From contig JAJYJJ010000016.1 in assembly GCA_021789595.1 (NCBI GenBank), positions 1-49,346 of the forward strand: DNA of 49,346 bases, in the 5' to 3' direction. Below are positions 1-49,346 of this stretch, piece by piece (within the stretch, counting starts at the first letter, position 1; every line of letters starts with the position of its first letter). Under the pieces are notes generated by a model. That model searched no databases. It saw only the letters and a list, made by a program, of their open reading frames with translations, and was not told the origin of the DNA. Position numbers and translations under genes: made by a program. Source of the stretch: Nitrospirota bacterium (GTDB taxonomy: Bacteria; Nitrospirota; Thermodesulfovibrionia; UBA6902; JAJYJJ01).

Positions 1-221
1 CTGACATTTTTCCCGTCCTTTTCAGAGCTTACAAGACCACAGTTCCTGAGGCAGCTTAAATGGTGAGAGATAAGATTCTGCTCCTTACCTAATCGCTCAC
101 ATATCTCTGAAACTGTTAAGGGGGATTTTTCCTTTAGATGTTCAAGGATCTCCATCCTGACCCTGTCGCCAAGGGCCCTGAAGAGATGTATCCTTGCTGT
201 TAACATGTCTCCGTGTATCAT
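1..221 (-). CDS. CmtR-like ArsR-family metal-sensing repressor (3' part outside window)
   Basis: The first 73 codons of a winged-helix repressor run off the left edge. The reading starts MIHGDMLTARIHLF and continues through a typical ArsR fold (LGDRVRMEILEHL, then the recognition helix EQNLISHHLSCLRNCGLV). The HLSCLRNCGLV segment carries two Cys four residues apart in the alpha-4/5 region, the same arrangement I recall in the Cd/Pb sensor CmtR (HLSCLRGCGLV), so a soft-metal sensor is likely. The ATG at 221 was chosen because a GAGG ribosome-binding site sits about five bases upstream. It is the last gene of a minus-strand metal/thiol cluster. The metal specificity and the third ligand cannot be judged because the C-terminus is missing. 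Confidence 0.8.
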   Translation of the reverse strand, partial: MIHGDMLTARIHLFRALGDRVRMEILEHLKEKSPLTVSEICERLGKEQNLISHHLSCLRNCGLVSSEKDGKNV

Positions 222-348
222 CTCGTCCTCATTTCAATATAAGTTGATGTATTGTATTTTATTGTCATCGTAGATGTCAAGTGCTGCGGGAAGGTATCTT
301 ATGCCAATTTAGAAATGTCCGGTTTAATAAATTATTACTCATCATCGT

Positions 349-408
349 TGTCATTCCGACTTGTTCGGAATCCCTCTGAAGAAGGATGCTGGACAAGCCA
401 GCATGACA
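349..408. repeat. REP-like nested palindrome
   Basis: An outer inverted pair (TGTCAT 349-354, ATGACA 403-408) encloses two hairpins: TTCCGA/TCGGAA at 354-359 and 365-370, and ATGCTGG/CCAGCAT at 386-392 and 398-404. The layout can fold as a three-way junction, as in REP or small MITE-type extragenic repeats. The CCGACTTGT core recurs in the hairpin at 48919-48936. The rest of the 222-574 gap shows no convincing gene. Confidence 0.6.
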
Positions 409-574
409 GACCTGGAGAGTTTAAAGGATAGCTATATGGCATGGCTATTTTAGGACATTTCTATTTTGGTGTTACAGTGCTGCTGGAAGGTATGTGGGCA
501 AAAAGTGCATCATGTATAATACAGGGTGGAGGACGTGTTCCATTATTACTTGCTATAGAATTCTGCAGGAGGCT

Positions 575-847
575 CTATGTTAATCGAAGCGGAGTCCCAA
601 TACCCGCCGTCTTAAGGTCGGCCCGTGTCGGTCCTCTCATGGCACAGCAATTAAGGATCTTCCCATCCACAACAACTGTTGGCACGGAATTGACGCCGTA
701 TTGCTTCGCCTTATCCATTCCTTCCTTTCTCAGGTCATAGACCGTCACATCACAGCTCGGACAGGCAAGCTCCTTCACAAGCTTTACGGTCTCATCGCAG
801 AGCGGACATCCTGCTATAAAGACCTCAACCTTTCTCTTCTTTGACAT
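575..847 (-). CDS. small thioredoxin/glutaredoxin-fold protein
   Basis: A 90-residue protein with the beta-alpha-beta start VEVFIAGCPLCDE, in which CPLC is a CxxC redox site near residues 14-17. The cis-Pro segment YGVNSVPTVVVDGKIL follows, so this is a thioredoxin-fold protein. Additional Cys occur in ACPSCD and ILNCCAMRGP, giving seven Cys in a very small protein, more than usual. The ATG at 847 is preferred over an upstream ATG because GGAGG lies eight bases before it. It lies between a secreted Cys-rich peptide (927-1058) and a CmtR-like regulator (1-221), all on the minus strand. A role in thiol or metal handling is inferred from this context. No signal peptide is visible, so it is probably cytoplasmic. 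Confidence 0.82.
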   Translation of the reverse strand: MSKKRKVEVFIAGCPLCDETVKLVKELACPSCDVTVYDLRKEGMDKAKQYGVNSVPTVVVDGKILNCCAMRGPTRADLKTAGIGTPLRLT

Positions 848-926
848 ATTCATCACCTCCTTTTTGAGTGTGGGGGAAACTTTGTTCCCCCACGAATCCC
901 ATAAGTTTGCCATCATTTAGAGACTG

Positions 927-1058
927 CTACTTTGCTGATTGCTGACAGCATGGGCACGGGCACTGTGGAACTCCCTCAGGGGTTCCTTCACTCGCTAATC
1001 CTAAAGAGCCCAGACTGAGCGCAGCTATCAGCGCGAGAGCAAATAATAATTTTTTCAT
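927..1058 (-). CDS. small secreted Cys-rich peptide (43 aa)
   Basis: A short gene with a strong GGGAGGTG ribosome-binding site. The product starts with a textbook signal peptide (MKKLLFALALIAALSLGSLG, then LAS with a likely cut after AS). The mature part is only about 20 residues and ends in VPQCPCPCCQQSAK, four Cys in six positions. I do not recognise a family. The CPCPCC block could bind a soft metal or a metal cluster in the periplasm, which is inference. It sits 79 bases upstream of the thioredoxin-fold gene and downstream of the CopD-like gene on the same strand. A lipoprotein is less likely because no Cys follows the signal peptide at once. Confidence 0.65.
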   Translation of the reverse strand: MKKLLFALALIAALSLGSLGLASEGTPEGVPQCPCPCCQQSAK

Positions 1059-1233
1059 GCCTTTCACCTCCCTTCTAATTACAGCTTAAACTATCCAGTC
1101 GGATGGAGAGTCAAGAGATTTTTGAACATAGATAGATATGAACATACTTGCCTGTTTTAACAAATATGTCCGAGTGCCATTTGCATTTATCGTAGTAGAC
1201 AAAGAAGGGGATACAAGATAACAGGCATTTGTT

Positions 1234-1716
1234 TCAAATTCTATAACTATAGAGCATCGCTGTTAAAAGGAGTACTGTCATACCTATGACAAGATTGGTT
1301 TTGACTAGGTTTAAAGATAGCTTTTGAAGTTTTTCAACCTGCTCCGAATGTCCACCTTCTGCTGTTAATCTCCCAATCTTTGGGGTCAGTACTAAACCCC
1401 TGTAAAAATGAATACTCGCCATCACTAATGCTATTAGAACCTTTACAAACAAGGTTTGTGGCCACAGGTTACTAAAGTTGGTAAGTCTGTGAGTAGACAA
1501 GCTCATAAAAATACCAGTCATAAAAATAAGTAAGATGCTGATATTTGCTAAAGGCACAAAACGCTTACCCACAGCACCCATAAGTTTACCTGGCTGTTCA
1601 AGGGTCTTTTTAGCGCTGGGAAGGGCGACAAATAAGATAAAGAATATCCCGCCTATCCAGACAACTGCTGATATTAAATGTATCCAAGTAAACACTGTTA
1701 ACAGAATTTCACGCAT
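1234..1716 (-). CDS. CopD-like four-helix membrane protein
   Basis: A 160-residue integral membrane protein with four predicted helices: about residues 6-30 (starting TWIHLISAVVWIGGIFF), 53-72, 86-104 and 137-157. His in the first helix (WIH) and in the third (ASIHFYRG) match the pattern of CopD/DUF-type cytochrome-b-like membrane proteins, where such His bind heme or copper. The start at 1716 has GGAGG seven bases upstream. The gene lies inside the Cys-rich metal cluster on the minus strand. Copper or other metal transport or tolerance is inferred from family and neighbours. The substrate cannot be read from the sequence. Confidence 0.7.
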   Translation of the reverse strand: MREILLTVFTWIHLISAVVWIGGIFFILFVALPSAKKTLEQPGKLMGAVGKRFVPLANISILLIFMTGIFMSLSTHRLTNFSNLWPQTLFVKVLIALVMASIHFYRGLVLTPKIGRLTAEGGHSEQVEKLQKLSLNLVKTNLVIGMTVLLLTAMLYSYRI

Positions 1717-1746
1717 TTTATTACCTCCGATTACCCCTCACCCTTG

Positions 1747-1842
1747 CCCTCTCCCACAATGGGAGAGGGAACTGAAGGAAGTCTCTCCCGCTTGGGAAGA
1801 GGGGGCTCTCTTTTTTTATTTCCCCTCCCTTGACGGGAGGGG
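1747..1842. repeat. GC-rich hairpin repeat (copy 1)
   Basis: Two good hairpins: CCCTCTCCC/GGGAGAGGG (1747-1755, 1761-1769) and CCCCTCCC/GGGAGGGG (1822-1829, 1835-1842), with a weaker pair between them. The second hairpin recurs at 11017-11037 with a nearly identical stem and flanks, so this is an interspersed non-coding repeat. It separates the 38-aa gene from the CopD-like gene and could act as a terminator or mRNA end. Confidence 0.6.
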
Positions 1843-1867
1843 AGGGTTCACCTCCCCTCTAAGCCCA

Positions 1868-1984
1868 CTACTTCTTCTTGATTTCAGGAACGCAACCACA
1901 ACCGCATCCGCAATCCGATGTCTTGCTGTCACGCACGACATTGCTTAATGTCCCCTTTTTCTTATCCTTCTTAGTATCTGACAT
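1868..1984 (-). CDS. tiny Cys-rich cytoplasmic protein (38 aa, CGCGCGC)
   Basis: A 38-residue open frame with an ideal AAAGGAGGTGAATAAAC leader before its ATG. The N-terminal half is Lys/Asp-rich (MSDTKKDKKKGTLSNVV). The C-terminal half contains SDCGCGCGCVPEIKKK, with four Cys alternating with Gly. No signal peptide or family was recognised. The alternating CxCxCxC run resembles metallothionein-like or metal-chaperone chelating sites, which is inference. Its start lies two bases after the stop of the 63-aa gene, with the ribosome-binding site inside that gene, so the two are co-translated. It lies downstream of an ArsR regulator. Confidence 0.7.
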   Translation of the reverse strand: MSDTKKDKKKGTLSNVVRDSKTSDCGCGCGCVPEIKKK

Positions 1985-1986
1985 GT

Positions 1987-2178
1987 TTATTCACCTCCTT
2001 TCTCGGCAGGAGCATCCAATCCTAATTTGCCCCTGACCACTGCGAGTTCCGATTCAATATCTCTTTTATATCCCTTTAACCGCGCAAGTAATTCGTCTTT
2101 GCTTTGAGTTTCTTTCGCGGATTTCGGTTCACAATCGCAACTCTTTTTAAAATCTATAAATATATTCCCCTGACACAT
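1987..2178 (-). CDS. 63-aa protein with CxC and coiled-coil helix
   Basis: A small protein starting MCQGNIFIDFKKSCDCEP: Cys2 plus a CxC at residues 14-16. A charged helix follows, with ELLARLKGYKRDIESEL at about residues 29-45. The same helix signature (YKR, then ExEL) occurs in the C-terminal tail of the ArsR regulator encoded just upstream, where it also follows a CxC motif. This suggests that the two proteins pair, or that one arose from the tail of the other. GGAGG lies six bases before the ATG. Function unknown. Metal or redox signalling with the regulator is a reasonable guess from context. Confidence 0.7.
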   Translation of the reverse strand: MCQGNIFIDFKKSCDCEPKSAKETQSKDELLARLKGYKRDIESELAVVRGKLGLDAPAEKGGE

Positions 2179-2192
2179 AGGCTACCTCCTTT

Positions 2193-2219
2193 TATGCTAA
2201 GTTTTAGTTTATTAGCATA
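2193..2219. promoter_or_regulatory. inverted repeat before the 63-aa gene
   Basis: Perfect eight-base arms TATGCTAA (2193-2200) and TTAGCATA (2212-2219) lie directly upstream of the GGAGG site of the 63-aa gene. The AT-rich ATATACTTATAT stretch beside it (from 2218) resembles the ArsR site at 2653-2680. It could be a second operator of the regulator or a leader hairpin. Confidence 0.4.
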
Positions 2220-2249
2220 TACTTATATTTTGGGGAAAATAAAAACAAT

Positions 2250-2639
2250 TTACCATCTCTCAAGTTTTGCAATTCTTTTTTCTATTTGTTTCAATTCTTC
2301 CTCAAGATGCCTTTTGTATTCCAATAAAGCCTCTTTCGTCTCAGAGATTTTTTTTCTTTTGCTGAGTTCACAGCCGCAGGTGCAGACCTTTATCAGTTCA
2401 TGCTGGTACTTGTTCAGTTTATCTTTGTTTAATGAATAGAAAATATGGTAACCCCTTCTTTCATCTGATACCAAACCTGCCTGTTTCATTATGCGGAGAT
2501 GCTGAGATACCGCAGACTGGCTGACCCCTAAAGCCTCTGTTATTGTATTTACAGAAAGCGGCCCTGCCTTAAGCAGTTCAATAATCTTTATTCTTGTTTC
2601 TACAGAAAGAACCTTAAAAGACTCTGCCTCAACTTTCAA
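2250..2639 (-). CDS. ArsR-family regulator with CxCxC and coiled-coil tail
   Basis: A 129-residue winged-helix repressor. Residues 10-75 form the ArsR fold (VSQSAVSQHLRIMKQAGLVS is the recognition region and RRGYHIFYSL the wing). The usual ELCVCDL metal site is absent. Instead VCTCGCEL at residues 85-92 gives three alternating Cys, followed by a long charged coiled coil (KEALLEYKRHLEEELKQ). Such a CxCxC just after the wing probably senses a soft metal or redox state, which is inference. The start is a TTG at 2639 with AAGGAG seven bases upstream. It heads the minus-strand group of small Cys-rich genes and probably represses them and itself. Confidence 0.85.
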   Translation of the reverse strand: MKVEAESFKVLSVETRIKIIELLKAGPLSVNTITEALGVSQSAVSQHLRIMKQAGLVSDERRGYHIFYSLNKDKLNKYQHELIKVCTCGCELSKRKKISETKEALLEYKRHLEEELKQIEKRIAKLERW

Positions 2640-2652
2640 TTTTCAACTCCTT

Positions 2653-2680
2653 AAGTATATTAAAATCTACTTATATACTT
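2653..2680. promoter_or_regulatory. putative ArsR operator
   Basis: Perfect eight-base inverted arms AAGTATAT (2653-2660) and ATATACTT (2673-2680) lie 13 bases upstream of the ArsR start codon. AT-rich 12-spaced dyads of this kind are typical ArsR/SmtB operators. Autoregulation is inferred. Confidence 0.55.
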
Positions 2681-2681
2681 T

Positions 2682-3098
2682 TCAAGACAAAATGTCAAGA
2701 AAAATTTTTTGGTTGAGTTGGTTTTCAAAAAAGTCTTTGCCTATGAAAATGGCTATGTATCGTGGCGAATAATCTGAGGGGCACTCATGATGGGTAATAT
2801 TAGGTGATAGTGGAAAAAGTTTTCCATGCTTAGCTGTTATTGTTTTTCCATCTATCTTTATAGAGGTCTGGTCATTGTATGGCAGGACAAACATATACGA
2901 AGGATGGCTGTGCAGTGGTGTCAGGGCATAAAAACAAGCTCCGCCAACTGGCATGAACAGGCCAATATCCTCTCCTATAAAGCAGTCAACATAGCGAAGC
3001 TGCTCTTTAGTAACCTGCCCTACAAGTCTGCGGATTTTATCGGGACTGTCTTTCATTGTTGACATTATCGAAAAATATTTCTTTATCCCCACTTTCAC
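2682..3098 (-). pseudogene. AraC-type cupin sensor domain without DNA-binding domain
   Basis: About 138 codons resembling the N-terminal ligand-binding cupin of AraC-family regulators: the HSHPSYMFVLPY metal/ligand strand, LFPLSPNITHHE and PRYIAIFIGKDFF. Family members continue for another 130 or so residues with two helix-turn-helix motifs. Here the frame stops soon after FFENQLNQ, and the ArsR promoter follows. The gene has therefore lost its HTH part, or is a stand-alone sensor cupin. The first codon is GTG at 3098. An ATG at 3065 is an alternative, and neither has a clear ribosome-binding site. Confidence 0.6.
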
Positions 3099-3102
3099 CC
3101 TA

Positions 3103-3468
3103 TTAAATAAACACTACCCTGTCAAGTCCCTGAAAATGTGCATCGCTGGTTACAACCTTGCATCCATCTTCAAGTGCAGTTGCATAAACAATGGCATCTG
3201 CCATTGGAAGGGAATACTGAAGGCTCAGGTCAGCAGCAAAAAGAGCTATACTTTCGCTTAACGGAATTACCGAAGTCCTGTTTATAAGGGATACTGCCAA
3301 AAGGGCTTCTTCTTCTGTCCTTTCCCTCTTTATCTTTTTGTAGACCTCGTAGAGTATGATAGTGGGAGTTTTTATTTTTGAAGAGTCTTTCAGATATTTT
3401 GCATATTTTTCTGCATGCTGACCGTCTGTCAGAAATTCGATCCATCCGGAAGAATCAATAAGGAACAT
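3103..3468 (-). CDS. vapC: PIN-domain toxin (VapC type)
   Basis: A 121-residue PIN-domain ribonuclease. The acidic active-site residues are visible in order: FLIDSSGWIEFL (Asp5), an ILYEVYKK glutamate, PMADAIVYATAL (Asp) and TSDAHFQGL (Asp), the set that binds Mg2+ in PIN nucleases. Length is normal for VapC. Its ATG overlaps the stop of the upstream antitoxin gene by one base, a typical toxin-antitoxin arrangement. The likely role is cleavage of tRNA or mRNA when the labile antitoxin is lost. The RNA target cannot be told from the sequence. Confidence 0.9.
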   Translation of the reverse strand: MFLIDSSGWIEFLTDGQHAEKYAKYLKDSSKIKTPTIILYEVYKKIKRERTEEEALLAVSLINRTSVIPLSESIALFAADLSLQYSLPMADAIVYATALEDGCKVVTSDAHFQGLDRVVFI

Positions 3469-3674
3469 TATCGCTCCTTATCCTCCCGAATGTCTCCTGT
3501 ATCCATCCCCTTGAGAAATCCGCGGAAAAACGACAGGGGTTTTTCAGGAATAAAGTATATTACTCCACCCTTTGTAACAACTGTCATCTTTTGTCCGCTC
3601 TTAAGGCGCAGCTTTTCCCTGATGTCTTTGGGGATTACCACCTGATATTTCGGGGATATTGTAGTTGTCGCCAA
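3468..3674 (-). CDS. vapB: AbrB/SpoVT-type antitoxin (VapB)
   Basis: A 68-residue protein with a swapped-hairpin AbrB domain at its N-terminus (TISPKYQVVIPKDIREKLRL, then GQKMTVV) and a C-terminal tail (PLSFFRGFLKGMD) that would wrap the toxin. It starts with TTG at 3674, with GGAGG about nine bases upstream. It is directly followed by the PIN-domain toxin on the same strand, and a CGATAA/TTATCG dyad lies just upstream. It should neutralise the toxin and repress the operon through that dyad. Confidence 0.9.
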   Translation of the reverse strand: MATTTISPKYQVVIPKDIREKLRLKSGQKMTVVTKGGVIYFIPEKPLSFFRGFLKGMDTGDIREDKER

Positions 3675-3693
3675 TTTGTTTGTCCTCCTTTTT

Positions 3694-4263
3694 TTATATC
3701 GATAAGATTATCGTAAAACAAATTAGGTCCTTTGTCAATAAGACAAAATTTTTGTCGCCTTCGTTCTTTCTGAAAAGGAGAATCTGCGAGATCAATGACG
3801 CCCTTCTCATCCAGAAATTTTCCGACCAGCTCCATCTTTTCAGATACTCAAATGTCTTTTTGTCCTTCTCCAGAACTACACTGACAATATGTATGGATAT
3901 ATCATCTACAAGATCCCAGCCTCTGGACTGTTCAAGCATTCGCTCAAGCAACGGCATTACTGTCAAGTCGAGATATTCAGGATGGTATTGCAGGATTCTT
4001 AAGCCGAGTCGTTTTTCATCGTGGTATTCCGAACTCCAAAGCCTTTCTGTTAGTTCAAAGACAAGTTCCCGTCCTGCATCTTTATTAGTCCGTCTGAACT
4101 CTTTGGCCAATTTATCGGCAAAAGGCAGTGAGGTGCCGAAAAATTTGAATGGGCTTTTAAGGTATCGCTTTCCCTGTATTGCCCCTTCCGAATTGTAATT
4201 GGCCTCCATGCGCTTCCGGAAGGCATCGAGATGTTTTTTGATATCCCCCTGCAATTTCTTCAT
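3694..4263 (-). pseudogene. AlkD-like DNA alkylation repair protein, C-terminus lost
   Basis: The first 150 or so residues match the HEAT-like repeat fold of AlkD-type DNA glycosylases: LAKEFRRTNKDAG, the ERLWSSEYHDEKRLGLRIL region, the WDLVDD motif and WSWSENFWMRRASLIS. The family usually runs to about 220-240 residues, with further helices after the RRASL segment. Here homology fades near KNEGDKNFVLLTKDL and the frame ends in a short unrelated tail at the vapBC promoter. I read this as a gene clipped at its 3' end, perhaps when the toxin-antitoxin module arrived. The missing C-terminal repeats probably make it inactive. Confidence 0.7.
3700..3713. promoter_or_regulatory. putative VapB operator
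   Basis: A perfect dyad CGATAA-GA-TTATCG lies about 26 bases upstream of the vapB TTG start, where AbrB-type antitoxins bind to repress their own operon. It overlaps the 3' end of the broken alkD-like gene. Confidence 0.5.
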
Positions 4264-4300
4264 GGGCTAACCTATTATGCTATTCCATTCTTGCAAATTT

Positions 4301-5119
4301 TTATTTCCCCTGATATTCTGCTTGCGGTAATCTACCAAATGTATGCCCGATCCTGCTCCATCTCATTCCATCAACCCCATATGAATACCAAACCTGGCGT
4401 GCTTTGCCTACGATATCCTTGAGCGGAATAAACCCGAACTTGCTGCTGTCTTCACTGTTCTGCTTATTGTCTCCAAGGACATAGGCAGCGCCATGAGGCA
4501 CGACGACTTCGCGTCCTCCTTCGAGTTTAATCACATCATCCGGCAGTCCTGCTATTCTCTTTATGTAAACCTTGCTCCTGTCATCAGGATATACAAAAAT
4601 TATGATATCACCTCTCTTTGGAGGCATCCGTCTGTATGCGGTTTTATCCACTAAAACCCTGTCACCCCTTAGGACTGCGGGCTCCATACTCTTTGTGGCT
4701 ATTTTGTAAACATGAATAATATTATCCCTCGTATAATTATATACAAAGCCGGTGATCAGCACGGATCCAAGCATCCATACCGCAATATAAAAGTACCAAC
4801 GGTTATAAGGTTTTAAAATATATTCACCATCTTGTTTATAAGGTTTTCTATATGCCTCGACAATAGAGAAAACATAGACCATTAATACTATTGCTAATGT
4901 AAGAGTAATTCCCACAATCAGGAACCTGTCCGGGAGATATACAGACAAACGAAAGCCAGTTGCAACGAGCACAATAAAGATTACAAAGAGGCTCATCCCC
5001 TTTAATATCTCCCCATTATATATCTGTCCCATCCCTGGCATAATCATGCCCATAATCGCTGCAATCCAACTCTTTCTTTTAAAGCTTTTTCCTTCCTGAT
5101 TCATCTCTGCCTCCATCAC
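4301..5119 (-). CDS. lepB: signal peptidase I with N-terminal multi-helix membrane domain
   Basis: A 272-residue protein. Residues 15-90 hold about three membrane helices starting with a PGMGQIYNGEILKG segment, like TM2/DUF5683-type domains. A further helix at 108-126 leads into the S26 peptidase domain. The catalytic Ser is S144 in ATKSMEPAVLRGD and the general base is K187 in VYIKRIAGLPDD. The late box AAYVLGDNKQNSEDS is also present. It should cut signal peptides at the outer face of the inner membrane. The extra N-terminal domain is not part of ordinary LepB. An ECF-type promoter lies 18 bases upstream of the start, matching the one before the sigma gene. ATG 5119 is used, and M6 is an alternative. 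Confidence 0.88.
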   Translation of the reverse strand: MMEAEMNQEGKSFKRKSWIAAIMGMIMPGMGQIYNGEILKGMSLFVIFIVLVATGFRLSVYLPDRFLIVGITLTLAIVLMVYVFSIVEAYRKPYKQDGEYILKPYNRWYFYIAVWMLGSVLITGFVYNYTRDNIIHVYKIATKSMEPAVLRGDRVLVDKTAYRRMPPKRGDIIIFVYPDDRSKVYIKRIAGLPDDVIKLEGGREVVVPHGAAYVLGDNKQNSEDSSKFGFIPLKDIVGKARQVWYSYGVDGMRWSRIGHTFGRLPQAEYQGK

Positions 5120-5136
5120 TTTTTTGTTTAAAACTA

Positions 5137-5163
5137 AATACGCATGGAATGGAGAAAGGTTCC
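5137..5163 (-). promoter_or_regulatory. ECF-type promoter of the signal peptidase gene
   Basis: On the minus strand, GGAACC (5163-5158), a 15-base spacer and CGTATT (5142-5137) lie just upstream of the signal peptidase start. GGAACC is a classic ECF -35 element. The same two hexamers with the same spacing precede the ECF sigma gene (5997-5971), so this gene is a probable direct target of that sigma factor. Confidence 0.7.
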
Positions 5164-5165
5164 AG

Positions 5166-5381
5166 CTATCTACACACGACCGGAGAAAAGACGGTAAAAT
5201 ACAGCCTGATGAGGTTTATTATCCCGAGTAACGCTCCGCCTGCAAACATCGCATAGCGTACTGCTATTGATGAATGAAGTTTTTGTGATAATGAAATTTC
5301 GGGTTTTTTTGTCTTTTCATAGGCATAGACTTTATTCATCACCCTGGATATAAAATCACCTGACGGTTTAAACTCTTTCAT
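5166..5381 (-). CDS. small single-helix membrane protein, possible anti-sigma partner
   Basis: A 71-residue protein with a soluble N-terminal half (MKEFKPSGDFISRVMNKVYA) and one membrane helix at about residues 40-60 (VRYAMFAGGALLGIINLIRL). The ATG at 5381 was chosen over one at 5396 because GGAGG lies eight bases upstream. It overlaps the 3' end of the ECF sigma gene by 14 bases and is therefore translationally coupled to it. That position and topology (cytoplasmic head, one helix) are typical of anti-sigma factors, but the head is very short and no zinc-binding anti-sigma motif (HxxxCxxC) is present. The anti-sigma role is therefore only inferred. Confidence 0.65.
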   Translation of the reverse strand: MKEFKPSGDFISRVMNKVYAYEKTKKPEISLSQKLHSSIAVRYAMFAGGALLGIINLIRLYFTVFSPVVCR

Positions 5382-5934
5382 AACCTTTACCTCCAAAATA
5401 TTCTTTAACTAACAGCTTCATCTTCTCCCTTGCCCTGAATAGCCTTGATTTTACGGTGCCGGGAGACACACCGTCCCGTACCGCTATCTCATCCAGAGAA
5501 TCTCCATTCAAACTCTGAAGAATGGTGCTCCTATATGGTTCCGGCAATTGTTCCATGGAAGCCTTTACCGCTTGCCATTTTTCCTTCTCGATTAAAGTCT
5601 CTTCCGCTGTTTTATCTTTAGCCCTGATGTCAGAGGTGGCATCTATCGGGACAATTTTCTTTCCCCGCCTTTTTCTTAGTTCGCTGATACAGTGGTTTCT
5701 GGCAGTAATAAAGAGCCATGCTGAAAAAGGGGTTCCTCTTTTTTCATCAAAGTCTTTCAGCGATTTATAGACGCTTAGAAAGATTTCCTGTCCTATGTCT
5801 TCCACGAGACCCTCGTCTTCTATAAGTCTGAATATAAAGTTAAGGAGATGCCTGTGATACTTCTCTACAAGAATAGAGAATGCCTCTGTATCTCCATTCT
5901 TAATCTGCTTTACGACATCGATGTCTTCCACCAA
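5368..5934 (-). CDS. ECF RNA polymerase sigma factor
   Basis: A 188-residue extracytoplasmic-function sigma-70. Region 2 spans about residues 20-90 (HRHLLNFIFRLIEDEGLVED and FSAWLFITARNHCISELRKR). A linker follows, then region 4 with its helix-turn-helix at about 130-175 (LPEPYRSTILQSLNGDSLDE and GVSPGTVKSRLFRAREKMK). It directs RNA polymerase to ECF promoters. The upstream sequence carries GGAACC-N15-CGTATT, repeated before the signal peptidase gene downstream, so it probably activates itself and that gene. A degenerate copy of codons for region 2 lies at 11741-11860. Confidence 0.92.
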   Translation of the reverse strand: MVEDIDVVKQIKNGDTEAFSILVEKYHRHLLNFIFRLIEDEGLVEDIGQEIFLSVYKSLKDFDEKRGTPFSAWLFITARNHCISELRKRRGKKIVPIDATSDIRAKDKTAEETLIEKEKWQAVKASMEQLPEPYRSTILQSLNGDSLDEIAVRDGVSPGTVKSRLFRAREKMKLLVKEYFGGKGYERV

Positions 5935-5970
5935 AAACTCCTCTGTATCTGAGTAGTCTGTCTAAAAACA

Positions 5971-5997
5971 AATACGCAGGTTCCATCAAAAGGTTCC
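5971..5997 (-). promoter_or_regulatory. autoregulated ECF-type promoter of the sigma gene
   Basis: Minus-strand GGAACC (5997-5992), 15-base spacer, CGTATT (5976-5971), about 37 bases upstream of the sigma start codon. Both hexamers and the spacer length match the element at 5163-5137. The adjacent bases (TTT after the -35, TG before the -10) are also shared. Confidence 0.7.
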
Positions 5998-6003
5998 CGT
6001 CTT

Positions 6004-6087
6004 TTAAAAATATTCATTGTTGCGGATATGCCGAAAACTGCTCTGCCAGACTTCATCTTCTATATTGGTCTTAAACTGTTTTTTCAT
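6004..6087 (-). CDS. 27-residue open frame with good ribosome-binding site, unknown
   Basis: A short frame, MKKQFKTNIEDEVWQSSFRH and seven more residues, lies between the CGGC-type gene and the sigma promoter. AAGGAG sits seven bases before the ATG, which is unusually good for a chance frame. It may be a real small protein or the stub of a gene lost when this locus was rearranged. No family recognised. Confidence 0.35.
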   Translation of the reverse strand: MKKQFKTNIEDEVWQSSFRHIRNNEYF

Positions 6088-6111
6088 ACGCAATCTCCTT
6101 TTAAACAGTTG

Positions 6112-6411
6112 TTACTTATCCCTATTCAATATAAGATCAACCATTGTCTTCCTCGGCTGGTTGAATAAATTCTTAACCCTCTCTCTGTACTCTTCAGGCG
6201 TGATATTTTCCTGATGTGTGCCGATTACAATCTTAATATTCGGGAATGCCTCTTCTAATGCTGCCTTATATTTTCCTTTAAACGGACAGAGCACCTTCAT
6301 GCAATATGTGAAATGAATGGCATCCACCCTGAATTCGGCAAGACAGCTTGCCGACGAGCAACCCAAATCCTGCGTTGCATTAGAGCAGGTAAGTATTCCA
6401 ATCCTTGCCAT
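6112..6411 (-). CDS. CGGC-domain protein with apparent internal deletion
   Basis: A 99-residue protein. The N-terminus ILTCSNATQDLGCSSASCLA and the later segment VDAIHFTYCMKVLCPFKGKY match the Cys-rich CGGC family (putative metal-binding proteins of anaerobes). From memory of the family, about 45 residues with a CxGCP motif should lie between CLAEFR and VDAIHF. Here the two are joined directly and in frame. The gene may therefore be a disabled or streamlined version. It is three bases downstream of the Fe-S protein gene and probably co-transcribed. A shorter piece of the same N-terminus lies at about 11880-11965. Confidence 0.65.
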   Translation of the reverse strand: MARIGILTCSNATQDLGCSSASCLAEFRVDAIHFTYCMKVLCPFKGKYKAALEEAFPNIKIVIGTHQENITPEEYRERVKNLFNQPRKTMVDLILNRDK

Positions 6412-6414
6412 AAG

Positions 6415-7122
6415 TCACCTCCCTTTTAATTTCCTGCCAGAAGGACAGACCTTTACACAAACGCCACATATCAATGCGCCCACTTCAGGCCTTGTCTTGA
6501 ACTCAGACAGTCTGCCATAACATTTATCTAAGTGGATTGCCTCATCCCTGCTTTCGTAATGGCTTTCTGTGGATACATTCTTTATTGCAGATGCAGGACA
6601 GGCTTTAGCACATTCCATGCATCTGCCGCATCTGTTTTTTAAAGGCTGGTCTGCTGTAAGAGGTATATTGCTTAGAACAGTTGCAAGCCTTATCCTCGGC
6701 CCGAATTCGGGGCTTATGATGAGCAGGCTTTTCCCTTGCCATCCGATGCCTGCCATTCTTGCCACAGCCTTATGGGAGATGTTTCCGAGGAGGTTGTTTT
6801 CATCAACGATATGTGAAGCCGGAATAGCCTTTGCATTAAATCCTTTGTCAACAATATATTGAACCAACTGGGAAGCGATCTTGTCCAGAGAGGCATTCAC
6901 ACTCCTGTAATGCTGTGCATATTCCGGCGTGGGGCCATCAGAGATGGCATTGATTATATCATTATTAACATGCATTGCAATTGAGATTGCACGCGTATAC
7001 GGCTCTAAAAGGTTTTGCGGCAGAACTATCCAGCCATTCTTGAACAGTGCAAGGTCGGCGATGCCCACGAGGTCAGCGCCATTGGATTTGCAGAATGATT
7101 TAATATCAGGCGTCATGCTCAT
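6415..7122 (-). CDS. 4Fe-4S protein of the epoxyqueuosine-reductase-like family
   Basis: A 235-residue protein. The N-terminal part (GADLVGIADL to the ISHKAVARMAGIGWQGKSLL motif) resembles QueG-like corrinoid/Fe-S reductases. Two clusters of Cys follow: CGRCMECAKACP and, near the C-terminus, CGVCVKVCPSG, enough for two [4Fe-4S] clusters. It is much shorter than QueG (about 350 residues) and lacks its HEAT-repeat tail, so it belongs to the short Fe-S branch found in anaerobes, whose substrate is unknown. It leads directly into the CGGC-domain gene. The final residues (KVCPSGRKLKGR) have a degenerate second copy near 11975-12030. Confidence 0.8.
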   Translation of the reverse strand: MSMTPDIKSFCKSNGADLVGIADLALFKNGWIVLPQNLLEPYTRAISIAMHVNNDIINAISDGPTPEYAQHYRSVNASLDKIASQLVQYIVDKGFNAKAIPASHIVDENNLLGNISHKAVARMAGIGWQGKSLLIISPEFGPRIRLATVLSNIPLTADQPLKNRCGRCMECAKACPASAIKNVSTESHYESRDEAIHLDKCYGRLSEFKTRPEVGALICGVCVKVCPSGRKLKGR

Positions 7123-7210
7123 ATTTTTCTATATATTATATGCACACCTGTCTATTTTTAACACATATTTCAGCCCTTTGAGATTATAGTGGCTATGATA
7201 TAATTCTTCT

Positions 7211-7564
7211 ATGGACACAATAGAAAAACTGAAAATCCTCTCTGATGACTCGCAGTATGACCTTGCGTGTGCATGCGGCACGAACAAGGACGACCGCAGG
7301 AGGAGGGGGCTTGACGGCAAATGGCTTTACCCTGTCTCCCTGCCGCAGGGCGGATATTCAATACTTCTAAAAACACTTCTCTCTAATGCATGTTCAAATG
7401 ACTGCAAATACTGTCCACTGCGTTCAGAGACAAATGTTCGGCGATGCACGCTTCAGCCTGAAGAAGTGGCAAATATATTTATGGAATATGTGAGGAGGAA
7501 AAAAGTTTTTGGTCTGTTTTTGAATCAACTGTTGCATTTTAGGCAATATTGCCGATGTCCCTGA
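7211..7564 (+). pseudogene. N-terminal fragment of a putative DNA-modification/repair radical SAM protein
   Basis: About 105 codons match the start of the radical SAM family annotated as putative DNA modification/repair (TIGR03916-like): DTIEKLKILSDDSQYDLACA, the SLPQGGYSILLKTLLSNACS segment and the cluster motif CSNDCKYCPLR. Family members run to roughly 400 residues. Here the match ends at KVFGLFLN near 7520 and a foreign tail closes the frame. The downstream DNA carries a piece of another broken gene on the opposite strand. Lacking the barrel, it cannot be active. Confidence 0.75.
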
Positions 7565-7657
7565 AATTTCGAAAGGCTTACCATCTAATGTATCTCGTTG
7601 TGTGTCTATGGTAATCAGGGCGATTGATAAAAAATCTGGCTATGTGTATTTATCCAT
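7510..7657 (-). pseudogene. N-terminal fragment of an isochorismatase-family hydrolase
   Basis: Reading the minus strand from ATG 7657 gives MDKYT, an in-frame TAG, then PDFLSIALITIDTQRDTLDG and KPFEISGTSAILPKMQQLIQ. The ALITIDTQRDTLDG segment with the DTQ aspartate and the GT-x-x-ILP pattern match the first strand and loop of isochorismatase-like cysteine hydrolases. The frame is cut near 7515, exactly where the radical SAM fragment on the other strand ends, so this is a recombination joint between two dead genes. Confidence 0.6.
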
Positions 7658-7669
7658 GGTTACATCTGC

Positions 7670-8020
7670 TCAAAACTTAATTAAACCAAGGCTTATCTTA
7701 ATTGCACTGTCAACCTTTTCTATAATTTCGGATGAAAGCATGCCAATCCTTTTGCCTAATCTTTTCTTATCTATTGTACGAATCTGATTCAATAGGATAA
7801 TGGAATTTTTCGGTAAGCCTCCTTCCCCTGCCTTCAGAAGAACCTCGTAAGGGAAATTTTCTCTATCAGTGGATGTAATGGCAGCTACAATGGTTGCCTG
7901 AGAGTGGATGTTGCCGATGTCGTTTTGAATAATCAAGGCTGGACGGGTTTTTTTAATCTCCACACCAATAGTTGCATCAAAATTTACATAGTAAATTTCA
8001 CCTCTTTTTGGAAAGGCCAC
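7670..8020 (-). CDS. mazF: MazF/PemK-type endoribonuclease toxin
   Basis: A 116-residue toxin of the PemK/MazF fold. RGEIYYVNFDATIGVEIKKT is the first strand with its Arg and the conserved GxExxKTRP turn. RPALIIQNDIGN, AAITST and IILLNQIRTIDKKRLGKRIG follow, including the QIRTIDKxRL signature. It should cut mRNA at short sequence motifs. Its ATG overlaps the 3' end of the antitoxin gene by 23 bases. Both genes are flanked by gene fragments, suggesting insertion or survival in a decaying segment. Confidence 0.92.
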   Translation of the reverse strand: MAFPKRGEIYYVNFDATIGVEIKKTRPALIIQNDIGNIHSQATIVAAITSTDRENFPYEVLLKAGEGGLPKNSIILLNQIRTIDKKRLGKRIGMLSSEIIEKVDSAIKISLGLIKF

Positions 8021-8312
8021 CTGATTTCCTCCTGTAAGGTTTGGTCTTTACTTCTTTGATTCCTATAAATCTTTCAGCCTCTTCTTCCAGAGGGCGCCAT
8101 TCCTCTGCAATAGCTGCATCTATTTCTGTATTTGTTTTGTAACCCTTAATCATCTCCGCACACAACCTACTTTTCTTTTCTTCTTGAAGCTTTTCCTCTA
8201 ATGCCTTGACAATATATTTGCTTCGTTTCCGCTCAGGCACCATCTGCTGTAATTCTTTAAGTACAGAATCTGGAATTGAAATGCCAACCCTCTTAACAGT
8301 AGTAAAAGACAT
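7998..8312 (-). CDS. ribbon-helix-helix antitoxin of the MazF module
   Basis: A 104-residue protein. Residues 3-45 form a ribbon-helix-helix DNA-binding domain (TVKRVGISIPDSVLKELQQM, then KRSKYIVKALEEKL). A charged C-terminal tail with AIAEEWRPLEEEAERF would block the toxin. The ATG at 8312 was chosen over 8342 because GGAGG lies eight bases before it. It overlaps the toxin gene, so the two are co-translated. A 21-base palindrome about 70 bases upstream is a likely operator. Confidence 0.85.
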   Translation of the reverse strand: MSFTTVKRVGISIPDSVLKELQQMVPERKRSKYIVKALEEKLQEEKKSRLCAEMIKGYKTNTEIDAAIAEEWRPLEEEAERFIGIKEVKTKPYRRKSGGLSKKR

Positions 8313-8378
8313 ATTACCAACCTCCCAATGAAGATTATCCAAAGTTATGCATAATTATAACACATATTTTATGTATAT

Positions 8379-8399
8379 CAATAGTATGCATTACTATTG
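8379..8399. promoter_or_regulatory. putative operator of the antitoxin-toxin operon
   Basis: A palindrome with perfect eight-base arms CAATAGTA (8379-8386) and TACTATTG (8392-8399) around TGCAT. A second AT-rich dyad (GTTATGCATAATTATAAC, from about 8344) lies between it and the start codon. Ribbon-helix-helix antitoxins usually bind such paired dyads. Confidence 0.5.
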
Positions 8400-8600
8400 G
8401 AATGCAAATTTTGATTTGTCTAATTTATTTATAGCTAAACATAAGTTTAGAACATGGCAAAAATTATGGTCAACACATGGAATAATATAGAACCTGAAAT
8501 TATTCCTGACTTTCACTTTTGACATGAGATATTTTACTCTTTCTACAGGAACGCTTTCATCATCATTGGCACACTTTCCGGTAAAATAAATTATAGAAAA
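8394..8600 (-). other. intergenic stretch with an unassigned open minus frame
   Basis: Between the antitoxin promoter and the desaturase-like gene, one minus frame stays open for over 60 codons (it includes GKCANDDESVPVERVKYLMS and ends KFAFQ then stop at 8394) but has no plausible start or ribosome-binding site. It may be the remnant of another gene. I do not recognise it. Confidence 0.25.
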
Positions 8601-8628
8601 CAGAGAAACTTTTAAAATTGAAAATATT

Positions 8629-10128
8629 TCATTTCCTCAATATTTCTTCTACGCAGAAATAACCGCTCAGAATCGCCCCGGTGAATCCGCCGCCGGGCAT
8701 AGTCCAGGCGGAAGCGAAATAAAGATTTTTAATAGGCGATTTATGCTTCATTCTTTTCATTCCCGACTGACTCGGAATCTGCGCAAAGCCGTATGGCGTT
8801 CCCAAAGGATTTAAAGTATAGCGCATTATCGTTTTCGGAGTGCCGACTTCATAGAAATCTATCCCATCCTTTATGCCTGGAAAAAGCTCGTTTAGCCTTT
8901 CTATGAAATCACAGGCAGCTTCTTCCTTCTTCGCCTTATATTCATCGTCGCTCAAATTCACCCAATTTTCAAGATAATCTACCGTGCAGATAGCCCCGAC
9001 TCCCTTCTCCGGAGCCAGTTGCGAATCGATTTGGCTGTAATCGACGAATACGAATCCCCTTTCCTTGTAGTCCATGTCATAATTGAACTCTTTCATTGAT
9101 TTTATTTTAGAGCTGAAAATAAAATTTGAATAATGTTTGCAACCGAACTCTTTCGCCGGCTTTTTGAAAAATAAATATATGGATAATAGAGAGCAGGCGA
9201 TCTTCATTTCCTTAATCTCTTTCTTGAGAACCTCGGCTTCCTCAGTCGGCAGAAGTTCATTAGCGACATTCGGAACGGCCGCGTTGGCAATAATAACCTC
9301 GGCGTAAGCCTTCTTTGTTTCCTTACCTCCCACAGTCTTTACATATTCTATTCCCACAGCCCTTTTATTTTCGATTAAAATTTTTGTCGCTAAATGGCCC
9401 AGGACAACTTCTCCGCCGTTTTCTTTTATAAATCCAGCCAGGTAGTCTGAAAGCTTCTGTGAGCCGCCATTGATGTAATGGCCTCCGCCGAGATAATATC
9501 CCCCCTGCGCCACGCTGAAATACAGCATGGACAGAGTATAGGGATTGTCATGATAATAGCCGAAGTTCGCGACCAACGATAGCTTCAAGTCTTCATCCTT
9601 AACAATCGAATCGACGAATTCGCCCATGCTTTTATTACTGTAGCGGGCAATATTAGGATAGAGCAGCGGAAAGATGGGAATCTGCAGTAATATTTTCCAG
9701 GTCTCTCTCGGCATTTTTCCGACTTCCTTTCTTATGCCTGTAACGACGCTCATAAATTTTCTTATCCCTTTCTCTTCGGCAGGAAAATTTCTAATGAATT
9801 CCGCTTCGGCTTTCCTGTAATCGTCCGGCACCGCGATGTCGACTCTTCCGTTGATAAAGCGGTAAAATTCCGGTACGCGCAAAAACTCCACATTATCAAA
9901 AACTTTCAAATCATTGAATATTTTTGTCTTCGTATCATTCTCATCAAGCCCCTCTGTTTCATGCAGTCCCACGTCCATCGTGTAATTGCCACGCTTGAAT
10001 GTTGTGGCGCATCCGCCGGGAACAATATGCTGTTCGACCAGCATAACCTTTTTGCCTTCCTTGGCCAGTTTGGACCCGGCGGTAAGTCCTCCGAGACCAC
10101 CACCGATAATTATTGCATCATATTTCAT
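8629..10128 (-). CDS. FAD-dependent phytoene desaturase/retinol-saturase-like oxidoreductase
   Basis: A 499-residue flavoprotein. The Rossmann dinucleotide motif is IIIGGGLGGLTAGSKLAKEG, followed by VMLVEQHIVPGGCATTF, which is characteristic of the CrtI/CrtISO/retinol-saturase superfamily. The C-terminal FAD box reads LYFASAWTMPGGGFTGAILS. Members desaturate, isomerise or saturate polyenes and other lipids. The substrate here is unknown and no carotenoid genes are adjacent. AGGAGG precedes the ATG. A TetR gene lies 74 bases upstream on the same strand and probably controls it. Arg codons include many CGC/CGT, unlike the AGG/AGA-rich genes to the right, a hint of transfer. Confidence 0.82.
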   Translation of the reverse strand: MKYDAIIIGGGLGGLTAGSKLAKEGKKVMLVEQHIVPGGCATTFKRGNYTMDVGLHETEGLDENDTKTKIFNDLKVFDNVEFLRVPEFYRFINGRVDIAVPDDYRKAEAEFIRNFPAEEKGIRKFMSVVTGIRKEVGKMPRETWKILLQIPIFPLLYPNIARYSNKSMGEFVDSIVKDEDLKLSLVANFGYYHDNPYTLSMLYFSVAQGGYYLGGGHYINGGSQKLSDYLAGFIKENGGEVVLGHLATKILIENKRAVGIEYVKTVGGKETKKAYAEVIIANAAVPNVANELLPTEEAEVLKKEIKEMKIACSLLSIYLFFKKPAKEFGCKHYSNFIFSSKIKSMKEFNYDMDYKERGFVFVDYSQIDSQLAPEKGVGAICTVDYLENWVNLSDDEYKAKKEEAACDFIERLNELFPGIKDGIDFYEVGTPKTIMRYTLNPLGTPYGFAQIPSQSGMKRMKHKSPIKNLYFASAWTMPGGGFTGAILSGYFCVEEILRK

Positions 10129-10202
10129 AACTCCTCCTATGTTTTTACTGGTGCTAAAGAATGAATATAAAATAAACAGTGTTAAGTAAAATGTTAAAAA
10201 TA

Positions 10203-10820
10203 TTATTGCTTCTTTTTGGCTATGCTCTCCATAACGAAGTCAAGTGATCCTTCAATAATGGCGTTAAGATGATTATCTGGAAACATGATGCATCTGTCTC
10301 TTATAACAAGTGAGGCAATACCATGAGTAAGCGACCAGAAGGCAAAAGCTGCGACATCTAAATTTGTCTTCTTCAGGTAACCCGTATCCATGTATTCTTT
10401 CACATTTTTCTTAAGAAACTCGTATGAACGCCTCCCTATTTCCCATTCCTTTTTCTCCTTCATCTTTTTTACAGGTCCCCTCATAATAAACATGAGGTCG
10501 TAATATTCTGGATTTTTCAGGGCGAAAGAAAGATAGACCTTCGCATGTTTTCGGAGGCGTTTCCACATATCCTTCTCTGAAAGAATGGCTTGCTGTTCTG
10601 TATAAAATTTTTCAAAACCCATTGCCTGTAATGCAAAGAGGATATCACTTTTATCTTTGTAGTACAGATAAATCGTTGCCGGGCTGTACTCGATCTTCTC
10701 AGCAATGCGCCGAATTGAGACATTGTCAAAGCCTTTTTCAAGAAACAGTTTCATAGCTGCCCCAAGTATGAGGCTTTGCATCCTCTTTTTTCCTGCTTCT
10801 CTTCTTTCTGCAATACCCAT
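10203..10820 (-). CDS. TetR-family transcriptional regulator
   Basis: A 205-residue regulator. The N-terminal helix-turn-helix spans residues 14-60 (MQSLILGAAMKLFLEKGFDN, VSIRRIAEKIEYSPATIYLY, YYKDKSDILFAL). The rest is a helical ligand-binding domain (AFAFWSLTHGIASLVIRDRC resembles TetR_C domains of the WHG type). A palindrome 14 bases upstream of its start fits autoregulation. The downstream oxidoreductase gene on the same strand is the obvious second target, so the ligand may be a lipid or polyene, which is inference. Confidence 0.9.
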   Translation of the reverse strand: MGIAERREAGKKRMQSLILGAAMKLFLEKGFDNVSIRRIAEKIEYSPATIYLYYKDKSDILFALQAMGFEKFYTEQQAILSEKDMWKRLRKHAKVYLSFALKNPEYYDLMFIMRGPVKKMKEKKEWEIGRRSYEFLKKNVKEYMDTGYLKKTNLDVAAFAFWSLTHGIASLVIRDRCIMFPDNHLNAIIEGSLDFVMESIAKKKQ

Positions 10821-10833
10821 AATTTATGAACGA

Positions 10834-10850
10834 TGTTTATTTAATGAACA
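10834..10850. promoter_or_regulatory. putative TetR operator
   Basis: TGTTTATTTAATGAACA, a 17-base dyad with one mismatch between the seven-base arms, ends 14 bases from the TetR start codon. A third ATGAAC half-site (10826-10831) lies beside it. Confidence 0.5.
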
Positions 10851-10964
10851 TAGTTTAGTATATAGTTTAACAATTGTCAAGCTTTTTTAATGTTTTTTTG
10901 TTTAAGCAAAAGAATTCCTCGATGCTCTGCATCGGGGTCTCCAAAAATTCCATCCACATTGATG

Positions 10965-11044
10965 GGGGAGAGTTAGGGTGGGGGTGATTAGTCTTATCTT
11001 TAACCCTCCCCTTCATCCCCTCCCATCAAGGGAGGGGAGACATT
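10965..11044. repeat. GC-rich hairpin repeat (copy 2)
   Basis: The stem CCCCTCCC/GGGAGGGG (11017-11024, 11030-11037) with loop ATCAA is the same element as at 1822-1842. The preceding GGGGGAGAGTTAGGGTGGGG stretch completes the typical form of these interspersed repeats. It marks the left edge of a field of gene fragments. Confidence 0.55.
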
Positions 11045-11087
11045 AGATACCTCGCAGCTTGCTGCTGGGTAGTTTATTGTTTTTTGT

Positions 11088-11323
11088 TTAATTAGGACAC
11101 AAATCTGTCCTTAAATTTTTGGGCTTTGTGCGGTGAGAATCATGAAGGTGTTCTAAGATATTGTCTTTACTTTCCGCCTCTACAATATGCAATGCCTTGC
11201 CGTCTTTGCTCGCATGGGGATATATTTCCCAGTTAGCAGGAGGGCCTCCAATTTTGTTAAGCCGCTGAAAGAATTCTTCAAAAAACCTTCTTTTGGACTA
11301 CCAACAAAATAGAATATCTTCAT
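11088..11323 (-). pseudogene. small conserved-looking protein broken by a one-base frameshift
   Basis: From ATG 11323 (GAGGTG eight bases upstream) the minus strand reads MKIFYFVGSPKEGF. A run of six T then shifts the frame. Adding one T restores an open reading to the stop at 11088 (FEEFFQRLNKIGGPPANWEI, YPHASKDGKALHIVEAESKD, NILEHLHDSHRTKPKNLRTD). The restored protein would have 78 residues. Its IVEAES-x-D-x-I-x-EHL pattern resembles small DUF3303/DUF4242-like proteins, but I would not name a family. The start overlaps the stop of the fragment upstream by four bases, so these were once operon partners. A sequencing error in the T run is possible. Confidence 0.55.
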
Positions 11324-11448
11324 GCATTACACCTCGCTTTCTTTAGATTTTTGTATTTATTGACGCACTCGATGCAGAGAAATCTGGCATACAGTCTATA
11401 CACTTTCCATCTTCCTTTGCCATCGCAAACATATCCCTGTTCGCTAAT
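11320..11448 (-). pseudogene. C-terminal scrap of an unidentified Cys-containing protein
   Basis: A minus frame without a start codon reads ISEQGYVCDGKGRWKVYRLY, then ARFLCIECVNKYKNLKKARC and a stop. The CIEC and YVCD pairs look like a zinc-binding end of a larger protein. It is coupled by ATGA to the frameshifted gene downstream. Its 5' part is missing, replaced by the peptidase fragment. Family unknown. Confidence 0.35.
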
Positions 11449-11455
11449 TTAAAGG

Positions 11456-11715
11456 TCAAAAAGTATGGTTCAGTTGTCCTACAAACTTCTGCCATGCTTC
11501 TTCTATGCCCATTCCGAATGCAGCGTTGAAAGATGTCTCGAAACTCTGGCCGTCCTCTACGGACAACATAAAGGCTCGGAACTTCGATTCGTCGAGGCGT
11601 TTCAGATATGAGACAAACATAAAACTCTGGCGATAAAACATATGTGGCTTTAAGCCATATGCACTCCACCGTTTTGGGAAAAAGAAGCTTCCTGTCGTAT
11701 CAGGTCTTATATGTT
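11456..11715 (-). pseudogene. C-terminal fragment of a peptidase-MA-like protein
   Basis: A minus frame reads SAYGLKPHMFYRQSFMFVSY, LKRLDESKFRAFMLSVEDGQ, SFETSFNAAFGMGIEEAWQK and then stops. The pattern (aromatic-rich helix, S-F-x-FVxYL, KFRAFM, DGxSFExxFxxAFGxxxEExW) is that of the C-terminal end of gluzincin-like peptidase-MA domains, after the HExxH site. The catalytic part is absent. At its left end the frame runs into the duplicated sigma fragment, so the gene was cut by a rearrangement. Confidence 0.55.
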
Positions 11716-11740
11716 TTCCCTTTAAAATTGCCTTTACTGC

Positions 11741-12030
11741 TTCTTAGTTCGCTGATACATCGGTTTCTGGCAGTGATAAAGAGCCATGCAGAAAAGGGAG
11801 TTCCTCTTTCTTCATCAAAGTCTTTCAGCGATTTATAGACGCTTAGAAAAACTTCCTGGCCTCCTCTCCTCTTACGGAAGTCAGCAAGACAGCTCACAGA
11901 CGAACAGCCTAAATCCTGCGTTGCGTTTGAGTATGTTAATATCCAATCCTTGCCATCTGTCACCTCTTTTTTGATTTTTTACCAAATGGACAAACCTTTA
12001 TGCAAGCCCTGCATATCCTTGCACCGATTT
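11741..12030 (-). pseudogene. degenerate, deleted copy of the sigma/CGGC/Fe-S protein locus
   Basis: Three adjacent pieces repeat, in the same order and orientation, parts of 5672-6480. Bases 11741-11860 match sigma region 2 codons (QEVFLSVYKSLKDFDEERGT, PFSAWLFITARNRCISELR). About 11880-11965 matches the start of the CGGC protein (NATQDLGCSSVSCLADFR). About 11970-12030 matches the C-terminus of the Fe-S protein (KVCP and the Lys-rich end). The roughly 540 bases that separate the sigma and CGGC pieces at the intact locus are missing. One fused frame of 87 codons runs through the joint but is not expected to be functional. Confidence 0.75.
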
Positions 12031-12045
12031 GAAACGATACACTTG

Positions 12046-12074
12046 TTGACCTGTTGTCATGCAATTACTACAAT
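12046..12074 (+). promoter_or_regulatory. sigma-70 promoter of the efflux block
   Basis: TTGACC (12046-12051), a 17-base spacer and TACAAT (12069-12074), one mismatch each from consensus. It lies about 95 bases upstream of the ABC ATPase start and just right of the gene-fragment field. Confidence 0.6.
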
Positions 12075-12169
12075 ATATCAAAGGTTGGAGACCCTGATTT
12101 ACAGCAGTAATAGAAAATTATCAGAAAGGTCCATCTGTAGATATTTCTTTTATGTGGAGTTGAAGCCCT

Positions 12170-13009
12170 GTGATACAGCTTAACGAGCTCACAAAACGGT
12201 TCGCAGACATCGTTGCAGTTGATAGGGTCTCGCTTGAGGTCAAAGCCTCCGAGGTCTTTGGTCTTCTCGGTCCAAACGGCGCAGGCAAGACAACGACTAT
12301 AAGGGTCCTCACAACCTTGTGCAAACCAACCTCAGGAACAGCCTTTGTAGGCGGACATAATGTCTTAAGCGAGCCCATTGCTGTGAAGAATCTGATAGGC
12401 ATTGCACCGCAGGCAATCAATCTCGAAAGTGACCTTACAGTCAGGGAGAACCTTGAATTCCACGGAAGACTCCACAGGATGACAAGGGCAGATAGGGATA
12501 AAAGGATAAAGGAACTGATAGAGTTTATCGGCCTTGTTGAAAAACAGAATAGCCCTGTCGAACATCTCTCAGGGGGTATGAAGCGGAGGCTGCTGATTGC
12601 AAGGGCATTGATGCACAGGCCAAAGGTCCTTTTCCTGGATGAGCCAACCGTAGGGCTTGACCCACAGGTAAGGAGAAAGACATGGGAGATGATAAGGGAG
12701 CTTAAGACAAAGGGGATAACCATCTTTCTTACAACCCATTACATTGAAGAGGCAGAAAACCTTTGTGACAGGGTAGGGATAATGCGCAAGGGAAGGATCA
12801 TCGCCCTTGGCAGCCCGATGGCATTAAAAAAGAATATCGGTGAGACCATTATAGAATGCAGAGAGGACAATGGATACGGATACAAATTCTTCAAGACAAG
12901 GGATGAGGCTATACGATATGCAGAGGGCATAGATTGCGATGTCATTATAAGGGAATCGAATCTCGAGGATGTCTTTATTAAACTGACAGGGGAGAGGATA
13001 AGTGATTAA
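12170..13009 (+). CDS. ABC transporter ATP-binding protein (DrrA/NodI type)
   Basis: A 279-residue ATPase. Walker A is LGPNGAGKTTTIR (near 34-46), the signature is VEHLSGGMKRRLLIARALM, Walker B is VLFLDEPTVGLDP and the switch His is in FLTTHYIEEAE. The C-terminal extension (ECREDNGYGYKFF to FIKLTGERISD) is of the DrrA/CcmA drug-export type. It powers the ABC-2 permease encoded next, whose GTG start overlaps this gene by eight bases. The start is a GTG at 12170 with GGAG ten bases upstream. It opens an efflux operon that continues with TetR, TolC, EmrA and EmrB homologues. Confidence 0.93.
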   Translation: MIQLNELTKRFADIVAVDRVSLEVKASEVFGLLGPNGAGKTTTIRVLTTLCKPTSGTAFVGGHNVLSEPIAVKNLIGIAPQAINLESDLTVRENLEFHGRLHRMTRADRDKRIKELIEFIGLVEKQNSPVEHLSGGMKRRLLIARALMHRPKVLFLDEPTVGLDPQVRRKTWEMIRELKTKGITIFLTTHYIEEAENLCDRVGIMRKGRIIALGSPMALKKNIGETIIECREDNGYGYKFFKTRDEAIRYAEGIDCDVIIRESNLEDVFIKLTGERISD

Positions 13010-13745
13010 TCTCGATTTTTATACCATCTTCTGGCGTGAGATGCTGGAGATAAGAAAAAAACTGTGGAGGTTTATTGCATCAGGCCTTGTCATGCCCGCC
13101 CTTTATCTCATTACATTTGGCTGGGGACTTGGAAGGGGTATGAGGGTGGGCGGTGGGACATATCTTGAATTTGTGCTGCCAGGTATCATAGCCCTTTCTG
13201 CCATGAATAACAGCTTCTCAGGGGTTGCAGTATCCTTGAATATAAGTAAGCTCTATTCAAAAACCATAGAGGAGCTTCTTGTCTCTCCAATAAGCCCTTA
13301 TTCTATTGCGTTGGGAAAGGTATTCGCTGGATGCGTTAGGGGTTTGTTTTCGAGCATGCTCCTGCTCTTGTTAGGGCTTATCCTGAATGTACAGATACAT
13401 ATAACAGCCATGTTCTTTGCGATCCTCATCTTGACAACATTTATATTTGCCTCGTTTGGGGTGATCGCAGCAATGGTTACAAAATCCCATGAGGACATGA
13501 CTAATTTCAACAGTTTTTTTATCCTCCCCATGTCGTTCTTATCAGGAACATTCTTTTCTCCATCAGGCCTCCCAGAGCCATTCTCAAGCCTGATAATGGT
13601 ATATCCGCTTACCCATGCATCCCTCAGCCTGAGGGCAATCTCACAAGGGCAACCTGTATCCGCCGTATCCTTACTGATCCTGTGCCTTTATGCCCTGGCC
13701 TTCTTTTACCTTGCAGTAAGGGCAATAAAAAACCTGGAGATATAG
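13002..13745 (+). CDS. ABC-2 type transporter permease
   Basis: A 247-residue membrane protein with six predicted helices. The ABC2_membrane pattern ends in NSFFILPMSFLSGTFFSPSG, LPEPFSSLIMVYPLTHASLS, the ABC-2 signature near the C-terminus. It should form a homodimeric export channel with the upstream ATPase. The cargo is probably a drug, lipid or cell-envelope compound, given the efflux genes that follow. The GTG start lies within the end of the ATPase gene. Confidence 0.92.
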   Translation: MINLDFYTIFWREMLEIRKKLWRFIASGLVMPALYLITFGWGLGRGMRVGGGTYLEFVLPGIIALSAMNNSFSGVAVSLNISKLYSKTIEELLVSPISPYSIALGKVFAGCVRGLFSSMLLLLLGLILNVQIHITAMFFAILILTTFIFASFGVIAAMVTKSHEDMTNFNSFFILPMSFLSGTFFSPSGLPEPFSSLIMVYPLTHASLSLRAISQGQPVSAVSLLILCLYALAFFYLAVRAIKNLEI

Positions 13746-13816
13746 TGTCCCTAAAACCTGGAGGCAGGGCCAGCCTGGGTCAGGTTTCACTTGACAAAAA
13801 CCTCCCCATATGTTAG

Positions 13817-13832
13817 AAGTGTAAGCACTTAC
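13817..13832. promoter_or_regulatory. putative TetR operator
   Basis: Overlapping dyads AAGTG-TAAG-CACTT (13817-13830) and GTAAG-CA-CTTAC (13821-13832) lie just upstream of the TetR start at 13843, in the only sizeable gap of the efflux block. The position fits autoregulation of the TetR-TolC-EmrAB part. Confidence 0.5.
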
Positions 13833-13842
13833 TTTAATAACT

Positions 13843-14445
13843 ATGAATGCCCAAAAGTTTAAGGCGCAAGATAGAAGGGAACAGATCATTACAATTGCCC
13901 TTGAGGTATTTTCTGAGAAGGGCTACAGGGGTGCAGTGACAAGAGAGATCGCAAGGGCTGCAGGGATAAACGAAGTAACTCTGTTCAGATATTTCCACAG
14001 GAAGGAACTGCTCTTCCGTTCCGTTATTGAAAGATACTCATTTCTTCCGAAATTTAAGGAACTTGTTCCAAAACTTGATACCATGTCTTACAGGAAGGCG
14101 TTGAAGGCGATAGCAGAAAAGTTCCTGGATGTCCTTGAGGAGAGAAAGGCTATGGTAAAGATAATGCATTCAGAGGCACACCTGTATCCTCAGGAGGCAC
14201 GGATAATCTACAGGGAGCTGATAGACAAGATATTTAAACAGTTTAATATATTCCTTGAAAAGCGTATACAGGCAGGAGAGGTAAGGGAGATAGACTCCTA
14301 TCTCTCAGCAAGGTGTTTCTTCGGTATGTTTTTCAGCCATTTTATTAAAAATGAGATCTATTTCAAAGACGGCAAGAAAAGCAGAGACAAGGTAATAGAG
14401 ACATATACCGACATCTTCGTGAGGGGAACGGCGGTGAGAAAGTGA
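13843..14445 (+). CDS. TetR-family regulator of the efflux genes
   Basis: A 200-residue regulator. Its helix-turn-helix spans residues 10-56 (EQIITIALEVFSEKGYRGAV, TREIARAAGINEVTLFRYFH, RKELLFRSVI). The C-terminal domain resembles TetR_C_11/AcrR-like ligand pockets (FGMFFSHFIKNEIYF). The start ATG is followed by an overlap at the other end: the stop TGA overlaps the GTG start of the TolC-like gene. It probably represses the tolC-emrA-emrB part of the cluster in response to the exported compound. Confidence 0.92.
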   Translation: MNAQKFKAQDRREQIITIALEVFSEKGYRGAVTREIARAAGINEVTLFRYFHRKELLFRSVIERYSFLPKFKELVPKLDTMSYRKALKAIAEKFLDVLEERKAMVKIMHSEAHLYPQEARIIYRELIDKIFKQFNIFLEKRIQAGEVREIDSYLSARCFFGMFFSHFIKNEIYFKDGKKSRDKVIETYTDIFVRGTAVRK

Positions 14446-15755
14446 AAGGTATTATTACAGTATTGTCAGCCGCATTATTTGCCTTCGGCATACAGCATAA
14501 CCTCTGGGCATTGGATACATCCAAGACGCTTTCTCTCGGCAGGTGTTTAAGCATTGCTGCTGAAAACAACAAGAGTGTTGTCATTGCAAAAAAGGCAGAA
14601 GACATAGCAAAGAGGGATATTGACATTGCATACTCAGGCTATCTGCCCAGGATTAATGCCGGATTAAGCCATACATTCTTAAATAACGAGCCTGAAGGGA
14701 AATTCGGCTCTCTGGCAGTGCCTCAATCGCAAAAGAGTTTTAATACATTTCAGGTAGATATCGAGCAGAACATCTATGACTTCGGCGCAACATCATCGAG
14801 ATACAACTATGCAAAGACCCTTATGGAGCTGAGCAGGGTTGAAACACAAAAGGTGAAAAACGATGTGTCGCTCTCAGTGGCTGTTACATATTTTGATGCC
14901 CTGAGGGCACAGAGGTTCAGGGAGGTTGCAGAGCAAGAGGTTAAACAGATGGAAGGACACCTGAGGGTCGTACAAAGCCTATTTAAAGAAGGAGTGATAA
15001 CAAGGAATGACCTGCTTCAGGCCGAGGTAAGGCTGTCAGATGCAAGGCAGAGACTGCTCTCGGCTAAAGACAGGCAACAGGTGATGAGGGCGTATCTTAA
15101 TAACCTCCTGAACCTTCCGCTGAATGACAAAAGGCCGCTCTCAGATGAGCCTGACAATATAACCATTAAAGACATGATCATCGATGAGCTGACAAAGGAG
15201 GCTATTGAAAACAGACCTGAGGTCACTGCCTTAAGGAAGAAGATAGAGGCAGAGAGGCTTGTCATAGAAAAAGAAAAAACACGATACATGCCCCGGATAT
15301 ATGGAAGCCTCGGCTATGAATATAATGAAAACAGGTATATGGTCCACCAGGATGAGTGGTCTGCGTTGTTTGGCATCAAAATAAACCTCTACAGCGGTGG
15401 CGAGACAAAGGCATCCGTCTTAAAGGCAGAGGCACAGCTATCAAAGACAGAGGAGGAATTAAAGAAACTCAAGGACGATATCAGGCTTGAGACAGTGGCA
15501 AACTATATAAGGCTCAATGATGCCTATGAGAGGATTGGTGTTACAAAAGAGGCAATAAGGCAGGCACAGGAGAATCTCAGGATCAATGAGGTCAGGTATA
15601 AAGAAAGGGTAGGCATTGCTGTTGAGGTCATGGATGCACAGAGCATCCTTACGACGGCAAGGACTAATTATTACAATGCACTGTATGATTACAGGACTAA
15701 TGAAGCACAGCTCCTTTCATCTGTCGGGAAGAACATCAAAGATTTTTATAGATAA
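14442..15755 (+). CDS. tolC: TolC-family outer-membrane efflux protein
   Basis: A 437-residue outer-membrane channel. A signal peptide (GIITVLSAALFAFGIQHNLW) is followed by two OEP repeats with long helical hairpins: residues 30-225 (DFGATSSRYNYAKTLMELSR, VRLSDARQRLLSAKDRQQVM) and 240-430 (IENRPEVTALRKKIEAERL, INLYSGGETKASVLKAEAQL). The trimer should form the exit duct across outer membrane and periplasm for the HlyD/MFS pair encoded next. The start is GTG 14442, overlapping the TetR stop. Confidence 0.93.
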   Translation: MKGIITVLSAALFAFGIQHNLWALDTSKTLSLGRCLSIAAENNKSVVIAKKAEDIAKRDIDIAYSGYLPRINAGLSHTFLNNEPEGKFGSLAVPQSQKSFNTFQVDIEQNIYDFGATSSRYNYAKTLMELSRVETQKVKNDVSLSVAVTYFDALRAQRFREVAEQEVKQMEGHLRVVQSLFKEGVITRNDLLQAEVRLSDARQRLLSAKDRQQVMRAYLNNLLNLPLNDKRPLSDEPDNITIKDMIIDELTKEAIENRPEVTALRKKIEAERLVIEKEKTRYMPRIYGSLGYEYNENRYMVHQDEWSALFGIKINLYSGGETKASVLKAEAQLSKTEEELKKLKDDIRLETVANYIRLNDAYERIGVTKEAIRQAQENLRINEVRYKERVGIAVEVMDAQSILTTARTNYYNALYDYRTNEAQLLSSVGKNIKDFYR

Positions 15756-15767
15756 ACGGAGGAGTAT

Positions 15768-16778
15768 ATGGAAGAGGCAAAACCTGCGAATAATAATGGA
15801 AGACGCAAAAAGGTGGCGGCATTCGTATTCCTTGCGCTTGCTATTGTAGGTGGCGTTATTGGCTTTCTTTACTACCAGTACAAGCAGACACACATAACAA
15901 CGGATGATGCCTTTATAGACGGCCACATCTATACCATAAGCTCAAGGGTTTCAGGGACCGTTAAAAATATCTATGTCGATGATAACATTTCTGTTAAGAA
16001 GGGGCAGACCCTATTAACACTCGACCCTGCGGATTACAAGGCAAAGGTAGATAAGGCAAAGGCTGCGCTTGAACTTGCAAGGAACCAGCTTGACCAGCAG
16101 GATGTCTTTGTAAAGAATGTGAAGGCAAGGCTTGAGAGTCTGAGGTATAGGTTGAATCAGGCAGAGATAGACCTAAGGAGGGCTCAGAACCTTTATATGG
16201 AAGAGGCAATACCAAAGGAGCGCTATGACAAGGTTCTCACAGAAAGGGATGTTATTGCCTCACAGGCAAAGGCTGCAAAGGAGGAGGTAAGGCAGGCAGA
16301 GGTTGCACTCAGCAAAGCTGCTATAAGATTAAGAGCTGCAGAGCTCAAGGAAGCTGAATTGAATGAGAGTTATACTGTTGTAAGCTCTCCTTCTGACGGC
16401 TATATCACAAAGAAGTCGGTAGAGGTGGGCAACCAGATTCAGGCAGGACAACCGCTCATGGCTGTTGTGCCGCTGAATGAGATATGGGTTACTGCAAACT
16501 ATAAAGAGACACAGCTTGAAAAGGTAAGGCCAGGTCAAACAGTTGATATTGAGGTTGATACATATCCTGACCGGAGATTCAAAGGCAAGGTAGACAGCAT
16601 TATGGCAGGCACAGGTTCGGAATTTTCCATCTTTCCGCCTGAGAATGCCACAGGCAATTATGTCAAGGTCGTCCAGAGGATACCTGTAAAGATCATAATC
16701 ACAGGCGGCATCGATAAAGAGCACCCGCTCAGATTGGGGATGTCTGTTGTGCTAACTATAAAAGTAGGGCCACAGTAG
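15768..16778 (+). CDS. emrA: HlyD/EmrA-type membrane fusion protein
   Basis: A 336-residue adaptor. One N-terminal membrane anchor (residues 16-37, AAFVFLALAIVGGVIGFLYY) is followed by the ITTDDAFIDGHIYTISSRVS lipoyl half, a long alpha hairpin (about 85-190, QNLYMEEAIPKERYDKVLTE), the second lipoyl half (VVSSPSDGYITKKSVEVGNQ) and the beta-barrel (NYKETQLEKVRPGQTVDIEV). This order is typical of EmrA. It links the MFS pump to TolC. A good AAACGGAGGAG ribosome-binding site precedes the ATG, 12 bases after the TolC stop. Confidence 0.94.
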   Translation: MEEAKPANNNGRRKKVAAFVFLALAIVGGVIGFLYYQYKQTHITTDDAFIDGHIYTISSRVSGTVKNIYVDDNISVKKGQTLLTLDPADYKAKVDKAKAALELARNQLDQQDVFVKNVKARLESLRYRLNQAEIDLRRAQNLYMEEAIPKERYDKVLTERDVIASQAKAAKEEVRQAEVALSKAAIRLRAAELKEAELNESYTVVSSPSDGYITKKSVEVGNQIQAGQPLMAVVPLNEIWVTANYKETQLEKVRPGQTVDIEVDTYPDRRFKGKVDSIMAGTGSEFSIFPPENATGNYVKVVQRIPVKIIITGGIDKEHPLRLGMSVVLTIKVGPQ

Positions 16779-16791
16779 GTCAGTAAAGCAG

Positions 16792-18339
16792 ATGCCTATA
16801 GAAACGCCTAAGATTAACAAATGGGTTGTTGCAATGTCAGTAATGCTGCCAACCCTTATAGAGATTGTGGATACGAGTGTTGTTAATGTCGCGCTTAACC
16901 ACATAAGAGGAAACCTCTCAGCAGGCATAGACGAGGCCACATGGGTCATTACATCCTATCTTGTATCAAACGCCATAGTTATCCCGATTACAGGCTGGCT
17001 TGCAAACAGGTTTGGCAGGAAGAGATACCTTATCTTTTCAATAGCCCTCTTCACCTCAAGCTCACTTATGTGCGGACTCGCTCAGAGCATTACCATGCTT
17101 GTATTTTTCAGGGTGCTTCAAGGAATTGGCGGAGGTGCGCTTCAGCCCATATCACAGGCAATACTGCTTGAGACATTTCCCCCTGTTGAACACGGCATAG
17201 CAATGGCTGTCTTTGGCATCGGCATAATGTTTGGCCCAATAATAGGTCCTTTACTTGGAGGATGGATAACAGACAATATGTCATGGAGATGGATATTTTA
17301 TATAAATATACCAATAGGGATTATTGCAGTCCTTATGGCCTTATTCTTTATATACGACCCTTCATACATAAAAAGGATAAAGGCAAGGGTAGACTACCTT
17401 GGTCTCATGCTTCTTGTTATAGGTCTTGGCTCATTACAGATAGTCCTTGACAAGGGACAGAGGGAGGACTGGTTTAATTCAAATTTCATTGTAACACTGG
17501 CAATTGTATCCTCAATAGCACTCATCCTCTTTATAGTTGTTGAGCTCTTTACAAAAGACCCTGTTGTAAATCTCAGGGTCTTTAAAAACATATCATTCAG
17601 TACAGGCAATATTGTCATGTTCTCTGCATTCTTCAACCTCTTTGGAAGCATTGTGCTTCTGCCAATATATCTGCAGACCCTGATGGGCTATTCGGCAACA
17701 GATGCCGGGATGGTCCTCGGCCCCGGGGGCATTGCAACCCTTATTGCAATGCCGATTGCAGGCAGGCTTATAACAAAGATGAATTCAAAATACCTTTTGA
17801 CATTCGGGATAATCATGAGTTCATATGCAACACTGCTTATGTCGAGGTTCAGCCTCTATGCAAGTTTTCCTGTTGTTATATGGCCGAGGATAGTGCTCGG
17901 CATAGGGATGGGATTTCTCTTTATCCCGCTGACAACCCTTACTCTGTCAACCATAAGGAAACAGGAGATGGGCAATGCTACTGCTATATATAACCTCTTG
18001 AGAAACCTCGGCGGGAGTTTCGGCGTTGCATTTGTAACAACAATGTTATCGAGGAGGGCACAGTTTCATCAGGTGCGGCTTTCAGAGCACATCACTGTAT
18101 TTGACCGTACATTCCAGTTTGCCCACAAAGGGTTGGAGGCAATACTGCCATTAAGGGGTATTGACAGCTATACATCACAGATTGCCTCTTTAAAGCTATT
18201 ATACGGAAATCTTACAAGGCAGGCATCCATGATGGCCTTTAATGATGTCTTCCACCTCCTGAGCCTATTTATCATCTGCCTTGTCCTCCTTGTCCCCCTG
18301 ATGAGAAGGGGGAAGGATGTTCCTACAGGCATGCATTGA
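16792..18339 (+). CDS. emrB: EmrB-type MFS drug exporter (DHA2, 14 helices)
   Basis: A 515-residue transporter with 14 predicted helices. Diagnostic segments are LPTLIEIVDTSVVNVALNHI (motif D1 in helix 1), GWLANRFGRKRYLIFSIALF (motif A), RVLQGIGGGALQPISQAIL (motif B) and GIMFGPIIGPLLGGWITDNM with SWRWIFYINIPIG (motif C). It should export hydrophobic compounds by proton antiport together with the EmrA and TolC homologues just upstream. It is the last gene of the efflux block. Confidence 0.94.
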   Translation: MPIETPKINKWVVAMSVMLPTLIEIVDTSVVNVALNHIRGNLSAGIDEATWVITSYLVSNAIVIPITGWLANRFGRKRYLIFSIALFTSSSLMCGLAQSITMLVFFRVLQGIGGGALQPISQAILLETFPPVEHGIAMAVFGIGIMFGPIIGPLLGGWITDNMSWRWIFYINIPIGIIAVLMALFFIYDPSYIKRIKARVDYLGLMLLVIGLGSLQIVLDKGQREDWFNSNFIVTLAIVSSIALILFIVVELFTKDPVVNLRVFKNISFSTGNIVMFSAFFNLFGSIVLLPIYLQTLMGYSATDAGMVLGPGGIATLIAMPIAGRLITKMNSKYLLTFGIIMSSYATLLMSRFSLYASFPVVIWPRIVLGIGMGFLFIPLTTLTLSTIRKQEMGNATAIYNLLRNLGGSFGVAFVTTMLSRRAQFHQVRLSEHITVFDRTFQFAHKGLEAILPLRGIDSYTSQIASLKLLYGNLTRQASMMAFNDVFHLLSLFIICLVLLVPLMRRGKDVPTGMH

Positions 18340-18378
18340 AGGGTTTACAATAGGCCGCTTTAAATGCTAAATTGAAAA

Positions 18379-18744
18379 ATGAAGAAAAAATACGGTGAAG
18401 ATGCTATAGACAGGGCAAGGCTTGAGACATGGGATAACCCAAGCCCAGAGCGTGATTACGAGATAGATATAAGTTTCCCAGAATTCACATGCATATGCCC
18501 CCGTTCAGGTTATCCTGATTTTGCAATCATCAGGGTCATCTATATCCCTGACAAAAAGATAGTTGAATTAAGATCACTCAAGCTTTACCTGAATAGCTAC
18601 AGGCAGAAGGCCATATCACACGAGGAGGCAACAAACCGCATATTCTCTGACTTAAAGAGGATTCTTAAACCGAGGCATATGCAGGTCATTGGCGACTTTA
18701 ACCCGAGAGGAAATGTAAAGACAATTGTCAAGGTAACCTCCTAA
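18379..18744 (+). CDS. queF: NADPH-dependent 7-cyano-7-deazaguanine reductase
   Basis: A 121-residue type I QueF, which reduces preQ0 to preQ1 in queuosine synthesis. [14 protein letters not shown] contains the nucleophilic Cys40 and Asp47. The QueF motif [14 protein letters not shown] supplies the NADPH and substrate contacts. Length matches unimodular QueF. It follows the efflux block by about 40 bases but is not related in function. No other queuosine genes are in view apart from the QueG-like Fe-S protein at 6415, which is a short-branch relative. Confidence 0.95.
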
Positions 18745-18763
18745 CCTGATTTTTGCCCAAGGG

Positions 18764-19039
18764 CTACCTGAGCCCCTTTATATAGTCTATAATCTCCTTC
18801 GCTATCTATGGCGAGTCAACAACGTTATTGTATTTAAGTCCGCTCTGTGAACTGAATTCGCATACAACTATCTCTATCCTTGCCCTATCAATGTAATCTA
18901 TAAGTTTGAGGAAATATTCCTCATTCCTCAATAATGTAACATTCCCTGTGGCAGCCGAGGTGGATGAATCTGGATAGAAATGGGATATTGAGTATGTTAA
19001 AATAAAGAAAATGGACAGAAATATTATTAATCTATGCAT
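18764..19039 (-). pseudogene. collapsed phospholipase-D-like gene
   Basis: From ATG 19039 the minus strand encodes a signal peptide (MHRLIIFLSIFFILTYSISH) and then a PLD-type start (NVTLLRNEEYFLKLIDYIDR, ARIEIVVCEFSS). An in-frame TAG occurs at 18806. Reading through it gives IAKEIIDYIKGLR and a second TAG at 18764. No HxKxxxxD motif is present, so the catalytic core has been lost by an internal deletion and the gene is dead. Its upstream region overlaps the promoter of the response regulator on the other strand. Confidence 0.6.
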
Positions 19040-19065
19040 TGCTTGAGAAGTATAAAAGAAATGGC

Positions 19066-19094
19066 TTGACAATTTCAAATATTAACATTACAAT
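19066..19094 (+). promoter_or_regulatory. sigma-70 promoter of the receiver-protein gene
   Basis: TTGACA (19066-19071), 17-base spacer, TACAAT (19089-19094). The predicted transcript start falls near 19101, so the leader would be only about 12 bases and would begin close to the GGAGG site (19101-19105). Confidence 0.65.
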
Positions 19095-19112
19095 TTGCCA
19101 GGAGGCCAAATA

Positions 19113-20060
19113 ATGGGGAAAAAACTATTAGTAGCTGACGATAGTATCACAATCCAGAAGGTCGTAGAGCTAATCCTTTCTGAAGAGGGCTTTGATATAA
19201 AATCCGTCAGTAATGGTGAGGATGCCCTCAATGCAATAAAGACAGAAAGCCCTGATATTGTCCTGGCCGATATAGAGATGCCCAAGATAAATGGCTATGA
19301 GTTGTGCGAGAGATTAAAATCAGACCCGTCAACAAAGGATATACCTGTAATCCTCCTTGCAGGAGCCTTTGAGAACTTCGATGAGAAAATGGCACAGGAT
19401 GTCGGAGCAGACAGTTATGTGGTAAAACCGTTTGAATCACAGGAGCTTATCAATAAGATACATTCGGTCATGGAGGCACCTGCTAAACCCCTTGTCGAGG
19501 AGGAGCTTGCTGCTGTAGCAGAGGAAGAGGACCTATGGTCTCTTGAGGATATAACAGAGGCGCAGGCTGTTGAGACGGCAGAGGCAGAGGAGATTGCAGT
19601 TGCTGAAGAGGTTCCTGCAGAGGTTACTTCCCTGGAGCCAGAGGCACAGGTAGCAGAAGAAGAGGTGCTGGAGGAGGCTCCTGCTGAAGAGTACAGGATG
19701 CCAGGCATTTCCAGGGAAGAAGTAACAGGTATTATCCTTGGTATACTGCCAAAGAAAGAGGAGATAACAGCGCAGGTAGAGGCACTCTTTGAAAAGATTG
19801 CAAAGGATATTGCAGCACAGAACGAAAAGGTTATTAAAGAGGCATTGGCTACTGTGGCAGGGCAGGCCATAAGGGAATCCATTGAGGCGGTTCTCTGGGA
19901 GATACTGCCAGACCTATCAGAGAGGATGATGAGGGACATCTTTGAAAGCAGGATTACCCTTGACATAAAGGGCTCTATAGAAAAGATCGCATGGGAGGTA
20001 ATCCCGGACCTCGCTGAAAACCTCATAACAAGGGAGATAGAGAAGATAAAGGCAGAATAG
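19113..20060 (+). CDS. response regulator with Glu/Ala-rich linker and repeated helical tail
   Basis: A 315-residue protein. Residues 1-120 are a receiver domain (KKLLVADDSITIQKVVELIL; phosphoacceptor Asp in DIVLADIEMPKING; signalling Lys in YVVKPFE). A highly acidic Glu/Ala/Val linker follows (about 125-205). The tail is a helical region in which W-E-[IV]-[LI]-PDL-[SA]-E occurs twice (SIEAVLWEILPDLSERMMRD and SIEKIAWEVIPDLAENLITR). There is no DNA-binding or enzymatic output domain. Proteins of this build occur in Nitrospirota and deltaproteobacteria, often near motility or signalling genes, and presumably act by protein contacts. ATG 19113 is preferred because GGAGG lies seven bases upstream. 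Confidence 0.85.
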   Translation: MGKKLLVADDSITIQKVVELILSEEGFDIKSVSNGEDALNAIKTESPDIVLADIEMPKINGYELCERLKSDPSTKDIPVILLAGAFENFDEKMAQDVGADSYVVKPFESQELINKIHSVMEAPAKPLVEEELAAVAEEEDLWSLEDITEAQAVETAEAEEIAVAEEVPAEVTSLEPEAQVAEEEVLEEAPAEEYRMPGISREEVTGIILGILPKKEEITAQVEALFEKIAKDIAAQNEKVIKEALATVAGQAIRESIEAVLWEILPDLSERMMRDIFESRITLDIKGSIEKIAWEVIPDLAENLITREIEKIKAE

Positions 20061-20082
20061 ATTTTTCTGTAATCTTTGCATC

Positions 20083-20119
20083 AAGGCGGGGAAGTGGAAG
20101 ACCAAATCCCCGCTTTTCT
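20083..20119 (+). terminator. rho-independent terminator before valS
   Basis: A stem GCGGGGA (20086-20092) with TCCCCGC (20107-20113), extended by AAG/TTT pairing, ends in TTTTCTTT. It closes the response-regulator transcript. It also argues against valS starts that would lie inside the hairpin. Confidence 0.6.
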
Positions 20120-20126
20120 TTGTATA

Positions 20127-22823
20127 ATGAAGCAGATAGATAAATCCTACAATCCTGAAGCAATAGAGGAAAAGTGGTATAATTTCTGGCTTGAAAATGG
20201 CTATTTCCACGCTGAGATGCCGAGCAACAAGCCTCCTTTCTGTATTGTCATACCGCCACCCAATGTTACCGGCTCACTTCACATGGGGCACGCCCTTAAT
20301 TCAACCCTTCAGGATATCCTCATCAGGTGGAAGAGGATGATGGGATACAATGCCCTATGGCTTCCAGGGACAGACCACGCCGGAATAGCCACGCAGAATG
20401 TAGTAGAAAGACAACTGGCCAAAGAGGGCATAGACAGGCATAAACTCGGCAGGACTGCATTCATTCAAAGGGTCTGGGAATGGAAGGAGCAATATGGGGG
20501 AAGGATTATACACCAGCTCAAGCGCCTCGGCTCGTCCTGCGATTGGCAGAGGGAAAGATTCACCCTCGATGAAGGTCTTTCAAGGGCAGTTAGAGAGGTC
20601 TTTGTAAGGCTATATGAAGATGGGCTGATTTACCGTGGGGACTATATCATAAACTGGTGTCCGAGATGCCAGACAGCCCTCTCTGACCTGGAGGTGGAGC
20701 GTGAGGATATAGAGGGCAGACTCTATTTTATAAGTTATCCATTCACAGACAGTGAAGGCAGTGTGGTTGTTGCAACAACAAGACCAGAGACCATGCTCGG
20801 CGATACTGCTGTTGCAGTAAACCCAAAGGATAAAAGATATATGGGACTTATCGGTAAGACCCTCAGGCTTCCCATATTGAGCAGAGAAATCCCCTTAATC
20901 TCTGATGATGCAGTGGATATTGAATTCGGCACAGGCGCTGTGAAGGTAACACCTGCCCACGATGCAAATGACTTTGAGATTGCCTCAAGACACAACCTGC
21001 CATCTATAAAGATTATGACAGAAGAAGGCAGGATGTCTGAGGATGCAGGACCTTATAAAGGACAGGACAGGTTTGAATGCAGAAAAAATATCCTGAAGGA
21101 CCTGGACGGCCTCGGCCTCCTTTTAAAGGAAGAAAGATATACCATAGGCCTTGGCCACTGCTACAGGTGTAAGACTATTGTAGAACCATACCTATCAAAG
21201 CAGTGGTTTGTCAGGACATGGCCGCTTGCAGAGAAGGCTATAGAGGCCGTAAGGGAAAAGAGGATAAGGATAATCCCAGAGATGTGGGAAAACAGCTACT
21301 TCGACTGGATGCACAGGATAAAGGACTGGTGCATATCAAGACAGATATGGTGGGGTCACAGGATACCTGCATGGTATTGCCAGGACTGCGGAGAGGTAAA
21401 TGTCTCAAGGGATGAGCCAAAGAGGTGCAGAGGCTGCGGCAGCTCCTGCCTCAAGCAGGAAGACGATGTGCTTGATACATGGTTTTCATCCGCCCTATGG
21501 CCATTCTCTACGCTTGGATGGCCTGACAATACAGAAGAGCTAAAGACCTTCTACCCGACAGATGTCCTTGTCACAGGCTTTGATATCCTTTTCTTCTGGG
21601 TCGCAAGGATGATAATGATGGCAATGAAGTTTATGGATGATGTGCCGTTCAGAGATGTGTATATCCACGCCCTCGTGAGGGATGCAACAGGACAGAAGAT
21701 GAGCAAATCAAAGGGCAATGTAGTAGACCCGCTGTTGATGATAGACAAGTACGGCACAGATGCCTTTCGTTTTACCCTTACAGCCTTTGCCGCCCAGGGA
21801 AGGGATATAAAGTTTTCAGAAGAAAGGGTTGACGGCTACAGACACTTTGTAAATAAGATATGGAATGCAGCAAGGTTCATCCTTATGAACACAGGGGATA
21901 TTGATATAAGGCATCCAGGAGAGGAAAGGCAGTATCTGAGCCTTGCAGACAGATGGATACTCAGCCGCCTCGGACATGTTATCAGCGAGGTGAACACCAC
22001 ACTGAAGCAGTATAGATTTAATGATGGGGCTGCTGCTATCTATCAGTTCATCTGGCATGAGTTCTGCGACTGGTATATAGAGATGGCAAAGCCTGCCATA
22101 TACGGAGGGGATAAAAACAGCAGGACAGCATCTGTCAGTACTCTCATACATACAATTGAGACATCCATGAGGCTGCTGCATCCATTTATGCCGTTCGTAA
22201 CAGAGGAGCTATGGCAGCATATACCGCATAGACATATCAAAAGGCCGCAAGACTCTTCAGGGACACCGCATAAGGCTGAAAGTATTACCATTGCTGCCTA
22301 TCCTACAGGAGAGGACGGGATTGAAGACCTCGATGCAGAAGAACAGATGGGAAAGGTAATGAAGACAATAGATGGGATAAGAAGCGTCAGGGGTGAACTG
22401 AACATCCTGCCATCGCTTGAGATAAAGGCCATAATAAAAACCCCTGAGGAAACAGGTAAGATATTAAAGAGAAATATCGTGTATATAGAGAAACTTGCAA
22501 AGGCGAAGGAGATTGTTATCGGAAATGATATAATAAAGCCAAGAAATTCAGTAACTGCTGTTGAGCCCGGTATGGAGATATTTATCCCTCTTGAAGGGGT
22601 ATTCGACCCGCAGGTAGAGATAAAGCGGATTGAAAAGGAGATCAAGAAGATGGATGTGGAGATAACAAGGCTCAGGGGGAAATTGTCAAATGAGGAATTC
22701 CTTGGCAAGGCCCCTAAGGATGTGGTAGAAAAGGAGAAGGAGCGATACAGGGAATCCATCGAAAAGGTGGAGCGACTTATGGCAATAATGGAAAAATTAA
22801 AGATGATGGGGGAAGAGACATGA
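20127..22823 (+). CDS. valS: valyl-tRNA synthetase
   Basis: An 898-residue class I synthetase that charges tRNA-Val. The HIGH box reads PPNVTGSLHMGHALN. The KMSKS loop is GQKMSKSKGNVVDPL. The CP1 editing domain includes TTRPETMLGDTAVAV and GTGAVKVTPAHDAND. Zinc-binding Cys pairs (CPRC, CQDCG, CRGCGSSC) and a C-terminal coiled coil (VEIKRIEKEIKKMDVEITRL) complete the bacterial ValRS layout. The start is set at ATG 20127 (MKQIDKSYNPEAIEEKWYNF), downstream of the terminator. Its stop overlaps the next start by four bases (ATGA), giving a valS-repeat protein-nadC operon. Confidence 0.97.
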   Translation: MKQIDKSYNPEAIEEKWYNFWLENGYFHAEMPSNKPPFCIVIPPPNVTGSLHMGHALNSTLQDILIRWKRMMGYNALWLPGTDHAGIATQNVVERQLAKEGIDRHKLGRTAFIQRVWEWKEQYGGRIIHQLKRLGSSCDWQRERFTLDEGLSRAVREVFVRLYEDGLIYRGDYIINWCPRCQTALSDLEVEREDIEGRLYFISYPFTDSEGSVVVATTRPETMLGDTAVAVNPKDKRYMGLIGKTLRLPILSREIPLISDDAVDIEFGTGAVKVTPAHDANDFEIASRHNLPSIKIMTEEGRMSEDAGPYKGQDRFECRKNILKDLDGLGLLLKEERYTIGLGHCYRCKTIVEPYLSKQWFVRTWPLAEKAIEAVREKRIRIIPEMWENSYFDWMHRIKDWCISRQIWWGHRIPAWYCQDCGEVNVSRDEPKRCRGCGSSCLKQEDDVLDTWFSSALWPFSTLGWPDNTEELKTFYPTDVLVTGFDILFFWVARMIMMAMKFMDDVPFRDVYIHALVRDATGQKMSKSKGNVVDPLLMIDKYGTDAFRFTLTAFAAQGRDIKFSEERVDGYRHFVNKIWNAARFILMNTGDIDIRHPGEERQYLSLADRWILSRLGHVISEVNTTLKQYRFNDGAAAIYQFIWHEFCDWYIEMAKPAIYGGDKNSRTASVSTLIHTIETSMRLLHPFMPFVTEELWQHIPHRHIKRPQDSSGTPHKAESITIAAYPTGEDGIEDLDAEEQMGKVMKTIDGIRSVRGELNILPSLEIKAIIKTPEETGKILKRNIVYIEKLAKAKEIVIGNDIIKPRNSVTAVEPGMEIFIPLEGVFDPQVEIKRIEKEIKKMDVEITRLRGKLSNEEFLGKAPKDVVEKEKERYRESIEKVERLMAIMEKLKMMGEET

Positions 22824-23302
22824 ATGAAGAAAGGGTTGAATTAGTTAAGGGTGAGGCAGATGTTGTTGAGGCTGAATTCGTAAACATAAAACAGAGCAGC
22901 ATACGGTCTGTAGAGGGAGGCCATGTAGAGCTTCAGCAGGTTGGTGCACTAAGCATAGATGGCGAAAGGGTTGAGGTGACACAGGGCGCAGCCATGCTCA
23001 TCAGGGGAAACGAGGTTAACCTTAACCAGAGCATCAGCGGTATTGCAGCAGCGGAAAATACAGTATTGAATTTTTCTTTTTCTCCTGTTGCCCTATCAAA
23101 AGAAAAGATGGAGCTAAATAAGAGTGCGGCAGGCATAGTTGCAGCAAAGGAGATAAGGACAGAAAACTCTGCTTCACTTATAATGATTGCACACAATGTT
23201 GAGGGAAATGTAACAACCCTGATTGACTGGCGATCTGCATTGGCGGTAGGAACGGTTATTGGGGGCATCATGGGCATCCTTGCCCTCCTCAGGAGAAAAT
23301 GA
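22820..23302 (+). CDS. membrane-anchored protein built of 15-residue repeats
   Basis: A 160-residue protein without a recognised family. Residues 6-126 divide into eight nearly exact 15-residue repeats, for example VNIKQSSIRSVEGGH, VELQQVGALSIDGER, VEVTQGAAMLIRGNE and VNLNQSISGIAAAEN, with hydrophobic residues at fixed positions and a recurrent NQS/TQG turn. This is the mark of a beta-solenoid. A single helix at about 139-157 (AVGTVIGGIMGILALL) and RRK end the protein, so the solenoid faces the periplasm or cytoplasm as a tail-anchored domain. ATGA overlaps link it to valS before and nadC after. Bactofilin-like scaffolding is one guess. The true role is unknown. Confidence 0.8.
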   Translation: MNEERVELVKGEADVVEAEFVNIKQSSIRSVEGGHVELQQVGALSIDGERVEVTQGAAMLIRGNEVNLNQSISGIAAAENTVLNFSFSPVALSKEKMELNKSAAGIVAAKEIRTENSASLIMIAHNVEGNVTTLIDWRSALAVGTVIGGIMGILALLRRK

Positions 23303-24126
23303 CCCCGCATGATATAAGGGAATTCTTAAGGGCTGCCCTCTCAGAGGACATAGGTTACGGAGATATAACCACATCCTCAATCATCCCAGAGGATAAATCC
23401 TCCAAGGCAACCCTCCTTGCAAAGGAGGACTTTATTCTGGCCGGCCTGCCTTTCTTTAAAGAGGTCTTCCTTCTCCTTGATGAGGATATCAGATTCAAGG
23501 GCTTTTACAACGATGGGGAAGGGATAAGTAAAGGCAGCACAATAGCATTCATTGAGGGTAAGGCAAGGACGCTTCTCATGGGAGAAAGGACAGGGCTTAA
23601 TCTCATCCAGAGGCTCTCTGGCATTGCGACCCTTACAAACAGGTTTGTAGAAAAGATAAAGGGTCTTCCTGTAAAGATAACAGACACAAGAAAGACAACC
23701 CCTATGTTGAGATTTTTTGAGAAATATGCAGTCAGAATCGGCGGCGGATACAACCACAGATACGGCCTTTATGACGGCATCCTGATAAAGGACAATCATA
23801 TAAAGATAGCAGGTGGGATAAAACGGGCAGTTAAAAAGGCAAGACAGGAGGCACATCACCTCCTGAGGATAGAGGTTGAGGTAAGGGACATCAAAGAGCT
23901 CAGGGATGCCCTGGATGCAGGGGCAGATGTCATAATGCTCGACAATATGTCTATAGATATGATGAAAGAGGCAGTGAGGATTGTAAACGGCAAGGCCATG
24001 CTTGAGGCATCAGGAAATATAAGCCTTGAAAATATCACCGATGTGGCAAAGACAGGTATAGATGTCATATCCATAGGTGCTTTAACCCACTCAGCCAGGG
24101 CAGTGGATATGAGCATGAAGTTATAG
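23299..24126 (+). CDS. nadC: nicotinate-nucleotide pyrophosphorylase (quinolinate PRTase)
   Basis: A 275-residue enzyme that converts quinolinate and PRPP to nicotinate mononucleotide in NAD synthesis. Family landmarks are LSEDIGYGDITTSSI, GERTGLNLIQRLSGIATLT, the ITDTRKTTPMLRFFEKYAV block, GGGYNHRYGLYDGILIKDNH (substrate-binding His/Arg/Lys) and the barrel end DVIMLDNMS...LEASGNI with VISIGALTHSARAVDMS. The ATG overlaps the stop of the repeat protein. No nadA or nadB is in view. Confidence 0.96.
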   Translation: MTPHDIREFLRAALSEDIGYGDITTSSIIPEDKSSKATLLAKEDFILAGLPFFKEVFLLLDEDIRFKGFYNDGEGISKGSTIAFIEGKARTLLMGERTGLNLIQRLSGIATLTNRFVEKIKGLPVKITDTRKTTPMLRFFEKYAVRIGGGYNHRYGLYDGILIKDNHIKIAGGIKRAVKKARQEAHHLLRIEVEVRDIKELRDALDAGADVIMLDNMSIDMMKEAVRIVNGKAMLEASGNISLENITDVAKTGIDVISIGALTHSARAVDMSMKL

Positions 24127-24162
24127 ATGAGTATGATGCTGTTTTCTGCACATTCACATGGC

Positions 24163-25527
24163 TTATATAGATTCTTCTTCTGAACCTATCCCATATCTGT
24201 GGAGCATTCTATACAGGGTCTTTCTGTCAATGCCTAAAATCTCAGCGGTCCGCTTCTTGTTACCCTTCTCCCCACGAAGTATCTGAAGGACATAACGCCT
24301 TTCCAGTTCATCCAGGGTAAGGGAGCTGTCCATGCTAATCTCCTGGCTTTCTATATCCTTTCGGAGTTTTGGAGGAAGGTCATCAGGTGTAAGGGTTATA
24401 TTCGATGTAAGGGTCACTGCCCGTTCAATAACATTTTCCAGCTCCCTGACATTTCCAGGCCATGAATATTCCATAAGCATATCCATGGCCTCCTTGGAAA
24501 ACTGGAGAGAATTTCTACCGTTTTCCATTGCATATTTCCGCAAAAAATATTCGGTCAATAAAGGAATATCCGATTTTCTTTCCCTCAGTGGTGGAAGCGT
24601 AATGTTGATAACATTCAGTCGGTAAAACAGATCCTCCCTGAATGAGCCTTCCTTCATAAGGGCATACAGATCCTTGTTTGTTGCAGCGACAATGCGGATA
24701 TCCACATTAATGCTTTCAGTGCCGCCTACACGCCGTATCTGGTGTTCCTGCAAGACGCGGAGCAACTTTGCCTGAAGGCTAAGACTTATATCGCCTATCT
24801 CATCAAGGAATATGGTGCCCTGGTTTGCCTCCTCAAATATCCCCTTCTTTGTGGTTATTGCACCGGTAAATGCACCCTTTACATGGCCAAAAAGTTCGCT
24901 CTCCAGGACACCCTCGCTGAAAGATGCGCAATTAACTGCCACAAATGGACGGGATGCTCGCGGACTGTTGTAATGTATCGCCCTGGCAATGAGTTCCTTT
25001 CCTGTCCCGCTCTCGCCCTGAATAAGCACTGTGCTTCTGGACTCAGCAGCCTTGGCTACAACCTTGTAGACATCCAACATCTGAGGGCTCCGTCCTATAA
25101 TGTTTTCCAGCCTGTATTTATTCTGAAGCTCCCGCCTGAAACTCTCATGTTCCTCCTTAAGGGTCTTCTGCTCAAGTGACCGTTGAACAACCAACAAAAC
25201 CTCATCCAGATGAAATGGTTTAGAGATGTAATCATATGCACCTTCTTTCATGGCCTGGATAGCCGATGTGATAGAGGCAAATGCAGTCACCATGATTACA
25301 ACGGTACGTGGATTGATTTCCTTGAATGCGCGCAGCACAGCCAGGCCGTCCATGCCAGGCATCTTGACATCGGTGATTACCACATCAAAAGGAGTCATCC
25401 GTCCACGCTCTACAGCATCAGCGCCATTTGTAGCTGTTTGTGCATTGTAGCCATTTTTTATAAGCGCTTCAGCAAGCATCTCTGCTGCCACCTGATCGTC
25501 ATCTACTACAAGAATGTTTTCCTGCAT
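24163..25527 (-). CDS. NtrC-family sigma-54-dependent response regulator
   Basis: A 454-residue activator. A receiver domain (1-120, phospho-Asp53 in VVITDVKMPGMDG, Lys103 in YISKPF) is followed by an AAA+ domain with Walker A GESGTGKE (171-178), an intact sigma-54 loop GAFTGA (218-223) and Walker B IFLDEIGDISLSLQ, then a Fis-type HTH (KRTAEILGIDRKTLYRMLHR). It opens sigma-54 promoters after phosphorylation. Its start lies three bases after the stop of the histidine kinase, its evident partner. The AAA+ part is very close to the orphan protein at 29763-30764. Confidence 0.95.
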   Translation of the reverse strand: MQENILVVDDDQVAAEMLAEALIKNGYNAQTATNGADAVERGRMTPFDVVITDVKMPGMDGLAVLRAFKEINPRTVVIMVTAFASITSAIQAMKEGAYDYISKPFHLDEVLLVVQRSLEQKTLKEEHESFRRELQNKYRLENIIGRSPQMLDVYKVVAKAAESRSTVLIQGESGTGKELIARAIHYNSPRASRPFVAVNCASFSEGVLESELFGHVKGAFTGAITTKKGIFEEANQGTIFLDEIGDISLSLQAKLLRVLQEHQIRRVGGTESINVDIRIVAATNKDLYALMKEGSFREDLFYRLNVINITLPPLRERKSDIPLLTEYFLRKYAMENGRNSLQFSKEAMDMLMEYSWPGNVRELENVIERAVTLTSNITLTPDDLPPKLRKDIESQEISMDSSLTLDELERRYVLQILRGEKGNKKRTAEILGIDRKTLYRMLHRYGIGSEEESI

Positions 25528-25530
25528 ACC

Positions 25531-27102
25531 CTATCCTTTCTGCTGTATCGGGAATAAGAGTCGAAACATAGCACCCTTACCCTCCTGGCTTTCTACCTGG
25601 ATAATTCCTCCGTAGTTTTTAACGATCTGTTCCACGATAGCCAAGCCCAGTCCAGTTCCACGGCTTTCACCCTTTGTACTGAAAAATGGCTGGAATATCT
25701 TGTCTATATTCTCAGCGGGGATCCCACAGCCATTGTCCTCAATCTCAGCACCCACAGCCTTCTTCCCATTTAACTCTGTAAGGAAGGTGCGTACCCTGAG
25801 AACTCCTCTCTGCCCCATAGCATCTAAGGCATTGTTTATAAGGTTCAGAAATATCTCCTCTATCTCTTCGCGGTCTGCGGAGATCATCGGAAGATTGCTG
25901 CCGAGATCATATTCTATATGGATCTCTTTCATAGACAATCCAGGTGAAACTACCTCAATAATATCAAGCAACAGTTGGTTCATGTCTAAAGGTTCATGCC
26001 TTACTTCCACCTTCCGGGTAAAATTCAGTATATCCTGTATTATGCCTACTACCCGATTAACCTGAGATTCTACAATCTCAAGCCTGTGTCTGATGCCTGT
26101 ATCAAGGTCTTCGGATTGCATGGCCAGTTGAATATGTCCTGATATGGAATGCAGCGGTGTTCCGACCTGATGTGCTACAGTCGCAGCTAACTGCCCAATG
26201 GCAGCCAGCTTCTCAGAGTGACTGAGCTTACGCTGCATGTCAAAGAGAAGTGCGTTTAATCTCACAAGGGCATCGTTCTTTTCAGCCAGCTCTTTCGTTG
26301 CAGCATGTATCTGAACCTTTAATTCTTCATTGAAGCGATTTATTCTGTCAAGCAGTTCCCTGTTTTCCCTTGAAGCCGCCTCTATTCTGCGGAGCATCTG
26401 GTTAAAATTATCTGTGAGGATGTCAAACTCGTCGTTTGTCTTATGCCCCAACTCTATTGTCAAATTGCCCCCTTCTACACGCCTCATTGCCCTTACTAAT
26501 TCAATGAGGGGCCTGTTGACTGTACGCTGTAAAAAAAATCCAAGGGCAAGGGTTATCATAAAAACAGATCCAGCAGCTATCATAAGCCCCTGCTCAGCCA
26601 GGTTCCGGATAAGTATATCCGCTTCCTTTAGTGATATCTTTATCTGAATAGCCCCCACAGTCTTATTATTAATGTGCAAAGGAGAGGATATTGTCCAATG
26701 CCGTGTCCCACCCATGCTTTTTAGGGAGGACTGGACTTCTCCCATCCTGTATGCTGTTAGGGTTTCAGGATCGCATTCTATATTCCCATTCAGGTTTGAC
26801 AGGTAAGGTTTCAGTTCCTTGCCATCCCAGAGGAAAAGGCTTATCTCCTGAGCGCTCCTCGTTGCCTGGATAGCCACCTCAATCTTACCCATAAGATTTT
26901 TTTTGTCCAACAGATTCTCCGGCCGTCTTATCCCTGTGTCAAGCTCTGCTGCTATGAGAAGCCCCCTTTTCTTCTGCAATTGTTCAGTATTGATCTCTGA
27001 TAGACGAATATTAAGGTAGGTAGATATAGTTATAAGAAGAAGCACGATTAGAATCATTAGAATTGTAATCTTTGTCCTGATGCTTCTGAAGATATGCCGC
27101 AT
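25531..27102 (-). CDS. membrane sensor histidine kinase
   Basis: A 523-residue kinase. Membrane helices at about 10-30 and 173-192 bracket a periplasmic sensor of roughly 140 residues. A HAMP domain (FLQRTVNRPLIELVRAM), a coiled coil and the kinase core follow. The phospho-His is H311 in AATVAHQVGTPLHSISGHI, with HQVGTP in place of the common HEIRNP. N-box NLINNALDAM, DNGCGIP and GESRGTGLGLAIVEQ are intact. It presumably phosphorylates the sigma-54 regulator encoded three bases downstream. The leader upstream is about 260 bases long and highly structured. Confidence 0.94.
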   Translation of the reverse strand: MRHIFRSIRTKITILMILIVLLLITISTYLNIRLSEINTEQLQKKRGLLIAAELDTGIRRPENLLDKKNLMGKIEVAIQATRSAQEISLFLWDGKELKPYLSNLNGNIECDPETLTAYRMGEVQSSLKSMGGTRHWTISSPLHINNKTVGAIQIKISLKEADILIRNLAEQGLMIAAGSVFMITLALGFFLQRTVNRPLIELVRAMRRVEGGNLTIELGHKTNDEFDILTDNFNQMLRRIEAASRENRELLDRINRFNEELKVQIHAATKELAEKNDALVRLNALLFDMQRKLSHSEKLAAIGQLAATVAHQVGTPLHSISGHIQLAMQSEDLDTGIRHRLEIVESQVNRVVGIIQDILNFTRKVEVRHEPLDMNQLLLDIIEVVSPGLSMKEIHIEYDLGSNLPMISADREEIEEIFLNLINNALDAMGQRGVLRVRTFLTELNGKKAVGAEIEDNGCGIPAENIDKIFQPFFSTKGESRGTGLGLAIVEQIVKNYGGIIQVESQEGKGAMFRLLFPIQQKG

Positions 27103-27145
27103 AAAATCTTCTGCCCCTTTGTTAGTTATTAGTTATTTTAACATT

Positions 27146-27209
27146 TTTCAGTGCAGTGGTTGGATGTTGACCTTAATGTCCCCAAAAAACAAGACATAGG
27201 GCACTGAAA
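27146..27209 (-). other. structured leader element 1 upstream of the kinase gene
   Basis: Perfect nine-base arms TTTCAGTGC (27146-27154) and GCACTGAAA (27201-27209) enclose a smaller hairpin with ATGTC/GACAT arms. It lies 44-107 bases upstream of the kinase start. It could be an RNA leader structure, a MITE-like remnant or a pair of protein sites. No known riboswitch was recognised. Confidence 0.45.
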
Positions 27210-27268
27210 TATCTCCTGGTTTAATTAGTAGAGGATTGATAGAATGACACCTGAGGGAGATAAGATAT

Positions 27269-27346
27269 TTTCCCGTGCAGCCACCGGCTCATCCAATCGG
27301 GGGGACGGCGGAGTGAGCTCGGCGGCTGCTTAAGAAACCCGGGAAA
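27269..27346 (-). other. structured leader element 2 (long GC-rich hairpin)
   Basis: An outer stem of seven pairs (27269-27275 with 27340-27346, TTTCCCG/CGGGAAA) encloses a 15-pair stem (27277-27291 with 27314-27329) with one bulged base. One pair is G-U when read as minus-strand RNA but A-C on the plus strand, which favours a minus-strand RNA, in the sense of the kinase operon. The 22-base loop is GC-rich. It sits between uspA and the kinase gene. Candidate structured RNA, no class assigned. Confidence 0.45.
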
Positions 27347-27349
27347 TCA

Positions 27350-27371
27350 CCCTGAGCCAATTGGCTCAGGG
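27350..27371 (-). terminator. palindromic hairpin at the end of uspA
   Basis: A perfect dyad with 11-base arms (CCCTGAGCCAA and its complement) covers the uspA stop codon at 27366-27368. It is a plausible transcription end or stabilising 3' hairpin of the MFS-uspA message, though no T-run follows closely. Confidence 0.4.
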
Positions 27372-27812
27372 GATAATTAATACAGGAACACCTGACCTTC
27401 TTTCTATAAGGGAACGACCAATCTTCTGGAACAGTACAGAAAGCAGCTTCCAGCTACCTTTTGGCTGGCCCATGACGATAAGGTCGGTCTGCGACTCCTT
27501 GGCCTCATTTACAATCTCTTCCGCAGACTGGCCCTCTCTGATAACAGTTTCAGCGTTAACACCAGCAAGGATACATTTCTTCTGAAGTCTTTCAGAGGCC
27601 TCAATAGCAGCTTTTCGATAGTCATCCTCTATCATCTGCCTCACAGGACCTACCGCCTCCACAATCCTGCTGATGTTCCGTATCTCTGACTGGTCAACTA
27701 CAGAAAGTATCTTGATCGTTGCCCCATTTTCCTTTGCCAGCGATATGGCCATATTGCAGGCTTCATTCGCCCTCTCAGTACCATCTGTCGGAACAAGTAT
27801 TCTTTTAATCAT
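27366..27812 (-). CDS. universal stress protein
   Basis: A 148-residue UspA-type protein. The Rossmann-like start RILVPTDGTERANEACNMAI and the C-terminal ATP-binding pattern LIVMGQPKGSWKLLSVLFQK, followed by SGVPVLIIP, match the G-2x-G-9x-G(S/T) class only loosely: here GQPKGSW replaces the usual GxRGxxG/S. It follows the MFS gene by 30 bases on the minus strand and is probably co-transcribed, suggesting a stress-linked export operon. Exact role unknown. Confidence 0.92.
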   Translation of the reverse strand: MIKRILVPTDGTERANEACNMAISLAKENGATIKILSVVDQSEIRNISRIVEAVGPVRQMIEDDYRKAAIEASERLQKKCILAGVNAETVIREGQSAEEIVNEAKESQTDLIVMGQPKGSWKLLSVLFQKIGRSLIERRSGVPVLIIP

Positions 27813-27842
27813 AACCTCGCACCTCCTTTATTTATACAGTGT

Positions 27843-29351
27843 TTAGAACTCAATCGGCACCTCTACCTTTCTTAGAACCGAAGTCTCACCTTTCTTTTTG
27901 ACAACGGCAAGTAAGGCAGCCACCACTGCAACTGCAATCATAAATAGATAGACGGTATCAAAGCTCTGAACCATGGCCTGGATATGACGGGCAGCAGGCG
28001 CCAATGCCTGGGTTGCTGGTGTGACTGCGCTCAGGAGCTTATCCATATGTTTGCTATAGATTGTCGCTGAAATGGCAACTCCACCCATCATTCCCAAACT
28101 CCTCATCATATTTAGAAGACCGCCGGCCACGCTCAGATGTGTTTCAGGTGCTGCGCCCATAACAGCACTGTTGTTTGGCGGCGTAAAGAGTCCAAGGCTT
28201 ATACCCATAAGTGCCAAGCGCCATGCCACAGCCACATAGCTTGAATCAGGCTGTAAAGAGGTAAAACTGTAGAGGCTTAATGCAGCCAGCAACATCCCAC
28301 CTATCGTGAATATCCTGTCTCCAAATTTATCGGACATATAACCGCTGAAAAGGGCAGTAACCGAGAGCGCTATTGGAACAGGTGTAAGAAACAGTCCTGC
28401 CTTCTGCGGATCATAGCGGAGCACATTTTCCAGGTAAAAAGGCATGAGGAACATGGGCGCAAACAATACAACATAGGAAAGCATGCCCGATATATTGCCG
28501 ATAGTAAATGTCTGTTCTTTGAAGAGGTTCAACTCAATAAACGGTGACTTGTGTTTCTTTTCGATAACAAAAAACGCAATAGCGAAGATCAAAGTCGCAA
28601 ACAACATCGTTGTTTCATGGGCAGATACCCAATTGTGTGCAGTCATCTGGGTAAGCACAAGCATTAGGGCTGTCAATGCTATAGAGAATGTAAGTGCGCC
28701 TGCATAGTCCAGATTCCTTTCGCCCTTCTGAGGAGATGGTTTTGGAAGGATAAACCATGCCATGACAGTTCCTACCAGGCCGATGGGCAGGTTGATATAA
28801 AAGATTGCCCGCCAGCTTATCCAGTGAATCAGTATCCCTCCTAAGAACGGTCCGAATGACATGGCTGCGGCCTGAACCGCCCCCTGTATTCCGATAGCAC
28901 GTCCTCGTTCCTTATCAGGGAAGGCCTGTGTAATCAGGGCAATACTGTTTGACTGTAGCAGTGCTGCGCCAACTGCCTGAAGCACTCTCCAGATGATTAA
29001 TGACCGAACACTGCCGGCTGCGCCGCAGAGACCAGAGCCTATAATAAACACTACAAAACCCAGATTATACAAAGGTTTCCTGCCAAAGATATCCGCTAAC
29101 CGTCCCCATACAGGCAAAAGCAGGGTAAGGGTTAAAAGATATGATAGGGAAACCCATTCAACAACAACCATCCTCTCGTGGAAGGTGTCGTGCAAGGTAG
29201 GCAGGGCAATATTCATTATACTGGCATCAAGTGCCGACATAAATGCCCCTACCAGGACCGTTCCGAGGATATACCAGCGATATCCTTCTTTACTTGTGAA
29301 AAACCTGTGTGGCGATTCCATTAATACTCTTCTCCTTTTTTGTTTATTCAT
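27843..29351 (-). CDS. DHA2-type MFS drug exporter
   Basis: A 502-residue transporter with 14 predicted helices. SALDASIMNIALPTLHDTFH (motif D1), GRLADIFGRKPLYNLGFVVF (motif A), RVLQAVGAALLQSNSIALIT (motif B) and AAAMSFGPFLGGILIHWISW with RAIFYINLPIG (motif C) place it with EmrB/QacA-like pumps. Unlike the EmrB at 16792, no HlyD or TolC gene is adjacent, so it may act alone across the inner membrane. uspA follows directly. An ATG at 29321 with GGAG upstream is an alternative start. A 20-base palindrome and a sigma-54-like element lie upstream. Confidence 0.92.
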   Translation of the reverse strand: MNKQKRRRVLMESPHRFFTSKEGYRWYILGTVLVGAFMSALDASIMNIALPTLHDTFHERMVVVEWVSLSYLLTLTLLLPVWGRLADIFGRKPLYNLGFVVFIIGSGLCGAAGSVRSLIIWRVLQAVGAALLQSNSIALITQAFPDKERGRAIGIQGAVQAAAMSFGPFLGGILIHWISWRAIFYINLPIGLVGTVMAWFILPKPSPQKGERNLDYAGALTFSIALTALMLVLTQMTAHNWVSAHETTMLFATLIFAIAFFVIEKKHKSPFIELNLFKEQTFTIGNISGMLSYVVLFAPMFLMPFYLENVLRYDPQKAGLFLTPVPIALSVTALFSGYMSDKFGDRIFTIGGMLLAALSLYSFTSLQPDSSYVAVAWRLALMGISLGLFTPPNNSAVMGAAPETHLSVAGGLLNMMRSLGMMGGVAISATIYSKHMDKLLSAVTPATQALAPAARHIQAMVQSFDTVYLFMIAVAVVAALLAVVKKKGETSVLRKVEVPIEF

Positions 29352-29383
29352 CGCTTCAAACCTTCTTACCCCTCTGTACGAGG

Positions 29384-29403
29384 TGGTTAACCATGGTAAA
29401 CCA
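29384..29403. promoter_or_regulatory. palindromic operator before the MFS gene
   Basis: TGGTTAACCATGGTAAACCA is a 20-base dyad with a single mismatched pair, 33 bases upstream of the MFS start codon. It is a likely binding site for a repressor of the MFS-uspA pair. The repressor is not evident in this window. Confidence 0.5.
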
Positions 29404-29427
29404 TCAAAGCAATGTTGATAAGATTAA

Positions 29428-29443
29428 ATCAATTATTGTGCCA
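29428..29443 (-). promoter_or_regulatory. weak sigma-54-like promoter
   Basis: On the minus strand, TGGCACAATAATTGAT has a perfect -24 TGGCAC, correct spacing and a -12 of TTGA instead of TTGC. The invariant GC is thus GA. It lies about 80 bases upstream of the MFS gene and downstream of the orphan sigma-54 activator gene. The off-consensus -12 makes it only a candidate. Confidence 0.3.
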
Positions 29444-29762
29444 TGTTGACAAAAAGCAGATTATTCCTTAATATATGCGGAGTTAGGAAAAACGACGAAC
29501 ATAAAATAATCCTCGGCGATATGTGGCATAATGTCACACAGGCAATATGGTTTTTATAGATAATCCTCTGTAAAATATATATTTATCTTCATGAGTCATT
29601 ATGGGACACAGCAACCTAAAAATCCACACTAAGACATTGTCACATAAAAACATCGTAGCAGGACTGCCTTTTTAAAGGGGAATTAGGGACTCAGATCCAG
29701 CTTATCAATCTTTTTTATCTGGCTTTTATATCTGGATTTGGCAGAGATAATACAGAGACCCA
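29444..29762. other. long intergenic region with three related motifs
   Basis: No gene is seen. Three similar stretches occur: CATAATGTCACA (from 29527, within the near-palindrome TGTGGCATAATGTCACA), CATTATGGGACACA (29597-29610) and ACATTGTCACATA (from 29634). They may be binding sites for an activator such as the orphan NtrC-type protein whose gene ends at 29763. Confidence 0.3.
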
Positions 29763-30764
29763 TTAATCAGATTGCGAAGAGTTTCGTTTTTGAAGCATTC
29801 GATAAATATTTTTACGGTCAATACCGAGCTTCTTAGCAGCGTTTTTCTTATTACCCTTCATATTATTGAGCACCTGGCGTATATAGTTCCGTTGCATCTC
29901 TTCAATGGTCATTGGCTTATCTACAGCAGAGCTTTCAGTAACCATTTCTTCCTGAAGGCTGGGAGGGATGTCCTCAGGGAGTATGAGGCTGTTAGATGTC
30001 ATTGTAACAGCCCGCTCTATTGCGTTTTCCAATTCACGTATATTCCCAGGCCATGAATACCTCAGCATCAGCTCCATTGCCTGCGGCGACAAACGGGTAA
30101 CAGTCTTTTCAGCTTCTGCACTGTATTTCCTTAGAAAGTATTCTGCCAAGGGCAGGATGTCCTCTTTTCTCTCTCTCAGGGGCGGCAATACTATATTGAT
30201 AACACTAAGACGGTAATACAGGTCGCTTCGGAAGGTCCCGTTCTGTATTAAGTTCTCCAGGTTCTTGCTGGTTGCGGCTATAATCCTTACATCTACCTTT
30301 ATACTTTCAAAGCTGCCAACCCGCCTTATCTCATGTTCCTGTAAAACCCGTAATAGCATCGCCTGAAGCGGGACAGCAATATCGCCTATCTCATCCAGAA
30401 AGATGGTGCCTCCGTCAGCTTCCTCAAATATTCCCTTTTTATCTTCAACAGCTCCAGTGAATGCTGCCTGAACATAACCAAATAACTCGCTTTCCAGAAG
30501 CCCCTCATTGAAAGTAGAACAGTCTACAGCCAGAAATGGGCTGGATGCGCGCGGGCCGTTATAGTGGATAGCCTGCGCAATAAGTTCCTTACCTGTCCCG
30601 GTTTCCCCCTGAATCAGCACCGTAGCTCTTGATTCAGCAGCCTTGGCCACAACCTTATAGACAGCAAGCATCTTTGGACTTCGTCCTATAAAATCATCAA
30701 GCCTATATCGAGCATTTACCTTATCCTGCCCCCCATCAGTTTTTCTCTCATCAGAGATGTCCAT
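29763..30764 (-). CDS. orphan sigma-54 activator lacking a receiver domain
   Basis: A 333-residue AAA+ activator. About 20 residues of N-terminal sequence lead straight into the AAA+ domain (DDFIGRSPKMLAVYKVVAKA), with Walker A GETGTGKE (53-60), Walker B IFLDEIGDIAVPLQ and the Fis-type HTH NAAKKLGIDRKNIYRMLQKR. The sigma-54 contact loop reads AAFTGA (100-105) rather than GAFTGA. It is a close paralogue of the regulator at 24163 but without the receiver, so it would be active without phosphorylation or be controlled by another protein. The start ATG has GAGGG upstream. Likely targets are the MFS-uspA genes downstream, which is inference. Confidence 0.9.
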   Translation of the reverse strand: MDISDERKTDGGQDKVNARYRLDDFIGRSPKMLAVYKVVAKAAESRATVLIQGETGTGKELIAQAIHYNGPRASSPFLAVDCSTFNEGLLESELFGYVQAAFTGAVEDKKGIFEEADGGTIFLDEIGDIAVPLQAMLLRVLQEHEIRRVGSFESIKVDVRIIAATSKNLENLIQNGTFRSDLYYRLSVINIVLPPLRERKEDILPLAEYFLRKYSAEAEKTVTRLSPQAMELMLRYSWPGNIRELENAIERAVTMTSNSLILPEDIPPSLQEEMVTESSAVDKPMTIEEMQRNYIRQVLNNMKGNKKNAAKKLGIDRKNIYRMLQKRNSSQSD

Positions 30765-30991
30765 AGTCCCTCTTTCGTTTTTTCTAAAACATAGTTATCC
30801 CCAACCTCTTGCAGGGCTTCTGCCCTCTGAGTCTCCTGACAATCAGATGCAGCTACAGCAAATATTTAAGCAATATCTATGCCTGTTGATAAGTTGTTCG
30901 CCATTTGATTGGGCACAGGAGGATACTTTATTTTGACATTTATTTTGAAGGTATGCTGAAAAATAACCCCTATTTCTGTTAAACTTTTTCT

Positions 30992-31891
30992 ATGTTTTTT
31001 CAGCAGATTGTAAACGGTCTTACGCTTGGCGGGGTTTATGCCCTGATTGCCCTCGGCTACACCATGGTCTATGGCATCCTTGAGTTAATAAACTTTGCAC
31101 ATGGTGAGATATACATGCTTGGGGCATATCTTGGGATAATCTTTCTCGGATTCTTTACTGCCATAGGTCTAACACACTCAAACATCATTCTTGCCCTTGC
31201 CCTTACATTTGTCCTCTCTGTCATCTTCTGTTCTGCCTATGGCTTTACAGTAGAGAAGATTGCATACAGGCCACTGAGAAATGCGCCGAGGCTAAGCCCA
31301 TTAATAAGCGCCATAGGGGTCTCCATATTCTTGCAAAACTATGTGATGCTTGCCCAGGGCACAACAGATAAGGTCTTCCCCCATATCTTTGGGAGCAGTG
31401 GTTTTGGACTCATGAATGCAAGGATCACATACATCCAGGTCTTCATCGTTGCTACATCGTTTGTGCTCATGATAGCCCTCCACCTCTTTGTAGTAAAGAC
31501 AAAGATGGGCAAGGCAATGAGGGCAGTTGCCCAGGACAAGACAATGGCCTCGCTTGTCGGAATAAACATAGACAGAATTATATCCATGACCTTTGTTATC
31601 GGCTCTGGTCTTGCTGCTATAGCAGGCCTTATGGTGGCCATGTATTATGGACTTGTAAACTATTTCATAGGCTATGTTGCCGGTATAAAGGCATTTACAG
31701 CCGCCGTGCTTGGAGGTATAGGGAGCATCCCGGGGGCCATGCTCGGAGGAATTGTACTCGGCCTTGTCGAGAGCTTTGGTGCAAGCTATATATCAAGCGA
31801 ATATAAGGATGCCTATGCCTTTGCACTGCTGATCATTATACTGCTGATAAAACCAACAGGACTCCTTGGCACAAGATCAATAGAAAAATGA
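30992..31891 (+). CDS. livH: branched-chain amino acid ABC permease LivH
   Basis: A 299-residue inner-membrane permease. It has the LivH signature near its start (NGLTLGGVYALIALGYTMVY, GILELINFAHGEIYMLGAYL) and eight or so helices, ending FTAAVLGGIGSIPGAMLGGI and the LIIILLIKPTGLLG tail. It pairs with LivM encoded next (ATGA overlap) to import branched-chain amino acids or related substrates such as amides or urea. No LivK binding protein gene lies in the cluster. The ATG has no clear ribosome-binding site. Confidence 0.95.
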   Translation: MFFQQIVNGLTLGGVYALIALGYTMVYGILELINFAHGEIYMLGAYLGIIFLGFFTAIGLTHSNIILALALTFVLSVIFCSAYGFTVEKIAYRPLRNAPRLSPLISAIGVSIFLQNYVMLAQGTTDKVFPHIFGSSGFGLMNARITYIQVFIVATSFVLMIALHLFVVKTKMGKAMRAVAQDKTMASLVGINIDRIISMTFVIGSGLAAIAGLMVAMYYGLVNYFIGYVAGIKAFTAAVLGGIGSIPGAMLGGIVLGLVESFGASYISSEYKDAYAFALLIIILLIKPTGLLGTRSIEK

Positions 31892-32976
31892 TAAGGGCGT
31901 TAATTATTGCATCAGGACTCTGTCTCCTTGTCCTTCCTTTGATGGGTATCAAAAGTGCTGCAATTGTCTTTATCTCTATCCTTGCTGTTATAACCCTATT
32001 GTCCTTTATCAGGAGACACAGACATATATTCAGAATAGGCATTAAGGTCCCTGCCATTTATAAGAGGACAGCCGTGCTGGTAACAGTAATGGCCGTATTG
32101 CTTTTACCCGTGTATGGGGATAACTACCTTATAGATGTATCCAGTCTTTCAGGGATATATATAATCCTTGCCATGGGCCTTAATGTTGTGGTTGGCTTTG
32201 CAGGATTATTGAATCTCGGATTCGCTGCCTTCTATGCAATCGGCGCATACAGCACTGCGATCCTGACAACGAGGCTTGATATGCCCTTCTGGCTCTCTAT
32301 GCCCATGTCCGTTACAATGGCATCCTTCCTGGGCATTCTGCTTGCAATACCAGCTCTCAGATTAAGGGGTGATTATCTCGCCATTGTCACCCTCGGTTTT
32401 GGAGAGATAATCCGCATTGTGCTTAATAACTGGGATTCTCTGACGAATGGGCCAAATGGCATACTGAATATCCCTTCGCCATCTATCGGTGGGTTTAAGA
32501 TAAACAGGCTTTCACATTATTATTACATGGTCCTGTTATTTGTCTTCCTGTGCATCTTCGTTGTAAGGAGGGTGCATAATTCAAGGGTTGGAAGGGCATG
32601 GCTTGCAATAAGGGAAGATGAAACAGCAGCAGAGGCAATGGGCATAGACACGGTTAGATACAAGCTCCTCGCCTTCTCCTTTGGTGCATTCTGGGCAGGG
32701 CTTGCAGGCGCCCTCTTTGCAGGCAAGATGCATTTCGTATCGCCTGAGAGCTTTACATTTATGGAATCTGTATTGATCCTTTGCATGGTTATAATCGGAG
32801 GCCTTGGCAGCATACCCGGGGTCATATTGGGTGCGGTTATCCTCATCATCCTTCCTGAGGTTTTAAGGGAATTTCAGACTTACAGGATGCTTGCCCTCGG
32901 CAGCGGTCTTGTCCTGATGATGATATTCAGGCCGCAGGGGCTTCTTGGAGGCAGAGGTGGCGCTATTAGAGGTTAG
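31888..32976 (+). CDS. livM: branched-chain amino acid ABC permease LivM
   Basis: A 362-residue permease. A variable N-terminal third is followed by the conserved LivM core: GLNVVVGFAGLLNLGFAAFY, AIGAYSTAILTTRLDMPFWL, the EAA-like loop GDYLAIVTLGFGEIIRIVLN and WLAIREDETAAEAMGIDTVR. The C-terminus reads IIGGLGSIPGVILGAVILII. It forms the channel with LivH. Its start overlaps the livH stop and its end overlaps the livG start, so the four genes are one translationally coupled operon. Confidence 0.95.
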   Translation: MIRALIIASGLCLLVLPLMGIKSAAIVFISILAVITLLSFIRRHRHIFRIGIKVPAIYKRTAVLVTVMAVLLLPVYGDNYLIDVSSLSGIYIILAMGLNVVVGFAGLLNLGFAAFYAIGAYSTAILTTRLDMPFWLSMPMSVTMASFLGILLAIPALRLRGDYLAIVTLGFGEIIRIVLNNWDSLTNGPNGILNIPSPSIGGFKINRLSHYYYMVLLFVFLCIFVVRRVHNSRVGRAWLAIREDETAAEAMGIDTVRYKLLAFSFGAFWAGLAGALFAGKMHFVSPESFTFMESVLILCMVIIGGLGSIPGVILGAVILIILPEVLREFQTYRMLALGSGLVLMMIFRPQGLLGGRGGAIRG

Positions 32977-33724
32977 GTCTCTGACAAAGACATTTGGAGG
33001 GCTCAGGGCTGTTGAGGATGCCACATTCGAGGTCAAAGAAGGGATAATCTTCAGCGTCATAGGCCCAAACGGCGCTGGAAAGACCACGCTGTTTAACTGC
33101 CTCACAGGGATTCTCCAACCAACAAAGGGCACTGTATATTTTGAAGGCAAAGATACTGTCGGCCTGAAACCGCACACAATTACAGGCCTCGGCATAGGCA
33201 GGACATTTCAGAACATAAGGATATTCCCTGAGATGACTGTGCTTGAGAATGTAATGGTGGCACAGCACTCAAGGACAAGATGCGGAATCATAAGTGCTAT
33301 CATCCGTGGCAAGGGCTTTATTCATGAAGAGGCTTCCATAAAGGAAAAGGCCATTGAGTATTTAGAATTCGTTAACCTTTCAGACCTTGCAAAAAGCCCT
33401 GCCAGCAGTCTTCCATATGGCGACCAGCGCAGGCTGGAGATTGCACGGGCGCTGGCCACAGAGCCGAGGCTTATACTTTTAGATGAACCTGCCGCAGGCA
33501 TGAATCCGCAGGAGACAGCAGAACTCATGGTACTGGTTGAAAGGCTGAGGCAATGGGGTAAGACAATAATCCTTATAGAGCACGATATGAGGGTTGTTAT
33601 GGGCATCTCCGACTGGATAATAGTCCTTGACCACGGCATAAAGATTGCTGAAGGGATCCCTGAGGAGATACAGAGGAATCCTGCTGTTGTTGAGGCATAT
33701 CTTGGAAAGGAGTTTACCTACTGA
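32957..33724 (+). CDS. livG: branched-chain amino acid ABC ATPase LivG
   Basis: A 255-residue ATPase. Walker A GPNGAGKTTLFNCL, the LivG-type insert (GLGIGRTFQNIRIFPEMTVL), signature ASSLPYGDQRRLEIARAL, Walker B LILLDEPAAGMNPQE and switch ILIEHDMRVVMG are present. It energises LivHM with LivF. GTG 32957 is taken as the start (GGAGG five bases upstream) rather than a TTG twelve bases before. Either lies inside the end of livM. Confidence 0.95.
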   Translation: MALLEVRSLTKTFGGLRAVEDATFEVKEGIIFSVIGPNGAGKTTLFNCLTGILQPTKGTVYFEGKDTVGLKPHTITGLGIGRTFQNIRIFPEMTVLENVMVAQHSRTRCGIISAIIRGKGFIHEEASIKEKAIEYLEFVNLSDLAKSPASSLPYGDQRRLEIARALATEPRLILLDEPAAGMNPQETAELMVLVERLRQWGKTIILIEHDMRVVMGISDWIIVLDHGIKIAEGIPEEIQRNPAVVEAYLGKEFTY

Positions 33725-34419
33725 TGCTCCGGATAGAAGGACTCCATAGTTTCTATGGCCCGATAGAGGCACTAAGTGGCATAGATATTGAGGTCAAAGA
33801 AGGTGAGATCGTATGCCTCATAGGGGGCAATGGCGCAGGGAAAAGCACAACACTCATGAGCATCTCAGGGATAGTAAGGCCCAGGATGGGTAAGATAATA
33901 TTTAACGGATATGAGATACAGAGGGCTCAACCGCATAATATTGTTAAAATGGGGATAAGCCATGTGCCGGAGGGAAGAAGGATATTTCCAAGGCTTACTG
34001 TGATAGAGAACCTCGAGATGGGCAGTTTTATCCATAAGAACTGCGATGTCCTAAATTTTGTGTTCGAACTTTTCCCTGTACTAAAGGAAAGGCGCAGACA
34101 GCTCGGAGGAACCCTTAGCGGAGGGGAACAGCAGATGCTCGCCATAGCAAGGGCGCTGATGTCAAAACCGAAACTCCTTCTCCTGGATGAACCCTCGCTC
34201 GGGCTTGCTCCAATAATTGTTGGCAAGATATTCCGCGTTATACAGGAATTGAATGAGCAGGGTATGACAATCCTCCTTGTCGAGCAGAATGCAAAGGCCG
34301 CCTTAAAGCTATCTAAAAGGGGTTATGTCCTTGAAAACGGAAGGATTACGCTAAAAGGTTCGGGTGAAGAGTTGATTAATAACCCGATGGTAAAGAAGGC
34401 ATATCTTGGTGAATCCTGA
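33724..34419 (+). CDS. livF: branched-chain amino acid ABC ATPase LivF
   Basis: A 231-residue ATPase and the partner of LivG. Walker A GGNGAGKSTTLMS, LivF hallmark ISHVPEGRRIFPRLTVIENL, signature GGTLSGGEQQMLAIARALMS, Walker B LLLDEPSLGLAPIIV and switch region LLVEQNAKAALKLS. The ATG overlaps the livG stop by one base (TGATG). It is the last gene of the liv operon; acyP follows 20 bases on. Confidence 0.95.
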   Translation: MLRIEGLHSFYGPIEALSGIDIEVKEGEIVCLIGGNGAGKSTTLMSISGIVRPRMGKIIFNGYEIQRAQPHNIVKMGISHVPEGRRIFPRLTVIENLEMGSFIHKNCDVLNFVFELFPVLKERRRQLGGTLSGGEQQMLAIARALMSKPKLLLLDEPSLGLAPIIVGKIFRVIQELNEQGMTILLVEQNAKAALKLSKRGYVLENGRITLKGSGEELINNPMVKKAYLGES

Positions 34420-34439
34420 TATAATCGGAGGAGATAAAC

Positions 34440-34718
34440 ATGGATAAGACGAGGGCACACTTATTTATTGACGGATATGTTCAGGGTGTCTTCTTCAGGG
34501 CATTTACAACTGATAAGGCAAGGCTTACTGGGGTAAGCGGCTGGGTGAGAAACCTTCCTGATGGAAGGGTAGAGGCCCTTTTTGAGGGTGAACAGCAGGC
34601 AGTAGAGGAGATGATAAGGCATTGTAAAAATGGCCCCCCAGGGGCAAGGGTGACAGATGTAGATGTGAACTGGGAGGAGTTCAAAAGTGAATTTACGGGT
34701 TTTGATATCAGATATTGA
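34440..34718 (+). CDS. acyP: acylphosphatase
   Basis: A 92-residue acylphosphatase that hydrolyses carboxyl-phosphate bonds such as acetyl phosphate. GYVQGVFFRAFTTDKAR contains the phosphate-binding loop with its catalytic Arg. GWVRNLPDGRVEALFEGE contains the catalytic Asn and the second family signature. Length is standard. GGAGGAG lies seven bases before the ATG. It probably rides on the liv transcript. Confidence 0.95.
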   Translation: MDKTRAHLFIDGYVQGVFFRAFTTDKARLTGVSGWVRNLPDGRVEALFEGEQQAVEEMIRHCKNGPPGARVTDVDVNWEEFKSEFTGFDIRY

Positions 34719-34799
34719 CAGGACAATGCAGTAAAAAAATGTTGGAAATATTAAGTAAATTGTTTAGAATATTGATAACAGGTATAAAAGGGGGATTAT

Positions 34800-36194
34800 C
34801 TGAAAGATGACAATCATAAAACCATTCTGCTGTTTGTAAGAGACCTCAGGGTGTCAAGACAGATAGAAGCAGCCCTGAAACCAGGGGACTACAGGATAAT
34901 AACGACTGCAAACAGTAAGGAGTTGATTACGCATGCAAAGGATGCAGATGTAATCTTTACAGAGATTCCAGAGGGTCTTAGATTCATCAGGCCAATAAAA
35001 GGCCCGCTGATTATAGGAATCACTAAAACATCTGATGAAGCCGTGCTTCAACAGGCCAGTAAGGCAGGGATCAATGATGTACTGAGGACTCCGATAATCC
35101 CGACAGAGGTATTAATAAAGACAGAAAATTGTCTCAGGGTAAAGAGTGCCCTTATCCACCTTGAGAATGAAATAAAGAACTTAGAGACCATAATCGAGGT
35201 CACATCAATAGTCAGCTCAACACTTAACCCGAAAGAGATACTCTTTCTGGTAGTCAAGAAGATCTCCGAGATAATCCCGGTTACAAGGTGCTCCATCATA
35301 AGGATAGACAGCGAAACCAGATATGCGCTTGTAATCTCCTCCTTTGAGAACCCAAAGATCGGTGGTATAAAGCTCGACCTCAAGAAGTATCCTGAGATAA
35401 TGCAGGCGATTACATCCAGAAAACCTGTTGTTATAAAGGATGTTGACACAGACCCTATAATGAAAGGGGTAAGGGACATAATCTGTAACCTTGGCATACG
35501 CTCTATCTTAGTCCTCCCCATAATATTCAAAGACGAGGTAATAGGAACGCTCTTTCTCAGGACATCCCGCAGCGGCAGGTCGTTTGCAGATGAAGAGATA
35601 AAGCTCTGTCATGCAATAGCAAATGCCTCTGCCAATGCACTCAACAATGCATTCCTTTATGAGAAGATGGAATCGGAGATGCTCAGGCTTGAGAGGCTTG
35701 CAATAACAGACTTCCTAACAGGCATCTATAACATCCGCTATTTCTATCACAGATTGGAAGAGGAGTTCAGCAGGTCGCAGAGATATGCCTCTCCGATAAG
35801 CTGCCTCATGTTTGACATAGACCATTTCAAACAGATAAACGATACCTACGGGCACAAACGCGGGGATATGGCCTTAAGAGAGCTGTCAACGGTTCTCAAG
35901 AAGAGTGTAAGGAAGAGCGACATCCTCGCAAGATACGGCGGTGAGGAATTCATCCTCCTTCTGCCCAATACAAACCTTGACGGCGCAAAGGCCGAGGCAG
36001 AGAGGATAAGAGATACCATAAAAAAGCATGTGTTCAAATCCCTTAAAGGTGAACGGAAGATAACAATAAGTATCGGGATAGCAGCCCTGCCGCATAAAAA
36101 GATACAGGCCTCTGATGACCTTATCACCTGTGCTGACAGCGCCCTTTTCAAGGCAAAGAAAAGCGGAAGAAACCAGGTAGTAATCTTTTCATGA
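34800..36194 (+). CDS. receiver-like/GAF/GGDEF diguanylate cyclase with probable CTG start
   Basis: About 465 residues. A degenerate receiver-like fold (KTILLFVRDLRVSRQIEAAL to about 125) precedes a GAF domain (about 145-300) and a GGDEF domain with the intact active site ILARYGGEEFILLLPN and an upstream RxxD inhibitory site (RKSD). It should make cyclic di-GMP from GTP. The frame is open from a TAA at 34785. The only in-frame ATG/GTG/TTG choice, GTG 34851, would delete the first beta strand. CTG 34800, with GGGGGA six bases upstream, includes it, so I take CTG as start. GTG 34851 remains possible. Confidence 0.85.
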   Translation: MKDDNHKTILLFVRDLRVSRQIEAALKPGDYRIITTANSKELITHAKDADVIFTEIPEGLRFIRPIKGPLIIGITKTSDEAVLQQASKAGINDVLRTPIIPTEVLIKTENCLRVKSALIHLENEIKNLETIIEVTSIVSSTLNPKEILFLVVKKISEIIPVTRCSIIRIDSETRYALVISSFENPKIGGIKLDLKKYPEIMQAITSRKPVVIKDVDTDPIMKGVRDIICNLGIRSILVLPIIFKDEVIGTLFLRTSRSGRSFADEEIKLCHAIANASANALNNAFLYEKMESEMLRLERLAITDFLTGIYNIRYFYHRLEEEFSRSQRYASPISCLMFDIDHFKQINDTYGHKRGDMALRELSTVLKKSVRKSDILARYGGEEFILLLPNTNLDGAKAEAERIRDTIKKHVFKSLKGERKITISIGIAALPHKKIQASDDLITCADSALFKAKKSGRNQVVIFS

Positions 36195-36204
36195 ATATCC
36201 CTTG

Positions 36205-38823
36205 ATGGATGTAATAACTACTCATACAAATGCGGATTTTGATTCCCTTGCATCCATGCTTGCCGCAAAGAAGCTCTATCCTGAAGCACTAATAGCATTT
36301 CCCGGCTCTCAGGAAAAGGGTGTAAGGGACTTCCTCAGCACATATCCATTGGACTTCAAGAAGGCAAAGGATATAAACCTGCCTGATATAGACCACCTTA
36401 TCCTCGTTGATACAAAACACAGAGAAAGGATAGGAAGATTTTCAGAGATTATAGGAAGGCCAGGACTGAGGATTCACATATACGACCACCATCCCTTCAT
36501 TGAAAGCGATATACGGGGCGAGGTCGAGGTTGTTGAAGAAATTGGGGCAACAGCAACCTTACTCACAGAGATGCTAAAACAAAGGGCAATAGCCATAACC
36601 CCTCTTGAGGCCACAATCCTTGCACTTGGCATATATGAGGAGACAGGTTCACTCACATTTGCATCAACAACCGAGAGGGATGTGCTGTGCGTTGCCTGGC
36701 TCATCAGGCATGGCGCAAACCTCAATATTGTAGCAAGCTTTATTGGAAGGGAATTAAGCAAAGATGAGATAGAGCTGCTAAACGACCTGATACAGTCCTC
36801 AAGGGACTATGTCATCCAGGGGATAAGGGTAAAGATAGCAAAGGCCTCAAGGGATAGCTATATGGGAGAGATATCCATCCTTGCCCACAAGCTGAGAGAC
36901 ATAGAGGACCTCGATGCCCTTTTCCTGCTTGTGAGGATGGAGGACAGGATACAGATGATAGCACGAAGCAGGGTGCCTGAGCTTGATGTCGGGGCAGTGG
37001 CCCAGGTATTTGGCGGCGGCGGCCATCCAACTGCATCTTCTGCCATATTAAAGGATATCTCACTCGAGGAGATAGAAGAGAGACTCATCTCTGTTGTTAA
37101 TGAGAAGGTAAGGCCGCTTAAGACCGCAAAGGACATAATGACAACCCCTGTAAAGACCATAGGGCTAAACACAACCATAAAGGAGGCGCAGGACATAATG
37201 ACCATGTATGGTGTAAATGTCCTGCCTGTGCTTAAAGGGGAAGCCTTCTGGGGACTAATCTCAAGGGAAGTCGTTGAGAAGGCCCTCTTCCATGGTTTTG
37301 CTTCAAACAGCGTCTCAGAGTTTTCAACAACAGATGCAATGACCGCCTTACCTGATACACCTATAATGGATGTGGAGGCAATGATGATTGAACAGAACCA
37401 GCGGTTTATGCCTGTATTGGAAGGAGACAGGATCATCGGGGCTATAACAAGGACAGACCTCCTGAGAAATATCTATGAGGACATGCTTAGAAAAAGCCGT
37501 ATAGAGGGCGAACCCTTGAGGGAGAAGCCCTCTGTTGGCAGGAACATAGCAAACCTCTTGAAGGAGAGATTCCCTGAAGAGATATTCGATATGCTTAAGA
37601 CAGCAGGCGAGGTCGCAGATAGCCTTGGCTTTTCTGCATATATTGTAGGCGGCTCTGTCAGAGACCTGTTAAGGGGAGAGGCAAACCTCGATATAGATAT
37701 TGTTGTTGAGGGTGATGCAATAAGCATTGCCCACGCCCTCGGAGAGAGGATTGGGGCAAGGGTCAAAAGTCACCAGAGATTTGGGACAGCCGTACTCATA
37801 ACCGATAGACTAAAGCTCGATATAGCAACTGCAAGGACAGAGTATTACGAATCCCCGGGGGCGCTGCCGAGGGTCGAGGTGTCATCCATAAAAAAGGACC
37901 TCTACCGCAGGGACTTCACAATAAATACCCTCGCTGTAAGGCTCAACCCGAAGGACTTTGGACAGCTCATGGATTTCTTCGGTGGACAGAGGGACATCAG
38001 GGAGAAAACCCTGAGTGTTCTGCACAACCTGAGCTTTATAGAGGACCCAACAAGGGCATTCAGGGCCATAAGGTTTTCAGAGCGTTTTGGCTTTAAGATA
38101 AGCAAACATACTGCAAACCTGATAAAGACAGCAGTAAGGATGAACCTCTTTGATAAGCTCTCAGGCTCAAGGCTCTATGATGAGCTTGTATTGATCTTCA
38201 ATGAGACAGCGCCCGGAAGCGCCATAAAGAGGCTTGCTGAATTTGACCTCGTAAGGGTCATACATCCAAAACTGACTTACACAAAGTCAACAGAAGAAAA
38301 ACTAAAGTCCATTCAGGATACCCTGACATGGTTTAACCTGCTATTTCTGGAGGAAAGACCCGATATGGGCATCCTCTATACCATGGCCATGCTTGAGCCG
38401 TTAAAGGACGAGGAATGTATGGAGGCGCTTAAAAGGCTCGATGTCCCTGAAAGGGTTTCGGAAAGACTGGTATCAGGTCTGAGGCAGATAAAAGAGGTTT
38501 TGAGAAGGCTTTCAGGAAAAGGCCCTGTTGAGATATACTACCTCCTCAAACCTTTAAGCCTGGAGACACTTCTTCTATGCATGGCAAAGACTAAGGATAA
38601 GAGCCAGAAGAAGGCCATTGCCCTTTATATACTTGAGATGAGAAAGACAAAGACCTCCTTGACAGGCAAAGACCTTAAGGCTATTGGCTATGAACCAGGG
38701 CCGATCTATACAAGGATACTCAAGGAAATACTTGATGCAAGGCTTGAGGGAAAGATAAAGACAAGAGATGATGAGATACAATATGTAAAGAGCCATTATA
38801 CAAGGCAGTTAGGGCAAGGTTAA
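36205..38823 (+). CDS. DHH - CBS - poly(A) polymerase/tRNA nucleotidyltransferase fusion
   Basis: An 872-residue fusion. The N-terminal DHH/DHHA1 phosphoesterase (HTNADFDSLASML, VDTKHRERIG, YDHHPFIES, DHHA1 tip FGGGGHPTASSA) spans about 1-305. Two CBS domains follow (about 310-430, AKDIMTTPVKTIGLNTTIKE). Class II nucleotidyltransferase motifs are YIVGGSVRDLLRGEANLDID, RRDFTINTLAVRLNP and FIEDPTRAFRAIRFSERFGF. This known architecture (as in Aquifex-like and Nitrospirota genomes) adds A or CCA to tRNA ends or has poly(A) activity, with the DHH part perhaps removing nucleotides. CBS domains may sense adenine nucleotides. The gene starts 10 bases after the GGDEF gene. Its end overlaps the converging DUF3553 gene by four bases. 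Confidence 0.93.
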   Translation: MDVITTHTNADFDSLASMLAAKKLYPEALIAFPGSQEKGVRDFLSTYPLDFKKAKDINLPDIDHLILVDTKHRERIGRFSEIIGRPGLRIHIYDHHPFIESDIRGEVEVVEEIGATATLLTEMLKQRAIAITPLEATILALGIYEETGSLTFASTTERDVLCVAWLIRHGANLNIVASFIGRELSKDEIELLNDLIQSSRDYVIQGIRVKIAKASRDSYMGEISILAHKLRDIEDLDALFLLVRMEDRIQMIARSRVPELDVGAVAQVFGGGGHPTASSAILKDISLEEIEERLISVVNEKVRPLKTAKDIMTTPVKTIGLNTTIKEAQDIMTMYGVNVLPVLKGEAFWGLISREVVEKALFHGFASNSVSEFSTTDAMTALPDTPIMDVEAMMIEQNQRFMPVLEGDRIIGAITRTDLLRNIYEDMLRKSRIEGEPLREKPSVGRNIANLLKERFPEEIFDMLKTAGEVADSLGFSAYIVGGSVRDLLRGEANLDIDIVVEGDAISIAHALGERIGARVKSHQRFGTAVLITDRLKLDIATARTEYYESPGALPRVEVSSIKKDLYRRDFTINTLAVRLNPKDFGQLMDFFGGQRDIREKTLSVLHNLSFIEDPTRAFRAIRFSERFGFKISKHTANLIKTAVRMNLFDKLSGSRLYDELVLIFNETAPGSAIKRLAEFDLVRVIHPKLTYTKSTEEKLKSIQDTLTWFNLLFLEERPDMGILYTMAMLEPLKDEECMEALKRLDVPERVSERLVSGLRQIKEVLRRLSGKGPVEIYYLLKPLSLETLLLCMAKTKDKSQKKAIALYILEMRKTKTSLTGKDLKAIGYEPGPIYTRILKEILDARLEGKIKTRDDEIQYVKSHYTRQLGQG

Positions 38824-39038
38824 TAGAAAAGTCTCAGCCCTGCATAGTAACAGCAGTTTTCATTCTCGAGGTCGTTTACAAATGACCTTTCATTGCCGTC
38901 GTCAAACACTACCCTGACCAGGCAAAAACCGCCGCTCAAAAGAGAATGCCTCTCTTCTACCACCTCTCCGATTCCCCAAGAGGAATATCTGCAATGTCTA
39001 ACCTTATCACCAACCCTCAGGTAAAGTCGTGGACGCAT
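38820..39038 (-). CDS. DUF3553-like small protein
   Basis: A 72-residue protein. The segment LRVGDKVRHCRYSSWGIGEV, followed by VRVVFDDGNERSFVNDLEN, matches the small SH3-like beta-barrel of DUF3553/CarD-type modules (GDxVxHxxxGxGxV). Such barrels bind protein or nucleic acid. Function unknown. It ends four bases inside the 3' end of the nucleotidyltransferase gene on the other strand. Confidence 0.75.
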   Translation of the reverse strand: MRPRLYLRVGDKVRHCRYSSWGIGEVVEERHSLLSGGFCLVRVVFDDGNERSFVNDLENENCCYYAGLRLFY

Positions 39039-39073
39039 AGCCTTTTAGAATGAACCTATCTTTATTGCCAATG

Positions 39074-39511
39074 CTATGGCATAACTGTAACATCTTCAAC
39101 CGATGAGTTTACAACAAAGACCTTTATATTATTACTCTCCTCATCCGTGGGAAGGATAAAGAAACCCATCTGCATATCATTTGGCTGTGAAAGGAAAAAT
39201 CCCTTATCCCATGGTATTCCCCCCTCAAGATACCCTGTGATAGATTCCCTGTCTTTAAACCTTACAAAGATCTTTTTCCCCTTTGTCTTTCTCAGACCGT
39301 ACATCTTTTTCTCTCTATAGCCGCTGTTTCCCTCGAAATCCCTTACAAAAAAGACAGCCTTCATCTCTGCTATATTAAACTCTAATGTCTTATCCCTGTT
39401 GGTATCAATAAGTGTAACCCTTTGTGATGATGGGCTGAAATCTACAACATAACCTTTAAGGATCTGCTTGTTCTTGAAATGTAAGACCGCCTTCTCGCTC
39501 AACCCTTTCAT
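39074..39511 (-). CDS. conserved protein with two SH3-like halves (DUF6982-like)
   Basis: A 145-residue protein with an internal repeat-like layout. EKAVLHFKNKQILKGYVVDF and KKIFVRFKDRESITGYLEGG each start a beta-barrel. The central block AEMKAVFFVRDFEGNSGYRE is a conserved motif I have seen in hypothetical proteins of Nitrospirota and deltaproteobacteria. It contains no catalytic residues that I recognise. A second possibility is a PilZ-like fold, but the RxxxR motif is absent. It lies upstream of the DUF3553 gene on the same strand. Confidence 0.65.
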   Translation of the reverse strand: MKGLSEKAVLHFKNKQILKGYVVDFSPSSQRVTLIDTNRDKTLEFNIAEMKAVFFVRDFEGNSGYREKKMYGLRKTKGKKIFVRFKDRESITGYLEGGIPWDKGFFLSQPNDMQMGFFILPTDEESNNIKVFVVNSSVEDVTVMP

Positions 39512-39565
39512 ATAGGTATTGTATTGTGTTGCCCATTGGCTGTCAAGTTATATGTTGTCAAGATT

Positions 39566-39596
39566 GCAGGGGGCGATTCTTAGAATCGCCCCCTGC
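39566..39596. repeat. perfect 15-base inverted repeat
   Basis: GCAGGGGGCGATTCT (39566-39580), one central base, then its exact complement (39582-39596). It could be a strong hairpin terminator for either neighbour or the core of a mobile repeat. The rest of the 39512-39748 gap holds no gene. Confidence 0.55.
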
Positions 39597-39748
39597 ACGG
39601 AGTTTATACCTTACTCTGCCATTTCTCCGGGCCTAAAAACTATATGAATGCCCCAGGAGTATCCTATAGCTTGATACCATCTGAATCCCGCAGAAATACG
39701 GATTTACTGTCAAGCCATCTACGATAGAAAATATATTATCACATAGGC

Positions 39749-39754
39749 TATAAT
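39749..39754 (+). promoter_or_regulatory. -10 element just before the aminotransferase start
   Basis: A perfect TATAAT ends five bases before ATG 39760, and no ribosome-binding site is present. The transcript would begin at or near the start codon, as in leaderless genes. The -35 region is poor, so this is tentative. Confidence 0.35.
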
Positions 39755-39759
39755 TGTGC

Positions 39760-40647
39760 ATGGTTTTCCTGAATGACAGGTTCGTTCCAAAGACTGAGGC
39801 CGTGGTCTCTGTATTTGACCACGGTTTTCTTTACGGCGATGGGATATATGAGACACTGAGGGCATATGACGGCGTTGTATTCAGGCTCGATGAGCATATA
39901 GAAAGGCTATTCCGCTCTGCATCATTTATCGGCATTGACATTCCAAAGGGCATAGATGAGATAAAGTCATTGATATATGAAAGCCTCATTGCAAACAGGT
40001 TAAGAAACGCCTATATAAGGATAACCATATCAAGGGGAACAGGACCAATAGGACTTGACCCTGACCTCTGTTTGCAACCAACTTTTGTTATAATTACCGA
40101 ACCTTTTAAACAATATCCGGGCAGCTATTATAAAAACGGGGTAAGGGCAATAGTCTCTTCTGTAAGACGAAACGCAAAGGAATCTCTTAATCCAAAGATA
40201 AAGTCCCTCAATTTTCTCAACAACATCCTGGCAAAGATAGAGGCCAAGAAGAATGAGGCATATGAAGCTATTATGCTCAGTGTCGAGGGATACCTTGCAG
40301 AGGGGACGATAACAAATATCTTTTTTATCAAGGACAATACCCTCTTTACGCCATCCACAGATGTGGGCATCCTCGATGGAATAACAAGGGCAATAATCAT
40401 TGGACTTGCAATAAGATCAGGTATGCGTGTAATGGAAGGCAGGTTCTCCCTGGAGGATTTATACAGCGCTGATGAGGTCTTTATAAGTAATACCACCATG
40501 GAATTGATGCCTGTTAGAGAGGTGGATAATAAAAGTTTTAAGGTAGGGATAAAGACAAAGGGACTTCACAAATTATATGCAGAGGAGGTTAAGGCATACA
40601 TAAGGATTACAAAGGAGCAGGGGCCGTCCATCTGGGATTATGATTGA
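39760..40647 (+). CDS. class IV PLP aminotransferase (branched-chain / D-amino acid type)
   Basis: A 295-residue fold-type IV aminotransferase. The start segment VSVFDHGFLYGDGIYETLRA, the PLP-lysine region LNPKIKSLNFLNNILAKIEA and EAIMLSVEGYLAEGTITNIF, then STDVGILDGITRAIIIGLA, match IlvE/Dat-like enzymes. The substrate (branched-chain amino acids, D-alanine or aminodeoxychorismate) cannot be fixed from the motifs. Its ATG at 39760 is preferred over a TTG at 39754. The stop overlaps the deoC start by eight bases. Confidence 0.88.
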   Translation: MVFLNDRFVPKTEAVVSVFDHGFLYGDGIYETLRAYDGVVFRLDEHIERLFRSASFIGIDIPKGIDEIKSLIYESLIANRLRNAYIRITISRGTGPIGLDPDLCLQPTFVIITEPFKQYPGSYYKNGVRAIVSSVRRNAKESLNPKIKSLNFLNNILAKIEAKKNEAYEAIMLSVEGYLAEGTITNIFFIKDNTLFTPSTDVGILDGITRAIIIGLAIRSGMRVMEGRFSLEDLYSADEVFISNTTMELMPVREVDNKSFKVGIKTKGLHKLYAEEVKAYIRITKEQGPSIWDYD

Positions 40648-41296
40648 CAGAAAACAGATTGCATCTGTGATAGAGCACAGCCTTTTAAGGCCAGCAACAT
40701 CGCAGGACATAGAGACCCTGTGTCATGAGGCCATAGAGCATGGGTTTTATGCGGTCTGCATAAACCCTTTCTATGCGGATAAGGCAAGGGAGCTTCTATC
40801 AGGCAGCGGGGTAAAGGTCTGCAGCGTCATTGATTTTCCTCTGGGTTCATCAACAACAAAGATGAGGGTGTATGAGGCTATAGAACTGGCAATGAAGGGC
40901 GTTGATGAGATAGACATTGTCATGAACATAGGTGCTGCAAAAGATGGTTTATGGGATGTGGCTGAAAACGACCTTACATCCATCATCATGGCTACACCAA
41001 GATTGATCCATAAGGTTATTTTAGAGACCTGTTACCTTACAGATGAAGAAAAAAGGAAGGCATGCAGGGTCTGTATAAGGGCAGGTGCAGAGTTCATAAA
41101 GACATCAACGGGCTTTGCAGAAAAGGGTGCAACTGTAGAGGATGTGAGGCTTCTGAAGGATGCCCTGGATGGAAGGGCGGGGATAAAGGCAGCAGGAGGG
41201 ATAAAGGCATTGAAGGATGTGATTGCACTTATGGATGCGGGTGCAACAAAGATAGGGACAAGTTCTGGAATAAAAATTCTAAAGGAGGCGGTATGA
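40640..41296 (+). CDS. deoC: deoxyribose-phosphate aldolase
   Basis: A 218-residue DeoC, which splits 2-deoxyribose 5-phosphate into glyceraldehyde 3-phosphate and acetaldehyde. IEHSLLRPATSQDIETLCHE is the start of the family. VDEIDIVMNIGAAKDG carries an active-site Asp. KVILETCYLTDEEK follows. GAEFIKTSTGFAEKGATVED holds the Schiff-base Lys, and GIKAAGGIKAL the second Lys. Length is normal. The start overlaps the aminotransferase stop and the end overlaps the start of the DsbC-like gene (ATGA). Confidence 0.96.
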   Translation: MIDRKQIASVIEHSLLRPATSQDIETLCHEAIEHGFYAVCINPFYADKARELLSGSGVKVCSVIDFPLGSSTTKMRVYEAIELAMKGVDEIDIVMNIGAAKDGLWDVAENDLTSIIMATPRLIHKVILETCYLTDEEKRKACRVCIRAGAEFIKTSTGFAEKGATVEDVRLLKDALDGRAGIKAAGGIKALKDVIALMDAGATKIGTSSGIKILKEAV

Positions 41297-42072
41297 AAAA
41301 AGCAGATGACAGTAGAGCAGTAGCCCAGCAGGGCAGTAACGATTTTAGGGGACTGGTTCTGTTTCTGGTTTTATTCGTCTTATCACTGGTCACATCGAGA
41401 GCAGAAGCGATAACAAAGAACCAGGCAGCAGATGCATTAAAGAAGATTGTGCAGGGCGGAGTAACGGTCATAGAGACCAGAAAAAGCCCTCTCCCTAATA
41501 TATCAGAGATAATAGTAGAAAAGGACAGACAAAAGGGCGTTATCTATATCACAAATGACCTCCGCTATGTATTCTTTGGCCAGATGATCGATCTGAAGGA
41601 GAGAAAAAACCTCACATCAGAGACCATATCAGAATTCACAAGGGTTGATGTCTCAAGGCTTCCACTTGCTGATGCCATCAGGATTGGAAGCGGTAAGAGG
41701 GTTATATACATCTTTGAGGACCCCGACTGCCCTTATTGTAAAAAATTGCATGGAGAACTTAACAGCATAAAGGACCTCACCACATATATCTTCCTTTTCC
41801 CGCTTCCATCGCATCCAGATGCCTATGGAAAGTCAAAGGCAGTCTGGTGCAGTAAAAACAGGGCAGAGGCATTCAATGAAGCCATGGAAGGCAAGGAGAT
41901 AAAAGGTGACTGCAAGACAGATGTGGTTGATAAGAATATAAAACTTGGAGAGTCCCTGGGCATAAGAGGAACCCCCACAATAATCCTCCATGATGGAAGG
42001 GTAATAGGCGGTTTTGTCCCTGCTGAGGAGCTTGAAAAGCTCATTAAAGGCGCTGCTGAAAACAAAAGATAG
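41293..42072 (+). CDS. DsbC/DsbG-like periplasmic thiol-disulfide isomerase
   Basis: A 259-residue protein. After a short cytoplasmic start it has a signal or anchor helix (about residues 20-39, GLVLFLVLFVLSLVTSRAEA). A DsbC N-terminal dimerisation domain follows (NISEIIVEKDRQKGVIYITN, the FFGQMIDLK strand), then the thioredoxin domain with active site FEDPDCPYCKKLH and cis-Pro in GIRGTPTIILHDGRVIGGFV. It should reshuffle disulfides of secreted proteins, possibly c-type cytochromes. ATG 41293 was chosen because GGAGG precedes it and it overlaps the deoC stop. A longer frame starting near 41062 lies out of frame across deoC and is not real. Confidence 0.9.
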   Translation: MKKADDSRAVAQQGSNDFRGLVLFLVLFVLSLVTSRAEAITKNQAADALKKIVQGGVTVIETRKSPLPNISEIIVEKDRQKGVIYITNDLRYVFFGQMIDLKERKNLTSETISEFTRVDVSRLPLADAIRIGSGKRVIYIFEDPDCPYCKKLHGELNSIKDLTTYIFLFPLPSHPDAYGKSKAVWCSKNRAEAFNEAMEGKEIKGDCKTDVVDKNIKLGESLGIRGTPTIILHDGRVIGGFVPAEELEKLIKGAAENKR

Positions 42073-42087
42073 GGCCGTTAAATACGG

Positions 42088-43158
42088 CTATTCGCTTATC
42101 CTTCTGAAACGGCTGTATCCTATGAGACAGAAGACAACAGGCGCAAGCCATGATGCGGCTATGGGGGGTATTTCTCCCCCGTAGCCAAAGGAAAGACAGA
42201 GGGAATAAAAAAGCCAGTAGATGAGGCTTATCAGAAGGCTGAGCCCAACAGATTTCACCCCTCCACCCCACGGGCCTGACAGTGCAAGGGAGACGCCAAA
42301 GATCACCATCACAAGATTTACAAATGGATATGACACCTTGCTCTGCAGGTCAACAGAATACCTCGGATTTCTCATGCCCATCTCTTTCAGCCGTCTGGAA
42401 TAATCAGAAAGCTCAAAGAAATTCATATCCTCGGGCTGCTTTATCTCACTACGAAATATGTCAGGGCTTTCAAGATATGGATAGGGGAGCGAGGAATAGT
42501 CTTTCACAGTATTGTCCTTTATATCGAAATATCGTGCATGATATAAAACCCATTGTCCTTTATTCCACTGTGCAGTATCTGCCTCGATACTTCCAAGGAG
42601 ATTAAAATCCCTGTCAACGAGAAATATGCTAACCCCGTAGGCAGTGTCTCTCTTAGGCATAAATGTCTTGATGTTTATGAAACTTCCGTTTTTCCCCCTG
42701 AGCCACAGGTCATTCCCCTTGTATGTAATAACAGGTTTTTTCTTCTGGATGACAACCTCCCTGATATTAAAGGCCTTTCTGTTGGTATAGGGGACAATGG
42801 TCTCATCGAGGATAAAATTGCCAATACTTAGGAATAGGCCAATAAGCAGGAAGACAAAGGCAAGCCTCTTGACACTTCCGCCTGATGCCTTTATCGCAAT
42901 TATCTCCCTCCATCTGGATGCAGTGCCGATAACAAATAAGACAGAGATAAGGCAGGCCATCGGGCTTACAAGTGCGGCAAATCTGGGGGCCAATAAAAGG
43001 AGGTATTCTATTACAATGAATGCCGATGGATTATTTGGAGAAAATTCATCAACCCTCTCGAAGAACTCAACCACCATAAAGAGCAGTATAAAGGCAAAGA
43101 GTGTCAGAAAAAAGACCTTCAGGAACTCTTTTACAAAATAACGCCTTATTATCCTCAC
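42088..43158 (-). CDS. lptG: LPS export permease LptG
   Basis: A 356-residue permease of the LptB2FG complex, which extracts lipopolysaccharide from the inner membrane. Three N-terminal helices (RRYFVKEFLKVFFLTLFAFI...), a periplasmic jellyroll (KPVITYKGNDLWLRGKNGSF to QPEDMNFFELSDYSRRL) and three C-terminal helices (YPFVNLVMVIFGVSLALSGP) form the YjgP/YjgQ layout. The GTG at 43158 is taken as the start because GTGA overlaps the lptF stop and gives the usual length. Longer in-frame readings intrude on lptF. Confidence 0.9.
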   Translation of the reverse strand: MRIIRRYFVKEFLKVFFLTLFAFILLFMVVEFFERVDEFSPNNPSAFIVIEYLLLLAPRFAALVSPMACLISVLFVIGTASRWREIIAIKASGGSVKRLAFVFLLIGLFLSIGNFILDETIVPYTNRKAFNIREVVIQKKKPVITYKGNDLWLRGKNGSFINIKTFMPKRDTAYGVSIFLVDRDFNLLGSIEADTAQWNKGQWVLYHARYFDIKDNTVKDYSSLPYPYLESPDIFRSEIKQPEDMNFFELSDYSRRLKEMGMRNPRYSVDLQSKVSYPFVNLVMVIFGVSLALSGPWGGGVKSVGLSLLISLIYWLFYSLCLSFGYGGEIPPIAASWLAPVVFCLIGYSRFRRISE

Positions 43159-44297
43159 GGCCTTCCAATGATACCCCAAAAAATCCTCGATCTTTTGGTC
43201 AGCCCTTTCATAAAAATAGGTCTTTCCTTTGATGCCCTGAGAAAAAGATAGATGGCAATAAATCCAAAGATCAGGTTTGCCCCCCATGCAGCAACAACAG
43301 GATTCAGCCTGCCAGCCTTTGAGAGGTTTTCCCCGAATATCATGACAATGTAGTAAAACAGCAGTATCAGAAAACTTATGGAAAAGCCTCCAAGCCTGCC
43401 TGTCTTCCCTGCCATAAGTGAAAGCGGAGGGCCAAGCAGGGCAAATACTATACAGGCAAAGGGGATCGAAAATCTTTTATTCAGGTCAACCATCAAGGGG
43501 TATCTCTCTGACTTTGGCAGATGTCCTGCCCTCTTTATAATCTCTCCTATACCCATCTCAGCGGCCTTCTTGGATGGTATTGGCTGGCTGTCAAGCCTCA
43601 ATGCAAGTTTATAATCTGAAAAACTGCCAGATGAAAAACCCTTTTCCCCTGGTATGTGCACAGCGCCATTTGTAAGGTCAAGTTCAACTATACCCCTTTC
43701 AATATCAGGTTTTATCCTGCCTTCCTTTGCCACTATAATCTTTTTTTCATTCCTCTGTCTCTCATCATATATGAATATGTCCTTGAATCTTCCATCGTTA
43801 TCTACCTCTTTCACAAATACCACCATCCCCTTAAATGCAGTATTGAAGCTGTCCTCTTCAAGGGAAAGGGCTATCTTCTTTGACAGCATATCTGTTATGT
43901 AGAGCCTGAGGTTGTAATTAGCCTTTGGAAATAAATAGAGGCTCAGGAAAAGGGTAATGATAAGGCACATAAGGGAAAAGGCCATTACGGGTTTTACCAT
44001 TTTAAAGAAATCCATTCCGCTTGCCTTAAGCGCGACAATCTCGCTGTCTGTCGTCATCCTGCCATATGTTATAAGTATGGCCACAAGCAGCGACATGGGG
44101 ATAATGAGGATGAGTAGCGACGGCTGAAGATAGAGAAATATCATCAATATATCCATGGGGGAGATGCCCTTGCCCATGCTCAGCTTTGCAATACGGAGAA
44201 ACTTATCCATGAGGATAACGAAGCTAAAGAAGAACAGCGACAGAAGGAAATTTATAAGAAGTTCCTTGAATACAGCCCTGTTAATTATCATAGGCAT
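43155..44297 (-). CDS. lptF: LPS export permease LptF
   Basis: A 380-residue partner of LptG. It has the same six-helix plus jellyroll layout: AVFKELLINFLLSLFFFSFV, the DSEIVALKASGMDFFKMVKP coupling-helix segment (contact with LptB), ELDLTNGAVHIPGEKGFSSG, and RFSIPFACIVFALLGPPLSL near the C-terminus. lptG follows with a four-base overlap. lptB, lptC and lptA are not in this window. Presence of the pair supports an LPS-bearing outer membrane. Confidence 0.93.
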   Translation of the reverse strand: MPMIINRAVFKELLINFLLSLFFFSFVILMDKFLRIAKLSMGKGISPMDILMIFLYLQPSLLILIIPMSLLVAILITYGRMTTDSEIVALKASGMDFFKMVKPVMAFSLMCLIITLFLSLYLFPKANYNLRLYITDMLSKKIALSLEEDSFNTAFKGMVVFVKEVDNDGRFKDIFIYDERQRNEKKIIVAKEGRIKPDIERGIVELDLTNGAVHIPGEKGFSSGSFSDYKLALRLDSQPIPSKKAAEMGIGEIIKRAGHLPKSERYPLMVDLNKRFSIPFACIVFALLGPPLSLMAGKTGRLGGFSISFLILLFYYIVMIFGENLSKAGRLNPVVAAWGANLIFGFIAIYLFLRASKERPIFMKGLTKRSRIFWGIIGRP

Positions 44298-44495
44298 TAT
44301 GAAGGATTCCTGCTATACATCGTTCCCCATTTGTTGCATTATCTATTTTAGAATATTTCCTATAAATTTGACAGTATATATGGCAGCAACCAGATCATCT
44401 CAAGATTAAATACGCCTCATGCCGACATGCCTTGCCACTGTCCAGCCCATCCAGGCATCTCTGCCCGATTTAGGATAAAGTAATTGTGGAGGTTA

Positions 44496-44511
44496 TACTA
44501 CTATTGTAGTA
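44496..44511. promoter_or_regulatory. dyad over the -10 region of the heme-sensor kinase gene
   Basis: TACTAC-TATT-GTAGTA lies 9 bases upstream of the kinase start and overlaps a possible -10 (TATACT, 44494-44499). A GGAGG lies too far upstream (44489-44493) to serve this ATG unless the dyad folds. It may be a repressor site or a leader hairpin. Confidence 0.4.
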
Positions 44512-44520
44512 ATATTAAGT

Positions 44521-46323
44521 ATGAACGGTCCGTTTAGACATATTACAAAATCCCTTGCCGGTAAACTCATCATTGCCATAGGTCTGCTTATCATAATTGG
44601 AGGCGGCATATCGTGGTACACATTAATCAGCAATGGAAAGAAAATTCTCACAAAAAATGCCATCCAGTACACAGCATCTTATTCAGAACTCATCAAAAAA
44701 AGCACCCGCTATGGCATGCTTACATTTCACAGAGAATCCATCCAGCATACTATAGACAGCATAAGCTTAACAGAGAATATTAAAAGGGTAAGGATATTCG
44801 ATAGCAAAGGAAGGATTTTCTATTCATCCCGGCACGAAGAAATCGGGCAGATGGTTGATAGAACTTCCACTGCCTGCATAGGCTGTCATAGTGACCCCGA
44901 AAGGCCGTCTATAACCCTGACAAGTAAAAATCAATGGACGATATACGAAAGCAAAGATGGATACAGAATCTTGACAGTCGTTGACCCGGTCTACAACGAA
45001 CCTTCCTGTTATACAGCAACATGTCATGTTCATCACCAGGAAAAGAGGGTTTTAGGCATCCTTCAAACCGATTTTTCCCTCTCTTCCGTTGATAAAACCA
45101 TACAGAAGCAGACTGTAGATACAACTAGTTATGCCCTTGTATTTATGGGCATTACTTCTATCATCCTGTATTTCGTGCTGCGTAGTTTTGTCCTTAAACC
45201 TGTATCAATGCTTTCAAATGGCATGGATAAAGTCTCGGATGGTAATCTGGACCAGACAGTCCAAATAACTTCCCGCGATGAATTAGGACTGCTTGCCAAC
45301 AGCTTCAATGTAATGACAAGAGATATTAAAATAGCAAGGGCAAAGATGGATAACTGGACACAGACCCTTGAAAATGAAGTAGCAAAGAAGACAGAAGAGT
45401 TAAGAAGGTCTCAGAATAAATTGATTCAGGCAGAAAAGCTCGCCTCGCTGGGAAGGCTCACTGCAGATGTGGCACATGAAATAAGGAACCCCCTCACTGC
45501 AATAGGTGGATTTGCCCACAGATTGTCCAAAATCGTCACACAGGAGAAAGAGAAAGAATATGCTGATGTTATAGTATGCAATGTAAATAGTCTTGAAAAG
45601 ATATTGAGGAATGTCCTCACATTTTCAAGGGAAGCAAGATATCATCTCGAAAAACATAACATAGAAGAAGTCGTTCATGATGTATTAATAATATATGAGG
45701 ATTTGTGCAGAGAACAACGCATAAGTATAGAGGTAAAGATAGGCGAACATCTTCCGGCTATTCTTATAGATAAAGAGCAGGTAAGACAGGCATTCAGTAA
45801 TCTCATAACCAATGCGATAGATGCAATGCCTAATGGCGGCACATTAACAGTAACAGCAGGTGTAGAGGAAATACATGCTGTAATATTTTTATTTTTAAAG
45901 GTTTCTGATACAGGACAGGGTATACCAGAAGAAAAACTACCTTTTATCTTTGAACCTTTCTTCACTACAAAAGAGATTGGTCGCGGCACAGGACTTGGAC
46001 TTTCAATAACAAGAAAGATTATGGAGGAACATAGCGGCTTCATAAGGGCAGGAAGTACCATGGGGAAAGGCTCTACATTTAGTCTTTATTTCCCATATCA
46101 GAGCGAAGAAGAATCCCTTAAAGTAAAGTGCTGGGAGTATATGAAATGCGGCAGGGATAAAGACGCAACAGTAAAATGTTCTGCATACCCGAACTTTGGG
46201 AGGAGTTGCTGGGTAGTTTCAGGCACCTTTTGTGAAGGAAAGGTGCAGGGAACCTTTGCGCAAAAATATGAGGACTGCAGGAAATGTGAATTTTACCAGA
46301 AGGTGAAAAGTAAAGAAATATAA
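44521..46323 (+). CDS. sensor histidine kinase with heme-binding motifs and two-CW tail
   Basis: A 600-residue kinase. Helices at about 12-36 and 204-225 flank a periplasmic sensor with CIGCH (119-123), a standard c-type heme site, and CYTATCH (163-169), a CX4CH variant followed by VHHQ. HAMP (about 225-275), a coiled coil, HisKA with His319 (ADVAHEIRNPLTAIGGFAHR) and an intact ATPase (NLITNAIDAM, DTGQGIP, GRGTGLGLSIT) follow. The last 65 residues are a Cys-rich two-CW domain (VKCWEYMKCG...GRSCWVVSGTFCEG...CRKCEFYQ). It probably senses redox state or a gas ligand. No response regulator gene is adjacent. Neighbouring start signals are weak. Confidence 0.92.
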   Translation: MNGPFRHITKSLAGKLIIAIGLLIIIGGGISWYTLISNGKKILTKNAIQYTASYSELIKKSTRYGMLTFHRESIQHTIDSISLTENIKRVRIFDSKGRIFYSSRHEEIGQMVDRTSTACIGCHSDPERPSITLTSKNQWTIYESKDGYRILTVVDPVYNEPSCYTATCHVHHQEKRVLGILQTDFSLSSVDKTIQKQTVDTTSYALVFMGITSIILYFVLRSFVLKPVSMLSNGMDKVSDGNLDQTVQITSRDELGLLANSFNVMTRDIKIARAKMDNWTQTLENEVAKKTEELRRSQNKLIQAEKLASLGRLTADVAHEIRNPLTAIGGFAHRLSKIVTQEKEKEYADVIVCNVNSLEKILRNVLTFSREARYHLEKHNIEEVVHDVLIIYEDLCREQRISIEVKIGEHLPAILIDKEQVRQAFSNLITNAIDAMPNGGTLTVTAGVEEIHAVIFLFLKVSDTGQGIPEEKLPFIFEPFFTTKEIGRGTGLGLSITRKIMEEHSGFIRAGSTMGKGSTFSLYFPYQSEEESLKVKCWEYMKCGRDKDATVKCSAYPNFGRSCWVVSGTFCEGKVQGTFAQKYEDCRKCEFYQKVKSKEI

Positions 46324-46373
46324 TGTTATATTATGCAACATCTGCATATACAAATGCAAAAATTGCACTTATC

Positions 46374-46511
46374 CTAAATGCCCAACTTCCTTTCTACCTG
46401 CGAACATATTCCGTGGATCATCCTTAATTCCCATTCTGTAAGCCCTGCCCTGCCGATCAGATGTTTCGGGTTTCTCATTATAGCATGCTGGTTTGACACC
46501 CATATGTCCAT
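46374..46511 (-). CDS. 45-residue open frame divergent from PBP1A, unknown
   Basis: A short frame reads MDIWVSNQHAIMRNPKHLIG, RAGLTEWELRMIHGICSQVE, RKLGI. The composition looks like a folded protein end, with a helix-forming half, yet I recognise no family and no ribosome-binding site precedes the ATG. A TATAAG three bases before the ATG could make it leaderless. It may be real, or the last exon-like remnant of a lost gene. Confidence 0.4.
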   Translation of the reverse strand: MDIWVSNQHAIMRNPKHLIGRAGLTEWELRMIHGICSQVERKLGI

Positions 46512-46522
46512 AATCTTATAAT
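46493..46522 (+). promoter_or_regulatory. consensus sigma-70 promoter giving a leaderless PBP1A message
   Basis: TTGACA (46493-46498), 18-base spacer, TATAAT (46517-46522): both hexamers match consensus exactly. Only six bases separate the -10 from ATG 46529, so transcription should start at or within a base or two of the start codon. Confidence 0.7.
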
Positions 46523-46528
46523 GTAAGG

Positions 46529-48880
46529 ATGGGAAAAGGTAAATTCTTCTTTGGTCTTACAGTCCTTATATTGGCGCTTGCCATGGGAGCTGCCGTTGGT
46601 GGTTATGTTGCTATCAAGAAGGATGTCCCAAGCATAGATGAGATAAAGGGATACAAACCTTCAAACGGCACAAGGGTATATGCGGATGATGACACCCTGA
46701 TCGGTGAATTCAAGATAGAAAAGGGCATCTATGTCCCTTTGAGCAAGATACCTGATTCTCTTATAAAGGCGGTAATCGCAACCGAGGATTCAAGGTTCTG
46801 GAGCCATAATGGCCTTGATTACATAGCCATCTTAAGGGCACTGGCAAAGGATATCCTTGCAGGTGGGATACGCGAAGGAGGAAGCACCATAACACAGCAG
46901 CTTGCAAAGGTGGTCTTCCTTACACCTGAAAGGACCATCAAGAGAAAGCTCAAGGAGGCTGCGCTTGCCCTGAAGATCGAAAGAAACCTCACAAAGAAGG
47001 ATATCCTTGAACTTTATCTGAATAAGGTATATTTCGGCCACGGCGCCTATGGCGTTCAGATGGCATCAATGACCTATTTTGGCAAACCTGTCTCTGAACT
47101 GAACACTGCAGAAACTGCACTGCTTGCAGGACTCATAAGGGCACCAAGCATCTATTCCCCTTATAACGACCTAGAGAAGGCAAAGGAAAGACAGTATACA
47201 GTGCTTAAGAGGATGCAGGAACAGGGCTATCTCACAAAGCTGCAGGTAGACAATGCATATAGGCAGCCTCTTCATCTTGCAAGCCTCAGAGCAGGGATAG
47301 AGGCACCAAATTATTTCCTTGAATATATAAGGAATTATCTTGAGGATAAATACGGCACAGAGGTCGTATATAAAGGCGGAATGAGGGTTTATACAACACT
47401 CAACAGGAAGATGCAGGCTGCGGCTGTTAATGCCTTACAGGAAGGTTTGAGGGAGGTTGACAAGAGACAGGGCTTTAGAGGCCCTATAGGCCATAAGGAT
47501 CTAAAATCTGAAGCAGCAGACCATACACTGAGTGTCCCCATTAGCAGTGTTGTTATGACTCAGAGGGATTTGATGAATGGCACAGTGCTCAAGGTATCTC
47601 CAAAAGAGGCGGTGATAAAGGCAGGAGGGATAACAGGGTTTCTCTCTATAAATGATGCACAGTGGGCATCAAGGCTTATAGACAACAATGGAAGGCTTAT
47701 AAAAGAGTTTAAACGATTCAGGCTAACAGATATACTCAAACGAGGTGATATCATAAAAGTAAGGCTCAAGGGAATGAAGGGAAAGAATGCATTCTTCAGC
47801 CTTGAACAGGAGCCACAGGTTGAAGGAGCTATTGTTGCTATAGAACCAGCAACAGGCTATATCAGGGCAATGGTAGGTGGCTATAATTTTTCAACGAGCA
47901 GCTATAACAGGGCAGTATATGCAAAAAGACAGCCTGGCTCTGCCTTCAAGCCAATTATCTACGCAGCAGCAATGGACAACGGTTTTACGCCTGCATCAAT
48001 AATCGTAGATGAACCGGTTAGCTATCCGGGTGGTCTCCTCGGAGAATGGAAACCTGAAAATTATGACCACCAGTATTACGGCCCAACACGACTGAGGGAC
48101 GGCCTTGCCTATTCGAGGAATATCGTGACAGTCAAACTCCTCGACAAGATTGGGGTTGACAAGGTTATAAACCTGGCCAAGGCATTTGGCTTTGAAGGTC
48201 CATTCCCACATGATCTGACCCTTGCCCTCGGATCCTTGAGCGTAACGCCGCTGCAGATGGCATCAGCCTTTTCTGCCTTTGACAATGGTGGAATAAAGAT
48301 GTATCCCATAGCCATAAAGTCTATAAAGGATGCAAAGGGAAATGTCATCGAGGATAACCATATAGACGGTGTAGAGGCCATAGACCCTGACGCTGCCTTT
48401 CTCACAACATCCATGATGGAGTCTGTAGTAAACTATGGCACAGGTCAAAGAGCAAAGGCCATTGGAAGACCTGTAGCAGGGAAGACAGGAACAACAAACA
48501 ATTATAAGGATGCATGGTTTGTTGGTTTTACACCCGAACTTACAGCAACTGTCTGGGTTGGTTTTGATGATATGAGGTCCTTGGGTCCAATGGAGACAGG
48601 TGCGAGGGCTGCATCTCCAATATGGGTATCATTTATGGAAAATGCCCTTACAGGTTCTGAGGATTTCCCTGTGCCTGATGGCATCGTAACCACTAATATA
48701 GACCCTGATACAGGACTTCTTGCCCAACCTGACAGCACTAATAAGATATTGGAATACTTTAAGGCAGGGACGCAGCCAAAGGACTACTCAACAGCAGCGC
48801 CTCCTGCAACGGGGAAAGCGTCCCCACCGAATCTTGATATGTTACGTAAGAATCTTGGGGAAACTCTTAATATTGATTAA
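46529..48880 (+). CDS. mrcA: penicillin-binding protein 1A (bifunctional peptidoglycan synthase)
   Basis: A 783-residue class A PBP. An N-terminal membrane anchor (FFGLTVLILALAMGAAVGGY) is followed by the GT51 glycosyltransferase (IATEDSRFWSHNGLDYIAIL, EGGSTITQQLAK, KKDILELYLNKVYFGHGAYG), an OB-like insert (about 300-430) and the transpeptidase with SxxK in QPGSAFKPIIYAA, the SxN motif YSRN and KTGTTNN. It polymerises and cross-links murein on the outer side of the inner membrane. The start coincides with the predicted transcript start and lacks a spaced ribosome-binding site. Confidence 0.96.
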   Translation: MGKGKFFFGLTVLILALAMGAAVGGYVAIKKDVPSIDEIKGYKPSNGTRVYADDDTLIGEFKIEKGIYVPLSKIPDSLIKAVIATEDSRFWSHNGLDYIAILRALAKDILAGGIREGGSTITQQLAKVVFLTPERTIKRKLKEAALALKIERNLTKKDILELYLNKVYFGHGAYGVQMASMTYFGKPVSELNTAETALLAGLIRAPSIYSPYNDLEKAKERQYTVLKRMQEQGYLTKLQVDNAYRQPLHLASLRAGIEAPNYFLEYIRNYLEDKYGTEVVYKGGMRVYTTLNRKMQAAAVNALQEGLREVDKRQGFRGPIGHKDLKSEAADHTLSVPISSVVMTQRDLMNGTVLKVSPKEAVIKAGGITGFLSINDAQWASRLIDNNGRLIKEFKRFRLTDILKRGDIIKVRLKGMKGKNAFFSLEQEPQVEGAIVAIEPATGYIRAMVGGYNFSTSSYNRAVYAKRQPGSAFKPIIYAAAMDNGFTPASIIVDEPVSYPGGLLGEWKPENYDHQYYGPTRLRDGLAYSRNIVTVKLLDKIGVDKVINLAKAFGFEGPFPHDLTLALGSLSVTPLQMASAFSAFDNGGIKMYPIAIKSIKDAKGNVIEDNHIDGVEAIDPDAAFLTTSMMESVVNYGTGQRAKAIGRPVAGKTGTTNNYKDAWFVGFTPELTATVWVGFDDMRSLGPMETGARAASPIWVSFMENALTGSEDFPVPDGIVTTNIDPDTGLLAQPDSTNKILEYFKAGTQPKDYSTAAPPATGKASPPNLDMLRKNLGETLNID

Positions 48881-48918
48881 GATAGAACAATCTGATATTC
48901 TTGGACTATGAAATATTC

Positions 48919-48936
48919 ATGCCGACTTGTCGGCAT
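48919..48936. repeat. short hairpin related to the REP-like element
   Basis: ATGCCGA-CTTG-TCGGCAT, seven-base perfect arms, lies between PBP1A and the TPR gene. The CCGACTTGT core matches the first hairpin of the element at 349-408. It may serve as an intercistronic stabiliser or terminator. Confidence 0.5.
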
Positions 48937-48960
48937 AAAGGTATTTTCAGGAGGTGCGCT

Positions 48961-49275
48961 ATGAGGATTATTCTGGCTGTTGTTTTAGTCCTATTATCAC
49001 TCTCGCTTGTATGGGCCAGCAATGGAAACACAGAAAAGAGGGTAGGAACTCAGAGGATTTCTATGGTGCAGAAGGGTATAGCTTACTACGACAGGGGGCA
49101 TTTCAGGACTGCCGTAAAATACCTTGAGCCGTATGTAAAGAACAATCCAGACCCAAAGATATATTATCTAATAGGTTATTCATACTACAAGATGAGGAAG
49201 ATGAAAAAGGCCATGGAATATTTCAAGGAAGCATATCTGATCGACCCTGATTATGCTCCCTCTAAGCGAAAATAG
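48961..49275 (+). CDS. small secreted TPR protein
   Basis: A 104-residue protein. Residues 1-18 form a signal peptide (MRIILAVVLVLLSLSLVWAS). The rest contains two TPR units (GIAYYDRGHFRTAVKYLEPY, then YYLIGYSYYKMRKMKKAMEY with FKEAYLIDP). The ATG at 48961 is preceded by AGGAGG. It should act as a periplasmic protein-protein adaptor, perhaps with the PBP1A encoded 80 bases upstream, although a hairpin separates them. The partner is unknown. Confidence 0.85.
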   Translation: MRIILAVVLVLLSLSLVWASNGNTEKRVGTQRISMVQKGIAYYDRGHFRTAVKYLEPYVKNNPDPKIYYLIGYSYYKMRKMKKAMEYFKEAYLIDPDYAPSKRK

Positions 49276-49277
49276 CA

Positions 49278-49346
49278 TCAGGTTTCAAGCAGCTCATCAT
49301 CTGAGATATTCTCAAATGAAAGCTCCATTATGACGGCATCTTCCTT
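49278..49346 (-). CDS. C-terminal end of an unidentified minus-strand gene
   Basis: An open frame enters from the right edge and ends EDAVIMELSFENISDDELLE, T, stop at 49278. It converges on the TPR gene with two bases between the stops. The tight spacing supports a real gene. Only 22 residues are visible, so no function can be given. Confidence 0.5.
   Translation of the reverse strand, partial: KEDAVIMELSFENISDDELLET

Follow-up and report, generated by a model that had tools for sequence, protein, structure and literature searches.

A putative self-contained ECF sigma factor module with a signal peptidase-like component in Nitrospirota

Genetic organization of the cassette

The window, being the whole 49,346-nt stretch of Nitrospirota DNA that was analysed, harbors on its minus strand a cassette in which a promoter is followed by an ECF sigma factor gene, an overlapping gene for a 71-aa protein, a second promoter, and a signal peptidase (SPase) gene. 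The individual features are as follows:

5971 to 5997, minus strand: ECF-type promoter of the sigma factor gene, an exact match to GGAACC TTTTGATGGAACCTG CGTATT, located 39 nt upstream of the GTG start codon at 5931
5368 to 5931, minus strand: ECF sigma factor of 187 to 188 aa, with its GTG start at 5931 and a GGAG ribosome site upstream
5166 to 5381, minus strand: 71-aa single-pass membrane protein, a putative anti-sigma factor, overlapping the end of the sigma factor gene by 14 nt
5137 to 5163, minus strand: ECF-type promoter of the SPase gene, an exact match to GGAACC TTTCTCCATTCCATG CGTATT, beginning 2 nt past the stop codon of the 71-aa protein gene and lying 32 nt before the SPase gene
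4301 to 5104, minus strand: type I signal peptidase of 267 aa with an N-terminal multi-helix extension, an ATG start at 5104, and GGAGG upstream

A Pfam-type domain search of the sigma factor identified Sigma70_r2 (residues 22 to 90; 1.6e-17) and Sigma70_r4_2 (residues 122 to 172; 1.1e-10), and the closest solved structures include sigma-H, RpoE, and SigW. Its classification as an ECF sigma factor is based on the presence of regions 2 and 4 only, without region 3, on a length below approximately 200 aa, and on its own promoter, which displays a GGAAC-type -35 and a CGT-type -10 element in all eight cassettes compared below.

The product of the overlapping gene, for which a Pfam search returned no family, is composed of approximately 41 residues followed by a hydrophobic helix, with almost no periplasmic part; helices are predicted at residues 8 to 25 and 39 to 70 with moderate confidence, which is low at the C-terminal end. 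A position adjoining the sigma factor gene, a short cytoplasmic part, and a single membrane helix together give it the appearance of a class II-like anti-sigma factor. The protein is conserved in all eight cassettes, its mean pairwise identity being 0.62 in the N-terminal helix, 0.64 in the hydrophobic stretch, and 0.61 in the last 13 residues, as opposed to 0.29 in the linker. The coupling of a small membrane protein to the sigma factor, as proposed in an earlier note on this DNA, is supported, and the protein is probably a membrane anti-sigma factor, as judged from its sequence.

The window SPase matches Peptidase_S26 (3.3e-30) and scores above the TIGR02227 cut-off; a longer reading of its gene from GTG 5119 was considered less likely than that from ATG 5104. 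Its Ser139/Lys182 dyad is intact, both residues aligning with those of the solved E. coli-type SPase I, so that the enzyme may well be able to cut signal peptides. The AlphaFold model of this protein (mean pLDDT of 49) was unusable.

Two observations concern the surroundings of the module. The CGGC-domain gene upstream of it (window positions 6112 to 6411) seems to lack an internal portion when compared with the equivalent gene that precedes the module in the genome designated G134 (L081 4586 to 5020), and an ORF at positions 7211 to 7564, containing the cysteine stretch SNDCKYCPL, resembles a prematurely ending N-terminal fragment of a radical SAM protein.

The promoter pair and its conservation

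Both promoters possess a 15-nt spacer and have in common a TTT following the -35 element and a TG preceding the -10 element; the matching ECF promoters with shared flanking bases and sensible spacing to their genes that were described in the earlier note are, therefore, present exactly as claimed. A terminator-like structure was sought between the 71-aa protein gene and the SPase gene and none was found; for this reason, the SPase gene is probably also reached by read-through, to which transcription from the internal second promoter probably adds.

Within the window, GGAACC-N15-CGTATT occurs twice, compared to 0.03 occurrences expected from shuffling. A scan of the 2.23-Mb genome, as the earlier note had recommended, returned only two exact matches, both at the cassette, although the count itself is at chance level, since a reversed control pattern gives three matches. 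With the shared TTT included, exact matches again number two in the genome; no sequence differs from the pattern at a single position, and two differ at two positions. Near-matches at other loci, with one or two mismatches, were rejected as regulon members, those inspected being located inside coding ORFs, and the genome-wide count was likewise discarded as evidence, as the control pattern matches as often. The earlier note had held that occurrence at chance frequency would speak against the promoter pair; that criterion alone would have discarded a true finding, for which conservation in other genomes provides the more suitable test.

Eight cassettes, all from Nitrospirota, were compared, namely those of the window and of the genomes designated G046, G293, G116, G134, G120 (a Nitrospirae MAG, JACRON010000141.1), G396, and G455. 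The motif precedes both the sigma factor gene and the SPase gene in every one of them, including the seven beyond the window, and all 16 sites fit GGAACY-TT-N13-CGTAYY with an invariant spacer of 15 nt. At the level of individual positions, GGAAC, TT, and CGTA are each found in 16/16 sites, position six is C or T, and the spacer sequence changes freely in the more distant genomes. When each region was shuffled 2,000 times, no shuffle was as good in most regions, the weakest result being that for the sigma factor gene promoter of G293 (21 of 2,000 shuffles). In five of the eight genomes, the relaxed pattern is confined to the two cassette sites, and each of the other three has one additional match, in each case inside a coding ORF; a third intergenic site was found in none of the eight. 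It is because of this placement and conservation (16/16 sites in eight cassettes, with no third intergenic site) that the promoter pair is taken as real, and, on comparative sequence grounds, the two promoters are almost certainly genuine and specific to this sigma factor. It is also highly likely, as far as strong-consensus sites are concerned, that the regulon is limited to the cassette locus. The sigma factor thus very probably activates few genes other than its own and that of the SPase, as anticipated by the earlier note, which had predicted a small regulon in which the factor induces its own gene and that of a signal peptidase.

The module is rare and patchy in its distribution. Among 396 sampled genomes of the phylum, the sigma factor orthologue and the 71-aa protein gene occur in exactly the same six genomes, while the 71-aa protein was present in only five of 231 genomes searched within the class; the motif travels only with this sigma factor gene, across different families of the phylum. 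Sigma factor genes at L036 and L038 (37% identity) were rejected as orthologues, their neighbor being a different, larger anti-sigma-like gene, as was a match in G086, where no cassette is present. No relative was found among viral contigs, and a plasmid search yielded only generic ECF factors of approximately 33% identity.

Several cassettes display individual irregularities. In G293 (L109, G293:C57:44400-46000, minus strand), approximately 185 nt resembling an inserted repeat (TGTCATTCCGGCAG...) separate the motif from the start codon of the sigma factor gene. The sigma factor of G120 (L039 1296 to 1817) lacks 14 residues through an in-frame deletion close to the N-terminus, corresponding to window residues 10 to 23, with a perfect promoter, and that of G046 (L035 1471 to 1809) shows an apparent frameshift after approximately 110 codons, which may be a sequencing error or real. 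On the 3.7-kb contig of G120, the cassette in its entirety lies between two copies of a direct repeat (GCAAGAATGGAATAGCAATGCCTTTTTGGTTGTGA; L039 1183 to 1218 and 2890 to 2925), an arrangement which suggests that the cassette moved or recombined, or that this short contig was misbinned; sequence related to the repeat lies after the window SPase gene, near position 4280.

Signal peptidase variation and a possible role in sensing

The N-terminal multi-helix extension is found on the cassette SPase in six genomes, while in G396 and G455 a canonical LepB-type SPase fills the slot behind the second promoter; that promoter, 71-aa protein gene, and SPase gene stay together while the SPase type changes represents good evidence of a functional link between them. 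The catalytic dyad is present in five of the eight cassettes (window, G046, G134, G396, and G455) and replaced in the other three, by Gly/Arg in G120, Tyr/Arg in G293, and Ala/Arg in G116, with no protein lacking only one of the two residues; half of the N-extended proteins are consequently dyad-less. The dyad-less genes have kept their full length and show low pairwise dN/dS (0.21 for window versus G120, and approximately 0.1 for window versus G293, where dS is near saturation), which argues for a retained function; a value for the SPase pair of G396 and G455 was set aside owing to a wrongly set reading frame. The SPases of the window and G120 are 91% identical, indicating that the loss in G120 is recent and separate from the others, and trees (FastTree) suggest that the dyad was lost at least twice and perhaps three times independently. 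It is possible that the loss in G120 reflects decay, given the short divergence and the 14-residue deletion in its sigma factor.

The C-terminus of the 71-aa protein, VFS-PVVCR in the window and V-F-S/A-P-V/A-V/I-C-R across members, resembles an SPase site. Positions -3 (V/A/L) and -1 (a small residue) fit such a site in most members, the -3 residue being Phe in G396 and G455, and Pro occupies +1 in seven of the eight cassettes (six of the seven aligned members), with Ala in G116. Proline at +1 blocks SPase cleavage (PMC5727409), and a Pro-blocked precursor interfered with the E. coli SPase in earlier work, as far as that work is cited in PMC5727409. Because a Pro directly after an SPase-like site stops cleavage, the tail could be a mock substrate, a suggestion drawn from pattern matching on eight sequences; a predicted helix reaching residue 70 would leave the site buried, the model being of low confidence there.

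Taken as a whole, the locus is best explained, with somewhat better than even confidence, as a self-contained ECF module in which the SPase-like protein also forms part of the sensor. The sigma factor would recognize GGAACY-TT-N13-CGTAYY and transcribe from two promoters only, the first producing the sigma factor and the 71-aa protein and the internal second one the SPase. The 71-aa protein would most likely tether the sigma factor at the membrane via its conserved N-terminal helix, and the SPase-like protein would be both induced product and part of the sensor, its substrate groove binding the tail of the 71-aa protein, which resembles a signal peptide but is blocked by proline. Once unprocessed precursors accumulated in excess and filled the groove, the 71-aa protein would be let go, and the freed sigma factor would direct synthesis of more SPase-like protein until balance returned; the window SPase, with its dyad, could cut as well as sense. 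These elements are not equally secure. That the SPase-like protein shares in sensing, beyond being an output, falls just short of an even chance on the sequence comparison, and release of the sigma factor through groove occupancy is distinctly speculative. Equally conjectural is the complete picture of an SPase occupancy sensor, in which the groove of a possibly catalytically dead SPase-like protein holds the proline-blocked mock signal peptide of a very small anti-sigma factor until precursor overload displaces it, thereby releasing a sigma factor that has the module as sole target. Groove-type sensing is also unusual for membrane anti-sigma factors that extend so little into the periplasm, a point which weighs against it.

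A simpler explanation is that of a secretion-stress regulon whose SPase is only the output, serving as an accessory enzyme when processing lags, with the 71-aa anti-sigma factor sensing something else. An intact dyad in the window, in G046 and G134, and in the LepB-type copies of G396 and G455 is in keeping with this, as is the presence of another SPase elsewhere in all seven genomes checked (the window's own, G046, G293, G116, G134, G120, and G396), so that the window copy could be an inducible reserve enzyme. However, three cassettes produce a dyad-less SPase from the same promoter, and signal-peptide removal cannot, therefore, be the conserved function in every lineage; moreover, so little of the 71-aa protein reaches into the periplasm that it could hardly detect another signal. 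This explanation is, on balance, possible but doubtful. The boosted signal-peptide removal envisaged by the earlier note is consequently only partly supported, being conceivable for the window but not general across the cassettes, and the envelope-stress response it proposed is a possible reading of the module.

Alternatively, the SPase might act as a site-1 protease with a cleavage point near VFS|PVVCR in the 71-aa anti-sigma factor; degradation would then be completed by an intramembrane protease, and SPase induction would provide positive feedback, as for RsiV and RsiP. There is precedent in the cleavage of RsiP by SipP after VQS (PMC8844934), and V-F-S of the window matches the V-x-S pattern, but the proline directly after the site blocks SPase, a cut would remove only four to five residues, and three partner SPases lack the catalytic dyad, all of which renders this role improbable. 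The existence of dyad-less versions disfavors both output-only and anti-sigma-cutting roles as a general rule and favors a binding partner, while the window's own SPase can be reconciled with any of the three. It is very improbable that a different cellular sigma factor uses these promoters, the neighborhood merely being a shared operon, for although the genome encodes two other ECF-like sigma factors, each followed by a gene reading like a conventional zinc-finger-type anti-sigma factor, the motif was looked for near both and is absent, and it accompanies the cassette sigma factor gene only.

The same start signal before a sigma factor gene and a protease gene in eight genomes points to a dedicated secretion control loop, whose strong-consensus regulon consists of the module and its SPase, the latter having been repeatedly swapped for a dyad-less look-alike or another SPase type. 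How bacteria gauge the speed of signal-peptide removal is poorly known, and a three-gene module makes such sensing testable in a laboratory host. In three genomes, an SPase-like protein without its cutting residues may sense instead of cut, which, if true, would mean that inactive relatives of signal peptidase can also serve in regulation.

Comparison with known systems

In layout and gene position, the 71-aa protein, whose sigma binding is putative, resembles class II anti-sigma factors of the CnrY type, in which a short cytoplasmic sigma-binding part precedes one membrane helix and whose gene adjoins that of the ECF sigma factor. Membrane anti-sigma factors of this class are mentioned in PMC7406223.

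A close parallel is sigmaP/RsiP/SipP of Bacillus thuringiensis, in which an ECF sigma factor and its membrane-bound anti-sigma partner likewise function in one pathway with a specific signal peptidase, SipP cutting RsiP at site 1 (PMC8844934). The V-x-S site of RsiP is echoed in the window tail; the cassette tail differs in carrying Pro after the site and in its near absence of a periplasmic domain, and half of the N-extended partners are dyad-less. RsiV of the Bacillus subtilis sigmaV system (PMC4183432 and PMC6066255) is also a membrane anti-sigma factor controlled through signal peptidase; its outer domain binds lysozyme, and the enzymes that cut it are the housekeeping SipS/SipT, whereas the SPase described here is cassette-encoded and itself under the sigma factor.

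Almost nothing had been known of responses to insufficient SPase activity (PMC5727409). AyrR-AyrA of Staphylococcus aureus is such a dedicated response, triggered by stable unprocessed precursors (PMC5727409), but comprises a repressor and a bypass system with no ECF sigma factor; a Cro/CI-type AyrR and a membrane AyrA are absent from the cassette, which instead encodes an ECF sigma factor together with the 71-aa protein, for which Pfam gave no match. SipA of Streptococcus pyogenes retains the SPase fold and peptide-binding cleft, has lost both Ser and Lys, and has been proposed to have a binding role (PMC4049620); it thereby resembles the G120, G293, and G116 proteins, and differs in acting in Gram-positive pilus assembly, with no link to a sigma factor. 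In a partial literature search, neither an ECF sigma factor with a regulon made up of its own gene and an SPase gene nor a module of this kind containing a dyad-less SPase came to light. Signal peptidases acting on membrane anti-sigma factors (RsiV and RsiP), a response to SPase shortage (AyrRA), and a dyad-less SPase relative (SipA) are, individually, already known.
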